In this document: piece by piece, positions 1-64,000 of the stretch
How the letters are laid out: each line of letters opens with the position of its first letter
How positions within the stretch are numbered: position 1 is the first letter of the stretch
Assembly (NCBI GenBank): GCA_023078685.1
Contig: JALGAS010000008.1
Span: 2,542,001 to 2,606,000 of the forward strand
From: Neopestalotiopsis rosae
Taxonomy: Eukaryota > Ascomycota > Sordariomycetes > Amphisphaeriales > Sporocadaceae
Direction of reading: 5' to 3'
DNA length: 64,000 bases
Program-made: the position numbers and the translations under genes
Notes under the pieces: generated by a model
Told to the model about the DNA's origin: nothing
Seen by the model: the letters and a program-made list of their open reading frames with translations, nothing else
Databases searched by the model: none

Positions 1-3000
1 GCCTGTCGCTCAGCCCACCATGCGGACTTGGCTCCCTTGTTGTTCATGTCCCTGGCATCATGGCACGTTCTATTAGCCTCCTTTATAATTTCCACCATCT
101 CTGCACGTCCCTGTTGGAAATCGAACACATCAGAATCGGCATCCCTAGAGTTGGCACGTTCGAGGGGCAGACGAATGGCAAATGGACTGTGGTCAGCTTG
201 GAGTTTTGTGATGCAGAGATCGCGCCTATTATCGCTCAGAGATATGGATACAACATTCCACGACTTGGGAATGATATCCACGAATTCCTTTTGGAATCTT
301 GCCATATCCATGGAATGTCCGAGACTAGATCTTCTTGGGTCTGCAGCTTGTTGCAGTATGGGCCACTCTGCCTTCTCTGACTTGCTGTGGTCCACGCGAA
401 GGGTCTTGCGTTCGCGACGCCAGACCAGATTACGTGCCAGCTCAATCGAGCATGTGGCATGAGCAGGATGACCAATACCAGATGACTTGGTCGGGCTGGT
501 CGTAGAGAGTAAAATGAAAACGTTCTGCAGCAGCGCAGCAATGCGATACACAAGTCCAGCGTCGCCATTGAGGCTAGCTATCGAATGTGCTTCAATCAAG
601 CAGTCGTGAGCTTGCTGCAGATGGGCGATAAACCCTGCAGAGCTCGAAGCCGCTCGTCCCTTTCGTGGAGATGCTGATCTGTCACGGGTACCAGGGCCGG
701 CCTTTTCTTTGGTGGGCGATGCTGCAGCCACTGCTGGAAACGACAGAGTGGAATCCTGGATCACGGAAAATACCGAGTCCCTTCCCATGAGCTCCAAACT
801 TTGCCCAATAAGTGCCATTGCTCTGAGAAGTCTCTCTTGAACGATATCAGTGGAGAGTTTGGAGAGCTCATACGCGGTCTCGAGCGAGGCAACGGCCTGC
901 TCCCAGTGTTTGCTGTCGAGTAAAGATGACGATTTATGCTGCAAAACCGACGCACGTAGAAAGGTGAGCTGTGCATCCTGAGGGCCCTTGGACACCTTGT
1001 CCGCTGCGATCGTCTTTTGCTTGGCTGGGGCGGGCTTTTTTGCTGTGGTTTTCCTAGCCGTTGCCGTCGTCGTTTTCGTTCTAGTTGGCCGTGCAGCCGG
1101 TTTAGGCGCTGGTTTGTCTTGGATGGTGAGCGCCTTCATTTTCGATTCAATACCAAGCGACTTCTTTTGATCGCTACTCTCTTCGAGCTTGTTTAGCACA
1201 GAGTCTGCCATGGTCAATAGGTAGGCCTCGGTATCGAGATCTGATGCTTGGCGATAAATGCGGCTCAGTTGGCAGGTCATTTCCACCACAGCACAGGTTG
1301 GCTCCAGGCTAGGCAATGATTCCTTTACTTGCGCAGCTAGGTCAAGCGCCTTATCTTGATCACCGGCATTCATGAATACCTGTGCCAGCCAGTAACGGGA
1401 ATGTGAAATATGACTTGGAGATTCGGTACTGAGAGCGATCCTCACTGCTTGTTCAGCATAATAGATCGTTTCCTGATACATGCCAATGTTGGCGTAAATT
1501 GTCGAAAGTCTCATGACAAATCGGAATAGGGGGTACACAATAGCCCAGAACTCTGGGCCCGTGCTGGCACGAGCGAACTCGAGTTGCGAACATTGCGAGT
1601 TGTTGAAGCTGGCGTCGTCTTCCGACACTTGCGATTGGGAAATGTCCCCACTGTGCTCGGGTATTGTACTCCTCAAGGCCTCCAGTCTCGTCCAGTCGTG
1701 GAATAGTACGCGTACAGCCGTCTTTGCATTGTGCAATGCATGATGAGACTGGCCGCGCTCGAGGGCGAGAAGGGAGTGAAGGAAAGATGCGTATGCCACC
1801 AACATCTTACTTGTGAACCGGCTACTCTTTGTGGGCTTTTCCGAGTTTTGCACAGTGGCAAATTTGTGCGCCTGAATGAGACATTGCTCAGCACACTCAA
1901 AGTTCCCAACAGACATTTCGTATTCAGCAGAGCACAGATAGTAATTTGCCGTGGAGTCTGATGACAATGTTTTTCGCGTCAGCAATTCTTGGCCAGATTT
2001 GAGCAGCTCGTCAACTTTCTGAGAATGACCTAGACTGAGATGCTGAAGACAGAGGGCAACAATCTGCGACATGAACAAGTCTGGGTTATTTTCGCAGACC
2101 ATGCGAGAGATTGTTGTCGAGAGTTCCAAAGTTGACCCCAGCAGTGAGCTCAATCCCCTCATGCGCGCAAAGTCGGCAAGTCCTTGAAGTGTTGTGATCA
2201 GCTGAGTAGGATTGTCGATATATCGATCTATCTCGCCTGCAGTTTGCGAATTGCACACTGCTTCGTTCCATGTCTGCAAAGCTTGTTCAACTCTTGCTGC
2301 ATCAGCTTCGTAATGCATCAAAAGACTAGTACAGGCAGTCAAGGATTTCAAATGCGGTAGATACCGGCTGAGGCCAATGTCTTGTTCGCACGTGGTATCG
2401 TCGATGCTTTCTGATAATGTTTGCGCCTCTTCCAGCCAATCTTTAACCACATCTCGAGACTCCAGATTGATGGACAATAGCTGAAGCAGTATCCTGAGAC
2501 GCCTGATGGGATGGAATTTTTGATCAAAAGCTTCAAGCAACGATTCAACGAATGATTCGCCCGGCACAAGTAGCTTGCGGCGCCGAGAATCCACCAAGTA
2601 GATGAAGTAAAAATCGTGCTCAATGGCTAAGGACTTTTGCGAGTCAGGCAAGACTCCAGTCCAGTCGCAAGAGGATGCGTCCAATTTGGCGAGGCTGCAG
2701 ACTGTCCTTGATAGTGAGATGGCTTTGTCGCTTGAGGTCCAGGCCTGCAGCACGCTTTGATTTGACAATGCTTGAGAAAGTTCCTGAGCGACGTTCTCTT
2801 GAAGTAGGGAATCTCTAACAGCTCGCAAAGCATCGGCGGCATCATCTTTGCGGCCCGACGACCGGCAAAGCTCAGCCAGACGTTCTTGCTTCAGCAACAA
2901 TTGTGCTTTTGCCTGCTCTGCTTCTGGCCTTTGCTTGACGGCATCAATTGATCTTCGAAGCGCCCGCAAAGTGTGGCCGTCTTTTTCCTGGTGGAGTATG

Positions 3001-4862
3001 ACGTGTTTTCGGTAGTAGAAAGAAGAGACCTTGACGTGGTAGGAAGCGGCTGCTGCATTACTTTTGGTAAGCAGATCAACCGGGTCACCCATGTTGTCAA
3101 CGACAGCTAGAATTTCCTGGAGCACAGAGTCCATCAATGCCCATGGCATCTTCTTCTTCTCCAGCAGGTCTTTGATTAGCATCAAGGCTGAGTCAAGCAC
3201 TGTTGGAATATATTTCGATAATAGTTGTCGCCGTTGCTCGAAACGTACGATATCCTTGGCGCAATTACTTGAAGCTGGCGGCTTACCCAGCCACCTGGAG
3301 GTGAATCGTGGAAGTTGAAGGATCAAAGAGTCAAGTGATTCTCGTGTTGTTTCCGGAACCTTGCCAAGTTTCGATTCTCCCAGCGCCAAGTTGATCGCGG
3401 CGCCGCGTAGTTGGCAGATACTAATGAGGAGATCATCTAGCTCGGTTGAACTGCCACTCAGTGGCCCTTGTAGTCCATCAAGGACTTCCAGAAGTAGAGC
3501 GTGGTCTGCAATTGGTGGTGATTGCTTAAGCGAAAGAGTAATGAGCTGCGCAGTTACAGCGCAGCACCTGGCTGGAGAGTCCTGCTCAGCAGTCGTTATC
3601 TCTTTCAACTTCTTCATCCAAACTGTCGCCTCTTTGATCTTACTGGCCTCTCGCGATGCTGTAGCAAGCGCCTGGTAAATTGTTACCAGCGGCGACTTGG
3701 AAGTCTGTGAGGGCTTGAGACCCATTGAATCCGTCTTCTGCCATAATTCGTTGAAAATTGAGTTGATCGTGCTAAGCTTGGCTACTGGTTCCGACGTGCT
3801 TCTTCGAGAAAATGCTAACAAGCACTTTGAAAGCGGAAACAGAATATCGTTGTCGACGTTGCCCTTGTGGCCAGATAGTTCCCACGAATGCAGCCTTGTT
3901 AATAATGCCAGAGCTTGCACTTGGAATGCCACCTCGGCCGATGGACTCAGCTTTGGATCCGTAGCCAAGGCATCCTCTTGTGATGAGACAGATGGTGTCA
4001 GCGACAGCAGGGTATGTGCTAAACTGTCCAGCTGCCTGGCGCATTTCGAACTATCGGTCTTTTCTTCCGTCGTGCTCGATAGCAAAAGCGACAACGGAGA
4101 CGAAGCGCAGCTTTTCGATAGAAATGGAAGTATGCCGTCCAGGAGTCTCGATTTCTTCATTCCATGTAATACGCGCAGGGCCTGAAGTTGACTAGAGATG
4201 ATCAGGGCGAGAACCTGTCCAGAAGCACTGGCTGCCGAGTAGTCGAAGAGATCTGCCAGGGCTTTGGCTGTCGATGTCGCATCTGCTGCTTTTGCTGTGG
4301 ATTTTGACTTCTTGCTGGCCGTGTCATTGATCTTTGCCTCCAGGCGCCGTTTCAGAATTCGCAATTCCTTGAAAGCGTGTTCGAAAAGGTTGAGCGCCAT
4401 TAATTTGTTGATGAACGATGACATGCCAGATTCTATTTGTAACTCGGGGAGTATTATCTTTCCGGAACTAGACAGCGTTCTCAGAGTCGCGAATGCTGTG
4501 CGTGCGCGTTCGACAATGGCGAGATGTTCGCTCGAAATCGTCGACCCTGCCGCCGGCAAGGCGGGTTTGGCGACAGATGGAGACGACGACACCCTGTTAA
4601 GAGATCGCGGTTTAAGGGGAGTCATTGGCGCTGAGTTCGATCGTCTGAGGGCGCCGCGTTCGCGATCGGCAGTTTTTGTCTCTGTGCTGTTTTCAGTAGG
4701 GTTCTTGGCTGCCTCTCCCAAGGATTTGAGAGTCGCGTTGATGATATTCGTGGCCAAGATAGCCTCTTCTTTCGGCGAAAGGTTGCCTTCTCCTTGTTGC
4801 GCATCTGGCGTTTTGGACTGCGCCGGGCGCTTGGGCGCGGCTTTCCCTCTCGCCGGCGCCAT
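1..4862 (-). CDS. ESP1: Separin (separase), N-terminal and middle part; 3' end beyond window
   Basis: Separase is the caspase-clan protease that cleaves cohesin at anaphase onset. A single open frame of about 1,620 codons runs from the ATG at 4862 off the left edge; an in-frame TAG lies shortly upstream of that ATG, so it is the first possible start. The product begins with a Lys/Pro-rich segment, followed by a long alpha-helical, TPR-like region. A basic Ala/Lys/Thr-rich linker lies near 1150-1000. The last part in the window carries the conserved separin block (FVDIIPKSWNVVSISL, then DRRDLCITKL-like and FAIRLPLERANSRD), which precedes the peptidase C50 domain. The catalytic His and Cys must lie outside the window. 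No intron is needed. Identification is strong from that block; the fungal homologues are called bimB or cut1. It is transcribed divergently from the gene at 5200 across about 340 bp. Confidence 0.93.
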   Translation of the reverse strand, partial: MAPARGKAAPKRPAQSKTPDAQQGEGNLSPKEEAILATNIINATLKSLGEAAKNPTENSTETKTADRERGALRRSNSAPMTPLKPRSLNRVSSSPSVAKPALPAAGSTISSEHLAIVERARTAFATLRTLSSSGKIILPELQIESGMSSFINKLMALNLFEHAFKELRILKRRLEAKINDTASKKSKSTAKAADATSTAKALADLFDYSAASASGQVLALIISSQLQALRVLHGMKKSRLLDGILPFLSKSCASSPLSLLLSSTTEEKTDSSKCARQLDSLAHTLLSLTPSVSSQEDALATDPKLSPSAEVAFQVQALALLTRLHSWELSGHKGNVDNDILFPLSKCLLAFSRRSTSEPVAKLSTINSIFNELWQKTDSMGLKPSQTSKSPLVTIYQALATASREASKIKEATVWMKKLKEITTAEQDSPARCCAVTAQLITLSLKQSPPIADHALLLEVLDGLQGPLSGSSTELDDLLISICQLRGAAINLALGESKLGKVPETTRESLDSLILQLPRFTSRWLGKPPASSNCAKDIVRFEQRRQLLSKYIPTVLDSALMLIKDLLEKKKMPWALMDSVLQEILAVVDNMGDPVDLLTKSNAAAASYHVKVSSFYYRKHVILHQEKDGHTLRALRRSIDAVKQRPEAEQAKAQLLLKQERLAELCRSSGRKDDAADALRAVRDSLLQENVAQELSQALSNQSVLQAWTSSDKAISLSRTVCSLAKLDASSCDWTGVLPDSQKSLAIEHDFYFIYLVDSRRRKLLVPGESFVESLLEAFDQKFHPIRRLRILLQLLSINLESRDVVKDWLEEAQTLSESIDDTTCEQDIGLSRYLPHLKSLTACTSLLMHYEADAARVEQALQTWNEAVCNSQTAGEIDRYIDNPTQLITTLQGLADFARMRGLSSLLGSTLELSTTISRMVCENNPDLFMSQIVALCLQHLSLGHSQKVDELLKSGQELLTRKTLSSDSTANYYLCSAEYEMSVGNFECAEQCLIQAHKFATVQNSEKPTKSSRFTSKMLVAYASFLHSLLALERGQSHHALHNAKTAVRVLFHDWTRLEALRSTIPEHSGDISQSQVSEDDASFNNSQCSQLEFARASTGPEFWAIVYPLFRFVMRLSTIYANIGMYQETIYYAEQAVRIALSTESPSHISHSRYWLAQVFMNAGDQDKALDLAAQVKESLPSLEPTCAVVEMTCQLSRIYRQASDLDTEAYLLTMADSVLNKLEESSDQKKSLGIESKMKALTIQDKPAPKPAARPTRTKTTTATARKTTAKKPAPAKQKTIAADKVSKGPQDAQLTFLRASVLQHKSSSLLDSKHWEQAVASLETAYELSKLSTDIVQERLLRAMALIGQSLELMGRDSVFSVIQDSTLSFPAVAAASPTKEKAGPGTRDRSASPRKGRAASSSAGFIAHLQQAHDCLIEAHSIASLNGDAGLVYRIAALLQNVFILLSTTSPTKSSGIGHPAHATCSIELARNLVWRRERKTLRVDHSKSEKAEWPILQQAADPRRSSLGHSMDMARFQKEFVDIIPKSWNVVSISLSDNRRDLCITKLQADHSPFAIRLPLERANSRDADSDVFDFQQGRAEMVEIIKEANRTCHDARDMNNKGAKSAWWAERQ

Positions 4863-5199
4863 ATTGTTTGTTGGTATATTGATGATGGTTTCCAGTCGAA
4901 GTTGGAGCTATCAGGCTCTCCACAGTTGATGATTGACCTGCAAATGGCTGTGGGGCGTTTAGGCCCAGGATTGGCTAGGCTTCTGTTGACTGGGCAACAA
5001 TCGATTGACGCCCAGACCAACGAGGAGCTTTGGGTGTCTTCTGGAACTGGAGTTTTGGACCCCTGTTCTGCTGTCGACCTCGCGCTAATTGGTTCCCGTC
5101 ATCGCAAAGTCTCGGTAACTTTTTTCCCTCGACTTACATACCTGTCCATCATCCGCGCGACAATCATATTAGCGAATTATCAGAAGAGCCGTCACCAGC
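4863..5199. promoter_or_regulatory. Shared divergent promoter region, separin / DUF5321-like gene
   Basis: This 337 bp gap separates two start codons that face away from each other, so it must hold both promoters and both 5' leaders. I see no obvious TATA box or repeated operator motif in it. Confidence 0.5.
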
Positions 5200-5829
5200 A
5201 TGGAGGAGATTCTGTACCGCCGAGCTGCTCAAGCTTCATTGAATGCAAGAGGGGCTGTGCTATTTGCAAAGACCAAGCACGCTTCCCTCCCGGCGATGCG
5301 CAGGTACAGCTCCATGCCGACCGTTGCGCAGACGTCGTTCTGGAAGTCTCTCATTCCCAAACCCTGGAGGCCCAAGGAGAAGCGACCCGACATCAATTTC
5401 GGACCGCCTAAGACGCTCAAAAAGCCGAAGAAAGATTGGAACCCAGCGACATTCTACATCGTCATTTTCCTCTTCATTGGCTCCATGTCGATACAAATGA
5501 TCTCGCTTAGGAAAGATTTTGATACGCACATGAGGAGAGCAGAGACTAAAATTGGCATACTTCGAGAGGTGGTTGAGAAGCTGCAGCGCGGTGAAGAGGT
5601 GGACGTGGAGAAGGCGCTGGGGACCGGCGATGCCGAGCAGGAGAAGGAATGGGAGATCGTATTGAGGGAGATCGAACAGGACGAGGGTATACGAAATCCC
5701 AAGAAGGCCGATCGTTCCAAACAATCTTCAAGCGCCAGCGCCGAGCCAAAGCCAGCGCCTAAAGAGCAACAAGCAGCCACAGCTGAGAACGCAAAGAAGT
5801 CAACAAACACATATGCAGGTTTCTATTGA
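5200..5829 (+). CDS. Small predicted mitochondrial inner-membrane protein (DUF5321-like)
   Basis: Intronless frame of 209 codons. The first 45 residues are rich in Arg, Ala and Ser with almost no acidic residues after Glu3, as expected for a mitochondrial presequence. A conserved-looking block (KPWRPKEKRPDINFGPP) precedes one hydrophobic segment at about residues 82-98 (ATFYIVIFLFIGSMSIQM). A charged, probably coiled-coil stretch follows (about 100-165), then a low-complexity Ser/Ala/Lys tail. This is the layout of fungal DUF5321 proteins and resembles yeast inner-membrane assembly factors such as Ina17 in plan, but I cannot show homology to Ina17. The function is unknown. The ATG at 5200 is the first in the frame and gives the best presequence. 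The stop lies only 45 bp from the tail-to-tail sirtuin gene. Confidence 0.8.
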   Translation: MEEILYRRAAQASLNARGAVLFAKTKHASLPAMRRYSSMPTVAQTSFWKSLIPKPWRPKEKRPDINFGPPKTLKKPKKDWNPATFYIVIFLFIGSMSIQMISLRKDFDTHMRRAETKIGILREVVEKLQRGEEVDVEKALGTGDAEQEKEWEIVLREIEQDEGIRNPKKADRSKQSSSASAEPKPAPKEQQAATAENAKKSTNTYAGFY

Positions 5830-5873
5830 TCTCTATATGGAGGAAAATGCCAAAATTACATGCGTCACAACTT

Positions 5874-7076
5874 TCAAGACATCATATCCTTGAAAACAGA
5901 AGCGCCGTGGTTTTCGACCTTATGGTTTACACTCTCGTGGACGTGGTGGCCCGAGGACTGCTTCAACTCTTTTACAACTTCTGGCAGTAGCAGATCCGTT
6001 GACATTTCGATCCGGAACCCTCGTGTGCCATTTTGCAGCGGATCTAGGTCTGCGCAGAGTGTCTCTTCTCCCCTCACTCCTCCTAGGTTGACGACGCCGA
6101 CCGGTATACCCCGATCCTTGGCCCTCTTGGCTAGCCGCCATGCTGAGTAGGTCGCCAAGGATGTGCCCAAAACGAGGAGTTTATCGGCGCTCTCAACTGC
6201 GAAATCTGCTTCCGTCTTGGTGTGAGTTGGAATGCTCTCTCCGAACATGACGACGGCTGGCTTGAGGATGCCAGCATTGCTAGTGGCTTTCCATGCACCA
6301 TCCGCGTCAACCTCAACGGTCGATTTTCCACCCTCAACTTTATTTGGTGGATGAGCTAGGCAGCGTGGACAAGCTGGATAACGGAACGTGGTATAAGGCG
6401 CATCCGGCACGTCAACATCACCGTCAGGGTTTGTCCTCATGCCTCGTTTTTGGCGCTCTTGGGGATTCTCCGTGTCCAGTGCCCCAGTCGCAATAATTTC
6501 CTGCAAGAATGCGGCCCATGCAGGGTTTAATCTGGCAAGCTCGTCCTGAAAGACATCCCTAGGGAGCTCATGACGACAAGAGACACAAACCAGTGCCCGC
6601 AGATATCCATGCAACTCAATAGTGGGAATGTTTGGATGAGCTATGGGATGAAACGAGTCCACATTCTGTGTTATGACTTGTTGAACAAAGCCGAGATCTC
6701 CAAGTTGCTTTACAGCATAGTGGCCGGCATTAGGCTTGGCCTTGTGTAGAGTTGTCCACCCCAAGAAACTTCTCGCCCAGTAGCGTTTTCGTGCCTCGTG
6801 GTTCTGTATAAATTCGGAATAATAAATTGGTCGATAGGTCTTGTTCACCCGATATGTTCCATTGGTACCGCGATAGTCGGCTAGGCCGCTGGCCACGGAG
6901 ACTCCGGCTCCTGTGAGCACCAGAGTAGATGCCGGGTTTCCCCTTGATGTAGGCGCCGTGAAGAACTCTGATAGAGCTGCGACTGCCCCAGCGATTGTCG
7001 TTGCAGTCTTTGGGGTCACGGTTGGCGGTGCTAGGACATCCGTGTAGGGAATACGCATATATGGCTTGCGCAACAT
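5874..7076 (-). CDS. NAD-dependent sirtuin, class II (SIRT4-like), probably mitochondrial
   Basis: Single-exon gene of 400 codons. Sir2 enzymes use NAD+ to remove acyl groups from lysine; class II members are mostly mitochondrial and act as ADP-ribosyl, lipoamidase or other acyl-transfer enzymes. Visible motifs are GAGVS (residues 56-60) and GLADYRG (64-70) for NAD binding, TQNVD (136-140), catalytic His156 in ELHG, zinc cysteines C164/C167 and C236/C239, then VVMFGE and LGTSL of the second NAD half-site. About 70 residues separate the two Cys pairs, longer than in nuclear Sir2 and typical of the SIRT4 branch. The N terminus is basic and could be a presequence. The assignment to class II is inferred from the GLADYRG and TQNVDSFH motif style. 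All key residues are intact. Confidence 0.92.
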   Translation of the reverse strand: MLRKPYMRIPYTDVLAPPTVTPKTATTIAGAVAALSEFFTAPTSRGNPASTLVLTGAGVSVASGLADYRGTNGTYRVNKTYRPIYYSEFIQNHEARKRYWARSFLGWTTLHKAKPNAGHYAVKQLGDLGFVQQVITQNVDSFHPIAHPNIPTIELHGYLRALVCVSCRHELPRDVFQDELARLNPAWAAFLQEIIATGALDTENPQERQKRGMRTNPDGDVDVPDAPYTTFRYPACPRCLAHPPNKVEGGKSTVEVDADGAWKATSNAGILKPAVVMFGESIPTHTKTEADFAVESADKLLVLGTSLATYSAWRLAKRAKDRGIPVGVVNLGGVRGEETLCADLDPLQNGTRGFRIEMSTDLLLPEVVKELKQSSGHHVHESVNHKVENHGASVFKDMMS

Positions 7077-8459
7077 TTAGGATGAGTGGTGTTATTTGGT
7101 GAATCCTCTTCCAAGACCTTGCGTTCCCCTCGACCTCAACTCGCTTGATAAGATAACGACTAGACGGTATGATGTACGTTTAGAGAATTGCCAATGTAGT
7201 GTTGCTGAGTGATCACGTATGCACAAGCATGACTCTATTAATCTGATGCTTTCATACAGATGAAGTTCAAAGTCGTCACCAGTGGCGCGCTAGATCATCA
7301 TGCACAGAGCCAGGACCACGCTAGACCCGCTTGGGATGAAGAGCAACAGAATTTTAAGCTTAGGACAGGGCCTTGCCAGAATGACGCTGTTTTACAGCAT
7401 GTCTTCTACTGATAAGGTTGTTTCAAGGTGTAATCTGTTCTAGTTACCCTCTTGTCAAATTGTAGGACACATCACGAGAGCATATTGATTATTAGCAAGA
7501 TACAAGATCCATCGTCTGATTAGAATATGTAGCATGTTTTTGAATCTGTACATGCTCCGAAAGTCCGCAAGAGTACTTGATGTCATTTGACTATTCTTCG
7601 GTCCAGAGTGTCCACATTGGATCCAGAGATGGGGTGCAGTATAGGAACCAGAATAGTCTGGCCAATGAATGAGCAGCGCCAGGGAAGACGAGGACACCAA
7701 TTGAGTCTGTGCAGGTTTGCAGACGAAGTCCAGATTGACATGCAGTGCGTGTTCTGTGAGAAATATAGTCTTTGCTTTCACGGTTCTACACAAAGAAATT
7801 GTGCCTCCAATCAAAGTTGATCTATTATCGAGATCGAGTAATTGAAAGGTACGTATCACACGCACAGCACAGCAGACAAACAGGGTCCCCTGGCAGGCGT
7901 TGGCAGGGACACGTCCAAAAAGTCACCCACAAGCCGTGACTAACGGGCCCGTCCGCTTACGTTGCCCTTGGCTGGGCATTCGCTGGGCCAAACCAGTGTT
8001 GCGCGTTTCAAAGCCACTGCTCGCTACCCTGTACCCCATCCGATGTCGTCGGTATTGGCTGGGGATCACCTCGAGCCGGCTTGCCGATACAGGCACTTTA
8101 CCTGACAGGACTTCATTGTATTCCTCCCAAGCAGCAGGTAAGTCTCTCAGTCTATCGCTCCTTTGGATCTGCGCGCAACCACCAGAACTGGGGAGTGAAG
8201 AAGCAACATACTCTCACACACAACACAAAGCGCGCACAGCACACCTACACGCGCGTCAACGGCACGCACACCCGCCGCGCACTACGTACAGCACAAGAGA
8301 TTGGCATTCATCCTCCGCGGAACCAGCCCGAACGGCACCTACCTCCCTTTTGTCTCCCTAATTGATTCGTACCTTAACCTACCCCAAGAAAAAAAAAAGC
8401 GCTGGCCGGCTAAAACCAAAAAAAGGGTGCACTGTACTGTCCATGCTCTCTCGGCCGCC
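7077..8459. other. Intergenic region between two divergent genes
   Basis: It holds the promoters of the sirtuin and the metal transporter. Short frames here have no recognisable content. The segment just upstream of the transporter (8200-8450) is rich in CA and A runs, as common in fungal 5' leaders. Confidence 0.5.
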
Positions 8460-9968
8460 ATGTCTGGCCGACGTTGCGCAGGCCTGAGGCTGCTGGGGCT
8501 TAGGGGCCGCGTAACTCGTGTGCAACAGGAGAGCTTGAACCGTCCATCAATAATTAATCTGTCCCTCTCCTCAGCCCTGCACCGCGATTACCCCTTGAGG
8601 ACACATAACCACCCCAACTTATATCTGTGTCGCGTGCTGCAAACCTCTTCTTGCACTCCCCAAGACTCTCAACCATCTACTGCAGACTTTCGTGCGCCCT
8701 CCTTATTGGAAACCTACCGAAGGCGCCGCGTCCGCAAACTGCCCATCATGAGCTCGACCCAGACTCGCAGCCACGGCGGCCACCACGGTCACCATCACCA
8801 TCATGACAATGTCTACCTGACATCTCAGAACAAGAACGATGCCGGCGTTCGCATTACTCGGCTTGGCCTTTACTCTAACCTTGGCATGGCCATTGCCAAG
8901 GGTGTCGGCGGTTACGCATTCAATTCCAAGGCCATGATTGCAGACGCCATTCACAGCGTCACGGATCTTGCATCTGACATTCTCACCCTGGCCACCATTT
9001 CCTGGAGTATCAAGCCCCCGTCCGACAATTTCCCCACTGGTTTCGGCAAGATTGAGAGCTTGGGATCGCTTGGCGTATCGTCCATGCTCTTCTTTGGCGG
9101 ACTGTGGATGGGCTACGGTAGCTTGCTGACCCTTTACGGCCACTTCTTCCTGGACCCGGCTGCTGCAGCAGAACTTCTCGAGCACGCGCACTCCCACGGA
9201 CACAGTCATGATCATGGTCACGATATCGTTCCTAGCATGCATGCTGCATGGCTTGCTGCAGGCACTGTCGCGATCAAGGAATGGCTGTACCATGCTAGTA
9301 AGTCTTTCCGGTAGTAATGGTACGAATACAGAGCAATCCGAACTAACAATCACATTCTAGCCATGAAAGTTGCCAAGGAACGCAAGTCCTCTGTCCTCGC
9401 CTCGAACGCCGTCCACCACCGAATCGATAGTCTTACTGGTATTGTCACGCTTGCTGTTATTCTCGGCGCCAACTTTCTCGAGAACGCTGCTTGGCTTGAT
9501 CCAGTTGGTGGACTCCTCATCTCCCTCATGGTAGTCAAGGCCGGTGCCGAGAACACGTTCGCCGCCCTATTCGAACTGGCAGACAAAGGAATCGACGATG
9601 AGGTCAAGACATCGGTTCGCAAGCACCTACGCCGTACCTTTTCCGACATTCCCGACGGTCACCAAATTGAACTGCGGGATGTCTCGGGAATCAAGTCTGG
9701 ACAGAACTACTTGGTCGATCTCGAAGTCGCTGTTCCCAACACTTGGACCGTTGAGCAAACAAAAGACGCGGAGGATCAGATTCGTACCCGCGTTGGAGCC
9801 AAGGTTCGCGGCGCTCGCAGAGTCCGTGTTCGTTTTGTGCCCAAGGATGCTGCCGTTGCTCCCAAGTTTGATGAGTTCATCTCTGGCGATATTAGTCCGA
9901 AATCCAGCCCCGAGCCCGAGGACGATGACCACAACCACGGCAACGGTCATAATCACAAGTCGCACTAG
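8460..9968 (+). CDS. Mitochondrial-type cation diffusion facilitator (Mmt1/2-like metal transporter)
   Basis: Two exons, 8460-9297 and 9361-9968; the 63 bp intron has GTAAGT...TTCTAG ends. The protein is 481 aa. The start at 8460 (GCCGCCATG) gives an Arg/Leu/Ser-rich N terminus that looks like a mitochondrial presequence; the same frame is open further upstream to 8301, and another ATG at 8749 would omit the presequence. A His cluster (HGGHHGHHHHHD) precedes the membrane domain. CDF metal-site motifs are visible: ADAIHSVTDLASD in one helix and HHRIDSLTG in a later one, the latter just after the intron. A second His-rich loop (HAHSHGHSHDHGHD) lies between helices, and the tail ends in more His. 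CDF proteins exchange Fe, Zn or Mn for protons; the motif style matches yeast Mmt1/Mmt2, which move iron out of mitochondria. Metal specificity is inferred. Confidence 0.88.
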
Positions 9969-10832
9969 ACGGAAGCAACGCACAGCGCAGCTTCTTGTAC
10001 AAGCATTACTCGTTTGGCGTTTTTGAGGGGGGATACGAGAGAACAGTTCCTGGCAGGCGAAAAAGGCAGTGATTGCCATGATACCAGTCGTCCTGCAACT
10101 TGAACATTTCGGATCGTTAGATTTGGGCACGTACGTGTGTATACTAAGGTATCTTCCCACATGGTGTGTGAGAATCTGCATTAGATGGCGTTCTGGAAAT
10201 TGGCATAAAACTTTTCTGCTTTGGAAAGAGTGCTTGGTCGTTTCATCTTGTGGAACAGATGAACACTGTTGACCAGCTTGACTCTAATATGGAGAATATG
10301 GATAGCATTCGGCCAGGAGAGATGCCCACAAACTCGAGATCAAGAAACATATTGACAATTCAAAAAAGGAGAGTGACTTTGTATCACTCGACGATATATT
10401 CAACGTGTTCATTTCCACACGCGGGCGTACAATGGAGACTTCTCATTATTGACGCGGCTCAACTGACTTATACCACAGGCGCTGATAGGAGCGCATCTGC
10501 ACAGCTGGTAGCTAATCATTTTAGCCTGAATCGCCGACCCCCTTAGCGAGCAAGGCTGAGAAAATTGCCCCGCTATACTACCTGCCTTCTGAGCTCATAG
10601 CGGGTACCTGAACCCCACGTTGATTGCATCAGGGTCCCCATATACGCTCCCTCGTCACGATCCCGGAAGTCGCTGTGGCTACTTTTTTTCCGTCATGTCT
10701 TACTGATAATGAATCACCTTTGGAGTTTCATTCAGTAGAGTTATTTCATTTTTACTATTTCCATTGACTGCTTCTCTTGATTGCCAACCCAAAATCCAAG
10801 CAAGAGAGGAACTATAAGCCAGCTAAGACAGG
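9969..10832. other. Intergenic region, transporter 3' side to xylulokinase promoter
   Basis: No coding sequence that I can support. It should contain the transporter's 3' UTR and the xylulokinase promoter. A T/C-rich stretch at about 10680-10790 is the most promoter-like part. Confidence 0.45.
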
Positions 10833-12732
10833 ATGAGCTCCGGACCGCTATACCTGGGCTTCGATCTCTCGACCCAGCAACTAAAAGGTATTTACGCCAT
10901 TGTAGCATTCTTGTAGCATTCTCCTCGCGGGGAGGAACGAGCTTTGCTTCCTCTCGTTTATCCAGTAAGGATTGTCCCAGCTAACAGCCATGTTTTTCCC
11001 ACCTTGACCAGCTATCGTCGTATCCTCGGACCTCAAGGTCGTCTCCGAGGCCAAGGTCGACTTTGACGCCGACTTTGCCGCAAAGTACGGCATCAAAAAG
11101 GGCGTGCTGCGCAACGAGGATGAGGGCGAGGTGTACGCGCCCGTGGCCATGTGGCTCGAGGCCCTGGACCTCGTGCTCGCGCGGCTGGTAGAGAACAAGT
11201 GCCCCGTCCAACACATTCGCGGTATTTCCGGCTCGTGCCAGCAGCACGGCAGCGTCTTCTGGAATGCCCAGGCCGAGGGCGCTCTGGGCGCCCTGGACGG
11301 CGGCAAGACCTTGCACGAGCAGCTCCACCAGGTCTTTGCCTATGAGTTTGGACCAAACTGGCAGGATCACAGCACCCAGAAGGAGTGCGATCTATTCGAC
11401 AGCCATCTCGGCAGTGCAGACAAGCTGGCAGAGGTGACTGGTAGCTCAGCTCACCATGTAAGTTGAGCACACGGCTTCGAAAATGAGTTTGAAAAAAATA
11501 CAATGCTGACCCCTTTCCGTCAGCGATTCACCGGAACACAAATCTTGCGCATGCGCACAAGGAGACCGCAAGTATACTCCGAGACGGCGCGGATATCCCT
11601 CGTCTCCTCCTTCCTGGCGTCGGTACTGCTGGGCACGATCGCGCCGCTGGACATTGGTGACGTCACGGGCATGAACCTGTGGGATATCCCAAACCACAAG
11701 TGGGACGAGTCGCTGCTCGAGCTCACGGCCGGCTCCAAGGACGCCGTGCCCGAGCTGCGCCGGAAGCTGGGCGAGGCGCGCCAGGACGGCGGTGGCAGCA
11801 TGGGCGCCATCTCGTCCTACTTTGTCTCCAAGTACGGCTTCAGCGCCGAGTGCCAGGTCGCCCCCTTCACGGGCGACAACCCGGCCACCATCATGGCGCT
11901 GCCGCTGCGGCCGCTCGACGCCATCGTCTCCCTCGGCACCTCGACCACCTTCCTCATGGTCACGCCGACGTACAAGCCGGACCCCTCGTACCACTTTATG
12001 AACCACCCGGCCAACCCGGGTCAGTACATGTTTATGCTGTGCTACAAGAACGGCGGCCTCGCTAGGGAGATTGTGCGCGACACCCTGGAGAAGCCCAGCG
12101 TCGCGACCGATCCGTGGGCCACGTTCAACAAGAACGTGCTCGACACGCCTCCGCTGGGCGTCAGCCCCGACTCGAGCGACCGCGCAAAGTTGGGCCTCTA
12201 CTTCCCCCTGCCCGAAATCGTTCCCAACATCAAGGCCGGAACCTGGAGGTACACATCCAAGCAGGACGGCTCGGATCTGCGCGAGGAAACACAAGGCTGG
12301 CACTCGTCGCTGGATGCGCGAGCCATTGTCGAGTCGCAGGCCCTGTCGATGCGCCTGCGCTCGCAGAATCTCGTCTCCGGCCACGGCAAGCTACCCGCCC
12401 AGCCGCGCCGTATCTACCTTGTTGGTGGCGGTTCCCTCAACCCAGCGATCCAGCAGGTGGTTGGTGACGTGTTAGGAGGCGTCGACGGCGTATACAAGCT
12501 CGATGTGGGCGGTAACGCGTGTGCCCTGGGTGGTGCATACAAGGCCGTCTGGGCTTTGGAGAGAAGCGAAGGGGAAAGCTTTGACGAACTCATTGGTAAG
12601 AGGTGGACCGAGAAGGGAGCCATTGAAAGGGTCGGTCAAGGTTACCGGGAGGGTGTCTTTGAAAAGTATGGAGACGTGCTCGGCGCATTTGGAGAGATGG
12701 AGAGCAATATTTTGAAAGTAGCTCACAACTAG
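10833..12732 (+). CDS. xkiA: D-xylulose kinase (xylulokinase, FGGY family)
   Basis: Three exons: 10833-10887 (55 nt), 11012-11457 and 11524-12732; introns of 124 and 66 bp with GTATTT/CCAG and GTAAGT/TCAG ends. The phases join to 569 aa, the usual length of fungal xylulokinase. The enzyme phosphorylates D-xylulose with ATP in the cytosol, the last step linking xylose and arabinose catabolism to the pentose phosphate pathway. Visible features are the N-terminal nucleotide loop [15 protein letters not shown] spanning the first intron, the substrate-side [12 protein letters not shown], the mid-domain GTSTTFL, and the C-terminal FGGY signature around [13 protein letters not shown] and [15 protein letters not shown]. 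The start is fixed by the tiny first exon: without it the conserved DLSTQ loop is lost. Codon use in the last exon is strongly GC-ending, suggesting high expression. Confidence 0.93.
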
Positions 12733-13255
12733 ATTGTTTTGATTGAGTCAGATATATAGCAAGCAACTAACTACAAATTTGTTTTTAATTTTCTTCTCAA
12801 AATATTTTTCATACTATGATAGGACAAAAAGCTACTCCATTCACATGCGTTCGGATTCTTCAAGAAGCTTGGTTGCTCTGCTTGCCTCTCCGTTCTTCAG
12901 AAATGCTCGGCCCTGTGCGATTTAGTCGATCGGGGTGTTCTTCAGCCAATGTCGATGATTCGATTGCGCCAATCTGCTCCAGTATTCCGATTCCATCTTT
13001 TACCTGCCTGTTTTGAAGATATCCTCTTCGGTTGATCACCCGAAATGGTTTGCGATGAGATTGAAAGTAGGCAAGTTTGCTCACAAAATTCCCATCCAAC
13101 TACTTCTTCTCACTTCTCTAAATTTTATTCCTTTCTCTTTTAATTCTTTCTCCCGTTAAGTCTTCGAACTCCTCGGGCCTTTGAAGAGCTACTCGTGTCC
13201 TCATTCGCGTTTGCAAATCATTCAAGCGGCAGAGACTAGAGCGGCTTCTCGCCCA
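12733..13255. other. 3' flank of xylulokinase, no supported gene
   Basis: AT-rich just after the xylulokinase stop. A minus-strand frame of 79 codons (13099-12860) has protein-like composition (KLAYFQSHRKPFRVINRRG) and may be the tail of the decayed gene described next. I do not recognise it. Confidence 0.3.
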
Positions 13256-13279
13256 GGACGTGCTTGTTTGCATTATGTT

Positions 13280-13955
13280 CTTCGTACCAAGTCGTCATCT
13301 GCCTGGCTCAGATAACCTGTTCTCGGTATGAAGAGTTTGAGTGACTCCTCGTGATACTTCCCGTCAGTGGTTTGCGTAGGCACTTCGGAGCAGACGGCGT
13401 TCTCGTTGAGGTAGAGGAGGATGTGGACGGCGGTTATTGTTGCTAAGGCACAACAGCTTCTACTACCGCCTCGGGACCTGAAGGCTGGCCTCTGCGGCCT
13501 CCGTCGTTTCTACTAGAGGCGGTCTCTGCAATAAGTCCACTTACGGCTCCCGATCGGAAGAAGCAGATGTTTCTTCTGCTTCCTCCTACGGCCCTTGTAG
13601 AGGCGGTATTGATATGGAGTTTAGCGTGAGCTGCTGTGGAGCTACAAAGGTTTCAGGCTGTTCAAGTCCTACCTCTGCTCTATACTCAGTCCAAGGATGA
13701 GACTGGATCGGTTGTAGGCTGAGTTGTCTGTCCAAGATTCTCATACAATGGCTGTCGGCCATCTTCGACGGCTTTGGAGGGTCGTACACAGCGAGGGTGA
13801 ATGTATATTACGTGGAAGATGGCTATCGCAAGTAGTCCAACGCATGTGAGGACTTTGTTTGTACGAGAAAAAAAAAAGTGCCCCGGTAAACAAGGTTCTG
13901 GTTGGGGTGGTAATTGGGCAGACTTAAAGAAGGTGCAGATAACATCAATTAACAT
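13280..13955 (-). pseudogene. Possible relic of a single-pass membrane protein gene
   Basis: On the minus strand, a frame from 13955 has a short basic N terminus, one hydrophobic segment (LTCVGLLAIAIFHVIYIHP) and a polar stem ending at a stop near 13686, a type II membrane protein layout. About 220 bp further on, another frame reads VHILLYLNENAVCSEVPTQ and continues to FIPRTGYLSQADDDLVRR, near 13460-13290, then stops. No splice arrangement I tried joins the two cleanly. I read this as a broken gene, perhaps for a secretory-pathway enzyme, but cannot name the family. Confidence 0.3.
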
Positions 13956-14300
13956 GGTTTATTGGTAGGTGTGATGAACTTGCGAGCGGCTTCGAGTTGA
14001 TTGGGGGTCAAATGTAAGGTTCGGATTGTTTCCCTCTCTGCCAGGGCTTGCCACATGCGCGAGACGGCTGCACAGATGCTGGCTTGATAAGTTGTGTTAT
14101 CAATACTTCGCTTTGGCGAAGTTTCCTCGTATGTGATTTTCTGGTAGCCGGGTGAGGAGATTCGAATCTCTTTCCACATATCTCCGACGGAGTTCGGATG
14201 GCGATGCAGGAAGAAGAAGTCGAATGGATGATACTGGAGTTCGGTCTTTGGATGTCAGTGCCTTGCATATCAAGATGAGTGAACGCGTGATGGCTTACCG
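13949..14300 (-). pseudogene. Open fragment of unknown origin
   Basis: A minus-strand frame from about 14270 to the stop at 13949 reads through FFFLHRHPNSVGDMWKEIR and SSPGYQKITYEETSPKRS to a Lys/Pro tail. The composition is protein-like and unlike the surrounding non-coding DNA, but there is no start codon with a good context and no family I recognise. It sits between the membrane-protein relic and the reverse transcriptase relic, so it may be part of either or of a third decayed gene. Confidence 0.3.
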
Positions 14301-14885
14301 GTGCCCTGAAACTATTGTATTCGTTTATCCTTGATATCTTGTGGCTGGCGGATGTAAATGGAATGGACCCCCGAAGCGGCCAATTCGCATGATCCTGTAG
14401 CAGTGTAAATTATTTATGGCGCCGACCTAAGTCCGGCTATGTTTTAAATGCTCAATCGTTATTTGCAGTGCTGGGTCTCATCGTGGACTAAGTATCAAGA
14501 ACGTTAGCACATCTTCTCATGTCTTGACTTGGACACACGATAAAGCAGGTGCCCAAGCCAAAGGGGCTGACTTGCCTTGAAAGGTTCGACGCTCGCTCTT
14601 TCTGAGATTGGACCGATACTAGGCAGTATCGAGAGTGGTTTCCACTTGATAGTCCGCAATGCTACGAACTTTCTGGCAGTATTGGCCTCGGATGATATGT
14701 GCTGACACCCCTTCTAACCAAAGGGGCATCGTCAAAGAGATGACAGCATCGACTGCTGTAAGGCCTATCGAATAGATTATAGGACTTCGAAACATGGAGA
14801 CACGGACGCCTCCGATGGCGTAGATAGCAAAAAATGGTGGTAAATGGAGCTGCCCTTGAAAAATAGCCTTACTATAGGAGAGATG

Positions 14886-15293
14886 TCACTGTCCTTGAGT
14901 GTACCAAGGGGCAAGAAGAACAAAAAGGCGTCGTTTCATTGAGCGGTGCGCTATACGACGAGCAATACAATCCGACCTTTGGGCAAGGAAATTGGAAAGG
15001 CTGTCAAAATCCTTGGCCGAAAAGTCATGATCATCGATGAAATGATCGAACGACACGTTCCATTCTGAATGATGGCCAAGGATCGATGGGACCCCCGGTC
15101 CATCTGCTCCCGGTAGAGGGGGCCACTCACGGAATCCGATGTCTCCCAATGCGCAATATGTAGATCCTGCGCCACGAAGGCCCTGTGGCATACGGTTGTT
15201 TAGCCATTGGCCGTTAGGAGTGATGAATGTGGCCTTTGGTCGGTCCTCGATGGCCAGTTTTACTGCCCAGTATCCATGGGCGGCGTCCGTCTA
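14886..15293 (-). mobile_element. Relic reverse transcriptase of a Ty3/gypsy-type LTR retrotransposon
   Basis: One minus-strand frame, open from a TAG at 15293 to a TGA at 14886, carries the core of an RNA-dependent DNA polymerase. It shows the first catalytic Asp in DAAHGYWAVKLA, the palm motif TPNGQWLNNRMPQGLRGAG (equivalent to the MPFGL box) and the catalytic double Asp in HFIDDHDF. The arrangement matches fungal gypsy-like pol proteins. The frame is cut by stops on both sides. I see no intact protease, RNase H or integrase in the flanks and no LTR pair, so the element is a dead fragment. It is not strongly AT-rich, so repeat-induced point mutation has not saturated it. Confidence 0.7.
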
Positions 15294-15503
15294 GGCGAAC
15301 ACTCAATGATCTCCCTGGATAATTGTATAGAAGAGACTATCACGCCGAAGCTGTGGCCATTGGGAGTCCTCAAATATGAGACCCCTCGAGCTCGACAGCA
15401 GTATCATATTCACCGTGCTAAAAGGTGTCTGCACGTGTCTTAATTAGTCTTGTCCGTACCCTGAAACGGGACAACGTACGAGATAGCAGACACTGGGTAA
15501 GTC

Positions 15504-15920
15504 TTAGCGCACCGGCCATAATATCCAGTCACTTTTCGCCGGAATTCGCCAATCCAATACTATATCCACAACCTTTTCGAGCCTCTTGTTTCGTCTTTTC
15601 GCCTCCGGTGGAGGGCTAGAGGTGACCGCCATTGTTGCTTTATTTTTGTGCATCAAGTCCGATGTAGCAGTGGACTCTGGAACAAAGAGCTTCCGGACCT
15701 CGTCCCAGATTGGCTCTCGAGTGATCTCGCACGCAGTATATGGTCGAGTTCGAATTTGTTCTATCGGATCGCGTTTACGGTAAGTAAGTCTCCACGATAG
15801 GCGGTTGTATCCTTGGGCATGACTTACAACACCCTCTGGATAAACGATTGTATCGTAGTTGAGTGTGTCCTTCTGGGCTAAGGGGCAGATCATTGTGTTG
15901 CCGACTACCTTGTTAGCCAC
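15504..15920 (-). pseudogene. Open fragment upstream of the reverse transcriptase relic
   Basis: Minus-strand frame of 138 codons (IRTRPYTACEITREPIWDEV in its middle, a Lys/Arg-rich end). It lies in the same orientation and about 210 bp upstream of the reverse transcriptase relic, so it could be the protease-to-polymerase linker of the same element. I see no DTG/DSG protease motif, so that is only an inference from position. A possible 66 bp intron (GTAAGT at 15829) also lies inside it. Confidence 0.3.
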
Positions 15921-16866
15921 TCAAACGAAGATGGAAATGGTGTATGATAAGAGAAATAGAAAAGAAAGGAAAGATGAAGATGAGAAGGAAAACAGTGAGG
16001 AGGAAGATAGAAAGAAAAACAAAGAAGAAGAGAGTAAGAAGAAGAGAGTAGGGGGAAAGAGAAAGAAGAAGGGTGGGGAGGGTCTTTAAAGCTTTCATGG
16101 TGGCACAGTTCTTTCTGCCACAATCCTAGAATATTGTACAGAAACTGCATACCCATCCATCTATCACAGTAGTTGGAACCATTCATTGAAGAAGGCAGGG
16201 CCAGACTACATAAATAAAGTACTTGGGCGTCAACGTCCGCGCATATGCTTCCTGCCACTGATTCGACATTGGTGATAAGGAAAGAAGCAAGAATATATTG
16301 AACAGGAAGGCTGGAAGCATCTGTATCGGCTATCCAACGTCAGTTCGAGATGAGAATTTCTGTCAAGCACGATGGGTTCCAAGTAGTTCATGCCTGCCAA
16401 GTCGCACATTCACGACTTCCGTATTGAGACCATTGGGTGTGCTCTTTTAACAACGACAAGTGCCTGTGCAGTGGCAATGCTTGTGCAACCAATATCAGAC
16501 CGGGTATCTATAATCATGAATGAGTTGAGACAATTATTCATGTTGTCGGAAATGTAGCGGAATGCGCCTATAGCCCCAAGCCCCAGTACCCTTTGTGAAA
16601 TTAGACTGGTATCTACCCTTCCGCCCGAACCCGTCATTTGCGGCCGTCTAATAACGTTGCCGCTTGATCGTAATCGTCTATATAGTAATACATCATTCCA
16701 ACTCCCCAAATTGCGAACCCTAATGTCATCGTCAACCTTGATTTCCGAGACTCTTTATTCGTACATGTTGCTCATGTCCGCCCGAGGAGTGATACACAGC
16801 ATCATATACAGTGAGACAAAATAAATGAGAGGAGAAAGATCATTAACAAAGTCTTGGCGGATCTCA
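15921..16866. other. Non-coding stretch with a purine-rich tract
   Basis: The plus strand from about 15950 to 16080 is nearly all purine (GAAAGGAAAGATGAAGATG-like repeats), which generates spurious Leu/Phe/Ser frames on the minus strand. The rest should include the 3' UTR of the transcription factor that ends at 16867. A 99-codon minus-strand frame at 16709-16410 is protein-like in composition, but I do not recognise it. Confidence 0.35.
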
Positions 16867-19800
16867 TCAGCCAGGATTTGTGCTTGTACCGGCATTCGGA
16901 CTGCCATTGCCGTTGCCATCGCCACGAAGCAGTGATGGATTCAATACTCCCGGGAAATTCCCCATGTTTAGGCCGACGGACGAGGCGATGGCATCCCAAT
17001 CCAGGGCGGCGGTCGCCGTTCCCACCATGGGCCAGCCGTCCATGGCTTCGCTTTTGCCGCCAGTGGCGAGATTCGACGTGTTGGAAAACTGTGCATACAT
17101 GCACACGCCGGCACTGTCCAAGCTCGGTCGGCCGAGCTGGGGAATATTGGGAGTGGGAGGAGCAGCCGCTACCGACGGCGGGATCTCGGCGCCCGACGAC
17201 GTTACGGCAGCGGCGGGAGATCCCGTCCGAACAGGCAATGTATTTGAGAAGGTACGCGCCAGCCCTGCCCAGGGCGTCTTGTCAAACGAGGCAAAGGGGT
17301 TGGTGGGTCTACCGGCGCCCTGCTGCTGGGGTTGAGCCAAGGATGGAGGTTCCGACGTGGTCGAGACGGAGGACGGCGTCATGTCGCTACTGCTACTGCT
17401 GCTGTTGTTGTGTCCCCAAAGGTCATGGTGGCTATTATCGGATGCACCACTCCCACTGCCGCTGGCGGCGCAGGCGCCCGAATCGTCCGACGGCGCGCTC
17501 CTCTTCCTCTTGTTGGCGGTGGTCTCGTCTGCAGCACTCGTGTTATTGGTCGCCTGGTTGTTGTCATTAATCTTGTAGCCAAAGCCAATACCGCAGTCGC
17601 TCATCTTGTAGGCGTTCAAGTTGCCTTGCGGGTTTCCAAGGGGCAAGCGGCCAGGTAGGGGTGGCTGCATTTTGGAATGACTTGAGAATTGCGAGCGAGT
17701 GAGAAGGGGTACTAGAAGCGGAGTCAGCCAAAACACAACTTGGAAGGTGTAATGCCAGTATTGCTCAAGGGGAGATATTCGGGAAATGTATAGCTCAAGC
17801 GACGTTAACCGACAGGGACTTACTATTGTGGTTGCCAATAGCAATGATTTCAGGGAGATTATCAAGCTTTGGTACGCGTGTAATTTGTGTAATATTGTTT
17901 CGGTCAATGTCCAAAAGAAGTTGCTTCAGGAATGCCCGAGTGATGACGTGCTCGCGACCGATGGCATCCATGGCAGAGATGATAAAGTCAAGGTTATCGA
18001 TCCTCTGCGGAGTTGGCGCATCTTTGCACTGGTAAATGAACACCATAGCCGCACAGTAGAGTGATATGGCAGCCATCGGGCTCCGCTGTATATTGTGTCA
18101 GGCCTCTTGAAATCGAATTCAGAACTTGGACACGCGCAGCAGACTTACAGGATTTGTCTTCATATGACTCGTCATCTTGATAATATTGACAATTTCTTGG
18201 GCCGCCGTGAAGAGGCGCGTTTCGCTCGCCTTTTTCGCAAAAATGGGAATCTGATACTTTTCAATCTTTTCCAGTGCCGCAAGGTGCAGACAGATTAGTG
18301 CAGCGTGGTAGTTGAGATTTGTGTGGACAGCGGTTGGATCTCCATAGTTTTCGGGCAGTCGAAAATGCTCAGGCAAGAACATGAAGGCACTGGAAATTGC
18401 ATTGTCGATCTCCCGGTGCCGTTTCCAATACTCACCATACTCATAATTCTGCGGATTGTCGTCTGGTTTGGGCCGGTGGACATGCTTGAGTATCATGTTG
18501 AACAGATGGCAGACGAGGATAGCTCCAGCAAAAGAAGAATACGATGCGCCCTTGAAAGCGTCCTCCAGCGTACAGGTAGTCGCGGGCACTCCACTGACAA
18601 ATGCAGTTTCCGAGGCGGGAAGATGAGTAGTTACCTAGGATAGCAGAGACATTAGTTCATCTGGCTGGGCACTCTCGCACTTTTTGCCTCACCTCGCTGG
18701 GATCAATCAGGTGTGGCCAGCCAGTAGATATTGCGCAGTGGCTGTCGAGACAGAAAATACCCCAGAATGTTCTCCTACGCTCTTCAAGCTCAGCCCAGTC
18801 CTTGGGAGGCATCAAAGTTGGCGAAGAAACTTCGTTTGGAGTGTCTAGCTGTTGGAGTCCCATCATATTGGCAAGCCGGACAGCTCGAGCCGAGCTCATG
18901 GCCGCTCGTGTAAACAGCATTGACTTGGCCTCGTCAGTCGTGATGAGACTCCATGCCTGAGCATGATGGACGGTAATGAAGTGTTCACCATGTCCCTAGG
19001 GATTCTCGTCAGAATTATTCCCGAGGCGGAGCCAGTGTCAGAGAGGACAAACCTTGAGTTCATCAGCTTCGGCGTATTGACGTGCACGTTGATAAAAGAC
19101 GTCATGAAGATGGCCATATTTTGGGTGTCCATTGGATGCTAAAGCCCATATGGCATATTGAAGACACATTGGCGGCTTCATGTGCGGTGCTGAATAGTAT
19201 GCCTGCATGTACCGGGCTGGATGTATCACTGGGATGAAATGTTGTTGGCGATCAAAGAAGATCTGGTTTCTGTAAAACAGAGTCAGCTACAATGTTCAAA
19301 CGTCAGAGAGAGCCTCGAAATACTTGCAGTTCTTCGGTCACCTCAAAAGGGGGAAGCGTTTCAAACATTCCCAAGCCCAGAAGCTCTCCACCAAAGGCAT
19401 CACCTGTTGGTTGTGATGTACCGGCAGACGCACCAAGAGGCACCGAGGGGTCATTCTGAGACTGCAGGAACGGATCGCCTTCTATGGGACCTGATGGGAA
19501 GGTGTAATCCATGCCCTGAAGGAAGACATCTTCGGTTGATGGGACAAAGTCGGAAAAGTCAAAATTCAGAGTATTGTCTACCTGCTCCTCGTCTGGCGAT
19601 TCCTTGTCTCCGGCATGCTGCTTGAGCAGTCCCTCGACCTGAGCTATATCATGTCATGGAAATTCATTAGCCATGATGGCATTCTACAATTCATCAAAAG
19701 AGCGGCACGGTCATAGCATACCAAGACGAGCCTCGAGCTCTCTCACGTTGCGGCGTTTGAAGGCAGGTTTTCTTCGAGATTCAGGATAGACGCAGTCGCC

Positions 19801-19995
19801 CTTGATCCTCGAGCAACGCCCGCAAGCAGGCTTCACGCGATCACACTTGAGCTTACGGTTACGGCACGAGGTGCAGGCTCTAAATTGGGTACAAACACGC
19901 CATTAGCACACGTGAGCGGCCCTGCTGTAGTAGCCCTGGCGGTCGACTCACAGTTCGTGCGATGCCTCTGCAGCTGCGGCGTCACTGGGGGTCAT
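16867..19995 (-). CDS. Zn2Cys6 fungal transcription factor
   Basis: Eight exons on the minus strand: 19995-19952, 19879-19722, 19643-19328, 19269-19053, 18995-18693, 18634-18149, 18085-17824, 17711-16867; all phases join to 876 aa. The zinc cluster lies in exon 2 (CTSCRNRKLKCDRVKPACGR then CSRIKGDC), about residues 16-45, so all six cysteines are present. It is followed by a basic linker and a short coiled stretch, then an acidic, Gly/Pro-rich spacer. The middle (about 175-640) is the fungal-specific transcription factor domain, with AMSSARAVRLANMMGL, ELEERRRTFWGIFCLD and THLPASE. The C-terminal exon is Ser/Asn/Gln-rich and low in complexity, a likely activation region. Intron 3 appears to use a GC donor (19327). 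The regulated pathway is not evident. Xylulokinase lies about 4 kb away, but I would not infer control from that. Confidence 0.88.
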
Positions 19996-22900
19996 GATGG
20001 GAAGCAGACAGCCTGGGGGGTACCTGAGAGGGCAGGCTGGTAGGGGCTCAAGTCTTGTACCGGTGTCCGAAAGGAACTTCAACCACCTCTAGCATTGCTG
20101 GCGCAGAACGCGCAATACACAGTGTATATCGTATCGCGGGGTCGATGTTATCACGTTGGTGCAAGCTGTCAAAAAATTCGTCACACTCTCAGTCTCAAAG
20201 CCTTGCGGCTCTTTGGATCAACAAGGTGGCCTTCTCAACCTTCAACCCGGCTCCGGGGATTGGCACAGTCCGAACCGAAGACCGTCGCGTAGGCTCCAGT
20301 TTAGTCGGCGTGGCTAGTCTTGGGCGGCCTGACGTTGCTCCGAATACCGAAAATGACTGACAATTATCTGAGGGCAGCCGAGACCCGACCATTACCGAAC
20401 TGCCCTATTTACCGACCACAGGTACCTGACGGACTGAGTGCCAAATTCCCTTGACACACATAATACTGGGGGGAAAGCGGCTGAACCATTCCTTTGGGAT
20501 CTGATCGCCTTGACAGCTGTAAGACAGCCTCCCCTACAACGTTCTTCGTGCCTGAAGGCTCATGGTGCTAATGCTGCCACGCTGCCACGCTCAGACCACT
20601 ATAAACGACTATACGATATAGTCACTGCGGGAACTTTGCGCAAGGCATGCATGCACACACAATAAGCTAAGCCTCCTACCATCATTGACGGCCGAGAGCC
20701 TCTTGCGGATACGCATAGCAAGCGAGGTGCGGAAAAATACCACTTTTATGATATGACGCATCGACAAATAACTTGCGCGCTTGGTTCAGTCACTCGCGCC
20801 ATAATCATGCTATACTATGCATTCTCAGTATGCATGCCTTGACAACTATCTAGGTACACAAACGACTCCCGGAAAATTGCCTGGGTAGAATGATTGAAAG
20901 ACCGTACGTCGTCATTTTCAGGCCACTCACCTGGATGGCAAGACAATTGACTAGCCTTGGCGCTCTCGTTCCTGATCACGGCATTGTCTTTTCGTCGCAA
21001 AGTGACACGGAATGTCTCACTCGACCTTGATTGCTAATCAAGGTCGAGTGAAACTCATCGAGGTTCTTTGACGTAATCCCCAGGCGCAGCCACAAACGTC
21101 CGCGATGCGAATAAGAATGAGACGTTGTAGCAGTCTCTGGCGGGCGTACGGACGTTGAGGTACAACCGTGTCTCTCCCCATAGTGGCTTTTTTCCCAATG
21201 TCTCAGTCTAGCGTGAGCCACATCCAGATTCTCGGGAGAGAAGAAGGGTCTCGGTAGGCACCAAACCCCAATTGCCGATGGCACGTCCGGTGGTCAACCG
21301 ACTTTGCAGCTATAATGAGGTGATTTCAATCTCGTGCTTGGCCGGCACTTTGTTGCGAGTTGAAAGTGACGTGATTTTTTCCGTCCACCTGCTCACGATG
21401 ATGGCGAAGGCATACGACTGCTTGAAACATCCAAGCTGAAATGTCTCGAGTAATTTCTCAAGCCAACGTTACAGGCGCAAAGGAGGACCTGTCCGTGCCA
21501 AAAACAGGACCGTCGGTACCTACACCTGCCGTACCTTGAAAGCTGGACCCCCCTAAGGCACACTATATGATGACAGGCCTCGTGGACCTCGAGACGACGT
21601 GCTGTAACAGTGGGTATTTTCAGCAGCAGCAGCGAAAAAGCTCATCTCGATAAAAGCAGCAGACAGGGCAGCGCGTCCACATCGTGCCAAAGTCAAAAAA
21701 AGCCTAACATCCAACTATTAGAGAGGGCTTGCAGATCTCCACGGGACATCCAACGAGATGTCATTGCGCTACAGACTGCCGAAATAGTCGAAACGAAGCA
21801 TTTCTTCCCCTTCCAAGCTCATTCATTCCCTTTCCACATCCGCGCGCCCATGCCAAAAAGGCCGCCAACACCAATTACTTGGGATCCCGGATCGACGGAC
21901 TATCAAAACCTTGTGGCCCGTCCAACGATCCGACGGCCAGGCCGCGCCCTTTTAGCAGACTTTGGAGCTAGTAGCGATGCGGGTTTGACGCGTTGACTGA
22001 CAGGACCGCCGCGCAAACTCTAAAAAGTTCCGCGCGAGCACTGACATATCGGTAAGTAGCCTCCTTTTATAGCGTCGAAAGCCACTTCTTGGCCCTGGTT
22101 GGATGAGATGGGGATTCGGTATGGAAGAACCTACAATGGACTTTTCCGGCATGCCATTCCTTCTCTGTATCTAGGTATGCTACCGAATACCAAAGTGCTC
22201 AAAGGAGAGGCATAACTTTTCCGTCGGCTTGCAGACGGTCGGACCGTATAACCATCAGCCCAAGCCCTTGCCTGCAAGCTTGCAAAGCACTATTGTCGTC
22301 CCAATGCATGCAAGGCAGTATTGACAGACAAAAAGCGGCAACGATTGAGCCAACGAAAACGAGCCTCGGTAGTATTCTTGGGCAGTTCAAGACGCCATTG
22401 GTTCCGACTGTGCCGCTTTCGTTTTGTGCTTGCTTGCAAGACCTTTGCTGGCAAGTCCTTCTTGGCTATTTCGCTTGCGGTATAGAAGCTTTGATCAGTA
22501 ATAGATTCATCTTGTTCAAACCTACTGTTAAGTCCTAGTTCTGCTAATATTTCCTCTTGGCTGTGCATCTACTTCAGATCAGGGAAAAAAGAAGACAGGC
22601 TGAACTTGACTGGAAGACGGCCCTTTGCAGATCTTCAAGCTAGGCAATGTATACAGTAGTGTGTGCACAACCTGAGGGAGCCAATAGTTCTTTCAGGATC
22701 ATGTTCGATGGAGGCCAAGTCAGATTATGGCCACCGTCATTTTTCGTCATGACAGAAAAGTACATGTCCTATTTTTCCGTTTTCCATAATAGGAAGCTGT
22801 ACAATCATTCCTTGGTGCTGCTACATAATCTAGCCGAGATCATGTACCGCATCGTCGGTTATAGTCGAGTTACTTGCACACAAGTCCTCTTCATGTATCG

Positions 22901-25900
22901 CAGCTAAACCTGCTTACCTTTTCGGGAACACCTATGTATCCTCGACCGTTTTGTGTTTCTTTCATTCTTCCACCCTTTCCCTCCGCATGTCTCGAAATCT
23001 TGCGTCAGTCCGATCCAATTCAGCCCTGTAACAGGTTCTTTTTTACTTTCACGAGGGGAATCAAAAGCCTTCTGTCCCCGGGGTCCTTCCACGCGTGAGG
23101 TTTAAGACAGGTGCTTCTATGCGCCCAGGTAAGACATGTTCTCGAACACTTCAGAAATACCAAAATGTCTGGGCTCGTCGAAACTCTAAATTCCGCTCAA
23201 GGAAACGTATGATTACAATCTACAAGATACAAGGTCTCTTCTTGTCCTTCTAGAGTCGGTTTCACCTTTTTCACCCTACCTATACAGTAATGCCCCTGGA
23301 GGTGAAAGGGGACAGACAGCGGATGCGGTCGTCATGAGAGACATATTTTTCAAGGCTAGGGAAGTTAATTATATGGTCAGGGGTTTCGAAAAATGTCCCA
23401 CATTCCTCTCCCGGTGACTTGGTAACCGCTTCATCGGTTTTGACCACCCAAAAAACCTGCATAGTCATTGAAGAAAAAGAAGAAAAAATAAAAATAAAAA
23501 ATAAAAAAAACGAACCCCACCACACCACAGTGCTGGGAAGGGGTGGGACGGAAAGAGTTACGATGACACCGGGGAACAAAGAGAGGTGGACGCACAACGT
23601 TGCGTAATCTCACGCAGCTCTTCGTAGTACACAGGCCCGGTGGGGAGGGATATCGACCCTTCTGATGTCCACCGGTCGCGCTTCTTTGTTTTCTTTTCCC
23701 TTGTCTTTGGTCTCCCTCTTTGTGTAGGTAGCAGCATTTTGCTGTCAAGTATATTTTGCTTTTCAACACAATGTCACCCCCTCCCCCTGCCTCGCTTTGC
23801 TTGCTTGCTCTCCGCTCCCTCGGATCCTACATTGCATGAACCACAAAGAAAAAACCAATTTCATAAGTGTATGCGTGTGGCTTGTTACTCGCCGAGCTCG
23901 CTTGGACCGGACCGTCGAAACTCAAGTGTTATATCCCCTTTCGAACGAGTCTCCCCACGGAGGGCGGTGACATGTACAAGAGCAACCCGCCAATGGTGAG
24001 AGATCATAGGGTGGCTGACTGGGGTCGCGAATCTCTGGGCCAGAAACTCTATCTTGCCCAAACCCAGGGATCTTACACCACAGGGTAGGGCGGGATCATC
24101 CCCCCTCCTTCTTTAGTGGTGACGGGCAGCTGCCTGACATGGGGCTTCCGTGACCTTTTTGTGGTTGGTGGCGGCCGCCCATGTAGTTTGGCCAATGTCA
24201 CGGGATTGATATAATCCTCGTCAGGATTTCTTCGCAATACCTGTGTTGTCAAAGAGCCGCCAAGAGTCCTTGATAGTAGCCACTAAACAAGCCTAGCGGT
24301 AGTAAGTAAGAGGGAGAAGGAGGAGTCAGTAGTACTGTAGTGTTTGAATGTTGTCCAACACCAGTGTACATCTCCCGCATGACATGATGATGGTGGTAAA
24401 GTTGGGTAAAATCTGCACTATGGGTTCATGCAGTTAAGAAAGGACGCGCCGCGTCCTTGGAACCGCCACCATGGCCCGGGGTCTCGGCGAAGCGACATGC
24501 TTGGCTGGATGCGGATGTAAGCAGAAAAACAAAAGAAGAAAGGGAAGAAAGAAGAAAAAATATCAAACAGAGGAGACGTCGCGTAAAAGTGATGATGCTC
24601 TTTGCCAGCGGCAACAAGCATATACCTGAACCCGGGATAGTGTCCATGGATCTCTCATCCTAAGGGGTCGGTGGCTTGTATGGACTTGGTAGATCCGCGT
24701 GGAAGGTGCACAAGATGATTGGGTACCCAGAACGGGCAGCGGTGATTGTTGCACGACACCACTTTGGCCCGTGATATTTATCAATCATGCACGGTTCATT
24801 GGGATAGAGAGAGGTGGAAGTGGGGAGAGGGGTCGGTGATGATGCTTGTTCTCTGTCGGCGACGTACTTGCTTCATCTGTTAGTGAGAGTGGGATGAATA
24901 GATGGAAGAAGAAAAGATCACAGACACGGATAAACGGGATTTGTCCTGGTTGGCGCCTTATTTCCCGTGCCGTGGGTGGTGAAAACTTGACCGCGGCAGG
25001 AATATATTGGGTGCATGTATGTGTTCTGTGGTTTGTGTGGTTTGTGTGGTTTGTGCGGTCCCTTCCCTAGCAAAAGCTGAAATGTATGGTAGATCTGATT
25101 ATATTAAATTTAATATATCGATCGGGAGCGGGACCCAATGCACAGTCTGCTTACCCATTGGGTCGGGTGGTGACGAATGCACTGAAAGCAGACAAGGGCG
25201 AGCTATTCTTTGCTGCTGAAGGAGGGGCAGAGGCAAGGGACAAAAAAAAAAAATGAAGAAAAAAAAAAACATACACATCGTGCCATTCGTTTGTGACAAG
25301 AGTTGCAGATGACCTGCCCCCGTCACACTCGTACTACTGGACACAAAACAACTCACCGCCGAATCCGGGCGAAAGAGGGAGTTGCATTTTAGTTGTATAG
25401 GGCAAAGTGGACACAAGACAGTGTGACCATGTCCATTTGAACAGGTACATACTTAACTACCAACTTGCATAGACAGAGAGGGGTTACAACCATATTACCA
25501 GTACAACAAGAATAAGACGGAAAATGATATGCACTTGTTCACATTGTTAGTAGGCAAAAAAGTAGGTAGCAGAATGTTTGACTGTAAAGTGATTACATTT
25601 AATACAAATCAGACTGGCAGGCTAATACTGCCAGTCGTAAGGGCGCACCGAGTCCCCAAGTAGCAAAAGCTAGATTTCCTTTTGACCCTTTCCCAATACG
25701 CCCCCAAATTCCCCGGAAACTCCATTTGTTAAGAACAGACGCACGAGTTTTCCTCTCTGTGATAATACATGGCCCTCTCCATTTCAACTCTTGAAATGGA
25801 GGATTCGCCGTAGTGTGAAAGATGCCCGTTCTGGTTTCCTCCGATTGCCCAAAAAGTTTTTATATACTGCTCCGTGACGATGCTTGAAGAAGGAAGAAAC

Positions 25901-26126
25901 CGATGCCAAAAAAAAAAAAACGAGTCCCAAATAAGCAGAAGAAATAGAAAGAAAAGTACCCCGTGAAGGACGCCGCCAATTGTATACCCTGTAGCAAGAA
26001 ATTTTTCTTTGAGATGAAGAGGAAAAAATGGTGAAGGTAAGACATGTGTCGAATGAGAAGCGCAAGGTTGTCTATAGCGTAGTTTTAATGGAGGGAGAGA
26101 GAAAAGCCGTTATTGTTGCTTCTCAT
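19996..26126. other. About 6 kb without a supported gene
   Basis: No frame here has recognisable content. The first 1-2 kb should hold the transcription factor's promoter. The last part should hold the homeobox gene's 3' UTR; T-rich and A-rich runs occur at 23470-23515, 25235-25270 and 25905-25925. A 92-codon minus-strand frame at 22568-22290 (EEILAELGLNSRFEQDESIT) has protein-like composition and is the best candidate for a small gene, but it has no homologue I know. A perfect palindrome lies at 21017-21051 and is listed separately. Confidence 0.5.
21017..21051. repeat. Perfect 16-bp inverted repeat with 3-nt loop
   Basis: The sequence TCACTCGACCTTGATT is followed by GCT and then its exact reverse complement. 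The pairing stops at the next base on each side. It lies in the gene-free interval about 1 kb upstream of the Zn2Cys6 gene start. Either strand of a transcript would fold into a very stable hairpin; as DNA it is a large symmetrical site. There is no poly-T after either arm. Confidence 0.85.
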
Positions 26127-27553
26127 CTATACGCTCCCACGCTTCATGTTAACCGATCTGCGTCGTGAGAGGTGATCCATGTCGACGTCGTCGTAGGTGC
26201 TGCCCTCTCCATCGCTCAGGGGCACGCTGGCGCGCTTGCCGTCCTGGTCGTACTCGGATCGCTCCGTGGAGGGCAGGATCTTGCCGTCCGACCCACGACT
26301 GGCCATGGCCTCGGACTCGGCGCGAGCATTGTTCACCATGGTGGGAAGCTGACGGCGGCGGGCGTTGATGAACCAGTTGGAAATTTGGTCTGTAAAAGTA
26401 AAATGTTAATGTAGGTGTTCTGACCATTTGTACGAATCATGGTATCACATACTCATCTGCAGACCAGTTTGCCTCATGAGGTCCTGCTTTTCGTCCTCGG
26501 TCGGATACGGGTGGTGCAGGTGAGCCACGAACCATGCACGAAGCTTGTCTGTAGTCTCCTTTGGTAGGTTTCCTCGGCGCTTGCGTTGCTTGTTGTCTCC
26601 TCCAAGACCCATGCCAAGCTCCCCAATTCGCATATAAGTCTCCTGGAAAGGGTGTCCGTAAGCTCCCGGTGCAAAGGGAGTACGGTCCAATGGGTGTATT
26701 GAGCCAAGGGACAGAGACTGAACCCGGGTTGGGTGGTGGTAGGCGTAATCGTAGCTGGGGGCTCGGTATACTGGCGCGGCGACCTCCATGGGCGGGACGG
26801 TCATGTGAGGGTGTGGCGGCATTCCTTGTCTTCCTGACTCCTGGACGTATTCATCACGAGACATACTCCTCATCCTGTTCATGGCTGCGTTCCGTTCAAA
26901 ATCCATTGGAGGCAAGCTCGGTAAGCTTAGCCGGGGCTCCATCCGCTCACGCATCTCCATGGGTCTTGGTGACGGTACAGAGGACAGTGCCGTGGTCTTC
27001 ATATATGGGCTTGATCTCCTTGATGATGGCCACATGTCGGGGGCATTTCGAGATACTGATGGTGGAGATTGGTGCCGGGAAGCAACTTGTGACGGGCTGG
27101 CGTATAGGCGAGGTACTTGGCTGGGCCTTTCGTCCCTCTCATCCTCGAAAGAAAGCCTCCTCCTCTTACTCTGTACAGCTGTGTGAATGTACTCTGGGGG
27201 AGTCAGTGCTCCTGTCAATCCAGAAGTGGGCGAAGTAACAGATGGTGTTCTTGCGGAACTACCCTGCTCTATCCTCTCACTCAATTCGGGAAAGGCCTAG
27301 CTAGATATTAGCATGTCATGTAGCTCGTCAAGACAGTCTCTTCACTAACCTGACGAATAGAAGGCAGAGCAATCTTCTCTGGCTCATGGCGAGGCCGAGA
27401 GTAATCAGTAGGGCGGGCTTCTTGCCAGGAAAACTCGCGGTGGAAACCGGTGTGGTGGTGAGGAATAGGCATGGTGAGTGTAGACATTTTGCGTGATTCT
27501 GTGGTGCTGGAAGTTTGTTCTATCTGTGCAGCTCGTGCGGACCTATATTCCAT
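26127..27553 (-). CDS. TALE-class homeobox transcription factor (Pah1/Cup9/Tos8-like)
   Basis: Three exons on the minus strand: 27553-27350, 27296-26453, 26389-26127; phases join to 436 aa. Introns are 53 and 63 bp. The homeodomain spans intron 2. KQRKRRGNLPKETTDKLRAW and HHPYPTEDEKQDLMRQTGL lie in exon 2, and NQISNWFINARRR, the recognition helix, in exon 3. The PYP insertion between helices 1 and 2 and the Ile in WFINARRR define the TALE/KN class. The N-terminal two thirds is Pro/Ser/Arg-rich and disordered, with a possible nuclear signal (SKRRRLSF). The C terminus is acidic, then basic. The start at 27553 is the first ATG; the ATG at 27487 (CAAAATGTC) has an equally good context and would shorten the protein by 22 residues. 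Fungal relatives control hyphal growth, conidiation and secretion. The long empty flanks on both sides suggest elaborate control. Confidence 0.92.
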
Positions 27554-30500
27554 AACAAGTATGGAAGAAACTCAAAGTGTCCTCTGTGAGAAAGGAAAGA
27601 GAAGAAGAAGTCAGCTTGCCGAGAAGACATATAAAAGCCCCTCCATCTAAGTGTTACTCACCTCAGCTGGGACGAGAGGGTCCGGCGGAAACAAGGTGTA
27701 CTAAAGAAATCTAGGTTGGGATATTATGTTCGTAGGCCAACATGGACTGTTCGCAGCAAAGATACCAGAAGATGTTGGGTATCGTTCCTTTGTCCTTCCC
27801 TTGCTTGCTCTTTGAATAGAATGTTTTCCAAGAATGTTCTTGGATGTTGTTGGTTATGTTTGCCTGAGCACGGTCTTTCCGGTCTGGGAGTGCCGTCTAT
27901 ATAGGGTTGGGGGAGAACAAGAGAAGTGGTTTTTTGGTTTTCTTTCTGGAGAGCTGATAATGGTCGTTTACTCTCGAGGCAATATGGCCAAAAGGTAAAA
28001 TAGGTAGTGATGGACAAGGTATTTTGTTCGAGGTCAGACGATCCGGGCTAGGATGTGGTTCCGGCTTTCTTTTGTACCAAGTCGTGCTGTGACCTTCTCG
28101 CCCATGGGACTAGACGATGGTGGATCAACAGATACACGCACGGATAGTCTCCTAAAAGGGCAATGACAGAGAGCTTGGAAACGGCGGAAACATGCAACGC
28201 TCGAGGTCGACTTTGAAGTATTCGGTTTCCGGAAACATGTAACACAAGCAAAGCCTCAGACGACAAAACGGCCGTGTAAGTGGTCAGAGACGAAGAAGTC
28301 TGGACGAATGAATAGTGAACCAGAGGGAACTGGAAACGAAAGAAGCACTTTTGAGCAAGGAGTCTAAATGCTTTTGAGTGATGAGGTTTTTGGAAGGAGA
28401 ACCTTGGTTCAGCTAGGTATGGAGTAAGGGTTGTTTTCTTGCCCTTACTCTTGGGAAACGGATGTAGAAGCTAAACCCCAAAGAGCCCTGAGCAGCGAAA
28501 GTAAAGGGAAAAAAGAAGTAGAAATGGCAAGGAAGTAAAGTGTAACGAAATGCAACAGCATCGGAAGTATAGATGAAGAGGAAGAAAAGGCAGAAGGAAA
28601 CTTTGGCAAGGTACAACAAGTTCCCGCACCTCCACAGGCTCTACAACACTCTTTCTACTACTCTACCTTACCTACCTTGCCTGGGAGGCTGTGGCGTCGT
28701 CTTTAGTGGGCTCAATCAACGGACTGATGAGACTGCCAGGCCTTGTGGTGGCACTGGGGGAGACTTGCGAGCAGGGACATGGATTGTGGATCTAAAGAGC
28801 CAGGCCCGGCGCGAAGGACGACGAGGTTGAATGAAGAGGAGCAAGTACGTACATAGAGAGAAGTGACACGGATACTAGGTAAAGTGACCAACCAGCAACA
28901 GGCACAAGGAGAGAGAGAAAAGCGAGACACATTGGTACGTACCGGAACTCTGGGTAGCATGCATATTGCTGCTACGACTACTAGAGATACATGGCGCCAT
29001 GTATCGTCAAGCGTAGTGACAGAGTAAAAGTCGAATCGACTAGGGGATGGGTTGCGGACCCCGGACGCAGGACGGTTCTCGCTATGGTCCACCTCAGAGG
29101 TCCAGATGAAATTGCCCGATGGAACGGCGAAAGGTAACTGGGGTCTCCCCTGGGCCGCTAAAGCACAACGCCCACGTCCCATCGCCTATGGAGTTGTTTC
29201 TGCAGGGCACCTTGACAAAGGCCGGGTCGCCTGCGTTGTGCGCCGTCTTCTGGGGCTACGTACCCTGTATACACTGTACATGTTGACTATGTCATAGTAT
29301 AGGCCTGGCTGGCACTATGCAAATGGCCCACCACGGAGCAGTATCATTATTCACCAGCATACAAACCACATACATACTGGGGGTAATAGTATTGTGTTGA
29401 TGCCTTTTACTGCAGCAGGTATAATGTATACAGCTCTTACGGATGAATCTGGAATTACTTGCACACTTGTTAGTACTAATGGGAAATTTGTTTTACTGTT
29501 TGTTGCTTAAATTTCATGTATCAAGACCACGTTTTATCGAGAGCCACTGTATGCAAGCAGTAATTGCTTTTGGGCACGAGGTTTTGTCCCGTCTGGTTCG
29601 TTTCCTCTATCCCCCCATTTCCCCATGGCGCGAATTCGATATCGATCCCGCACGTCGTAAAAAAAAAAAGTGTGCTGACTGACTTACTTTCATTAATAAA
29701 CATTTGGCTGCTTCCCCCATACAGACGGGCGGCCTGGGTTGATACGTATCGAGAAGCAGTAGCCTTTCATCGGCGTCCCTTGCTTTCGGCACAGGACAGA
29801 CATAGCTAGGAATGGCTTTGAATGGGGGGTGGGAGAGCAGAAGGGGGGCTGGCTCCGCAGCCTTGATGATCATCACCGTGCTGTAACAGCAGATGCAAGC
29901 TCCCGACCCAAGAGAAGCTTCCCGCGCATGGCGTTTTTTGTTTTTTTGTCGCTCTCTCGGCAGTAGTACGTAGCTTTTTTCTAGTCGTCTTCTACAGTAC
30001 ACAACTGGCTCCAATAGATATGACGCAGGAGTGTGGCGGATGAGGTCTTAAATTAGGGAACCATTCGTTTGGGTCTGTATGTTCGGAGTACCTGTTGTTG
30101 CAGTAGTGAATGCAGAAAAGAGCAACGAGTTAATCTGAGCGACTATACTTGTAGCACGAAAAAAGCACTTTAGAACATGAGTCGACGTTACGGGTCTCAG
30201 CGACAGCTTGGATCGAATCAATGGACGATGGCCGAAATGCAAGCTAAACTGTCTGTACATTGGACGCCCCGGACCACTGGTAACGACCTGTTGCACAAGG
30301 TTTTCATAGCTTCTGGGCCGCTGCGGCTCAGCCATGTGTTTAGCTGTTGCTGTATCTTCTCTGCTGTTGTTGATTTTCTCAAAGAGGTGCTCTTCGACAG
30401 CCTTTGCTATCTACTTGGAAAAAGATAATCATTCGGACTCAATCGGACTGAAGATCCCATATAGATTATACTTGAAGCCAGACCCGTTTGAGTAGGCGGG

Positions 30501-31942
30501 ACAAGAGCCATATCATGGGGGGCGCGCTCTTGTCTACCTACAAGAACGTTCATTATCTGATCAAATCTCCTCTGCGAGACAACCGGCGACAGCGACGGCG
30601 ACGGCGAACACGACAGACCCGACCGAGGTAGGTTAGGACATAATGATGATTCACTGCGAGATTTGAAGGGCTGCATATTCCGTGCCCTTCTTGCCTGCAG
30701 CATTCATTCTAGTGCTTCTTCTGGATGCCCTGGGTGGGCAGCATTCAACATTGTCAGCGGGCTGGGAGGAGGGCCAACCTACTTCTTCACCCCTCCAGCG
30801 ACATACGCTAAAGCGGATATGGCATCCGCCACTTTGCGAACCGAAACTCTATTTTGATAATGGAGTTCGTGACTATTTGTGGTGTAGCACCGCACCAAAA
30901 CGAGTGCTGCAGGACTGCACACGTATTGATGGGTAAAGGGCTGCTCGTATAGTGGGCTGAATAGGGTAGATAATCTGATATACCATTTGTCCGCGGCAAT
31001 ACTCGCTTTCACAGTACTATTCTCCATCATATGCAATTCAAGCCGTAGAGCAGAGCACGTAGCATATCCACTTTTACACACACACAATTTGTCCATCCAC
31101 ACCGTGATTAGTTGGTGGCACCCCTATCAACGGATCGATCGTCTTGTCCGCCAGCCAGCGGGAGCTTGACAGCAAGGTCGTCAAGCCAACGAACCGATAG
31201 TCAGAACGAACACACACCTACACAAGAGATGACGAACAAATGCAGTGACAAAAGTGTGAGCAGTAGGTAGCCAAACCGGTAGCACAAGACATCGGAATCG
31301 CCAGAGCGGCCTGCACTTTCTGCTAGTCCAAACTATGACGGACCGGCCTTCTTCTTTTTCTTTGTTCTCCCTACTGCCCCAAGTGAAGTCGTTGAGTTAT
31401 TGCTATGTAATCGGCAAACGTTGGCCCATGACTTCATCTGTTTATGTTTCACTCTCGGTCTGTGACAAAAAAGTCATCCGGTTCCAACCACCGGCTTTTC
31501 CCAATTCCCTTACTGCTGACGCCTGTGCGCGTATCTCGTGCCTGAAGCAACCTGTCGGAGAGTCAGAACTTTCGAAACTGTCAAGGCCAAGAAGAAGCCG
31601 AGCGGGCAGACCACTGTCACAAGCTGACACCTTGTGTTGAGCGATAGATCGCCCTTGACCTGAAGTTTGTCATATGAGAAGCCATAGCCACCGTCCAATC
31701 ACCACCTGTCCCTTTGCACAGACAATAGTTGCATGACAAGAGACGGACTCTGACCTCGGAGCGAATGATAGGCGGCCAGTGGACTTTCTCCTTGGTTCTT
31801 TTCAACGTTCAGGGTAAAGGCAGTCAGATAGGCACATTCTGTGCACATGCCTATGGTAGCCATGGTAGTAAATAGAAAACCACCTAACACAGTAGCTCTG
31901 GTGGCTGTCCACCGGCAACGGTGCATCTCTAAACATAGCGTG

Positions 31943-31993
31943 CAACGATCTACACAGTATAGGGACTAAGACACTGTAATGCGTAGATCGTTG
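31943..31993. repeat. Imperfect inverted repeat, potential hairpin
   Basis: CAACGATCTAC at 31943-31953 is the exact reverse complement of GTAGATCGTTG at 31983-31993, and further pairing (ACAGT/ACTGT) is possible inside. The 29-nt centre would form the rest of a stem-loop. The stretch is not near any coding gene. Confidence 0.6.
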
Positions 31994-34900
31994 TTAATTC
32001 ACCGAATGCCTGCACCAATCAATGTAAATGATATATTTTTTCTAAATCTTCAGGACCAAGGATTTTGAATCATAATTTTGAGATATCAGATCATTGCAAG
32101 CCCAAATGACAAAGCTCGTTGTACCATTGACAGACTGTTTCTGCATCCACCACTACTACTTGACTTTGCTTACTCGACTGGTGGTCTGCTCGAGTCATGG
32201 TGTGGATGGCTTCGGATAGGCCAATTATAGGCAGAGGGGACCTACCGAGGACTCTTTTGGGACAAGACATTCTGTTGTGGGTGCGGAACGAGCTACTACT
32301 ACTATGAGCTACCTAGCCGCCCATTACCTTATGCTCGGGTCGCTCCAGCTAAGCATCTAGTTCGTTAGCTAGGTTTCGCCATCGTAGAGGCGCTCCAGCC
32401 GTTGCTCTTTGCTGACGATCCGCAATTCTTCTTTGGTTGGCCATTCTAATTCTGTTTGGGCGTTGGATTGCCCATCCCTCCAAGCCATCCTCCCCCCTCC
32501 ATGACCACAAGTGAACCCTCCATAACCCTCACACTCTCGCACTAGAGAGAGGCTAGACAGCACAAGCGGCACACGATGATCCGCATCTAACGTTCAGAGC
32601 TATTAAGCAATCACTTTCGGCAGGACCTCCTCTAGCTACAAGAAGGTTCGTCTGTTTCGAACCGTTTGGCGCGGCTGGCTGGTGATGAAGAGTAAGTAAT
32701 CAAGTAGGCAGGCAGGCAAATCCGGACTTCCATCATCTTTTCTCCCCCTTTGTCTCCTGGGACAAGTATAGACGACGAAATCCGGTATACACTAGGTAGA
32801 AAGCAGACGAACACGAAGAATCACGTCCACGAAGAGTACATACTGAATATGCACGTCCCCAGCTAAGTAGGTCATTGGACAAATACGATTGGCGGCTCAA
32901 GAAAACATGTCATGTTTCGTAAGGGGGTGTGCTGGAGAAGGGGCGTGGCCCACGACGATGATCCGTGTTGGCCGACATTCGTCTGTTCTTCTAGCGGACA
33001 GGTCAATCAGTCTCCTCTGCCAGCTCTGGTGCCTCCTTTGTGATGCAGACTACCTGCGGCAGGTAAAGTCTAGTCCAGCTTATGAGCCACCGCAATAGCC
33101 AGCCAGGCCAGCTTGAACACCCCCAATGGCCGTCTCCATAAACCCACGGGCAATGCGGCTCCCAAAGAGAGTCCTGACACATCGATGCGGGCAGGCGAAC
33201 AGACAATGTGAGATTGAGGATCTTGAGATCTTCGCCCATCCGAGATGCATTAGCAGATCCGTGCCCGTGCCGGAAACGCTTGCAATTTTCTTGTGTACGC
33301 ACGTCAAACCAAAAAAGACTGCCAAAAAAGAGTTCCCATCCTTTGACAGATTGCGATTGGTTCCTCAAACCACCTGTCAATTCTTGTCCAGCCTTGACCC
33401 TTCCGACACATACTAACACTGACTAATATGCAACAACATCCAACCCCCATGCCCCATTCTGCGTTCTAGATCTGGTCTGGTGCTCTGCTATTGCAAATTG
33501 CCGACATCCTTCCATTCCACTATTACACACGCATACACGCAACCACGCCAACACTGCGTAGTGCACAGTGAAAGAGTAGGTAGTCAATGGAGAGGAGAGG
33601 ACAGGTGCCTGAGCCATTTTATTACCCCCCCTTCCCCCCCTTCAATCCCCAGGCACGGGAGCGGGCCAAGGGAGCTAATAAGGCTTAAGCAGCAAGTCGA
33701 TGCCCCATTGTGCCCAGTGCACAACTTGCGAGATGCGATGATGCCGCAAGTGCCATCAAGTGCCATCTTTACCTACTTAATTACCCGTAGTCAACTTCAC
33801 GGTAGTGAAAAAATACTGTGAAAAAAATCCCATCAGTTCTGAGGCAATCGGCTTTGATGATTCTTGATCTCCCAGACGGCACTGACTACCCAAATAAGCC
33901 AGGCGTCCAACATTGACGAATTTCCTCTAAAAATCATAGAGGTTTGACGGTTAAGGCAGACTGCTCGTCGATCATTGCATGGTCGTTTATTTTCGTTTTG
34001 CACTAGAATGAAGAGTCTGCCTTTTCTTGACAAATGAGGTCACATCGCGTTTGTCTTAGGACCGTTTATTCTGTCCATTTCGTTGCTGGGCACACTTACG
34101 ACGCATGCGGTGGAGGGAAAGCCTCAAAAATGTGCCTGTCACATTGGAAGGACCTTGAGATTTCGCCGGGCCCTGTGTGATCGTCCCAGGGAAGTGCAAA
34201 TCGCGCTCTTCTGTCGGGCTGCGGGATGGGATGATGGGTGTTCGAACATGGGTCTTGATAGTGTAGGAAAAAATAAGTGACCAGGTACGTAAGGTGAGTG
34301 GTCAAGTCACTGGTAGGCCAAAGTCGTTGCGCGGAATACCATTATGAAATAGTGCCCTGGCCCAGCAACGCGAATACGGACGGAAACTTTTAGACTTTTC
34401 CTCTTGCTTGACAAGCTGGTTGATCTTAATCCCCCAACGGTTTAAGGCAAAAAGAGATGCAGGAAAAACTCTACTGCTGTACTCAACCAGCCAACTACCA
34501 CCTCCCTTGGTACTATACGTACTACAAAGCGGAACCCGAAATCATCATCTTCTTCTCGACTGTCTCTTAGATGCCCAAACAGTGGAGGAAAATGGGTCTC
34601 GATAAACAATCCACAATCCAACCCGTCTGCCATTTAACTATGTACATACGTAGTATGACCCAATCGCCCAGCTTGCGGGTGGTCCAGAACCTTTGCGATC
34701 TGACAGCATTTCCCATACGAGTATAGCAGCCTGCCAAAATCGTGATGTGCAGATTTCCCAGTTGGTGCGGGTCGAAGCGTCCATTTCCGGTTGGCGGAAA
34801 TGCCTCTTGCCAATGCAGAATCGTAGGGGTTCCCCGATCCTATTCTCCGAATGAGCCATCCTTGGGAACGCTGATGGATGCCCAGCAAAAGTGGCTTGCC

Positions 34901-35531
34901 GGAACTCCTTCCTTTGAGGCAGCAGTAGCAGACAAGTAGAAGAAGAAAATAACCACCACGACATGTATCTTCGTACCTCCCAACTGCGCCTCTGCCTTTT
35001 TTTTTTCTCCCCCTTACCTAGGTACGCGCGGTAACCATTTGTTTTGTTTGATACCTCACAATCACATTTCATTCACGACTACTACGAAACTAACATGGAA
35101 TGACCCAACATCACAATCTTCCCGCCCGCACGGCTCTCGGTTTTCCTCATCTTGCTCCGGACGAGTTTTGTGATTCAACATTGGTGTTTCTGGTTGATGA
35201 TCACGGATCCCATCTTGACATCTTGATAGGACCCAGAACGGAACTTTGTCCAACCATGAAGCCCTCCGTGGGAGTGTTACTCCAGGGCGTCACGAATCAC
35301 ACGTAACGCTATGATTCCTCTGCCCAACCTGAGATTGCCGGTCATTGATCTTTTAAAGTTGGGATACTCTTGCTTCTTCTCAAGTCGGCCCGTTCCACAT
35401 GGTTAAAATTGCATAGCATATCCCATACATAAAAGGCATTGTCATGATGCTCATGACAGGCGCAGAATATGATGAGAAAAGGCCCAATGTGTTAGAGAGC
35501 TTGGACCATGGATAAATGTATTTGAGCAGTG

Positions 35532-35569
35532 GTAGTATCATACTAGCATTGTAGTATCATACTAGCATT
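35532..35569. repeat. Tandem duplication of a 19-bp unit
   Basis: GTAGTATCATACTAGCATT occurs twice with no gap and no mismatch. Each unit contains a partial palindrome (AGTATCATACT). It is a simple recent duplication in non-coding sequence. Confidence 0.9.
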
Positions 35570-35724
35570 CATCTTTAGTGTGTACGGCTGACTGAGCAGC
35601 CCTTTCCCAGGGGCAGGGTAGGACGCATCTTTGGTTTCAGGTTTGGCTACAAGATGCAATGTCTTTTCCCTTCAAATCTCCCCTCCCCAAAAGGAGGAAC
35701 CGGAGGGAAGGACAAGGCTTTTTT

Positions 35725-35748
35725 AAAAAAAAAAAAAAAAAAAAAAAA
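35725..35748. repeat. Poly(A) tract, 24 nt
   Basis: Twenty-four A residues directly after six T residues. There is no coding sequence beside it, so it is not an obvious retrotransposed cDNA end. Confidence 0.85.
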
Positions 35749-38700
35749 CAGGACCCCCGTCCGCCCATGCTATCCCGGACATTGATTCGCGGCAGCGGGA
35801 GACCAGTGGTAGTGGCTGGCGACCGTTGCTGTCTTCCCACCGACAAGTCACGCAACGGTGTCGTTTCCTCGGACCTCCATGTGGCTGTCGCCCCGGGTAA
35901 TCCTCACGCCGTTGCGCGATGGCATGATACTGCTTATTATGGGAATATCGGACATCATCCCTGGCCGGTTAGACACGAGATCACAGTGTTATAGGCTCAA
36001 TCAATGAGAGAGAGGGCAAACCCACTCTTGAAGGCCTGTCACTTTGAGAAGCTCATTTCTTCCCCTTCTGTGGAATTGCAGTCCGTCGAACAATTTGTCC
36101 GATGCCATGCATCATCAGGGCAACACCTGGTTTCTTGGCCCTACGTTATCTTTCTATCGTAATTTGGCCTTGTTCTGAATTGCCTCTTCTTGGAAGACGA
36201 CACATGTATGTGAGCACTTTGGAGTTATTTGCTAAATTCCCAAAGGATGCAAGGCCGATTCATGGACGCATAGCGCCCTAGCGAGATCATGTACTGCGTG
36301 TACAATCAATTGCTCCATGATACATAGATTTCCATGTCACCGAACACGAGAGATGCCTGCGACGTGCAGATCAGCACCACAGACCCCTGTGGAGCGACAT
36401 TCCAAGCGGATATCGTCTGATTTCTTTTTCGTGATAACTCCTTGGGCTTCGTGGATCTTCTTTGATACTGCCCGGCTATACTACTGTGTATGTAGGACCA
36501 AGCAGGAGATTCCCAAGTTGGACAATGGTACGCACAAAGATCTTTTTGCCTTGGTGCAACAAGATTGGCAGCCGCGATAAAGATGATTGACAGCAACTAA
36601 ACAGGGCTGTAAATGCCCAAGGACCCTGATCTGTTCTGATCTGTCAACTTCGCCTGCGAACACAATATGATACAATGCAAGGCTTAGCTAGGATGAACCC
36701 GTGTCGCATCTCACCAGTACAAACTACATGCTCCTATACACAAAGTGTCTTGTCCTTGGGCAGTTTCGTTTCCGGACTATGTCCTGGAACCGCAACCGCA
36801 CGCTTCGCACTACACTGGAATGGGGTTATGGTAAGCCATAAAAATGGCCATGCGGCTATCCTCTGACGGCGTCGAATCGAAGATGCTCTATGGCAACTCT
36901 ATGCATGCACCCAGCGCGTGCACGTCGCACCCCAAAGAACTTCATTGCTTTTTTATGTCAGTTTGTTGATGCGTGATGCTTTTGTTATTTTCTTTGTTTG
37001 TTTCCAACATATGCGAGCTGCGAAACTCTCTTTTTTTTTTCTCCTTGCCTTTCTCGCACCTCTGCAGAAGAAACGCGACAGCGGACCGTCTCTTCAGCCG
37101 CCCGGGATTCTATGTATGTCTGGGACCGGGGGCCACTAAGGAAAAAAGGAAATAGAGAGGATCCATAATAATATACCGAGACCTGTGTGATGGGCTGTCA
37201 AACCCGTGGGCGCGCTTCCGACATTCTTTTTGCACCAAGGGGCCCCATTCTCATCGAACACGACTCGCGACGATGACTATATCAGGAAAAGACCGCTGAT
37301 CAGCGCCCCAGTCAAATGCCATGCATTGCAGAACCGGGGGGCAATCAACCCGCGGATCCAGGGCCTGGGGCCCTGCCTGACATGCCAGAACTACGGGGGA
37401 TGTTCCTCTTCCCTGGCAGAGAGGCTCCCAGGCTCCCTAGCGACCCCGGTCTCCGATGCTGGTGACCCCATTGGCTCCGGGACGACTGCTACTCTATGAC
37501 AACGAATACAGAGTCGGGTTCCAGATAAGATTTGATGCATCAGTTACCACGAGGTCGATCTGGCTGTCTGCCTGCTTGTCTGCACTGCACTGCCCGTCTG
37601 TCTCGTCGCCTTTCGGTGTGCCGGGCCCGCCGCGGTCTCACGAGACAGGTTTCGACGTAGCCTTGGCCGTTGGCTATCCGAGCGGCATTCGTACCTGGAC
37701 GACAGCCAGCCCTCGGATTGGTGGTGCACCAAAAGGCAGTCAGGCTGGGCCAGGTGTGCGCAACATTGCATATGCAGCCGACCGCCCACTGTCAACCCAA
37801 GTTGCTGGAAAGGCCGCGGTGCATATCCTCAGGGATCGATCGCACACCGGAGCAGCACCTTTGAAGTATAATTTCTTATTCTCATCAGATCTTGCCTGAC
37901 CGATCAGAGGAGGGCTGCGATGCAAGCATCATCTGCGAGGCCAGCAGAAGAAGAAAAACAAAACAAACTTGGGAAAGCGACCCTTCTCACCGGTGACTGG
38001 GCTGAATTTTAACGAGGGATGACAAAGGGCAGACGCACACATATCGATAACTTCCAACTGTACTACATTATACACTACCTACATGCGGAATATACTACTA
38101 TACACAAACCTTCGATTTCATCCGATGTGCGCACATGGCATGACTCGATGAGCGCAGGGCCCTCGCACACGGAGACAGTCCATCAGGCATGTAACGTTCG
38201 TTGGACACCCGGTCCCTTGCTTTCCTTGGTCCTGCGGAAAAATCCCAATCTGTTGATGGATGGAGAATAGCAGGCATACAGACACACGCAAGAAGAAGCA
38301 AAGAAAGAACATACACAATGATACCTTGGCTGTGGATGCTCGCACAACTTCGCCAATCTTGCAGGCGGTCCCCAGAGGCCGGCCTCAAACCCCGGTTATA
38401 GGCAGTCCCATGCTTTCAAAATTCCCCCTCCCTCCATCTCATTGGGAAACCTATGAACAAAGAATGAGCGAAGCGGAAGCTAGCGATGCCGCTCCCAGGG
38501 CACACACCTCACATAGACAGGTAAAGAAGTAGAAGGTCGCACCAGCCTCATCCGTCTCCTCCAGCATGCTGCTGTACGACCAAGACGATTGTGAACCCAG
38601 GTGTCGCAAAGTAACCATGCCACCAGGCCCAGCTGACCCTTCTACTTTCTACCGAGAAGGGGCACCCGACGCTCTGGGTGAGCGTCGTGCAACCAAAAGT

Positions 38701-39423
38701 TGCCCACCGCCACTAGAAGAAGTGGCATCCCGCCGACATATATGGACGGCAACGCGCAGATATTCGCAGGCGGGGGTGAATTAGTGGGTGAGCGGTCTGG
38801 CTGTCTGCTTGCTGCTGCTGGGGCAGGTGGTAGAGAGAAAGACTGCAAGATTCCGAGATAATGGATAGGCCCTGCCTTCAAGATCTACGACGGATCTGTC
38901 TTACCAATGTAGTGCTTGACAAAGAAAGATGCTGTCCCTTGCGTTACCTGTCCACACATTCCCTGGGGGTGGTCACAAAGAATTTCCTTTTCTTTCTCTT
39001 TTCTTCGCATCTGGCTTGCACTCTCTCTCCAGCTTTTGTGGTTGAGTAAGGAGAGACAAGAGGAGGCTGTGCGCCCCCGGTAGGCGTAGCCTGACAAGTT
39101 AATTACCTTGGAAAAGCCGTTGCTTCTTTTGGTATCATGCAACCACGACCCCGGGTTTCATCCAACCAGTTTTCCCCATCCGTCCGATCATGGCACAAAT
39201 TCCCGGGAAGCTTGGAAACACGTTAGTACTACAGGCCTGTGCAACGGACACAAAGAGGTAACATAAACTAAAGGGCAAAAATCTAAGAAGAAGAAAAAAA
39301 GAAAGGGGAAATGAAGAGAGACAAAAAAGAGACCCAAGCATGCAGTATACACATATTATTCAAGCATGTAGCCTGGTTGAGACAGCCAATCTTCAAGTGA
39401 AATCCCACTCTACCAGGGGTTTC

Positions 39424-39446
39424 TTTTTTTTTTTTTTTTTTTTTTT
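39424..39446. repeat. Poly(T) tract, 23 nt
   Basis: Twenty-three consecutive T residues in the gene desert. It could be a nucleosome-excluding element on either strand. Confidence 0.85.
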
Positions 39447-42222
39447 AATGGGGCTCTTCGTTGCTTCTTTCTGGGTAGCCATCATCATGGATCCAACGGT
39501 AATTCGCAACGGCCATTAGGTCCGTCCCAGACTCCAGATTGTGCAAAAGGCCAAGCCACTCCAGAACTTCGTTTTCTGTGGAGGTAAGGAAAAGACATTG
39601 GCGCAACAAGGCCTTCTCTCACTTCGTCGTTGAGCACAAGCCTCAGGGCAGAGATTCAATCCCTGACAAGTATTTTGCTTTTTTTGCCCTCCAAAGATGA
39701 TGAAAGACAAGTGAAAAAACCATGCAAGCCTTGCTGCCCTGTCTGTCACGAGTGACCACTTACTCTAATGTCAAAATTTAGTTGGGGCTTGGCATTTCGA
39801 CAAGTCATATTCAAGCCTCACTCAGTGTCCATGTCAGTCACAAAAAAGATCTGTGGCTGTCATGACATGGAAATTTGGCCATGTACAAGCAGTAGTATCT
39901 CGTACTGGATCGATACTGTAACAGGGCAGGGGCCGGTAGGATCAGTGGGCCGATTGCATACTCCGTGCATCTGCCACCGGAGGCGTTGATACTTTGACTA
40001 CCACTAGCACTGAGACCCTATCATTTAGGTCAATGGGACTCTGCTTTTGAGCCTTGAGAAGAGCCGCGAGATCCCCAAAAAGGTGTTTGTTTGCCATCAC
40101 ACGTATATAACAAAAGTGATATAATGTAGATGATATTTCGGGATTTGTTCCCAAGTTGGTTGACGGACATCGGACATAGGAAACCATCAAACCCCTTGTC
40201 AAGCTCGTCTTTCTGTCGGCGGTGCCCATCCGGTGCTTTGGTGGTTCTTTGCCCACAATCAATCGGATTCTTTGATGTATGTACGATACGATGGCAGCTC
40301 CGGGATCCCCGGCGATCTTGCTTCGCGTCAATTCACCCGAAACGACAGATCATCCGCACATGAGTTGAGAGAGGAATTGAAAAAAATGCCCCGATCCCTC
40401 CCACCCACCCCCTGGAAGATGGAACCCCCGGTCGCCGTCGGTCGGTCGGTCGGTCTGGTCGGTGGGAACATCCGCGTTTCGCTTAGTCTGTACACTGACA
40501 GGCGGGAGGAAAGAGCCATGACGGGTTTTTCTTACTCATGAATGCTCTGTTTTAAGCTCAGCTGAAGTCTGGGCACAGTGATACAATCACACTACTTTTC
40601 TTCTTTTTCCCTCGCTTTCCAAACAGCCCTCCATGGCGCTCTCAGTCGGGGTTTGGCCGATACTAAGCGCCCTTCTTTTTCAGTTTTGGATAATTAGTAC
40701 ATGGCACTAAACAATAAAGGTCACCAAATTGACGAAACATCATTGTCCTCCACCGTGATGAGCACACAGACAGTGAACAAAGCAGTTGATCCGACCCAGT
40801 ACCAAAGTCTAAATGGCTACCCTGGTCGTGGCACCCCTGACCAGTGGGAATGACGCGGCTCCTCCTGCTCAGTAGACTAGGTAGGGGTTCACCAGAATAA
40901 AATAATTGGGGCCTCACCGTATTATATATTAGAGCGCTTCATGCAGCACGCAAGCAGTTACCGGTGCGCTATGTTCGTGAGCAAGGAAGTACATGGCAAA
41001 GAAGAAAAAGTCAAATGCACAAATAGACTTGGAGACATGATAAATGAGGAATCAAGTACATAAAAAATCTTTCGTTTTCGTATTGCTGCCAGGTTTTTTC
41101 ATGATTGGTAATTATAGTAGTATAGAGCACAGATATACTTCCTTGTAGGGCATCACGGGTATACTGCCAATTGAAGCTTTCCAGCAGACGATCTCGAGTC
41201 GCGATGATGAAAAGATTGTCTGATTGTGGCTATGCTATAGTATAGTCGCAATCCGTGGGCCTACTATGTTACTTGAATTTTGAATTGAAATCAAACGTTA
41301 ATCAGATACGAGGTTCTTGTTTGGCAAGGCCGAGTCCATGTCCTCTTTCTATCAAATACCGGGCACGACTGCTGGATCGAGCAATGCAGGCTCCATTTGG
41401 GGTAAAACCCACGGTCCCGCACGAGTCATATACCATTACATCTCTCATGCTTCCACGTGGGATTTGGATGGAGTATATCGAACTGCCGTGTTGTAGCAGA
41501 GAGAATGAATTAAAATTCCCAAATCGCAATCACGGACAACGGAATTATGACGGTGGAAGGTTTTGAACCCCTACAATATCCAGCAAGGACGACGGAATTC
41601 GTACCCTCTCCTCCCGGGGGTGGGTTAGACGCTTATAACTCAGACGGCCCTGTCAATATCAAACTCCGATCTCCACTTCTTTTGGTCAGCATCGGCCGAG
41701 TCTGACAGTTTGACAGCCTCATCAAGGGGGGGATCTTAGGGGGGTTAAAGGGTGGTAAACGCCGCTGGGCCCCGGCAGACGAGGGTCGTCAATGGTGGGT
41801 GGTGGGTGGTGGTGGTGGTGCACTGGAAAATCCCCTAGGTTATGGAAATGCCGCCGAAGCGACCCGTAAGGATTTCGAGGGAAACACACACAAACAAAGG
41901 CCTATCAGCTATACATGCCAATTGGTGGTGATCCTTTCAAAAGTGACAGATGTTCTTTAAGAACCCTGAACCCTCCACTGTGACGGCAGAACCGTACGAC
42001 TTTTCTCCCCCTCGAAGCCCTGAAAACTAAGAAGGATATGCTGCCCAATGACTTGTTTCTCCCTTGGGTCGGTACCTTGTGCAAGAGAGTGTTCTGGTCC
42101 TGACTCTAAAGCTTCGTGAGCACAAAATACCCCCCACTCACCACCAAAAGAATTCTGGGTCCGGCCGAGGAAAGCGGGGCGACATTACAGAAGAAGTGCG
42201 AGCACACGAAAGAGAAGGCAGC

Positions 42223-42242
42223 AAAAAAAAAAAAAAAAAAAA
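42223..42242. repeat. Poly(A) tract, 20 nt
   Basis: Twenty consecutive A residues, followed by GAAGAAAAC, within a longer purine-rich run. Confidence 0.85.
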
Positions 42243-45200
42243 GAAGAAAACAACCTTTTGCACCCGACGATTTCCAAGATTTACTACTGAAGATCCCGGC
42301 TACAGGCCATGGACCCAGGATCGGGCCAAAGACATGAGCCACCCCTGCTGTACCGTAAGTGTGAGTACCTAGCGTTAGGAGGAGGGGGAGAAAAGCAGAG
42401 AGGCCTGAGGCTCGAAGGGGGGGCCCAGCATTGATGGATTTCCACTCCCGTCCGCCGAACGGGGCCCTGTTAAGCGAGGGGGTTAGGGGGGTCCACCGGC
42501 CGGGTTTCTTTCCACTGGGTCCAGTGTGGGCACTGGGGCAGACTTGGGATGGGATTGGGGGGACAAGGAGAAGTCAAGGAAAGAATTCGAGATCGATCCG
42601 CTCTGCAAAGCTTCGACCGTATGAAGAACATGTCTTCTTTGACCATCAATGGCCCAGGCCCTCGTCTGAGTTGGACACGTAGCTTGGGTAGATTGGAAAT
42701 AGAGGCCCAAGATAGGGACAGACATTGAAATATCACGTAGGTCTAGGGAAGTAGTACGTATACTATGTACAGAAATGAATAATTATGGAACTTAGTTGCT
42801 TACACTAGACGTCTAGATCTAGATTGAATCCAAGTATAATGCCTGTCACGTCGCTACCTGTCCTGAATGTACAATACAAGGTGGCTCAAGGACAACCGTA
42901 TCCAGTACCTCTTTACGCTGTGCTGTCACTGAACCGGGGAACAAGAACAACTGCTGTCGTCAACCTACCGTAGCTTGTGAGCTTTGCAGAAGCGAGCCCA
43001 GAGGGATTTGCCTTCTGGTTGAGACTGCAGTCATGCTGTATACTAATGACTGGTCTCTACTATCAGGCTAGGTATGTACATAATAGACGGCACGGTTGTG
43101 TGGCATGTGGTCCAAGCACCTGTCATCGATCAACTCGGCGTCCAGGGGGAAGAATAGGAAGATTCCGACGACACTTTTTACAGGCTACATGGGATACTAC
43201 CTACGAATACTATGTACATACACAAGTGTGGCTTCTTCTTTTCTTGTCTACTACTACCACCACCTGCCACTTGCTTGGCTTGAGTAGAGTTGCATTCCTA
43301 CTACTTCCCTCACTCCTTTTTTCTAATTCTCCTTCTGCCACTATTTGGCCCCCGCGCCCGCCTGTTTGTCAAAGAACCACCCCTGACCTTCTTTTTGTGT
43401 TAATCCAAGTCATGACATGGCCGATGTTCTTCCTTGGAATGCGCCTCCCGACGTGCATGGTTGCTAGAGACCGGACACCCCCCGAAGCGAACGCTTTCTC
43501 TTTTGTTCTCTTGGCGGGCCCCGGTGAATGACACGCTGAAGTTTCGCTTAAGAAAGAGGGGGGGCGTGTGCGGGCTCTCGAGAGGAGCCTCTTGACAAAA
43601 AATCTGGGCAAGACCGGCCACTGACAAAACTTGAAAATCACGGCCGTGGGAACCACATGCCAGAACGGAGCATTACCTGGGGGAGACAAACAAATAGAGA
43701 AAAAAAGACGGTTGAACATTTTCGTGTTGTATGACCCACTCCAGGAGGACCGCGAGCGAGCTGCCGCTGCCGGCTGAGATCGCCCGCCCCGGTTATGCCC
43801 ATCGGCTACAATCGACCTTTTTCGAATCTTTTTTAGAACGACCCTCTTCTTTCCACACACGCTCTCTCTGTCATGTCTTTTCCTACTCAGGGGCCGGGGC
43901 CGGGGCCTCGGGCGCGGGAGGTTCGACAGAGAAGGGGGGAGTGGTGAGCAAAATGGAGGGGCGTTAAAGAGAGAGAGAGAGAGTCAAGCCACCCCTGAGA
44001 AGGGCCCTACCAGTAGGTAAAACGTCTGTCAATATTGGTCCTACACTAATTACCACGGCACTACTGTGACAGCCACACACACGCGCGCGCACACACCAAG
44101 AGAGAAAGAAATAAAACGGTCTCTTCCCCGGGGCGCGGGTGACCTCGACCGGTGGATGGTTAGTGGTGGGTATGCCAGGCCTTCTTTGACGGCGAGAGGG
44201 TCCCGAAGGTGCATTATCGATCTCCATGGCTCCCCGGGGAGGGTGTCCAGCACACGAGGTAAGGGTGGTGAATCATGTCTACTATGTCCCTCTCTCTCCT
44301 GCAATGCTGCTGCATGATGTCGATATCTCGCAGGGCAGATGAACACAAGGAAAACATACGTAAGCCTCTCTCTTCCTCTCGTCTACTATGTAACTCTGTT
44401 CTTTGGCCCCATTTCCGGAAATCCCACCCTGGGCTTGTCCTGTCATGCTGGGTCCCGGGGGTTTATACAGTAGTAAAAGGGGGGGATAAACTACGGCAGT
44501 CTAGTTCTCTTCCAATGTAGTATTTTTCTTCTTCTCGAAACCCGCATTTGAGTGACTTGTATCCATTCGAAACAAGGTGCAGATGGGAACAAAATAAGGC
44601 CACTGTGCATATATACTACATGGCCCACAGGCATTTTCCATGGGGGGAAGAGTCATCATCCACGTGCAGGATGGGGGGGTTGAACAAGGCAAGGGAGAGA
44701 GAGAGGAACGACGGGGTGTGGAAAGAAGGTCTCACTTCATTTTCCAAAGTGATCATATGGAGAAAGACGCTGGAAAAGCAAAACGTCAACGCACGAGGAT
44801 GAAAGTGGACAGGTTGGAGGGAAAACGTGTAATCAGACGACACGATATCGCTGCGCCTCATGGGGCAGAGCTTGGGAATTAACGCACTCTGTAAAAAGGC
44901 TATATACTGTCAAACAAACTATTTTCTTTGCCAAGCTCTCATATATATCTCCTATCAAGCGAACTGAAGATGTTCAAGGGAGACCACAAAAGAACAGACA
45001 GCGATCCCTCTCGACGCCACTCCGCAAGCGAGAAGAAAATTGCTCACGTCATTTGGTGCTCTTTTAATCAATTTCATTCAAACGAAGGACTACCGGCAAA
45101 GAAGGAACCTGTGTCAAAGATGTTGTGTGCTGCCTGTCATGTTTCCTGTCAGCTTACGGCATGGACATGACTTTTGGTTCCTATCCTATCAAGTGGGGGC

Positions 45201-47269
45201 GAGGTATCTATACAACGGAGAATTATATAGATGAGCATTACGTATCGTTGGTGACCAGCCCTATTATAGTACGTATACTTTGTAATGACTTTTATTTATT
45301 AACAAGAGCCGGGGAACATGCCACACCCTAGGACCAGGTAGTTGTACTTTGCGACGTACCTCCGAAAGACCAAGGGCATGGTGACAAAAAAGAAAGACTC
45401 GCAAGGAAACAAATTTTGCTTGCCGAGTATCAGCTGAGGGAACTTGACTAATTGTGCGTACTTTGGAGATCCATCAATCAATTAGAGTTCAACTGACGTG
45501 CGCAAAGAAAGAGCCCGGGGCTCGTTTTTGACACTCCGGCATTTCGTTAGCAGAGGAAAGGACCCCAAGGTGAAGGAAGAAGAAATGAAAGAAGAACAGT
45601 AATCCTCCCATGTATTCCCCTTCTTGTCACAAACTGCATATATGGCATACACTGGCTTGGTTATCTGGAACTCGTAAAGCCACCCCCTGATTTCACAAAG
45701 ACGAGTTTTTTACTGCCTATTCAGACTCTTCTGCCACCTGCCTCCTCTCCAGGTTTCTGTCAACATTATCGCGAGGTTGACCAGAAGAAGAAGAGTCAAA
45801 AAGAGACTCATACCGACCTACTGTGTATAATGCCGTATGGCTTAGACGTTTCGGACGACGTTCCGCGGCAGTGAGGGGTGGTGGTGGGCAGCATTGATGA
45901 TCATAAGTCAATTGGGGGGGAACACTATACGTACCAAACCTGCTCTTGCTTGCTGCGCGGCGGCTAACGTAACTTTGAAAAATTCCCGACACTACGGTTG
46001 CAATGTGATGGAATTATTTGCTTTCGTTACTGGGACGTCGTTTCCGTTTTTTCCTTTTTCTTTTTCTTTGCCGACTTCATTTTGCCCTCCTGTCAAGCAA
46101 GGTTTGCCTGATTGGGAAACGTCGCGGCTCATCCCATCTTTTTCTTCTCATACTACCGGAACTGGAAACACGACACATCCGGGGTGGTAGATCGCTTTGA
46201 CAGGCGTGTTTTCCTTTGGCCAGGGTCAAGCTATCTACGTAAGGGACTTTTTCTTTCTCAACTCTCTGGATCCGACGAAAGGCAAAGAAAAAAAGAAAAA
46301 AGAAACACTAGGTATTTGTGTGCTTGGTCCTGCTTCTTCCATATGCCTGGGTGTTTCGAGCTACCGATTTCAATGAATTATACTTCGGCGCGCAGGTTCA
46401 GCGCGGCTCGGCGGGCGCGTCAGGTCAATGAGCACGGGCGGACAGACACGACCGGGGGCGCCAGGGCGCTTGACGCCGCGGGCATGGTCACTGTGGTTTT
46501 TTAAGCTTTGAACACACATCAGACGGGCCGTCTCGTGCTTCTTCTTCACATGTTCCATGGAAGAAGGAAAACCCAACAGCAATAGCAACATGGGCCTTGA
46601 TTTGAGTCTCGCTTGGCTGACTTTTTTGCTTATTCTGTCCGCGTGAACGACAATTGGCATCCATCACCCCAATTGGCGCAACCTGCAGCAGGTGTCCATA
46701 TGTGTGCGTTTTGGGAGGGGGTCCCCCCATTGCCATGGGATCGTCAATGCAGATTCGTGACTATGGTACAGAACAAGTAACTTTGGCGACCCCAGGGTCG
46801 GTTCACGGCAACATAAAATGGGGGACTAGGGCCGTGACAGCTTCAGAATCGTCCGAAGTGTGCTTTGTTCTTCGGTTCGTTCGATTGTTGCGACGTCTCC
46901 AACTATGTATCTATGTGAGAAATAGAGAGTAAAACTATGAGTAAACAATGAGCCAGTAGTAGCTTCCGCTCGGACTATAACCTAACAGACCCCAACATCA
47001 TGCCGCGACTAGAGCGAGGAAGGGGCTCTCCCTGTATCAGATGGTCCCTAGATATCAAATCGGGCTCGCGGAAGCTGTCAAAATATACCGATTCGGTATT
47101 CACTAACCACCATCAAAAGCCGCCAACGCCAAGCTTCAACGGCCGCTATGTTTGAGTTCCCCTTCCTCCGTCTTCTATGCTCTTCAAGTATTCGTCCGAC
47201 GATGGTGGCAACTGACACGGGACCTGAGACTGCTAACATAGCCGCCTTTCATGCTTGGTACGTGCCTCT

Positions 47270-50104
47270 TTACCTCGTGCTTCGTGGCATTTTCAACATG
47301 TTGCGAAATCGTCCCTTCACCGAGTCAGCGGAAGCTTGCTGCTCTGGTGCTGGTCTGACATCTGGCTTCTGCGATGCACTATCCTTGGAGTATGGCGGTT
47401 CGTCATCCGAATCCGTTGGATCGAGGTCTCTGAGGTTATACGCCGCCTCTCGAGCCAGCTTGTCTGGATAGGTTATGCCGCCGGCACTGCTTCCTCCCCT
47501 CCCGCCTGTACTTATCTTCTCAATACCTAAAGCAAACGGCTCCACCATGGCGGCTATGATGTCTTCATTCGTATCCTGATTGAGATCAAGGAATTTTCTA
47601 TACAGATTGGGGTGATGGCGCTTGAGCTCATCTTCAAGGTCTTTCTGATGTGATATTATTTCCTCGACACGTGCCTTTCTGCTTGCTGGTGCAAGGTTTG
47701 TCGGAGGAACGCGGTCCTCACTCTCGAGTAGTGTAAGCCAGTCGTTGTATTCCGCTTGATGATCATTCTGGTGGGAGATAATTAGCGAAAGCGGTGCCTG
47801 TCTGTTAAAGGGATACCTTACTGTTTTCTGGAGAGACCTCTCTTGCAAGCTCTCCAGATATTTCTTTGCATTCCCAGTCATCTTTTGACCCGTAATATAT
47901 TTGTCAAATGAATCGGAGAACTCGCGGTATGGACCTTTGAGTATAAAGGCTTGGCCCTGCCACCCTTCGGCCCTGAGCCTATTAATGAGTCCTCTTGCCG
48001 TTGGGCATTCCCAGTCGTACTCGATGCGCCGATCATAAAAGACCACGCATTCACAATTCGGGAAGTTGTTAAAGGTTTCACGACTCATTTCATCCCTGAG
48101 CGTCCTCTCAATCATTGGAAAGGTTGCTTTGAGAATGAAAGAAACAGGTGCTCTCAGGTTTATTGCCCCATGTACATGGGATTTATCATAGTCTGCCACG
48201 GAGCGGAGGTCTATGATAAGTATTTGTGCCAGAGGTACAATCTCTAGTAGGTTGTTGAGGTGTCCCGCTAAAATCATGCGAACTCCTTTTCTCGAAGACG
48301 CCTGGCGTTGATCAACGAGTGGAAGATTCACGAGCTTGTTGTGAACTTGCTGTTTGTCTCTACGGTGCGCAAACCACGCCTGTTGAAAGATCAGCACTTG
48401 ATCTCACGTCTGTATAGATGACAAGTTTTTACTTACGTGAATGTCACTCGTCTCGACTCCTAGAGTGGATGCTAGAAACTCGATGATTTCAGCATTTGGC
48501 GCCTCGTGTTCCTGGAAATAATCCTCTAGCCGTGTTTGCACATGCGGAGCGAGTTCACGACGCTTTTGTCGACTTTCGCCGGCAATGGGGAGATTCTTCT
48601 CTGAACTACGATTTTGGTTGCGTATCGGTTGGTTCGCAATATTGTCACCGGATTTATTCGTCATGGCGCCAAGCGTTGGAGCAGTCTGTCGTCGACCGAT
48701 TGATCGTGAAGGTGTTGGCGAGTGTGCATCGCTTTGTGACAACTGGACTGCTGTACTACTGGATCTTGCCGATTCTGTGTTGCTGGATGGGAGCAGCCCC
48801 GGGGCAGTAGAGGCTGGAGGGTTTGGCGCTCCTGGCTCAACGGAAGGCATGTGCCGAGAGACGGCGGCATCATCTGGTATGGCTGATTCGAATGTCCCTT
48901 TGTTCTGGGCCGCCAAATTGTTTGAACGAATAAAGGCGACAAAGTTACAGGCCATGTTGTCTGGCAGCAAGTTCCATACCATGACGGGCACGGATAAGAG
49001 CAGTAGGGTTGAGTGACTCTTGAACACGCCCTGTACTTTGACGTACTTGGCGATCGCCGGGAATGCGCCAAGCCAATTTTCCCATTCGTTGATATCCAGA
49101 TTCTGATTGTCCTCCAAGGCGAGAGATATCATGACATGCGGCGTGTCTTCATTAGGCTCCGAGTTGACCATTTCCTGAGTTATTCCGGATCTGCCCGTCG
49201 CCGCCTGAGGGAACTCCTCGTCTGCTGGTGGGGGAAGAGATGACGCGATTCTGTCATCTGAAGCTGACCGCGCAATCTCTATACTTGGCGCCCTGTGGTT
49301 TGAGGTCATCATGAAATGCACGGGAGTCGATCGAGTTTCGAAGTTTCTGCCGTTGAGCATGACTGGTCTCGGGTGCTTCAGACGGGCCAGAATCTCTGCG
49401 TGCAGCATAGCGGCTGAATATGTCTTGTATTTCCAGCTTTGCATGACCTCGAGCAGGGCACTAGTAAAAGAATATCTTCCGGGGTCAGGTGCAATGGCAT
49501 CCCAGCTACTTGCAGATATGGTTTCTGTGATACTGGTTCCATTGGGAAAGGTGGCACTGGCGGCTCCAGCACAGCAGTCCAAAAGGATGAGCACATCGGA
49601 TAGAGATCGCTCCAGAAGAGTTTGGATTGCAGACCATCTTGTAGACCATCAGTGGGTGTTCAAAAAGCTGAGATATTTAGTAAATACTTACTGAAGCCAT
49701 GGAGAGTCTGACTGTCGAGTTCTAGATGACAACTTTTAGCTTTGCTGAGAAGATATTTAAGGGAAGCAGATGCCTTACGCGCACCAAGTACTCTGTCTCG
49801 ACTCGTCTATCCTTGCGTGGCCGCCATAGTAGACAACGAACAGGGTATCATCAGACTCGTGCTCCTTGATCATCTGCCCGACCCTCATCATGAGCTCTAA
49901 GTGAGGGTTGTCCTCAGGGATGGAGAAGATGTCAGTCTCGAAGCTGTAGTCATCTCGAAAGCACCTCTCAAGATCTTGCAACTCGGGCAGCACAAACAGA
50001 TCGTCAGTGCGCCAGTGCAGCAGCAGAGCCTGCACTTTTTGATACCTCTGCGATCGTCCTCGGTTGGGAAAAGCGCGAGCCGCCGACTGGCCGACAACCG
50101 ACAT
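47270..50104 (-). CDS. Caspase-like peptidase / homeodomain / rhodanese fusion protein
   Basis: Minus strand, exons 50104-49779, 49721-49692, 49637-48437, 48379-47822 and 47767-47270. The last intron (47821-47768, 54 bp, GTAAGG...ACCAG with a CTAAT branch-like motif) is in frame, so it could also be retained. Predicted length is 870 aa, or 888 if retained. Residues 20-220 form a caspase-type (peptidase C14) domain, with catalytic His96 in VVYYGGHARID and the Cys pair in VLILLDCCAGA (140/141). A Ser/Pro/Thr-rich linker follows. Residues about 477-535 are a homeodomain: HVQTRLEDYFQEHEAPNAE, then after an intron AWFAHRRDKQQ, the WFxxRR recognition helix. Residues 565-680 are rhodanese-like (ILIIDLRSVADYDKSHVHGA, then CVVFYDRR); the expected catalytic cysteine of the loop is not there. 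The start at 50104 is the first ATG of the frame; an upstream exon cannot be excluded. The role is unknown; regulated proteolysis with DNA binding is conceivable but untested. Confidence 0.82.
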
Positions 50105-51547
50105 TAGCAACACGATTTTTTCACGTCATCCACTAATAACCGTAAACCTTCAAAATGTAAGAAAAAGCACCTACATCTTCGAGCGACTTGGCAAAGTCGC
50201 CTACATCTTTGACGTGATAGTTTACACGACTAGTATCATGAGTTGCTGCTGAAGGAGTCCTGTGGCTCCCGGTACTTGAGTATGAGCCGTACTAGTGGGT
50301 ATGTAAGCTGGGTTTCCACATATTGGACGTTTTATTAGTTGTACCTACGGTAGAGTCGCGGTCGTTGTCTCTCCTCGACCGGATAGTGACATAGCTGCTC
50401 TCTGCCATTTCTTATTTTTCTTTTTCGTGATGGAGGTTGTAAATGCGTCAAGTGCTGGTAGTAATGCGACGATGTCAAGCAAATAGATTTCGATTTTTTA
50501 TCGACCTTGAGCCAAATTGGAGGCAGTCACTGAGTTCATGTCGAAATGCCTTTCCGGCCCCTCACTCATTCCGCCGGCTCAAAAGCCATGGCACTGCGAC
50601 GCGAGAATAGCTATACAGACAGCAGAGACTTGCAAGGAAGAGGGAGCGACGACTGTAGATCCGGAATTCGCAAATCTGATGAAGATAATAACGAGGCCAA
50701 AGCAGACCAGGCAGCTGAGTTATTACTAAAAGGAAGAACGGGTGGGCTTGGGCTTGGGCTGAGCGGGTTGGGTGGGCTTTCGTGGGCTTCCATCCAGCCT
50801 TAAAGAAAAGGATCCCGCCGCTTCGGTCGCAGAATTGGGTTTAGCGGCCTTTGAGTCCGACAACCTTGTTCAGCTGTGGCCGTGATCTGTACGACCTGCA
50901 GGATTGACACTTTTGGCTGCAACATTCCTCTTATCCTGACCGAAATGATCAAGGAAAGACTGATTGGTCCGAATCAAATACACATGTCTCGAATACGGTG
51001 TTGACTCGTATTGTTTCGTAGCCCTGTGCTGTCATTTTATGACTGGCAACGGTCGGCTTGCATCCGAAAGATCGATTCCAGATATAGTTGCGCCCAGGCA
51101 CATGTATCGTACCCAGGTATACTCCACGCATCGACAAGCTACGGGTATACTTGTGATGCAACCGAACAATCATCAAGTACAATCACTACCGTTCTGCATT
51201 CGGTCAAGCATCTGCTGCTGCATGTCACGCTCTATTCGATTCGGATGTGCTGATGCCTAGAATTTCCAAAGCTTAAGACCGGAAGTGGCGCAGTGTACCA
51301 ATGTACGGTTTCATGGTACCTGCATATGATCTTGGAGTCGATCGCATTGGCAGTAACCTAAAATCATGACGGCTTTCCCAATGATTCCCTCTGTGGGCAG
51401 CCGTATTCTCGAGCTATTGTGATTTCTTCTATCTGGGCGAGGATATTGACAACACCAAAAGCATAAGGCTTCTCAATGTTACGAAAGTGAAGATGTGACT
51501 CAGACTCCCGGCCCTCAGGGCCCCCAAATGATGCAGCTGAGTTATCT
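50105..51547. other. Intergenic region with a G-run cluster
   Basis: It holds the promoter of the fusion gene and the 3' flank of the P450 (both minus strand). No coding gene is supported. A dense cluster of GGG runs lies at 50740-50776. The decameric string CCTACATCTT occurs twice at about 50170-50205, just upstream of the fusion gene's start. Confidence 0.5.
50740..50776 (+). repeat. G-quadruplex-prone GGGCTT repeat
   Basis: Seven GGG runs (50740, 50744, 50750, 50756, 50765, 50770, 50774) separated by 1-6 nt, most of them in a degenerate GGGCTT tandem array. It lies about 640 bp upstream of the fusion gene and about 770 bp beyond the P450 stop. Confidence 0.8.
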
Positions 51548-53386
51548 CTAGCTCCGGGCCTCGCACCGCATATACATTTCCGCCTTTGGTCTCCCTGCAC
51601 CCATACGATTATAGACCAAGTCCGGCAGGGGACTATCAATATCTCGTCCTGTTCTGTCGCACATTTCAAAGTCGTACGAAGCAATAAACAGAACACTAGC
51701 TACTACAACATTCAACTCGGCAAACTGTGACTTATTAGCTCGTATTCTTCCTCGACTACGATAAGAGAGGAGAGTGGCATTACTCTTCTGGCAGCTATGT
51801 GGAAATCACTTTTAGCATTCACTTCGACTAGCTGGACGTTTCGGGTTCACTTACGGCACGGGTGATTTCCTGAACCCCATCCCAGATAGGAATGAGGAAC
51901 ATTTGCACCCTCTGATCTGGCTTCAGTAAAACGACCCGGCTCCCATCTAAGAGGGTTGGTGTAAATGGCCTCGCTCATGTGCGCATCGGCCGTGGCGTGG
52001 ATCTATATCAAGTCGGGGAATTTCCGTTAGCATTTATAATCCCATTATCGAATTGCACTATAAGTCAGTATAGGCTAAAGCAGTCCGACTTACTGCGAGA
52101 CTGTTATGGGGTACAACTTGGTCGGTGCCTCCGATGGACATGTTTTTGCCACTGATATTCTTGCGCACGACTGCCCCGGCCATTGTAAACCTGATGCTTT
52201 CTTTGATGGTTAGTTGCAAGATGGGAAATCGTGTTTCCCAATCCTTGAGCGAAAGGCGCTGAAAAACATCGACAAGAGGCTCAGAGTCTGACAAGCGATG
52301 TTTGTTGATAGTGTCGTCGATTTCATTCCTGACTCGAGCCAGCCAAACCGGATTCTTTGCCAACGAGCATAGATTCCAGGTAGTCGCGAGGGTTGTGTTG
52401 AACACTCCCGCAAGTATGGCGCCAATGACCAGCTACGCATCAATATCAGTCATTATACAGAGTTCCCGTATACGATTAGTCAGAGAACCTACCAGTGATA
52501 TCATCCCATCACTGAAGCCCTCATCAATCACTTTTTGCAGCATATCCGTGTCCCGTTTCGCCCCCGCACGCCGCTTCTTGACGATGCCCTGGATTGTAAA
52601 ATGGAGTTTCGCATATCCAATCATCTTGCCGAGCTTGGAAGGGGTGGGCAGCCAGGGGAACAAGACGTCAATGTACGGGCTATCTTCGAGCGGACCGTAC
52701 ACGTCCAAGGTCTTTTGCAGTAGTTGAGGATCGCTGGCAATGTCGTGCGCGCCCGCCATCCGGTGGGTGAGCTGGTAGATCAAACTGCCCATGAATTTGA
52801 GAGGGTCAATCACACTCGCTCCGCCGATCTTCTGGAGCGCATTAGCCGTGTCCGTCACGAGATGGTGTAGATTCGTCGTTAGGTGATCCTCTTGCGCACA
52901 TCGCTTGTACACAAGTGAGCCCTTCCGCGTGTTGGCACTGGTCAGCTCGTCAATGTTGAGAAATGCCCCAAAGAGCGCCATGAACCTTTGTAGATTTGAC
53001 ACTTAGTGACTGAATTACTGCGCGTGCGAAGAGATAACATCATCTTACCCTGCACTCGGATCTAGGCCTCTAGCAGTCAGAAAACTCGACCTTGCTGCTT
53101 CACCAGATAAGACCACAATGTGATTTCCACCATACCAAAAGCTGAACTGCCCATTACGGCTTTGTTTCGTCCCCTTCTCCAAGTACTCGGCGCGAGTTGT
53201 TGAGAATGGATGCAAGCTAAAGATGGCATCATGGCTTTTGTAGAGCTCCGGAGCATCTAGTGGTAGTGAAGACCGCATTCGAAAAATCAATCGCACTGCA
53301 AAGACAAAGAGTATTATCGCAATCAGGGCAAGTTGGCCCTGAGATTGAGCGTGAAGCTTATCCAGTAAACCCATTAACAATGCCAT
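51548..53386 (-). CDS. Cytochrome P450 monooxygenase
   Basis: Six exons on the minus strand: 53386-53049, 52985-52493, 52432-52094, 52002-51855, 51794-51784 and 51724-51548; phases join to 501 aa, normal for a microsomal P450. The N terminus has one membrane anchor (LALIAIILFVFAVRLIF). The helix I region is in exon 3 (LVIGAILAGVFNTTLATTWN), followed by the K-helix ExxR as ESIR. The heme loop reads YLGWGSGNHPC and then PARRFAEL across two introns. The heme-thiolate Cys is present, but the usual Phe and the Gly after Cys-x are replaced (Trp and Ala). Exon 5 is only 11 nt and codes for part of this loop. The substrate is unknown. No polyketide, peptide or terpene synthase is nearby, so a role in a metabolite cluster is not supported. 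Confidence 0.85.
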
Positions 53387-53988
53387 CTTCGAGGGTCGAC
53401 AATACAACCACCGCAAGGACTAACCTGCAATACTTAGGAAACTCTTTAGATCACTGGGCATGTACTGGTCGTATATATACAAATATTACATGACAGTAAA
53501 CCAAGTGGAAACAAATGTAAATGAAGTGGCCAGTCTGTTTGATGAAAGCGTATCGCGTATACGACACGTACGTGTACTAATGCAGGTTCTTATGCAGGTA
53601 TTCCTAATAAAGTCAATAGTTCAATCAACGTGGGCCACTCATATCGTGGCAGGGATCGTCAAGGGTCATTGTGGTTGAGAGAACCCATATATTCTTTGTG
53701 CATGCGGTCAGCACACTAAGACTTGGAGCGACATCACCACAAGTTCTGCGCGGCCCTTGCCTTTTGGCTGCTTGGATCTCTACTATTGCTGATTCGACAC
53801 GGAGCGCATCTTTGCTCTTTTCCCAATGAGGTTATCCTATGTCAGCACCTGCCATCGCAAGTCTATATACGTCTGTTTTACCCCTAACGCCGCCCAGATG
53901 CTTGTTTCTTTTTTCCCAATGCATTTCTTCCATCTCGAGACAAGATTCACGTAATATGACTGATTTGCTGCTTGAGGTTTCGCTAGAC
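53387..53988. other. Intergenic region, P450 promoter and PIK1 3' flank
   Basis: About 600 bp without coding sequence. It should contain the P450 promoter and the PIK1 3' UTR. A short direct repeat (ATGCAGGTTCTT / ATGCAGGTATTC) occurs near 53580-53605. Confidence 0.45.
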
Positions 53989-56900
53989 CTAGTATATACC
54001 CTGAGTACGGTATTGGAAAGTATCGTAACTACTATGATCAGTAAAGCTGCAGCAGAAAGATAATTCAATCCAGGCTGACTTACAGTCGTGTGTAGTAACT
54101 GCCCAATGACTTAGCAACCAGATCCGTTTCGACAAAATTCTCCGCTTCCTCAGCACTGAGGTGAAGCTGGAAACGTTGCCTCAATGTTGTAGTTACGGTG
54201 GCGATTCCGACAGCGAAGCATGGCATCTTGGAATCACGACCCATCAAGCTAACAAGATCGATAATGTTGTCCGCAGATCGTCGTAGAGCTATGCCCAATA
54301 TTAGTTCCTCCGCCAGCAAATCTGGACTGATACATGATAACTCACCTTGGAAGGCCTGTTTGCAGAGCTTCTTGAAATCTTCATAGTCAGGGGATCCCAC
54401 ACCTCCAAGCACATCGAGGTATTCGTATGTAAATTTGAAAGGAGCGGCCTCAAACCCAACCGAGCCAGGGGAATTCGACAGCATGAAGCCAAAGTCAATG
54501 TGCACAATATGTCCCTCATTATCAATGAGGACATTGCCATTGTGTCGATCCTTGAGCTGAAGAACATACGAGATCATGCTGTAGGCTGCAAGTGAGCGCT
54601 TGAAGGCGTCCACGGCAGCCTTGTATGGCTCGCTATCAACAGCGCCAAATGTTTTGACAAAGTGATCTTTCAACGTGGCAATGCGACGTCTAGGGTTCTG
54701 TCCAGACTCAATCGATGCGAGTGTCAAGCTTCTCTTCAAGGAGTGAAGTGACACACCGTTTGTGATGGTTTCGATCAAACCAGATGACTCGCCAGTGACC
54801 AGTATCCGCATGAGTTTCACCCAGACGGGTACACCCGCATCTGTCCAAATCTTGTCGCAGACCTGGATCAGCTGGCAGGCAAAAGCTTCTTGTCTCAAAT
54901 CTGCGCCAGTCTTGACAATTACGCTGATCAGATCCCAGTTCTTCATCCATCCATACGGCGAGGATTTTCGAATACGCTCCTTCTTCTGTTCCCAAGCTTC
55001 ACCAAAAACTGCTGCGCTGGGATCATCGCGGTCTCCTTTTCGCCTGACTCCGCCCGTCATTGCATCGTTCTCCATGCGAGCCTGGCCTGCACTCTCATTC
55101 AAGCCGGATTCTAGCTCTTGTTCAATTTCCGCGACTTCAGCAGCTGCATTTGCGACGCTTGTGCGTGCAATGATCATGTCAAACGTAGGGCCCTGACTAT
55201 CATTCACTTCGAAATTTTGCTCCTCAAGATTTTGCATACTTGCAATAATCTTGGCTCTGATTGACGCAACTTCGTGCTTGGGTCGTTTGCCACTCGTAGC
55301 TTCCAACTGAGCCAGCATTTGCGAAGCCGTCCGCATGTGTGTTGCTAATGCTCCAAAATCTGGCTGCTCCACGGAATTGTTGCGCGGGTTGGTCAAGGTC
55401 ATCCGTCTCAACCCCCCTGGGCTACTCGACCTCGACGTTGAAGTTGCAGACGTTCGCGGCGTGGTCAGAGTCAAGTCGGATAAGTTGGAAAGTGTTGTCG
55501 TGCCGCTTGGTACCCGGTTTGGTTTCGCTGGGATCTTACCATCCTTTTTGTTTGCGGTTTCGTCGTCGACGGGCTTAATCATGGGTGAGCTTCCGAGGTC
55601 ACCTGAACTTGGCTCAAAGACACTGTCCACCCTCTCTGAGCCTGACTCGAGAGCCCGATCGCTGGTTGATGTCCGTGGGGCATCAGACAGGTCAAATAAG
55701 CGTTTACGACTTCCTTGTTCCACTAGAAGCGTGGTGATAAGCCGCTGATTATCGGGAGATTCCGGATCAAAGGTGAAGTCATCCCGAAGAATTTCTACCA
55801 TAAGCAGATATGGCACCTTTTCCGCACTGTTGAGAACTGTGCTCTCGCCCGGGATCACTCTCACAATCCGATGGTGTCGACTCTTGGACGGAGAACCCCC
55901 TACCAACGTGGGCGGGCAAATGATGGGAATATCGATTTCTGCCGGCAGGTCCCTGGTGATGAGCGCAAGTTCAGCACGCAAAGCACTCAGACGTGCTTGC
56001 TTGGGTACAATCACGAGCCGATTTGAAATGCCCTCCAGTGCTGTCAAAAAGGCCGTTTGGCAGCGGAAATAATTCTGTCGTAGCAGCTTTCCCTTCTGTA
56101 CTGAGCTCATTTCTGCTTGAGTCATCAAAGTCTTGATATGGTGGGAGTGGCGACGCGAAAGGCTTTCGCCAGGTCGGGGTAGCCCGGCAGAGATGGGTGT
56201 GGCGGGGCGAGTGCCTGTCTTCGGGGACCGTACATCTGGCAAGGGAAGAGACGAAGTACTAAGCCGTGCGTCCAATATCTTGCTATCTATGAATTCCGGC
56301 TTCCGCGGTTTCTCGGTTGCTACCTTTGGGGAGCCAGAGGATGGCGGCTGTGACAGTGTGACACGCGGTGACTCCGGCGACTGCTGCTCCTTCAAAATCT
56401 TGGCCTCTTGAGCAGTAATGGGTGTGCTGGGCACTCGGTTCGTGTCGCGCCGTTTAGATCTCGTGGTCTGCGGGGAGACAGTCTGACTCCTCGTGATCTT
56501 GACCGCCTGGCTCGCTTCGGATATCACATCGCCATCCGTTATCGTTTCTCTTCGGGCCTGGGCAACAGCCAAGGGACCGGCCCATTTTGGTAGCAGTGGG
56601 ACGCCTATACTTCCTAGAACGAAGCTTGCTAGGACCGTCACCGGAAGAATATTCTCTTTGATCTTCTCCCCACGCGCCGAGTCTGAAAGCCCAAACACAA
56701 TGTGTTGGACCTTGTTGTACACCCTCCTACATGTCTTAAATGCTTGTGCCTGTGGCGTGGATGCTAAATCGTGAAGATATGTTTGGAAAAGCCAAAAGGT
56801 CTGTATTATTCATCAGCATGGCGGTCCTGCGGTCCCGGGAGTGTATGATGTGCTCACCAATAGAGCGGCGGTAACGGATTCTTCGCACAGGTCCAGTAGG

Positions 56901-57195
56901 AACTCCTCCAATGCCATGGATTCATTGTCAATGCTTAATATGAGGTGGCATAGCTGCGGCAGGAAGAACTCAATGTCCTCGTACGGAAACTGGCGGAGCT
57001 TCGAGCAGAGCACATAGTGGATGCCGACGTGGTCCGCGTATCGTCTGTGGCAGCTTAGATCAGGGGCTGTCCGGGTCTCAAGGCGGAGGGGGAGCTGGAG
57101 AGAAGCAAGACTCACGATAGATACGAGACCGAGAGGAAAGGGTTTTGGTTAAAAACATCACTCTCGAGGAACCTCTGCAGCAAGTCCCACGACAT
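53989..57195 (-). CDS. PIK1: Phosphatidylinositol 4-kinase, type III beta (Pik1)
   Basis: Five exons on the minus strand: 57195-57116, 57044-56858, 56800-54346, 54288-54084 and 54028-53989; phases join to 988 aa, close to other fungal Pik1 proteins. The enzyme makes PI4P at the Golgi, needed for secretion. The N terminus (MSWDLLQRFLESDVF) and the following helical segment (RYADHVGIHYVLCSKLRQFP) form the lipid kinase unique domain. The middle is Ser/Thr/Pro-rich and disordered. The kinase domain occupies the last 300 residues, with the catalytic loop DRHNGN and the metal-binding HIDFGF, then FKFTYEYLDVLGG. The 57 bp intron 3 is in frame and would otherwise insert residues between KQAFQ and ALRRSADNI. 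The last exon encodes only YDTFQYRTQGIY, the family's C-terminal signature; stopping at the in-frame TAA near 54080 would lose it. Confidence 0.93.
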
Positions 57196-58523
57196 AGCGA
57201 ATTGTCGTCACAGTCGGCAGAACGGGGTATCATAGAGGCGGGCGGCCTCAGCTAGCGGATCTCGACATGCAATGCTGGGCGTAGGAAGTGTTCTGTCATG
57301 ACCGCCCGGCACAGCTCGACTCTCGGATTCGTGATTCGGTTGCTCCGTGTCTGTCTCGGTGTCGTCGTCGTCGTTTTCCGTCCCGTGATAGCTGGAGAGC
57401 GAATGGGGAGGGAGCAGCGTTGGGAGAGAGACTGTTCTCCTCGTTCCCTTTGTCAATCGCCCCGGAATGGTAAAGCTGTCTCTTTTGCGATGTACCCCAG
57501 AAGCAATTGACCTCTCAATCTAAATGTCGCTAATGGGGTTACGGGACTCGGCGCTGTTACATAGTGGGGCAGTCAACTCAAATCGCTCCAGTGCAAGGCC
57601 AGTCAGTGGGTGAGCTGGGCCTTCGGTGGGCTGGATTGGCGACAGGGACCACATCTTTGGGGCGGCCTGGTCGGGACAGCCTGGGCAGCTCCCAGGTACA
57701 TTCTACACTCTTGCAAGTTAGAAGCAGAACTGCTGTCCTGTCGCGATCTGCAGACCACAGAAACCTGTCACGCTTCTTTACCCCTGAGCCGTTGATGAGC
57801 AATGGTGGGGTTCCTTTTCTTCTTCTTCATCCTGTACCTGACAGCCGCCGAAGCTACGGCTTTGAGCGAGACATTTGTGCCCTTGTCTTGGAGCAACAAC
57901 AGCCTTGTTAGACTATCTGCTGTAGGGCAGAAATCCAGGATCTTATTTACATTAGCAGCTTGGGGTAAATCCAATTGAGCTTGTATCATCTTAAGGCTTG
58001 AGGCTTGAGCTGTGAGCATTCCCAGCCTATGCAGTCCCTGGTTAACATTGTGATATGTATGTAACTCTCAACCTGCCTGCACTTCATGGCCAGTCTTCTC
58101 ACCTGAAACGAATCCGAATCCACCTTGGATTCCAATCAAAAAAGACTCACTCAAAATTGGTGTCACATTTGCTTCTCCGATACGACATCATCTATAGCTT
58201 CCGGACTACTCCTGGCTATAACATAAATGATGGTATAGTCCAGTAAAGGCCCCAAATTTGGCCTATTAGTTGAATCTTCACATCACTGTGTATTACAAAA
58301 CATTCTGCGACTTGCGTTAGTCACTATGATGTGTGAAAATCTTCATAAATTTACCAAGTAGTCTCACTTTGACCCAGACCTGGAGGAGAATTGTGACATC
58401 GCAACACCTCTTAGAATATCTTGGGGCGTCTTTAGACATGAATACATGGCCCCTGTAGCATTACTACTCCCGAAATCAACTGTGCTCTGGACATGGAAAA
58501 CAAAATGCGCCCGCTGCCTTCCA
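57196..58523. other. Intergenic region between PIK1 and the Rab5-like gene
   Basis: It contains the PIK1 promoter and, further right, the 3' UTR of the Rab gene. No coding sequence supported. The PIK1-proximal part is GC-rich with CG/TCG-type short repeats (57360-57385). Confidence 0.45.
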
Positions 58524-59332
58524 CTAACATGCGCAGCCTTCCTTGACGGCTTCTCTTGGGCCATTGAGATTCACTCTTTGCTCCTCGCCACCTCGGCTGA
58601 CGGCATTTGCTGCACCTGGTCCTCTTGTGCTCTTCAAAGAAGTCTCTGGAATGGCATTTGCGATGGCTGTGAAAACCTCTGACACATTGTGTCCAGTCTT
58701 GGCACTCGTTTCGAAGAACAACAAGTTTTCCTCCTCGGCATATGTCTGGGCCTCTTCTGTTGACACTTTCCTGGCATCACCAGACTCCTCACCCTCTACA
58801 TCGGCACTTTCGCTAGTCAAATCGAGCTTGTTTCCGACAAGTGCAATGACAATGCCAGGCGAGGCTTGTCGCTGTAACTCGGCGACCCAGTGCTTGGCCT
58901 TGACGAGTGAAGTAGGCTTGGTAAGATCGTAGACGACGAGAGCAGCCTGTGCGTTACGGTAGTACATGGGAGCGAGCGAGGCGAAGCGCTCTTGTCCTGC
59001 CGTATCCCAGATTTCAAACTTGATCGTCCTTGTGGGAAGGTTGCATTTTTGTGTCAAGAATGCGGCTGCAAATGGCTCGCGCGTTAGTACGGTCGACGTT
59101 ATCGTAAAGACGGTGGTTGAACAATGAACTGACCTCCGATTGTGGGTTCCTTGTTTTCCTGAAAGTCGTTGTTGACGAAGCGCAAGACAAGCGACGACTA
59201 GATGGTAAACGGTCAGCAAATGAACGACTGCTAAGCTGCATCGGCTTGAAAGAATTGACAAACCTTTCCGACGGCTGCCTCTCCCAGAAGGACCAGCTTG
59301 ACGCTGCTGCTCGGCTTTGGAGCTTCGGCCAT
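58524..59332 (-). CDS. ypt5: Rab5-family small GTPase (Ypt5/Vps21-like)
   Basis: Three exons on the minus strand: 59332-59264, 59197-59134 and 59065-58524; phases join to 224 aa. Rab5 GTPases direct fusion and motility of early endosomes. The P-loop GEAAVGKSS spans intron 1, and switch I ([16 protein letters not shown]) spans intron 2, the usual intron positions in fungal Rab5 genes. Switch II is [20 protein letters not shown], followed by GNKLDL and ETSAKT for guanine binding. A short insert rich in Glu and Ser ([14 protein letters not shown]) follows NKLDL, a known variable loop. The tail ends GCAC, a double-Cys geranylgeranylation signal. All nucleotide-binding residues are intact. It shares a 606 bp divergent promoter region with KRI1. 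Confidence 0.95.
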
Positions 59333-59938
59333 GTTCGTTCGATTTCGTGGTCGTGGTAGATCGGATAGCAAGTGTTCTTTAGTATGGGAACTGTGCTATA
59401 CACTTGCGACGCAAATTAAAGGCGAAGTTGATGTCTCGGGGTATGGGGTGGATGTGCGTGGTGAGTGATAGGCAGAGAGATTGTGAACTTCATGTAAATG
59501 ACGACGCTGCGAAAGAGGCGCCGACCACTGATACCCACGCTTGCCACAGACGGACAGCACGGGACCGCGGTGGACGGCAGTGCAACGACAAATCGGCACT
59601 AGTTCCCAATTTGGATCTAGTGCGGGACAGTGGCGGAACATCTTGGCACCGTGCTCTCACCGCCCAGCTTTTTGCTGGTAAGAACCGGCGGGTATCAGAA
59701 AGCCCCACTGACGGCAGTAAAAAAAAAAGTTCCAAAGCTAGGTGTGAGTTGGTACAGCGTCTTAACAGTGCAGATCGCAAAGGACACCATCTTACAGTTT
59801 TTCAAGCAAAGCGCCGCATCCCCTCGAAACTAAGAAGGGGACATAAGAGTGGCTTTTCTTTAGACACCGGCGAGCCTTTTCGCTTGACCAGAATACCAAT
59901 TCTACTTACACCTCTACAACTGGAGGTCAACGCCCATC
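59333..59938. promoter_or_regulatory. Divergent promoter region, Rab5-like gene / KRI1
   Basis: Two start codons point away from each other across 606 bp. No gene lies between them. A pyrimidine-rich stretch precedes the KRI1 start (59880-59935, TTCTACTTACACCTCTACAA). Confidence 0.5.
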
Positions 59939-61858
59939 ATGGCGCCCAAGGACAAGACGATCTTGTTCGACGACAATAGCGAGGATGAGTCTGACGGTGG
60001 CGCCCAGATCAAGGTCAACGACGAATACGCCAAGCGCTTCGAATATAACAAGAAGAGAGAAGAACGTCATCGGTTAGAGGAAAAGTTTGGCAAAGGCGCA
60101 AAGGAGGGCGAAGATGATGAAGATTCCTCAGACGACGAAACCGAAGATGAGGATGGATATCTAGCCACGGAAGAACTCGACGCCCAGCTCAACGCCACTC
60201 TCGAGGCTCTCCGCAAGAAGGACCCTCGAATCTACGACCCAAAGGCAACTTTCTACTCACCAATTGATGACAACGCTGCCGCGGCTGAGCCAAAAGAAAA
60301 AAAGGACAAGCCAGTGACGTTGCGCGACTACCATCGTGAGAGATACCTAGCCGGAGATACCGGAGCAGATGAAGAGGAAGAAAAACCCCATACATATGCC
60401 CAGGAACAGAACAGCCTGAAGAACTCAATTCTTGGCGAAATCAAGGCACAACTGAATGGTGAGGAGGAGGAGGAAGAGGAGGATGAGGACTTTTTGAAGC
60501 CCAAAGCTGGCGAGAAAGAACGCATCAAGTCCGAGCTGAAGTCGGAACTTGCGGATGGCGTACACCCTTCCAGAGCTGGCAACGTCAAAGCTAGCAAGGG
60601 CAAGGGCAAGGCCGCCAAGACTCTGACAGCCCAAGATGTCGCCAATGCCGATAAGGATCCTCAGCTGTACTTGTCCAACTTCATGGCTGCTCGTGCCTGG
60701 ATCGAACCCGAAAAGAACAACTGGCAAGCTTTCGACTCGGATGAGGAGGAGGATGATAAGGCTGATGACTGGGAGGCCGCCTACAATCTGCGCTTCGAGG
60801 ATCCAAGCAAGAGCAATGAAGTTCTCAAGTCATATGCCAGAGATGTGGCCGCTGCCAAGTCGGTCCGCCGAGAGGAAAAGACTGGCAGAAAGAAGAAGCG
60901 TGAGGAAGAGCGCGAACAGAAGGAGGCTGAAAAGCAGGAGCGCCGAGAACAGCGGAATCGTCTGCGCAACCTCAAGATTGAAGAGGCCGAGAGCAAGCTC
61001 AAACAGATCAAGAAAGCTGCAGGTCTTGCCGGCAAGGAGGTTGATGAGGATGAGTGGATGAAGCTGATTGACGGCGCCTGGGACAACGACAAATGGGAGC
61101 AAGAGATGGCTGCCAAGTTCGGTGACGAGTACTATGCCGAGGGCGACGAGGTCGCCTCTGATGATGAGGGTCAGAAGAAGCACAAAGTCAAGAAGCCCAA
61201 GTGGGACGATGATATTGATATCAAAGACCTCGTGCCCGATTTCGAAGACGAGGAGCGTCCAGATACTGTTCTTTCCGACGCAGAGGAAGTTGGCGAGGGA
61301 GAGGATGCTGAGGAAGATGAAGACGATGAAGATGGACCGTCCCGGAAACGCCAGAAGACCACTAAGGATCGGAAGCGCGAGAAACTTGCGAGTCAGAAGG
61401 AGGCGCGGAAAGAGCGGTCCAAGATCGAGGCTCTGGTCGATGCCAAGATGGACATTGACGAACCTTTGGCTGGATCCAGCTCATCCAAGTCACAAGGTCC
61501 CAAGTTTGCCTACCGTGAAACTTGGGCAGAGTCGTACGGCTTGACAGCTAAGGACATTCTCATGGCTCCTTCGGATGCGGCACTAAATGAGTACGTGGGT
61601 CTGAAGAAACTGGCACACTTCCGGCCAGCGGACAAGAAGGCCAAGGATAAGAAGAGGTTGAGCAAGAAGGCACGTCTACGACAGTGGCGTAAGGATATAT
61701 TCGGACCTGATGCTGAGAGGGAAGGTCCGGCATTCGTGTTTGGTGGTGCTGAGCGCGGCGACGAAGGGAAATCTGCACCGAATGAGGAGTCGAATATCAT
61801 TGAGGGCAAGTCCAAGAAGCGAAAGAAGCGCTCTGGTCGTGGCAAGGCCAGTGAATAA
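59939..61858 (+). CDS. KRI1: KRI1, nucleolar factor for 40S ribosomal subunit assembly
   Basis: Single-exon gene of 639 codons. Kri1 is a nucleolar protein that works with snoRNA-associated Krr1 in early 18S pre-rRNA processing. The sequence is dominated by alternating acidic (EDDEDSSDDETEDED) and basic segments. Conserved family blocks are YAKRFEYNKKREERHRLEEK near the N terminus, ATFYSP with TLRDYHRERYLAG, the central NNWQAFDSDEEEDD with DDWEAAYNLRFEDPSKSN, and the long KKREEEREQKEAEK helix. Then come WMKLIDGAWDNDKWEQEM and KPKWDDDIDIKDLVPDFEDE. The C-terminal part (YGLTAKDILMAPSDAALNEY) is the second Kri1 domain and ends in a basic nuclear signal. The start at 59939 (CATCATGGCG) is the first ATG after a stop-rich leader. 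The full-length frame has no intron. Confidence 0.95.
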   Translation: MAPKDKTILFDDNSEDESDGGAQIKVNDEYAKRFEYNKKREERHRLEEKFGKGAKEGEDDEDSSDDETEDEDGYLATEELDAQLNATLEALRKKDPRIYDPKATFYSPIDDNAAAAEPKEKKDKPVTLRDYHRERYLAGDTGADEEEEKPHTYAQEQNSLKNSILGEIKAQLNGEEEEEEEDEDFLKPKAGEKERIKSELKSELADGVHPSRAGNVKASKGKGKAAKTLTAQDVANADKDPQLYLSNFMAARAWIEPEKNNWQAFDSDEEEDDKADDWEAAYNLRFEDPSKSNEVLKSYARDVAAAKSVRREEKTGRKKKREEEREQKEAEKQERREQRNRLRNLKIEEAESKLKQIKKAAGLAGKEVDEDEWMKLIDGAWDNDKWEQEMAAKFGDEYYAEGDEVASDDEGQKKHKVKKPKWDDDIDIKDLVPDFEDEERPDTVLSDAEEVGEGEDAEEDEDDEDGPSRKRQKTTKDRKREKLASQKEARKERSKIEALVDAKMDIDEPLAGSSSSKSQGPKFAYRETWAESYGLTAKDILMAPSDAALNEYVGLKKLAHFRPADKKAKDKKRLSKKARLRQWRKDIFGPDAEREGPAFVFGGAERGDEGKSAPNEESNIIEGKSKKRKKRSGRGKASE

Positions 61859-62776
61859 TCCACTTGTGGCATGGGTCAGGCGTTTTGGGCATTATACCAA
61901 TCAATAAAAATTTGTGTATATTCACCAGGAAATTTTGAGGCTTACACATAGAAGCAATGCGACACTAACACGAAAATCACTATTGGCATACTTTTTTTTC
62001 TGAGGTCATCATGGGATTAGCCTTGTACTTCATACGTAGTTGCAAAGTGCCGATAACTGTCATTACCCCCGATGTCTTGTTCCCGGCTTTATGACAGTGT
62101 CAAAGACGTTTAGGAATCATGAATGCCAGCCGCCACCGCCGAGTCCAAAGAGCAAGCAAAAATGCCACTGATTTGACTGCGCGTGTTGAAACCAAGCCAC
62201 CACCAAATTTTGGCAGGGTCACACGGCATCGCAAGTGGCCTGGCTCCTTGGCGATTGTCAGCTTCCTCGTATTCCGTCGCCCAGCGAAATGGGTGGAACC
62301 TCCAATAGGAATGCAGCCGCCGGTAAGCAGACCGCCCCCATAAGTAGAGCTGAGCTCAGATCATGAGAAGCCGTTACTGATGAAGATTGGTTTTTTTTAT
62401 TCTTCTCTCTTTTTCGGAGCAAATCTGGCAACTGATGGAATAACTTCATCTGTTGTGTTCTCGTTACGACGTATCGCCGACTTATTGCATAATGTCAATC
62501 AAAATTGAATCAGACATGTCTTAATCTCACTGCACTCTGAATTTGCTCCTGCTTCTCTCATCACAGCACAGGACTTCTCATCTCAGCCTGGTTTGTCTTT
62601 TGTCATAGCGATTTGGTGTTGTATAAATCAATCATATTGTGATTACCAGCATCCTTACAGCATTGTACTGCCTATCTAAAGAATATGCCTTTATTTAATG
62701 CTTTTATATCGAACAATCAACCGTTTTTCCAGAGTCTACGCAGTTCGCGTTGTGGCTTCTTGCAGTTCACTTCATC
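61859..62776. other. Intergenic region, KRI1 3' flank and chitosanase promoter
   Basis: Nine hundred bp without supported coding sequence. An AATAAA-like signal (TCAATAAAAATT) lies at about 61900-61911 just after KRI1. The second half is AT-rich and includes TATAAA-like text at about 62619-62625, which could serve the chitosanase. Confidence 0.45.
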
Positions 62777-63835
62777 ATGGTCAAGGTAGACCTTCTTTCA
62801 TTCAGCCTTTTGGCCTGGACGACATTTGCTCGAGATGTCCCCAGTAACGTCAAGAGCCTCTACGAAGAAATTCAAGCCGCGGGAAAATGCAGCGACAGTC
62901 TTGCTTCTGGCTTTTACAGCACCAGCGATGGGTCTGATTGTAAGTACGCCCCTGGCTAAGAAAAAGATCACGATATTTCTCAGCCAGTCTAACGCAAGAG
63001 ATACGTAGCATGGTCGTACTGCGGCGACCATCTCGATCAGGAGGGCATCATCTACATTCAGGGCGCCAGTGGCCAGTTCACGAACATGGACATTGACTGC
63101 GACGGCAAGCAACACGGTACCGGTAACGACGGGCGCTGTGGGTTCTCGACCGACACGCAATCGCAAACTTCGTTCCAGGAGATCATCGCGGGATACAAGC
63201 AGGGTATCGATGATCTCAACCCCTACGTCCACCCATATGTCGTCTTTGGCAACGTCGGCACCAAATCTGGATACACCAACTTTGACCCGCAGAGCCACGG
63301 CATTGAGCCACTAAGCTTGATGGCTGTCGTGTGCGGAGATGAATTGGTGAGTAGTAGTACACTCCATGAGATATACTCACACGACTACAGTCCCCCTATA
63401 GCAGTTACGGAAACTCTTTTTTCTTACTGACAAACTTTCCCACAGATTTATGGTATCTGGGGCGACGAGAACGGCGATGACGCGGGACGGGAGGCCCTGG
63501 TCGGCGAAGCGTCCATCTCCCTGGCCACGGCGTGTTTCGGCCGCGGCGTGAACGGCAACAGCGGCCACGACGACGACGACGTCTTGTACATCGCCTTTGC
63601 GGGGTCCGACGCCGTGCCCGGCGCCGCGGGGGCGGACTGGGCCGCGCAGAGCTACGACGACTTTGCCGAGAGTATCGAGGCGCTCGGCGACAGGTTGGTG
63701 CAGCGCATCGGCGCGACCGGCGGCGGCGGGGGGTATGGTACTGGGCCGTCGCAGACGACGTCGAGCTCCGGCTCGCGGCCGACTGCGCAGTCGGGCCTCT
63801 TGAGCGGTCCACGTTTCGGTAAGCGTCTTTCCTAG
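62777..63835 (+). CDS. Secreted endo-chitosanase, GH75
   Basis: Three exons, 62777-62939, 63009-63346 and 63446-63835; introns of 69 and 99 bp with GTAAGT/GTAG and GTGAGT/ACAG ends. Phases join to 296 aa. The N terminus MVKVDLLSFSLLAWTTFA is a signal peptide. The mature part matches fungal GH75 chitosanases: VPSNVKSLYEEIQAAGKCSD, LASGFYST, YCGDHLD, then NMDIDCDG with the likely catalytic Asp, the block HPYVVFGNVG, and VGEASISLATACFG with the likely catalytic Glu. GH75 enzymes cut chitosan, as in remodelling of the fungal wall or of deacetylated chitin. A Gly/Ser/Thr-rich tail follows the catalytic domain. The TAG at 63833 is the in-frame stop; a GTAAGC just before it (63819) could be a donor to a further exon, which would change only the tail. 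Confidence 0.88.
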
Positions 63836-64000
63836 AGCAGATGAGTAGGATCATGGGACCTTGCAAGAGACAACTGACTTACTGACATCGCATCTACTGA
63901 AGCTATGGGCACCGCATTTATTTTCTCGCTGGGTAATATCGTTGATGTGCATGACTTGAGATGTATGGTGTGGATCTGACGTATAGTATAAGATGGTAGA
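63836..64000. other. Right edge, no supported feature
   Basis: If the GTAAGC at 63819 is a real donor, the CTGAAG near 63897-63902 is a possible acceptor for an alternative chitosanase tail. Otherwise this is 3' UTR and flank. Confidence 0.3.

What the first reader, a model, noticed from the sequence alone, without database searches (positions are those of the whole stretch)
47270..50104. Caspase-type peptidase, homeodomain and rhodanese in one predicted protein
Seen: one uninterrupted exon (49637-48437) carries both the caspase Cys (LLDCCAGA) and the first two homeodomain helices. The next exon carries the recognition helix (AWFAHRRDKQQ) and then a rhodanese fold. So the joining is within exons and not a gene-model accident. 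Known: each domain is common separately, and fungal caspase-like proteins often pair with signalling or repeat domains. Inference: a protease that could release a DNA-binding, rhodanese-bearing fragment when activated, coupling a death- or stress-type signal to transcription. I know of no described protein of this plan, but cannot search.
Basis: partly seen in the sequence, partly recalled or inferred. Interest (0 to 1): 0.85.

Follow-up and report, generated by a model that had tools for sequence, protein, structure and literature searches.

The report
Fungal caspase fused to homeodomain, rhodanese
A fungal gene already studied as a 'homeobox transcription factor' also carries a well-conserved caspase-like protease half, next to a homeodomain that has mostly lost its key DNA-reading residue and a rhodanese domain without its usual catalytic cysteine, so it may be a protease-controlled regulator of development.

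Summary
It is orthologous to Podospora PAH7 and Magnaporthe MoHOX4, already deleted as homeobox transcription factors; the rhodanese is in print, while the word caspase is absent from the five main texts searched. The caspase half is the best-conserved part: His149 121/121, Cys194 120/121, and acidic residues placed like a metacaspase S1 pocket (E94, D192, 120/121 each). The homeodomain has lost Asn51 in 112/121; the rhodanese loop carries Asp for Cys in 117/121. Gly-Arg in the linker after the caspase core is kept in 118/121 (21.8 expected); at the aligned column 0/28 relatives taken as homeodomain-free have Arg. Best reading: a metacaspase-like protease preferring Arg/Lys, probably self-cleaving at Arg321, controlling a C-terminal piece that acts more by protein contacts than by classic DNA reading.

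The parts
47270..50408 (-). whole gene, 7 exons: 50408-50349, 50291-50175, 50086-49779, 49721-49692, 49637-48437, 48379-47822, 47767-47270; 923 aa
   Evidence: canonical GT..AG introns, one frame, 8 differences over 923 aa to P0001, which comes from a 3,810-base contig and lacks the introns
49268..50246 (-). caspase-type peptidase module, residues 36-295 (spliced)
   Evidence: NCBIfam caspase_w_EACC1 E=1.1e-7 over residues 94-239; mean column consensus 0.861 in 121 proteins
49982..49984 (-). Glu94, proposed S1-pocket acid
   Evidence: E in 120/121 family members, D in 1, and in 28/28 relatives; aligned to Asp of the GCIND motif of an own-genome metacaspase in a weak alignment
49817..49819 (-). 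proposed catalytic His149 (YYGGHA)
   Evidence: 121/121 and 28/28
49571..49579 (-). Asp192-Cys193-Cys194; Cys194 proposed catalytic
   Evidence: 120/121 each, one gap; in relatives D192 28/28, C194 28/28, C193 23/28
49190..49195 (-). Gly320-Arg321 in the variable linker, proposed self-cleavage site
   Evidence: GR in the linker of 118/121, 21.8 expected by shuffling; Arg at the aligned column in 0/28 relatives
48917..49141 (-). conserved caspase-associated domain without a name, residues 338-412
   Evidence: mean consensus 0.867, 31 of 75 columns invariant; W360 and P365 also 28/28 in relatives; no Pfam hit there
48338..48574 (-). homeodomain, residues 527-586, split by the intron 48436-48380 between HD positions 46 and 47
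   Evidence: Pfam E=1.7e-9; PDB best POU2F3 E=4.6e-7
48365..48367 (-). His577 = homeodomain position 51
   Evidence: H 95, N 9, R 9, Q 5, L/Y/W 1 each of 121
47891..48283 (-). rhodanese-like domain without Cys at the usual loop position, residues 605-735
   Evidence: Pfam E=5.4e-5; PDB best DUSP6 E=1.1e-4; Asp688 at the loop in 117/121

Best explanation
A conserved regulator of filamentous ascomycetes (the named hits that I recognise are Sordariomycetes, one label excepted). Its N-terminal half is an intact metacaspase-like Cys-His protease with an acidic S1 pocket, so it should cut after Arg or Lys, not Asp. When activated it probably cuts itself after Arg321 in the linker, parting the protease core from a C-terminal piece (associated domain, homeodomain, pseudo-rhodanese). 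That piece works mainly as a protein-contact module and tunes where fruiting bodies form and how large spores grow. Shown: the single gene, the domain order, conservation of dyad and acidic residues, loss of Asn51 and of the loop Cys, the Gly-Arg excess. From published deletions: the developmental role. Inferred: that the protease is active, its Arg/Lys preference, self-cleavage, and the contact role of the C-terminal piece.
For: Continuous 923-aa reading across all exons from a 3,810-base contig. H149 121/121, C194 120/121, E94 120/121, D192 120/121 (the window model and its near-copy P0001 both count); the same four residues 28/28 each in relatives. Caspase module and associated domain are the most conserved parts (0.861 and 0.867, against 0.735 for the rhodanese and 0.657 for the homeodomain). 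Gly-Arg in linker 118/121 against 21.8 expected, Arg at the aligned column 0/28 in relatives. Position 51 not Asn in 112/121; HD net charge mean -3.4, n=121, against +7 and +4 for the POU2F3 and Oct-1 stretches. In a tree of 53 caspase cores the 25 homeodomain-bearing rows are one side of one branch, support 100/100. Deletion phenotypes: perithecium distribution, conidium size.
Against: No activity or cleavage product came up in what I read. Structure could not be predicted. Only 3 of 45 members match Pfam Peptidase_C14 at E<=0.01; the NCBIfam match is far below that model's cut-off; the profile comparison with own-genome metacaspases is weak (probability 7%, E 0.005); neither the caspase part nor a 35-row profile found a caspase among solved structures. 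Gly-Arg may be conserved for another reason, and 3 of 121 members lack it. The comparison group is imperfect: the search that gave it took only proteins of about 208-663 aa, so longer relatives with other tails, or with a homeodomain outside this clade, could not appear; 9 of the 28 are metagenome or 'partial' entries, and 17 of the 28 were scanned for domains by me (no homeodomain in these 17). The tree carries warnings about long branches. Helix 3 keeps Trp48 and Arg52 in 121/121 and Arg53 in 113/121, 9 of 121 keep Asn51, and His51 could still contact DNA. Deleting MoHOX4 changes expression of several transcription-factor genes, which also fits a DNA-binding regulator. The homeodomain core without arm and tail (positions 5-52) is not clearly apart in charge: family mean -2.4 (range -6 to +2) against 0, 3 and 2 for three own-genome homeodomains and 0 and -1 for POU2F3 and Oct-1; three more rows with stops inside were set aside.
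Confidence: 0.5

Rival explanations
1. A true sequence-specific homeodomain transcription factor, as published for MoHOX4 and PAH7; the caspase half is a structural or regulatory part.
For: Homeodomain profile in 45/45 members scanned; W48 and R52 121/121; deletion of MoHOX4 alters expression of other TF genes; the four Podospora/Triangularia/Cercophora pah7-type entries listed (P0095, P0096, P0101, P0114) keep Asn51.
Against: Asn51 lost in 112/121, mean charge -3.4, arm Arg5 in 43/121, position 55 Gln in 98/121; the caspase half is more conserved than the homeodomain.
Confidence: 0.2
2. A pseudo-protease scaffold: caspase fold used for binding only.
For: No activity known to me; some relatives carry other C-terminal partners (RA in P0216, C2 in P0223 and P0229, DUF3295 in P0209), as scaffolds do.
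Against: The His/Cys pair and both acidic residues are kept in 120-121 of 121 and in 28/28 relatives.
Confidence: 0.2
3. One reading: a death- or stress-activated caspase that releases a DNA-binding fragment.
For: Candidate cut site before the homeodomain; MoHOX4 transcript up with cordycepin; Cshox4 deletion sensitive to carbendazim in germination.
Against: Deletion phenotypes in the passages read are chiefly developmental; DNA-reading residue mostly lost.
Confidence: 0.07
4. A MAP-kinase adaptor: the pseudo-rhodanese docks a MAP kinase as in MKPs.
For: Best PDB relative is the DUSP6 domain; 26% identity to the rhodanese of an own-genome tyrosine phosphatase.
Against: A pair of basic residues as in DUSP6 is not evident: position 656 is basic in 64/121, its neighbour 655 in about 6; the columns are only loosely aligned to DUSP6.
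Confidence: 0.1
5. Gene-model artefact joining two genes.
For: None found.
Against: Single open exon across caspase Cys and homeodomain; the 120 listed relatives are 832-1123 aa long; all 30 short hits to the homeodomain-rhodanese query come from metagenome sources (lgn, jgi, ena), none from an annotated genome.
Confidence: 0.01

Closest known systems
PAH7 (Podospora anserina), MoHOX4/MGG_06285 (Magnaporthe oryzae), NCU00100, CsHOX4, KDB17963 (Ustilaginoidea virens)
   Same: MGG_06285 (P0079) and three entries named pah7 (P0095, P0096, P0101) align over 85-93% of the protein at 50-52% identity; homeodomain plus rhodanese already noted in print
   Different: papers describe homeobox transcription factors; 'caspase' occurs 0 times in the five main texts searched for it. 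For NCU00100, CsHOX4 and KDB17963 I rely on the papers and did not compare sequences
Metacaspases (own-genome L001, L002)
   Same: His/Cys dyad and the Asp before the Cys line up
   Different: weak sequence relation; DCC instead of DSC; their other domains were not studied
Bacterial EACC1-associated caspases (NCBIfam NF047832; PMC7159879, passages read)
   Same: the only caspase profile of that library to match; 8 of 8 fungal proteins tested, E 1e-4 to 1e-12
   Different: far below that model's cut-off (140 bits); an EACC1 membrane partner was not looked for
MAP kinase phosphatase DUSP6 and a fungal tyrosine phosphatase with rhodanese (L013)
   Same: rhodanese family; loop Cys replaced by Asp in this protein family
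   Different: no phosphatase domain found here; basic docking pair not evident

Membership tests
Caspase/metacaspase superfamily (peptidase C14) | His and Cys catalytic dyad in the family motifs | tested here: met
   H149 121/121; C194 120/121 (one gap); relatives 28/28 each
Caspase/metacaspase superfamily (peptidase C14) | profile match | tested here: met
   NCBIfam caspase profile E=1.1e-7, below that subfamily's cut-off; Pfam C14 in 3/45 members and over cut-off in 10/17 scanned relatives; not in the window protein itself
Caspase/metacaspase superfamily (peptidase C14) | caspase-haemoglobinase fold | not testable with these tools
   structure prediction failed, then was switched off
Caspase/metacaspase superfamily (peptidase C14) | proteolytic activity | not testable with these tools
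   needs an assay
Homeodomain, DNA-binding | homeodomain profile | tested here: met
   Pfam E=1.7e-9; 45/45 members scanned
Homeodomain, DNA-binding | Asn51 that contacts adenine (recalled rule) | tested here: not met
   His in the window protein; Asn in 9/121
Rhodanese, catalytic | Cys at the start of the active-site loop (recalled rule) | tested here: not met
   Asp688 in 117/121, Ala 3, Gly 1. A Cys stands nine residues further on (697) in 66/121, Ala there in 49
PAH7/MoHOX4 orthologues | near full-length alignment with the same domains | tested here: met
MKP kinase-binding domain | basic kinase-interaction motif (recalled rule) | tested here: inconclusive
   basic residue at 656 in 64/121, pair not evident; loose alignment

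The most novel reading that the evidence does not exclude
MoHOX4/PAH7-type 'homeobox transcription factors' are really caspase-superfamily proteases: they self-cleave at a conserved Gly-Arg peculiar to the homeodomain-fused clade, and so release a regulator built from a homeodomain converted to protein binding and a dead phosphatase-type rhodanese. This would be a caspase wired in one chain to a developmental regulator, with no role in death.
Probability: 0.28. Interest if true: 0.85.

Novelty: new variant of a known kind. Interest (0 to 1): 0.62.

Why it matters
Genes knocked out since 2009 as plain homeobox transcription factors turn out to be half caspase-like. That gives existing deletion strains a new, directly testable mechanism (protease-dead and cut-site alleles), and offers a caspase relative with a developmental rather than a death role. 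It also warns that Pfam largely misses this group: 3 of 45 members were flagged.

Tried and rejected
Pfam alone for the caspase half: no hit in the window protein. Solved-structure search with the caspase part and with a 35-row profile: no caspase. PADLOC: no hit for P0001 and P0206, a caspase model for P0223. A 14-3-3/PKA-like R..[ST].P motif in the second linker: 52/121 against 25.5 expected, too weak. An SG[TS]T motif there, 108/121 against 3.5 expected, is striking but absent from the window protein. Asp97 as S1 acid: first thought likely, rejected because the alignment favours Glu94 and Asp97 is D in only 2 of 28 relatives. EACC1 identity of the associated domain: only considered; described EACC1 has a membrane helix. 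Searches in print, PMC library only: caspase+homeodomain+rhodanese+fungi 0 papers; caspase+homeobox+Sordariomycetes+architecture 2, judged unrelated by title and abstract start; caspase-like+fungal+metacaspase+domain architectures+NLR 2, listing only; homeodomain+caspase domain+ascomycete 0; peptidase C14/homeobox/rhodanese, any two, 57 papers of which 15 were listed. Supplementary files could not be read.

In the first linker test 19 of 121 rows were not parsed; one search repeated it on all 121. In the test on relatives, 17 of 28 linkers parsed, 6 with GR somewhere in them; the column count uses all 28. Rows for the tree (53) and for the 28 relatives were chosen by me from listed hits.

Full report
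GENE. The finding lies on the minus strand. Splice sites and the reading frame give seven exons, 50408-47270, 923 aa (introns 57, 88, 57, 54, 57 and 54 bases). I made the same slip at first; searches used a 941-aa model. The correction came from P0001, a database protein listed at 97% identity to that model, which differs at 8 of 923 positions from the corrected one; its longest contig is 3,810 bases. In the genome the same stretch has stops inside, so P0001 most likely comes from spliced RNA; the source type of that contig is not stated, so this is inference.

ONE PROTEIN. Exon 49637-48437 holds residues 172-572: catalytic Cys region, associated domain, linkers and homeodomain helices 1-2. 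The next exon holds the recognition helix and the rhodanese. The search with the whole protein gave 379 relatives, 120 of them listed, 832-1123 aa. Those with names are, as far as I recognise, Sordariomycetes, except one labelled Lasiodiplodia mahajangana (P0104), which may be a wrong label; the other 259 were not shown. Of 45 members scanned, 45 have homeodomain and rhodanese, 3 the Pfam caspase. A query of about residues 525-844 found 30 short proteins, all 30 from metagenome sources, none from an annotated genome; only proteins of about 176-560 aa could appear. So within that limit I saw no stand-alone homeodomain-rhodanese protein.

CASPASE HALF. NCBIfam's caspase profile matches at E=1.1e-7 and matches 8 of 8 fungal proteins tested, P0001 among them, always below that model's own cut-off. 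Relatives found with the caspase part share 39-47% identity over the core. Of 17 of these that I scanned, none showed a homeodomain and 10 pass the Pfam caspase cut-off; some carry other C-terminal partners: Ras-association (P0216), C2 (P0223, P0229), DUF3295 (P0209). That search took only proteins of about 208-663 aa, so it could not show longer ones. In a tree of 53 caspase cores, chosen by me, the 25 homeodomain-bearing rows are one side of one branch with support 100/100; the tree program warns of long branches. In 121 aligned proteins (the model and 120 hits) His149 is kept in 121, Cys194 in 120 with one gap, Glu94 and Asp192 in 120 each. In 28 relatives these four are 28/28, while Cys193 is 23/28, so Cys194 is the likely nucleophile; 9 of these 28 are metagenome or partial entries, whose lack of a homeodomain is not shown. 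Glu94 and Asp192 line up with acidic positions of the fungus's own metacaspase, in an alignment of low score. From recall, these positions form the acidic S1 pocket of metacaspases; if so, the protease would cut after Arg or Lys.

A CANDIDATE CUT SITE. The linker after the caspase core is poorly conserved (0.59), but Gly-Arg occurs in it in 118 of 121 (21.8 expected from shuffled linkers), at one alignment column in 113 (Gly) and 114 (Arg). In the 28 relatives the aligned column has Arg in none and Asp in 19. This fits a self-cleavage site peculiar to the fused clade. It could equally be a binding motif.

HOMEODOMAIN. The profile match is firm, and POU homeodomains are the best-scoring solved structures. 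But position 51, Asn in DNA-binding homeodomains by recalled rule, is His in 95, Asn in 9 and other in 17 of 121. As a control, the other homeodomain loci of this genome: of seven (L014-L019, L023) the third helix was readable in six, and six of six keep the Asn (WFQNR in L014, L015, L016, L019; WLANAR in L018; WFINAR in L023); L017 was not readable. Mean net charge of the family's 60-residue segment is -3.4 (-8 to +1), though positions 5-52 alone are less distinct. Coppin et al. noted a non-canonical His in PAH7 at their position 54, which I read as position 50 here (passages).

RHODANESE. The best solved-structure match is DUSP6; in the own genome a tyrosine phosphatase (L013, Pfam Y_phosphatase and Rhodanese) has a 26% identical rhodanese. 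The loop position holds Asp in 117/121; a Cys nine residues on occurs in 66/121 and is Ala in 49; a basic docking pair is not evident. A phosphatase origin of this domain is plausible, not shown.

KNOWN BIOLOGY. The orthologues PAH7 and MoHOX4 have been deleted: altered perithecium distribution as the only phenotype in Podospora (passages of PMC3360767), shorter and smaller conidia in Magnaporthe (passages of PMC2779367). For CsHOX4, called the MoHOX4 orthologue, larger conidia, slower growth and less germination under carbendazim (passages of PMC8406175). MoHOX4 deletion changes expression of some transcription-factor genes (passages of PMC3675110), and MoHOX4 is up with cordycepin (passage of PMC13108354). 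The rhodanese is noted in PMC5666362, PMC8406175 and PMC6596325 (passages). The word caspase occurs 0 times in the main texts of PMC3360767, PMC2779367, PMC5666362, PMC8406175 and PMC6596325 by the tool's count; I read passages, not whole texts.

VERDICT. The gene is known; its protease half and the loss of its DNA-reading residue were not found in print in the searches named. This is a new variant of a known kind: a member of a fungal caspase group whose members carry different tails, here a homeodomain-rhodanese tail. The mechanism is a proposal with clear tests.

Noticed in passing
window about 26534-26352, minus strand (G000:C16:2568352-2568534): A TALE homeobox gene (Homeobox_KN E=2.8e-16, WFINARR) lies about 21 kb from the caspase-homeodomain gene; Coppin et al. 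call pah5 (TALE) and pah7 tightly linked in Podospora, so the linkage may be old. The near-consecutive accessions KDB17963 and KDB17966 of two homeobox genes in U. virens hint at the same.
   Followed up: partly
L009 1312-3546 (+): An own-genome caspase-core relative (27% identity to residues 159-417) whose same frame continues into Cys/His-rich stretches resembling C2H2 zinc fingers, below Pfam cut-offs: possibly another caspase joined to a nucleic-acid-binding type tail.
   Followed up: partly
residues 413-526 (48916-48575) and the same linker in the family: SG[TS]T motif in the long linker in 108 of 121 proteins against 3.5 expected by shuffling, but absent from the window protein and 12 others; meaning unknown.
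   Followed up: no
window 49141-48917: Domain of about 75 residues after the caspase core, as conserved as the protease itself (0.867), with key residues also kept in the 28 relatives, without a Pfam name.
   Followed up: partly
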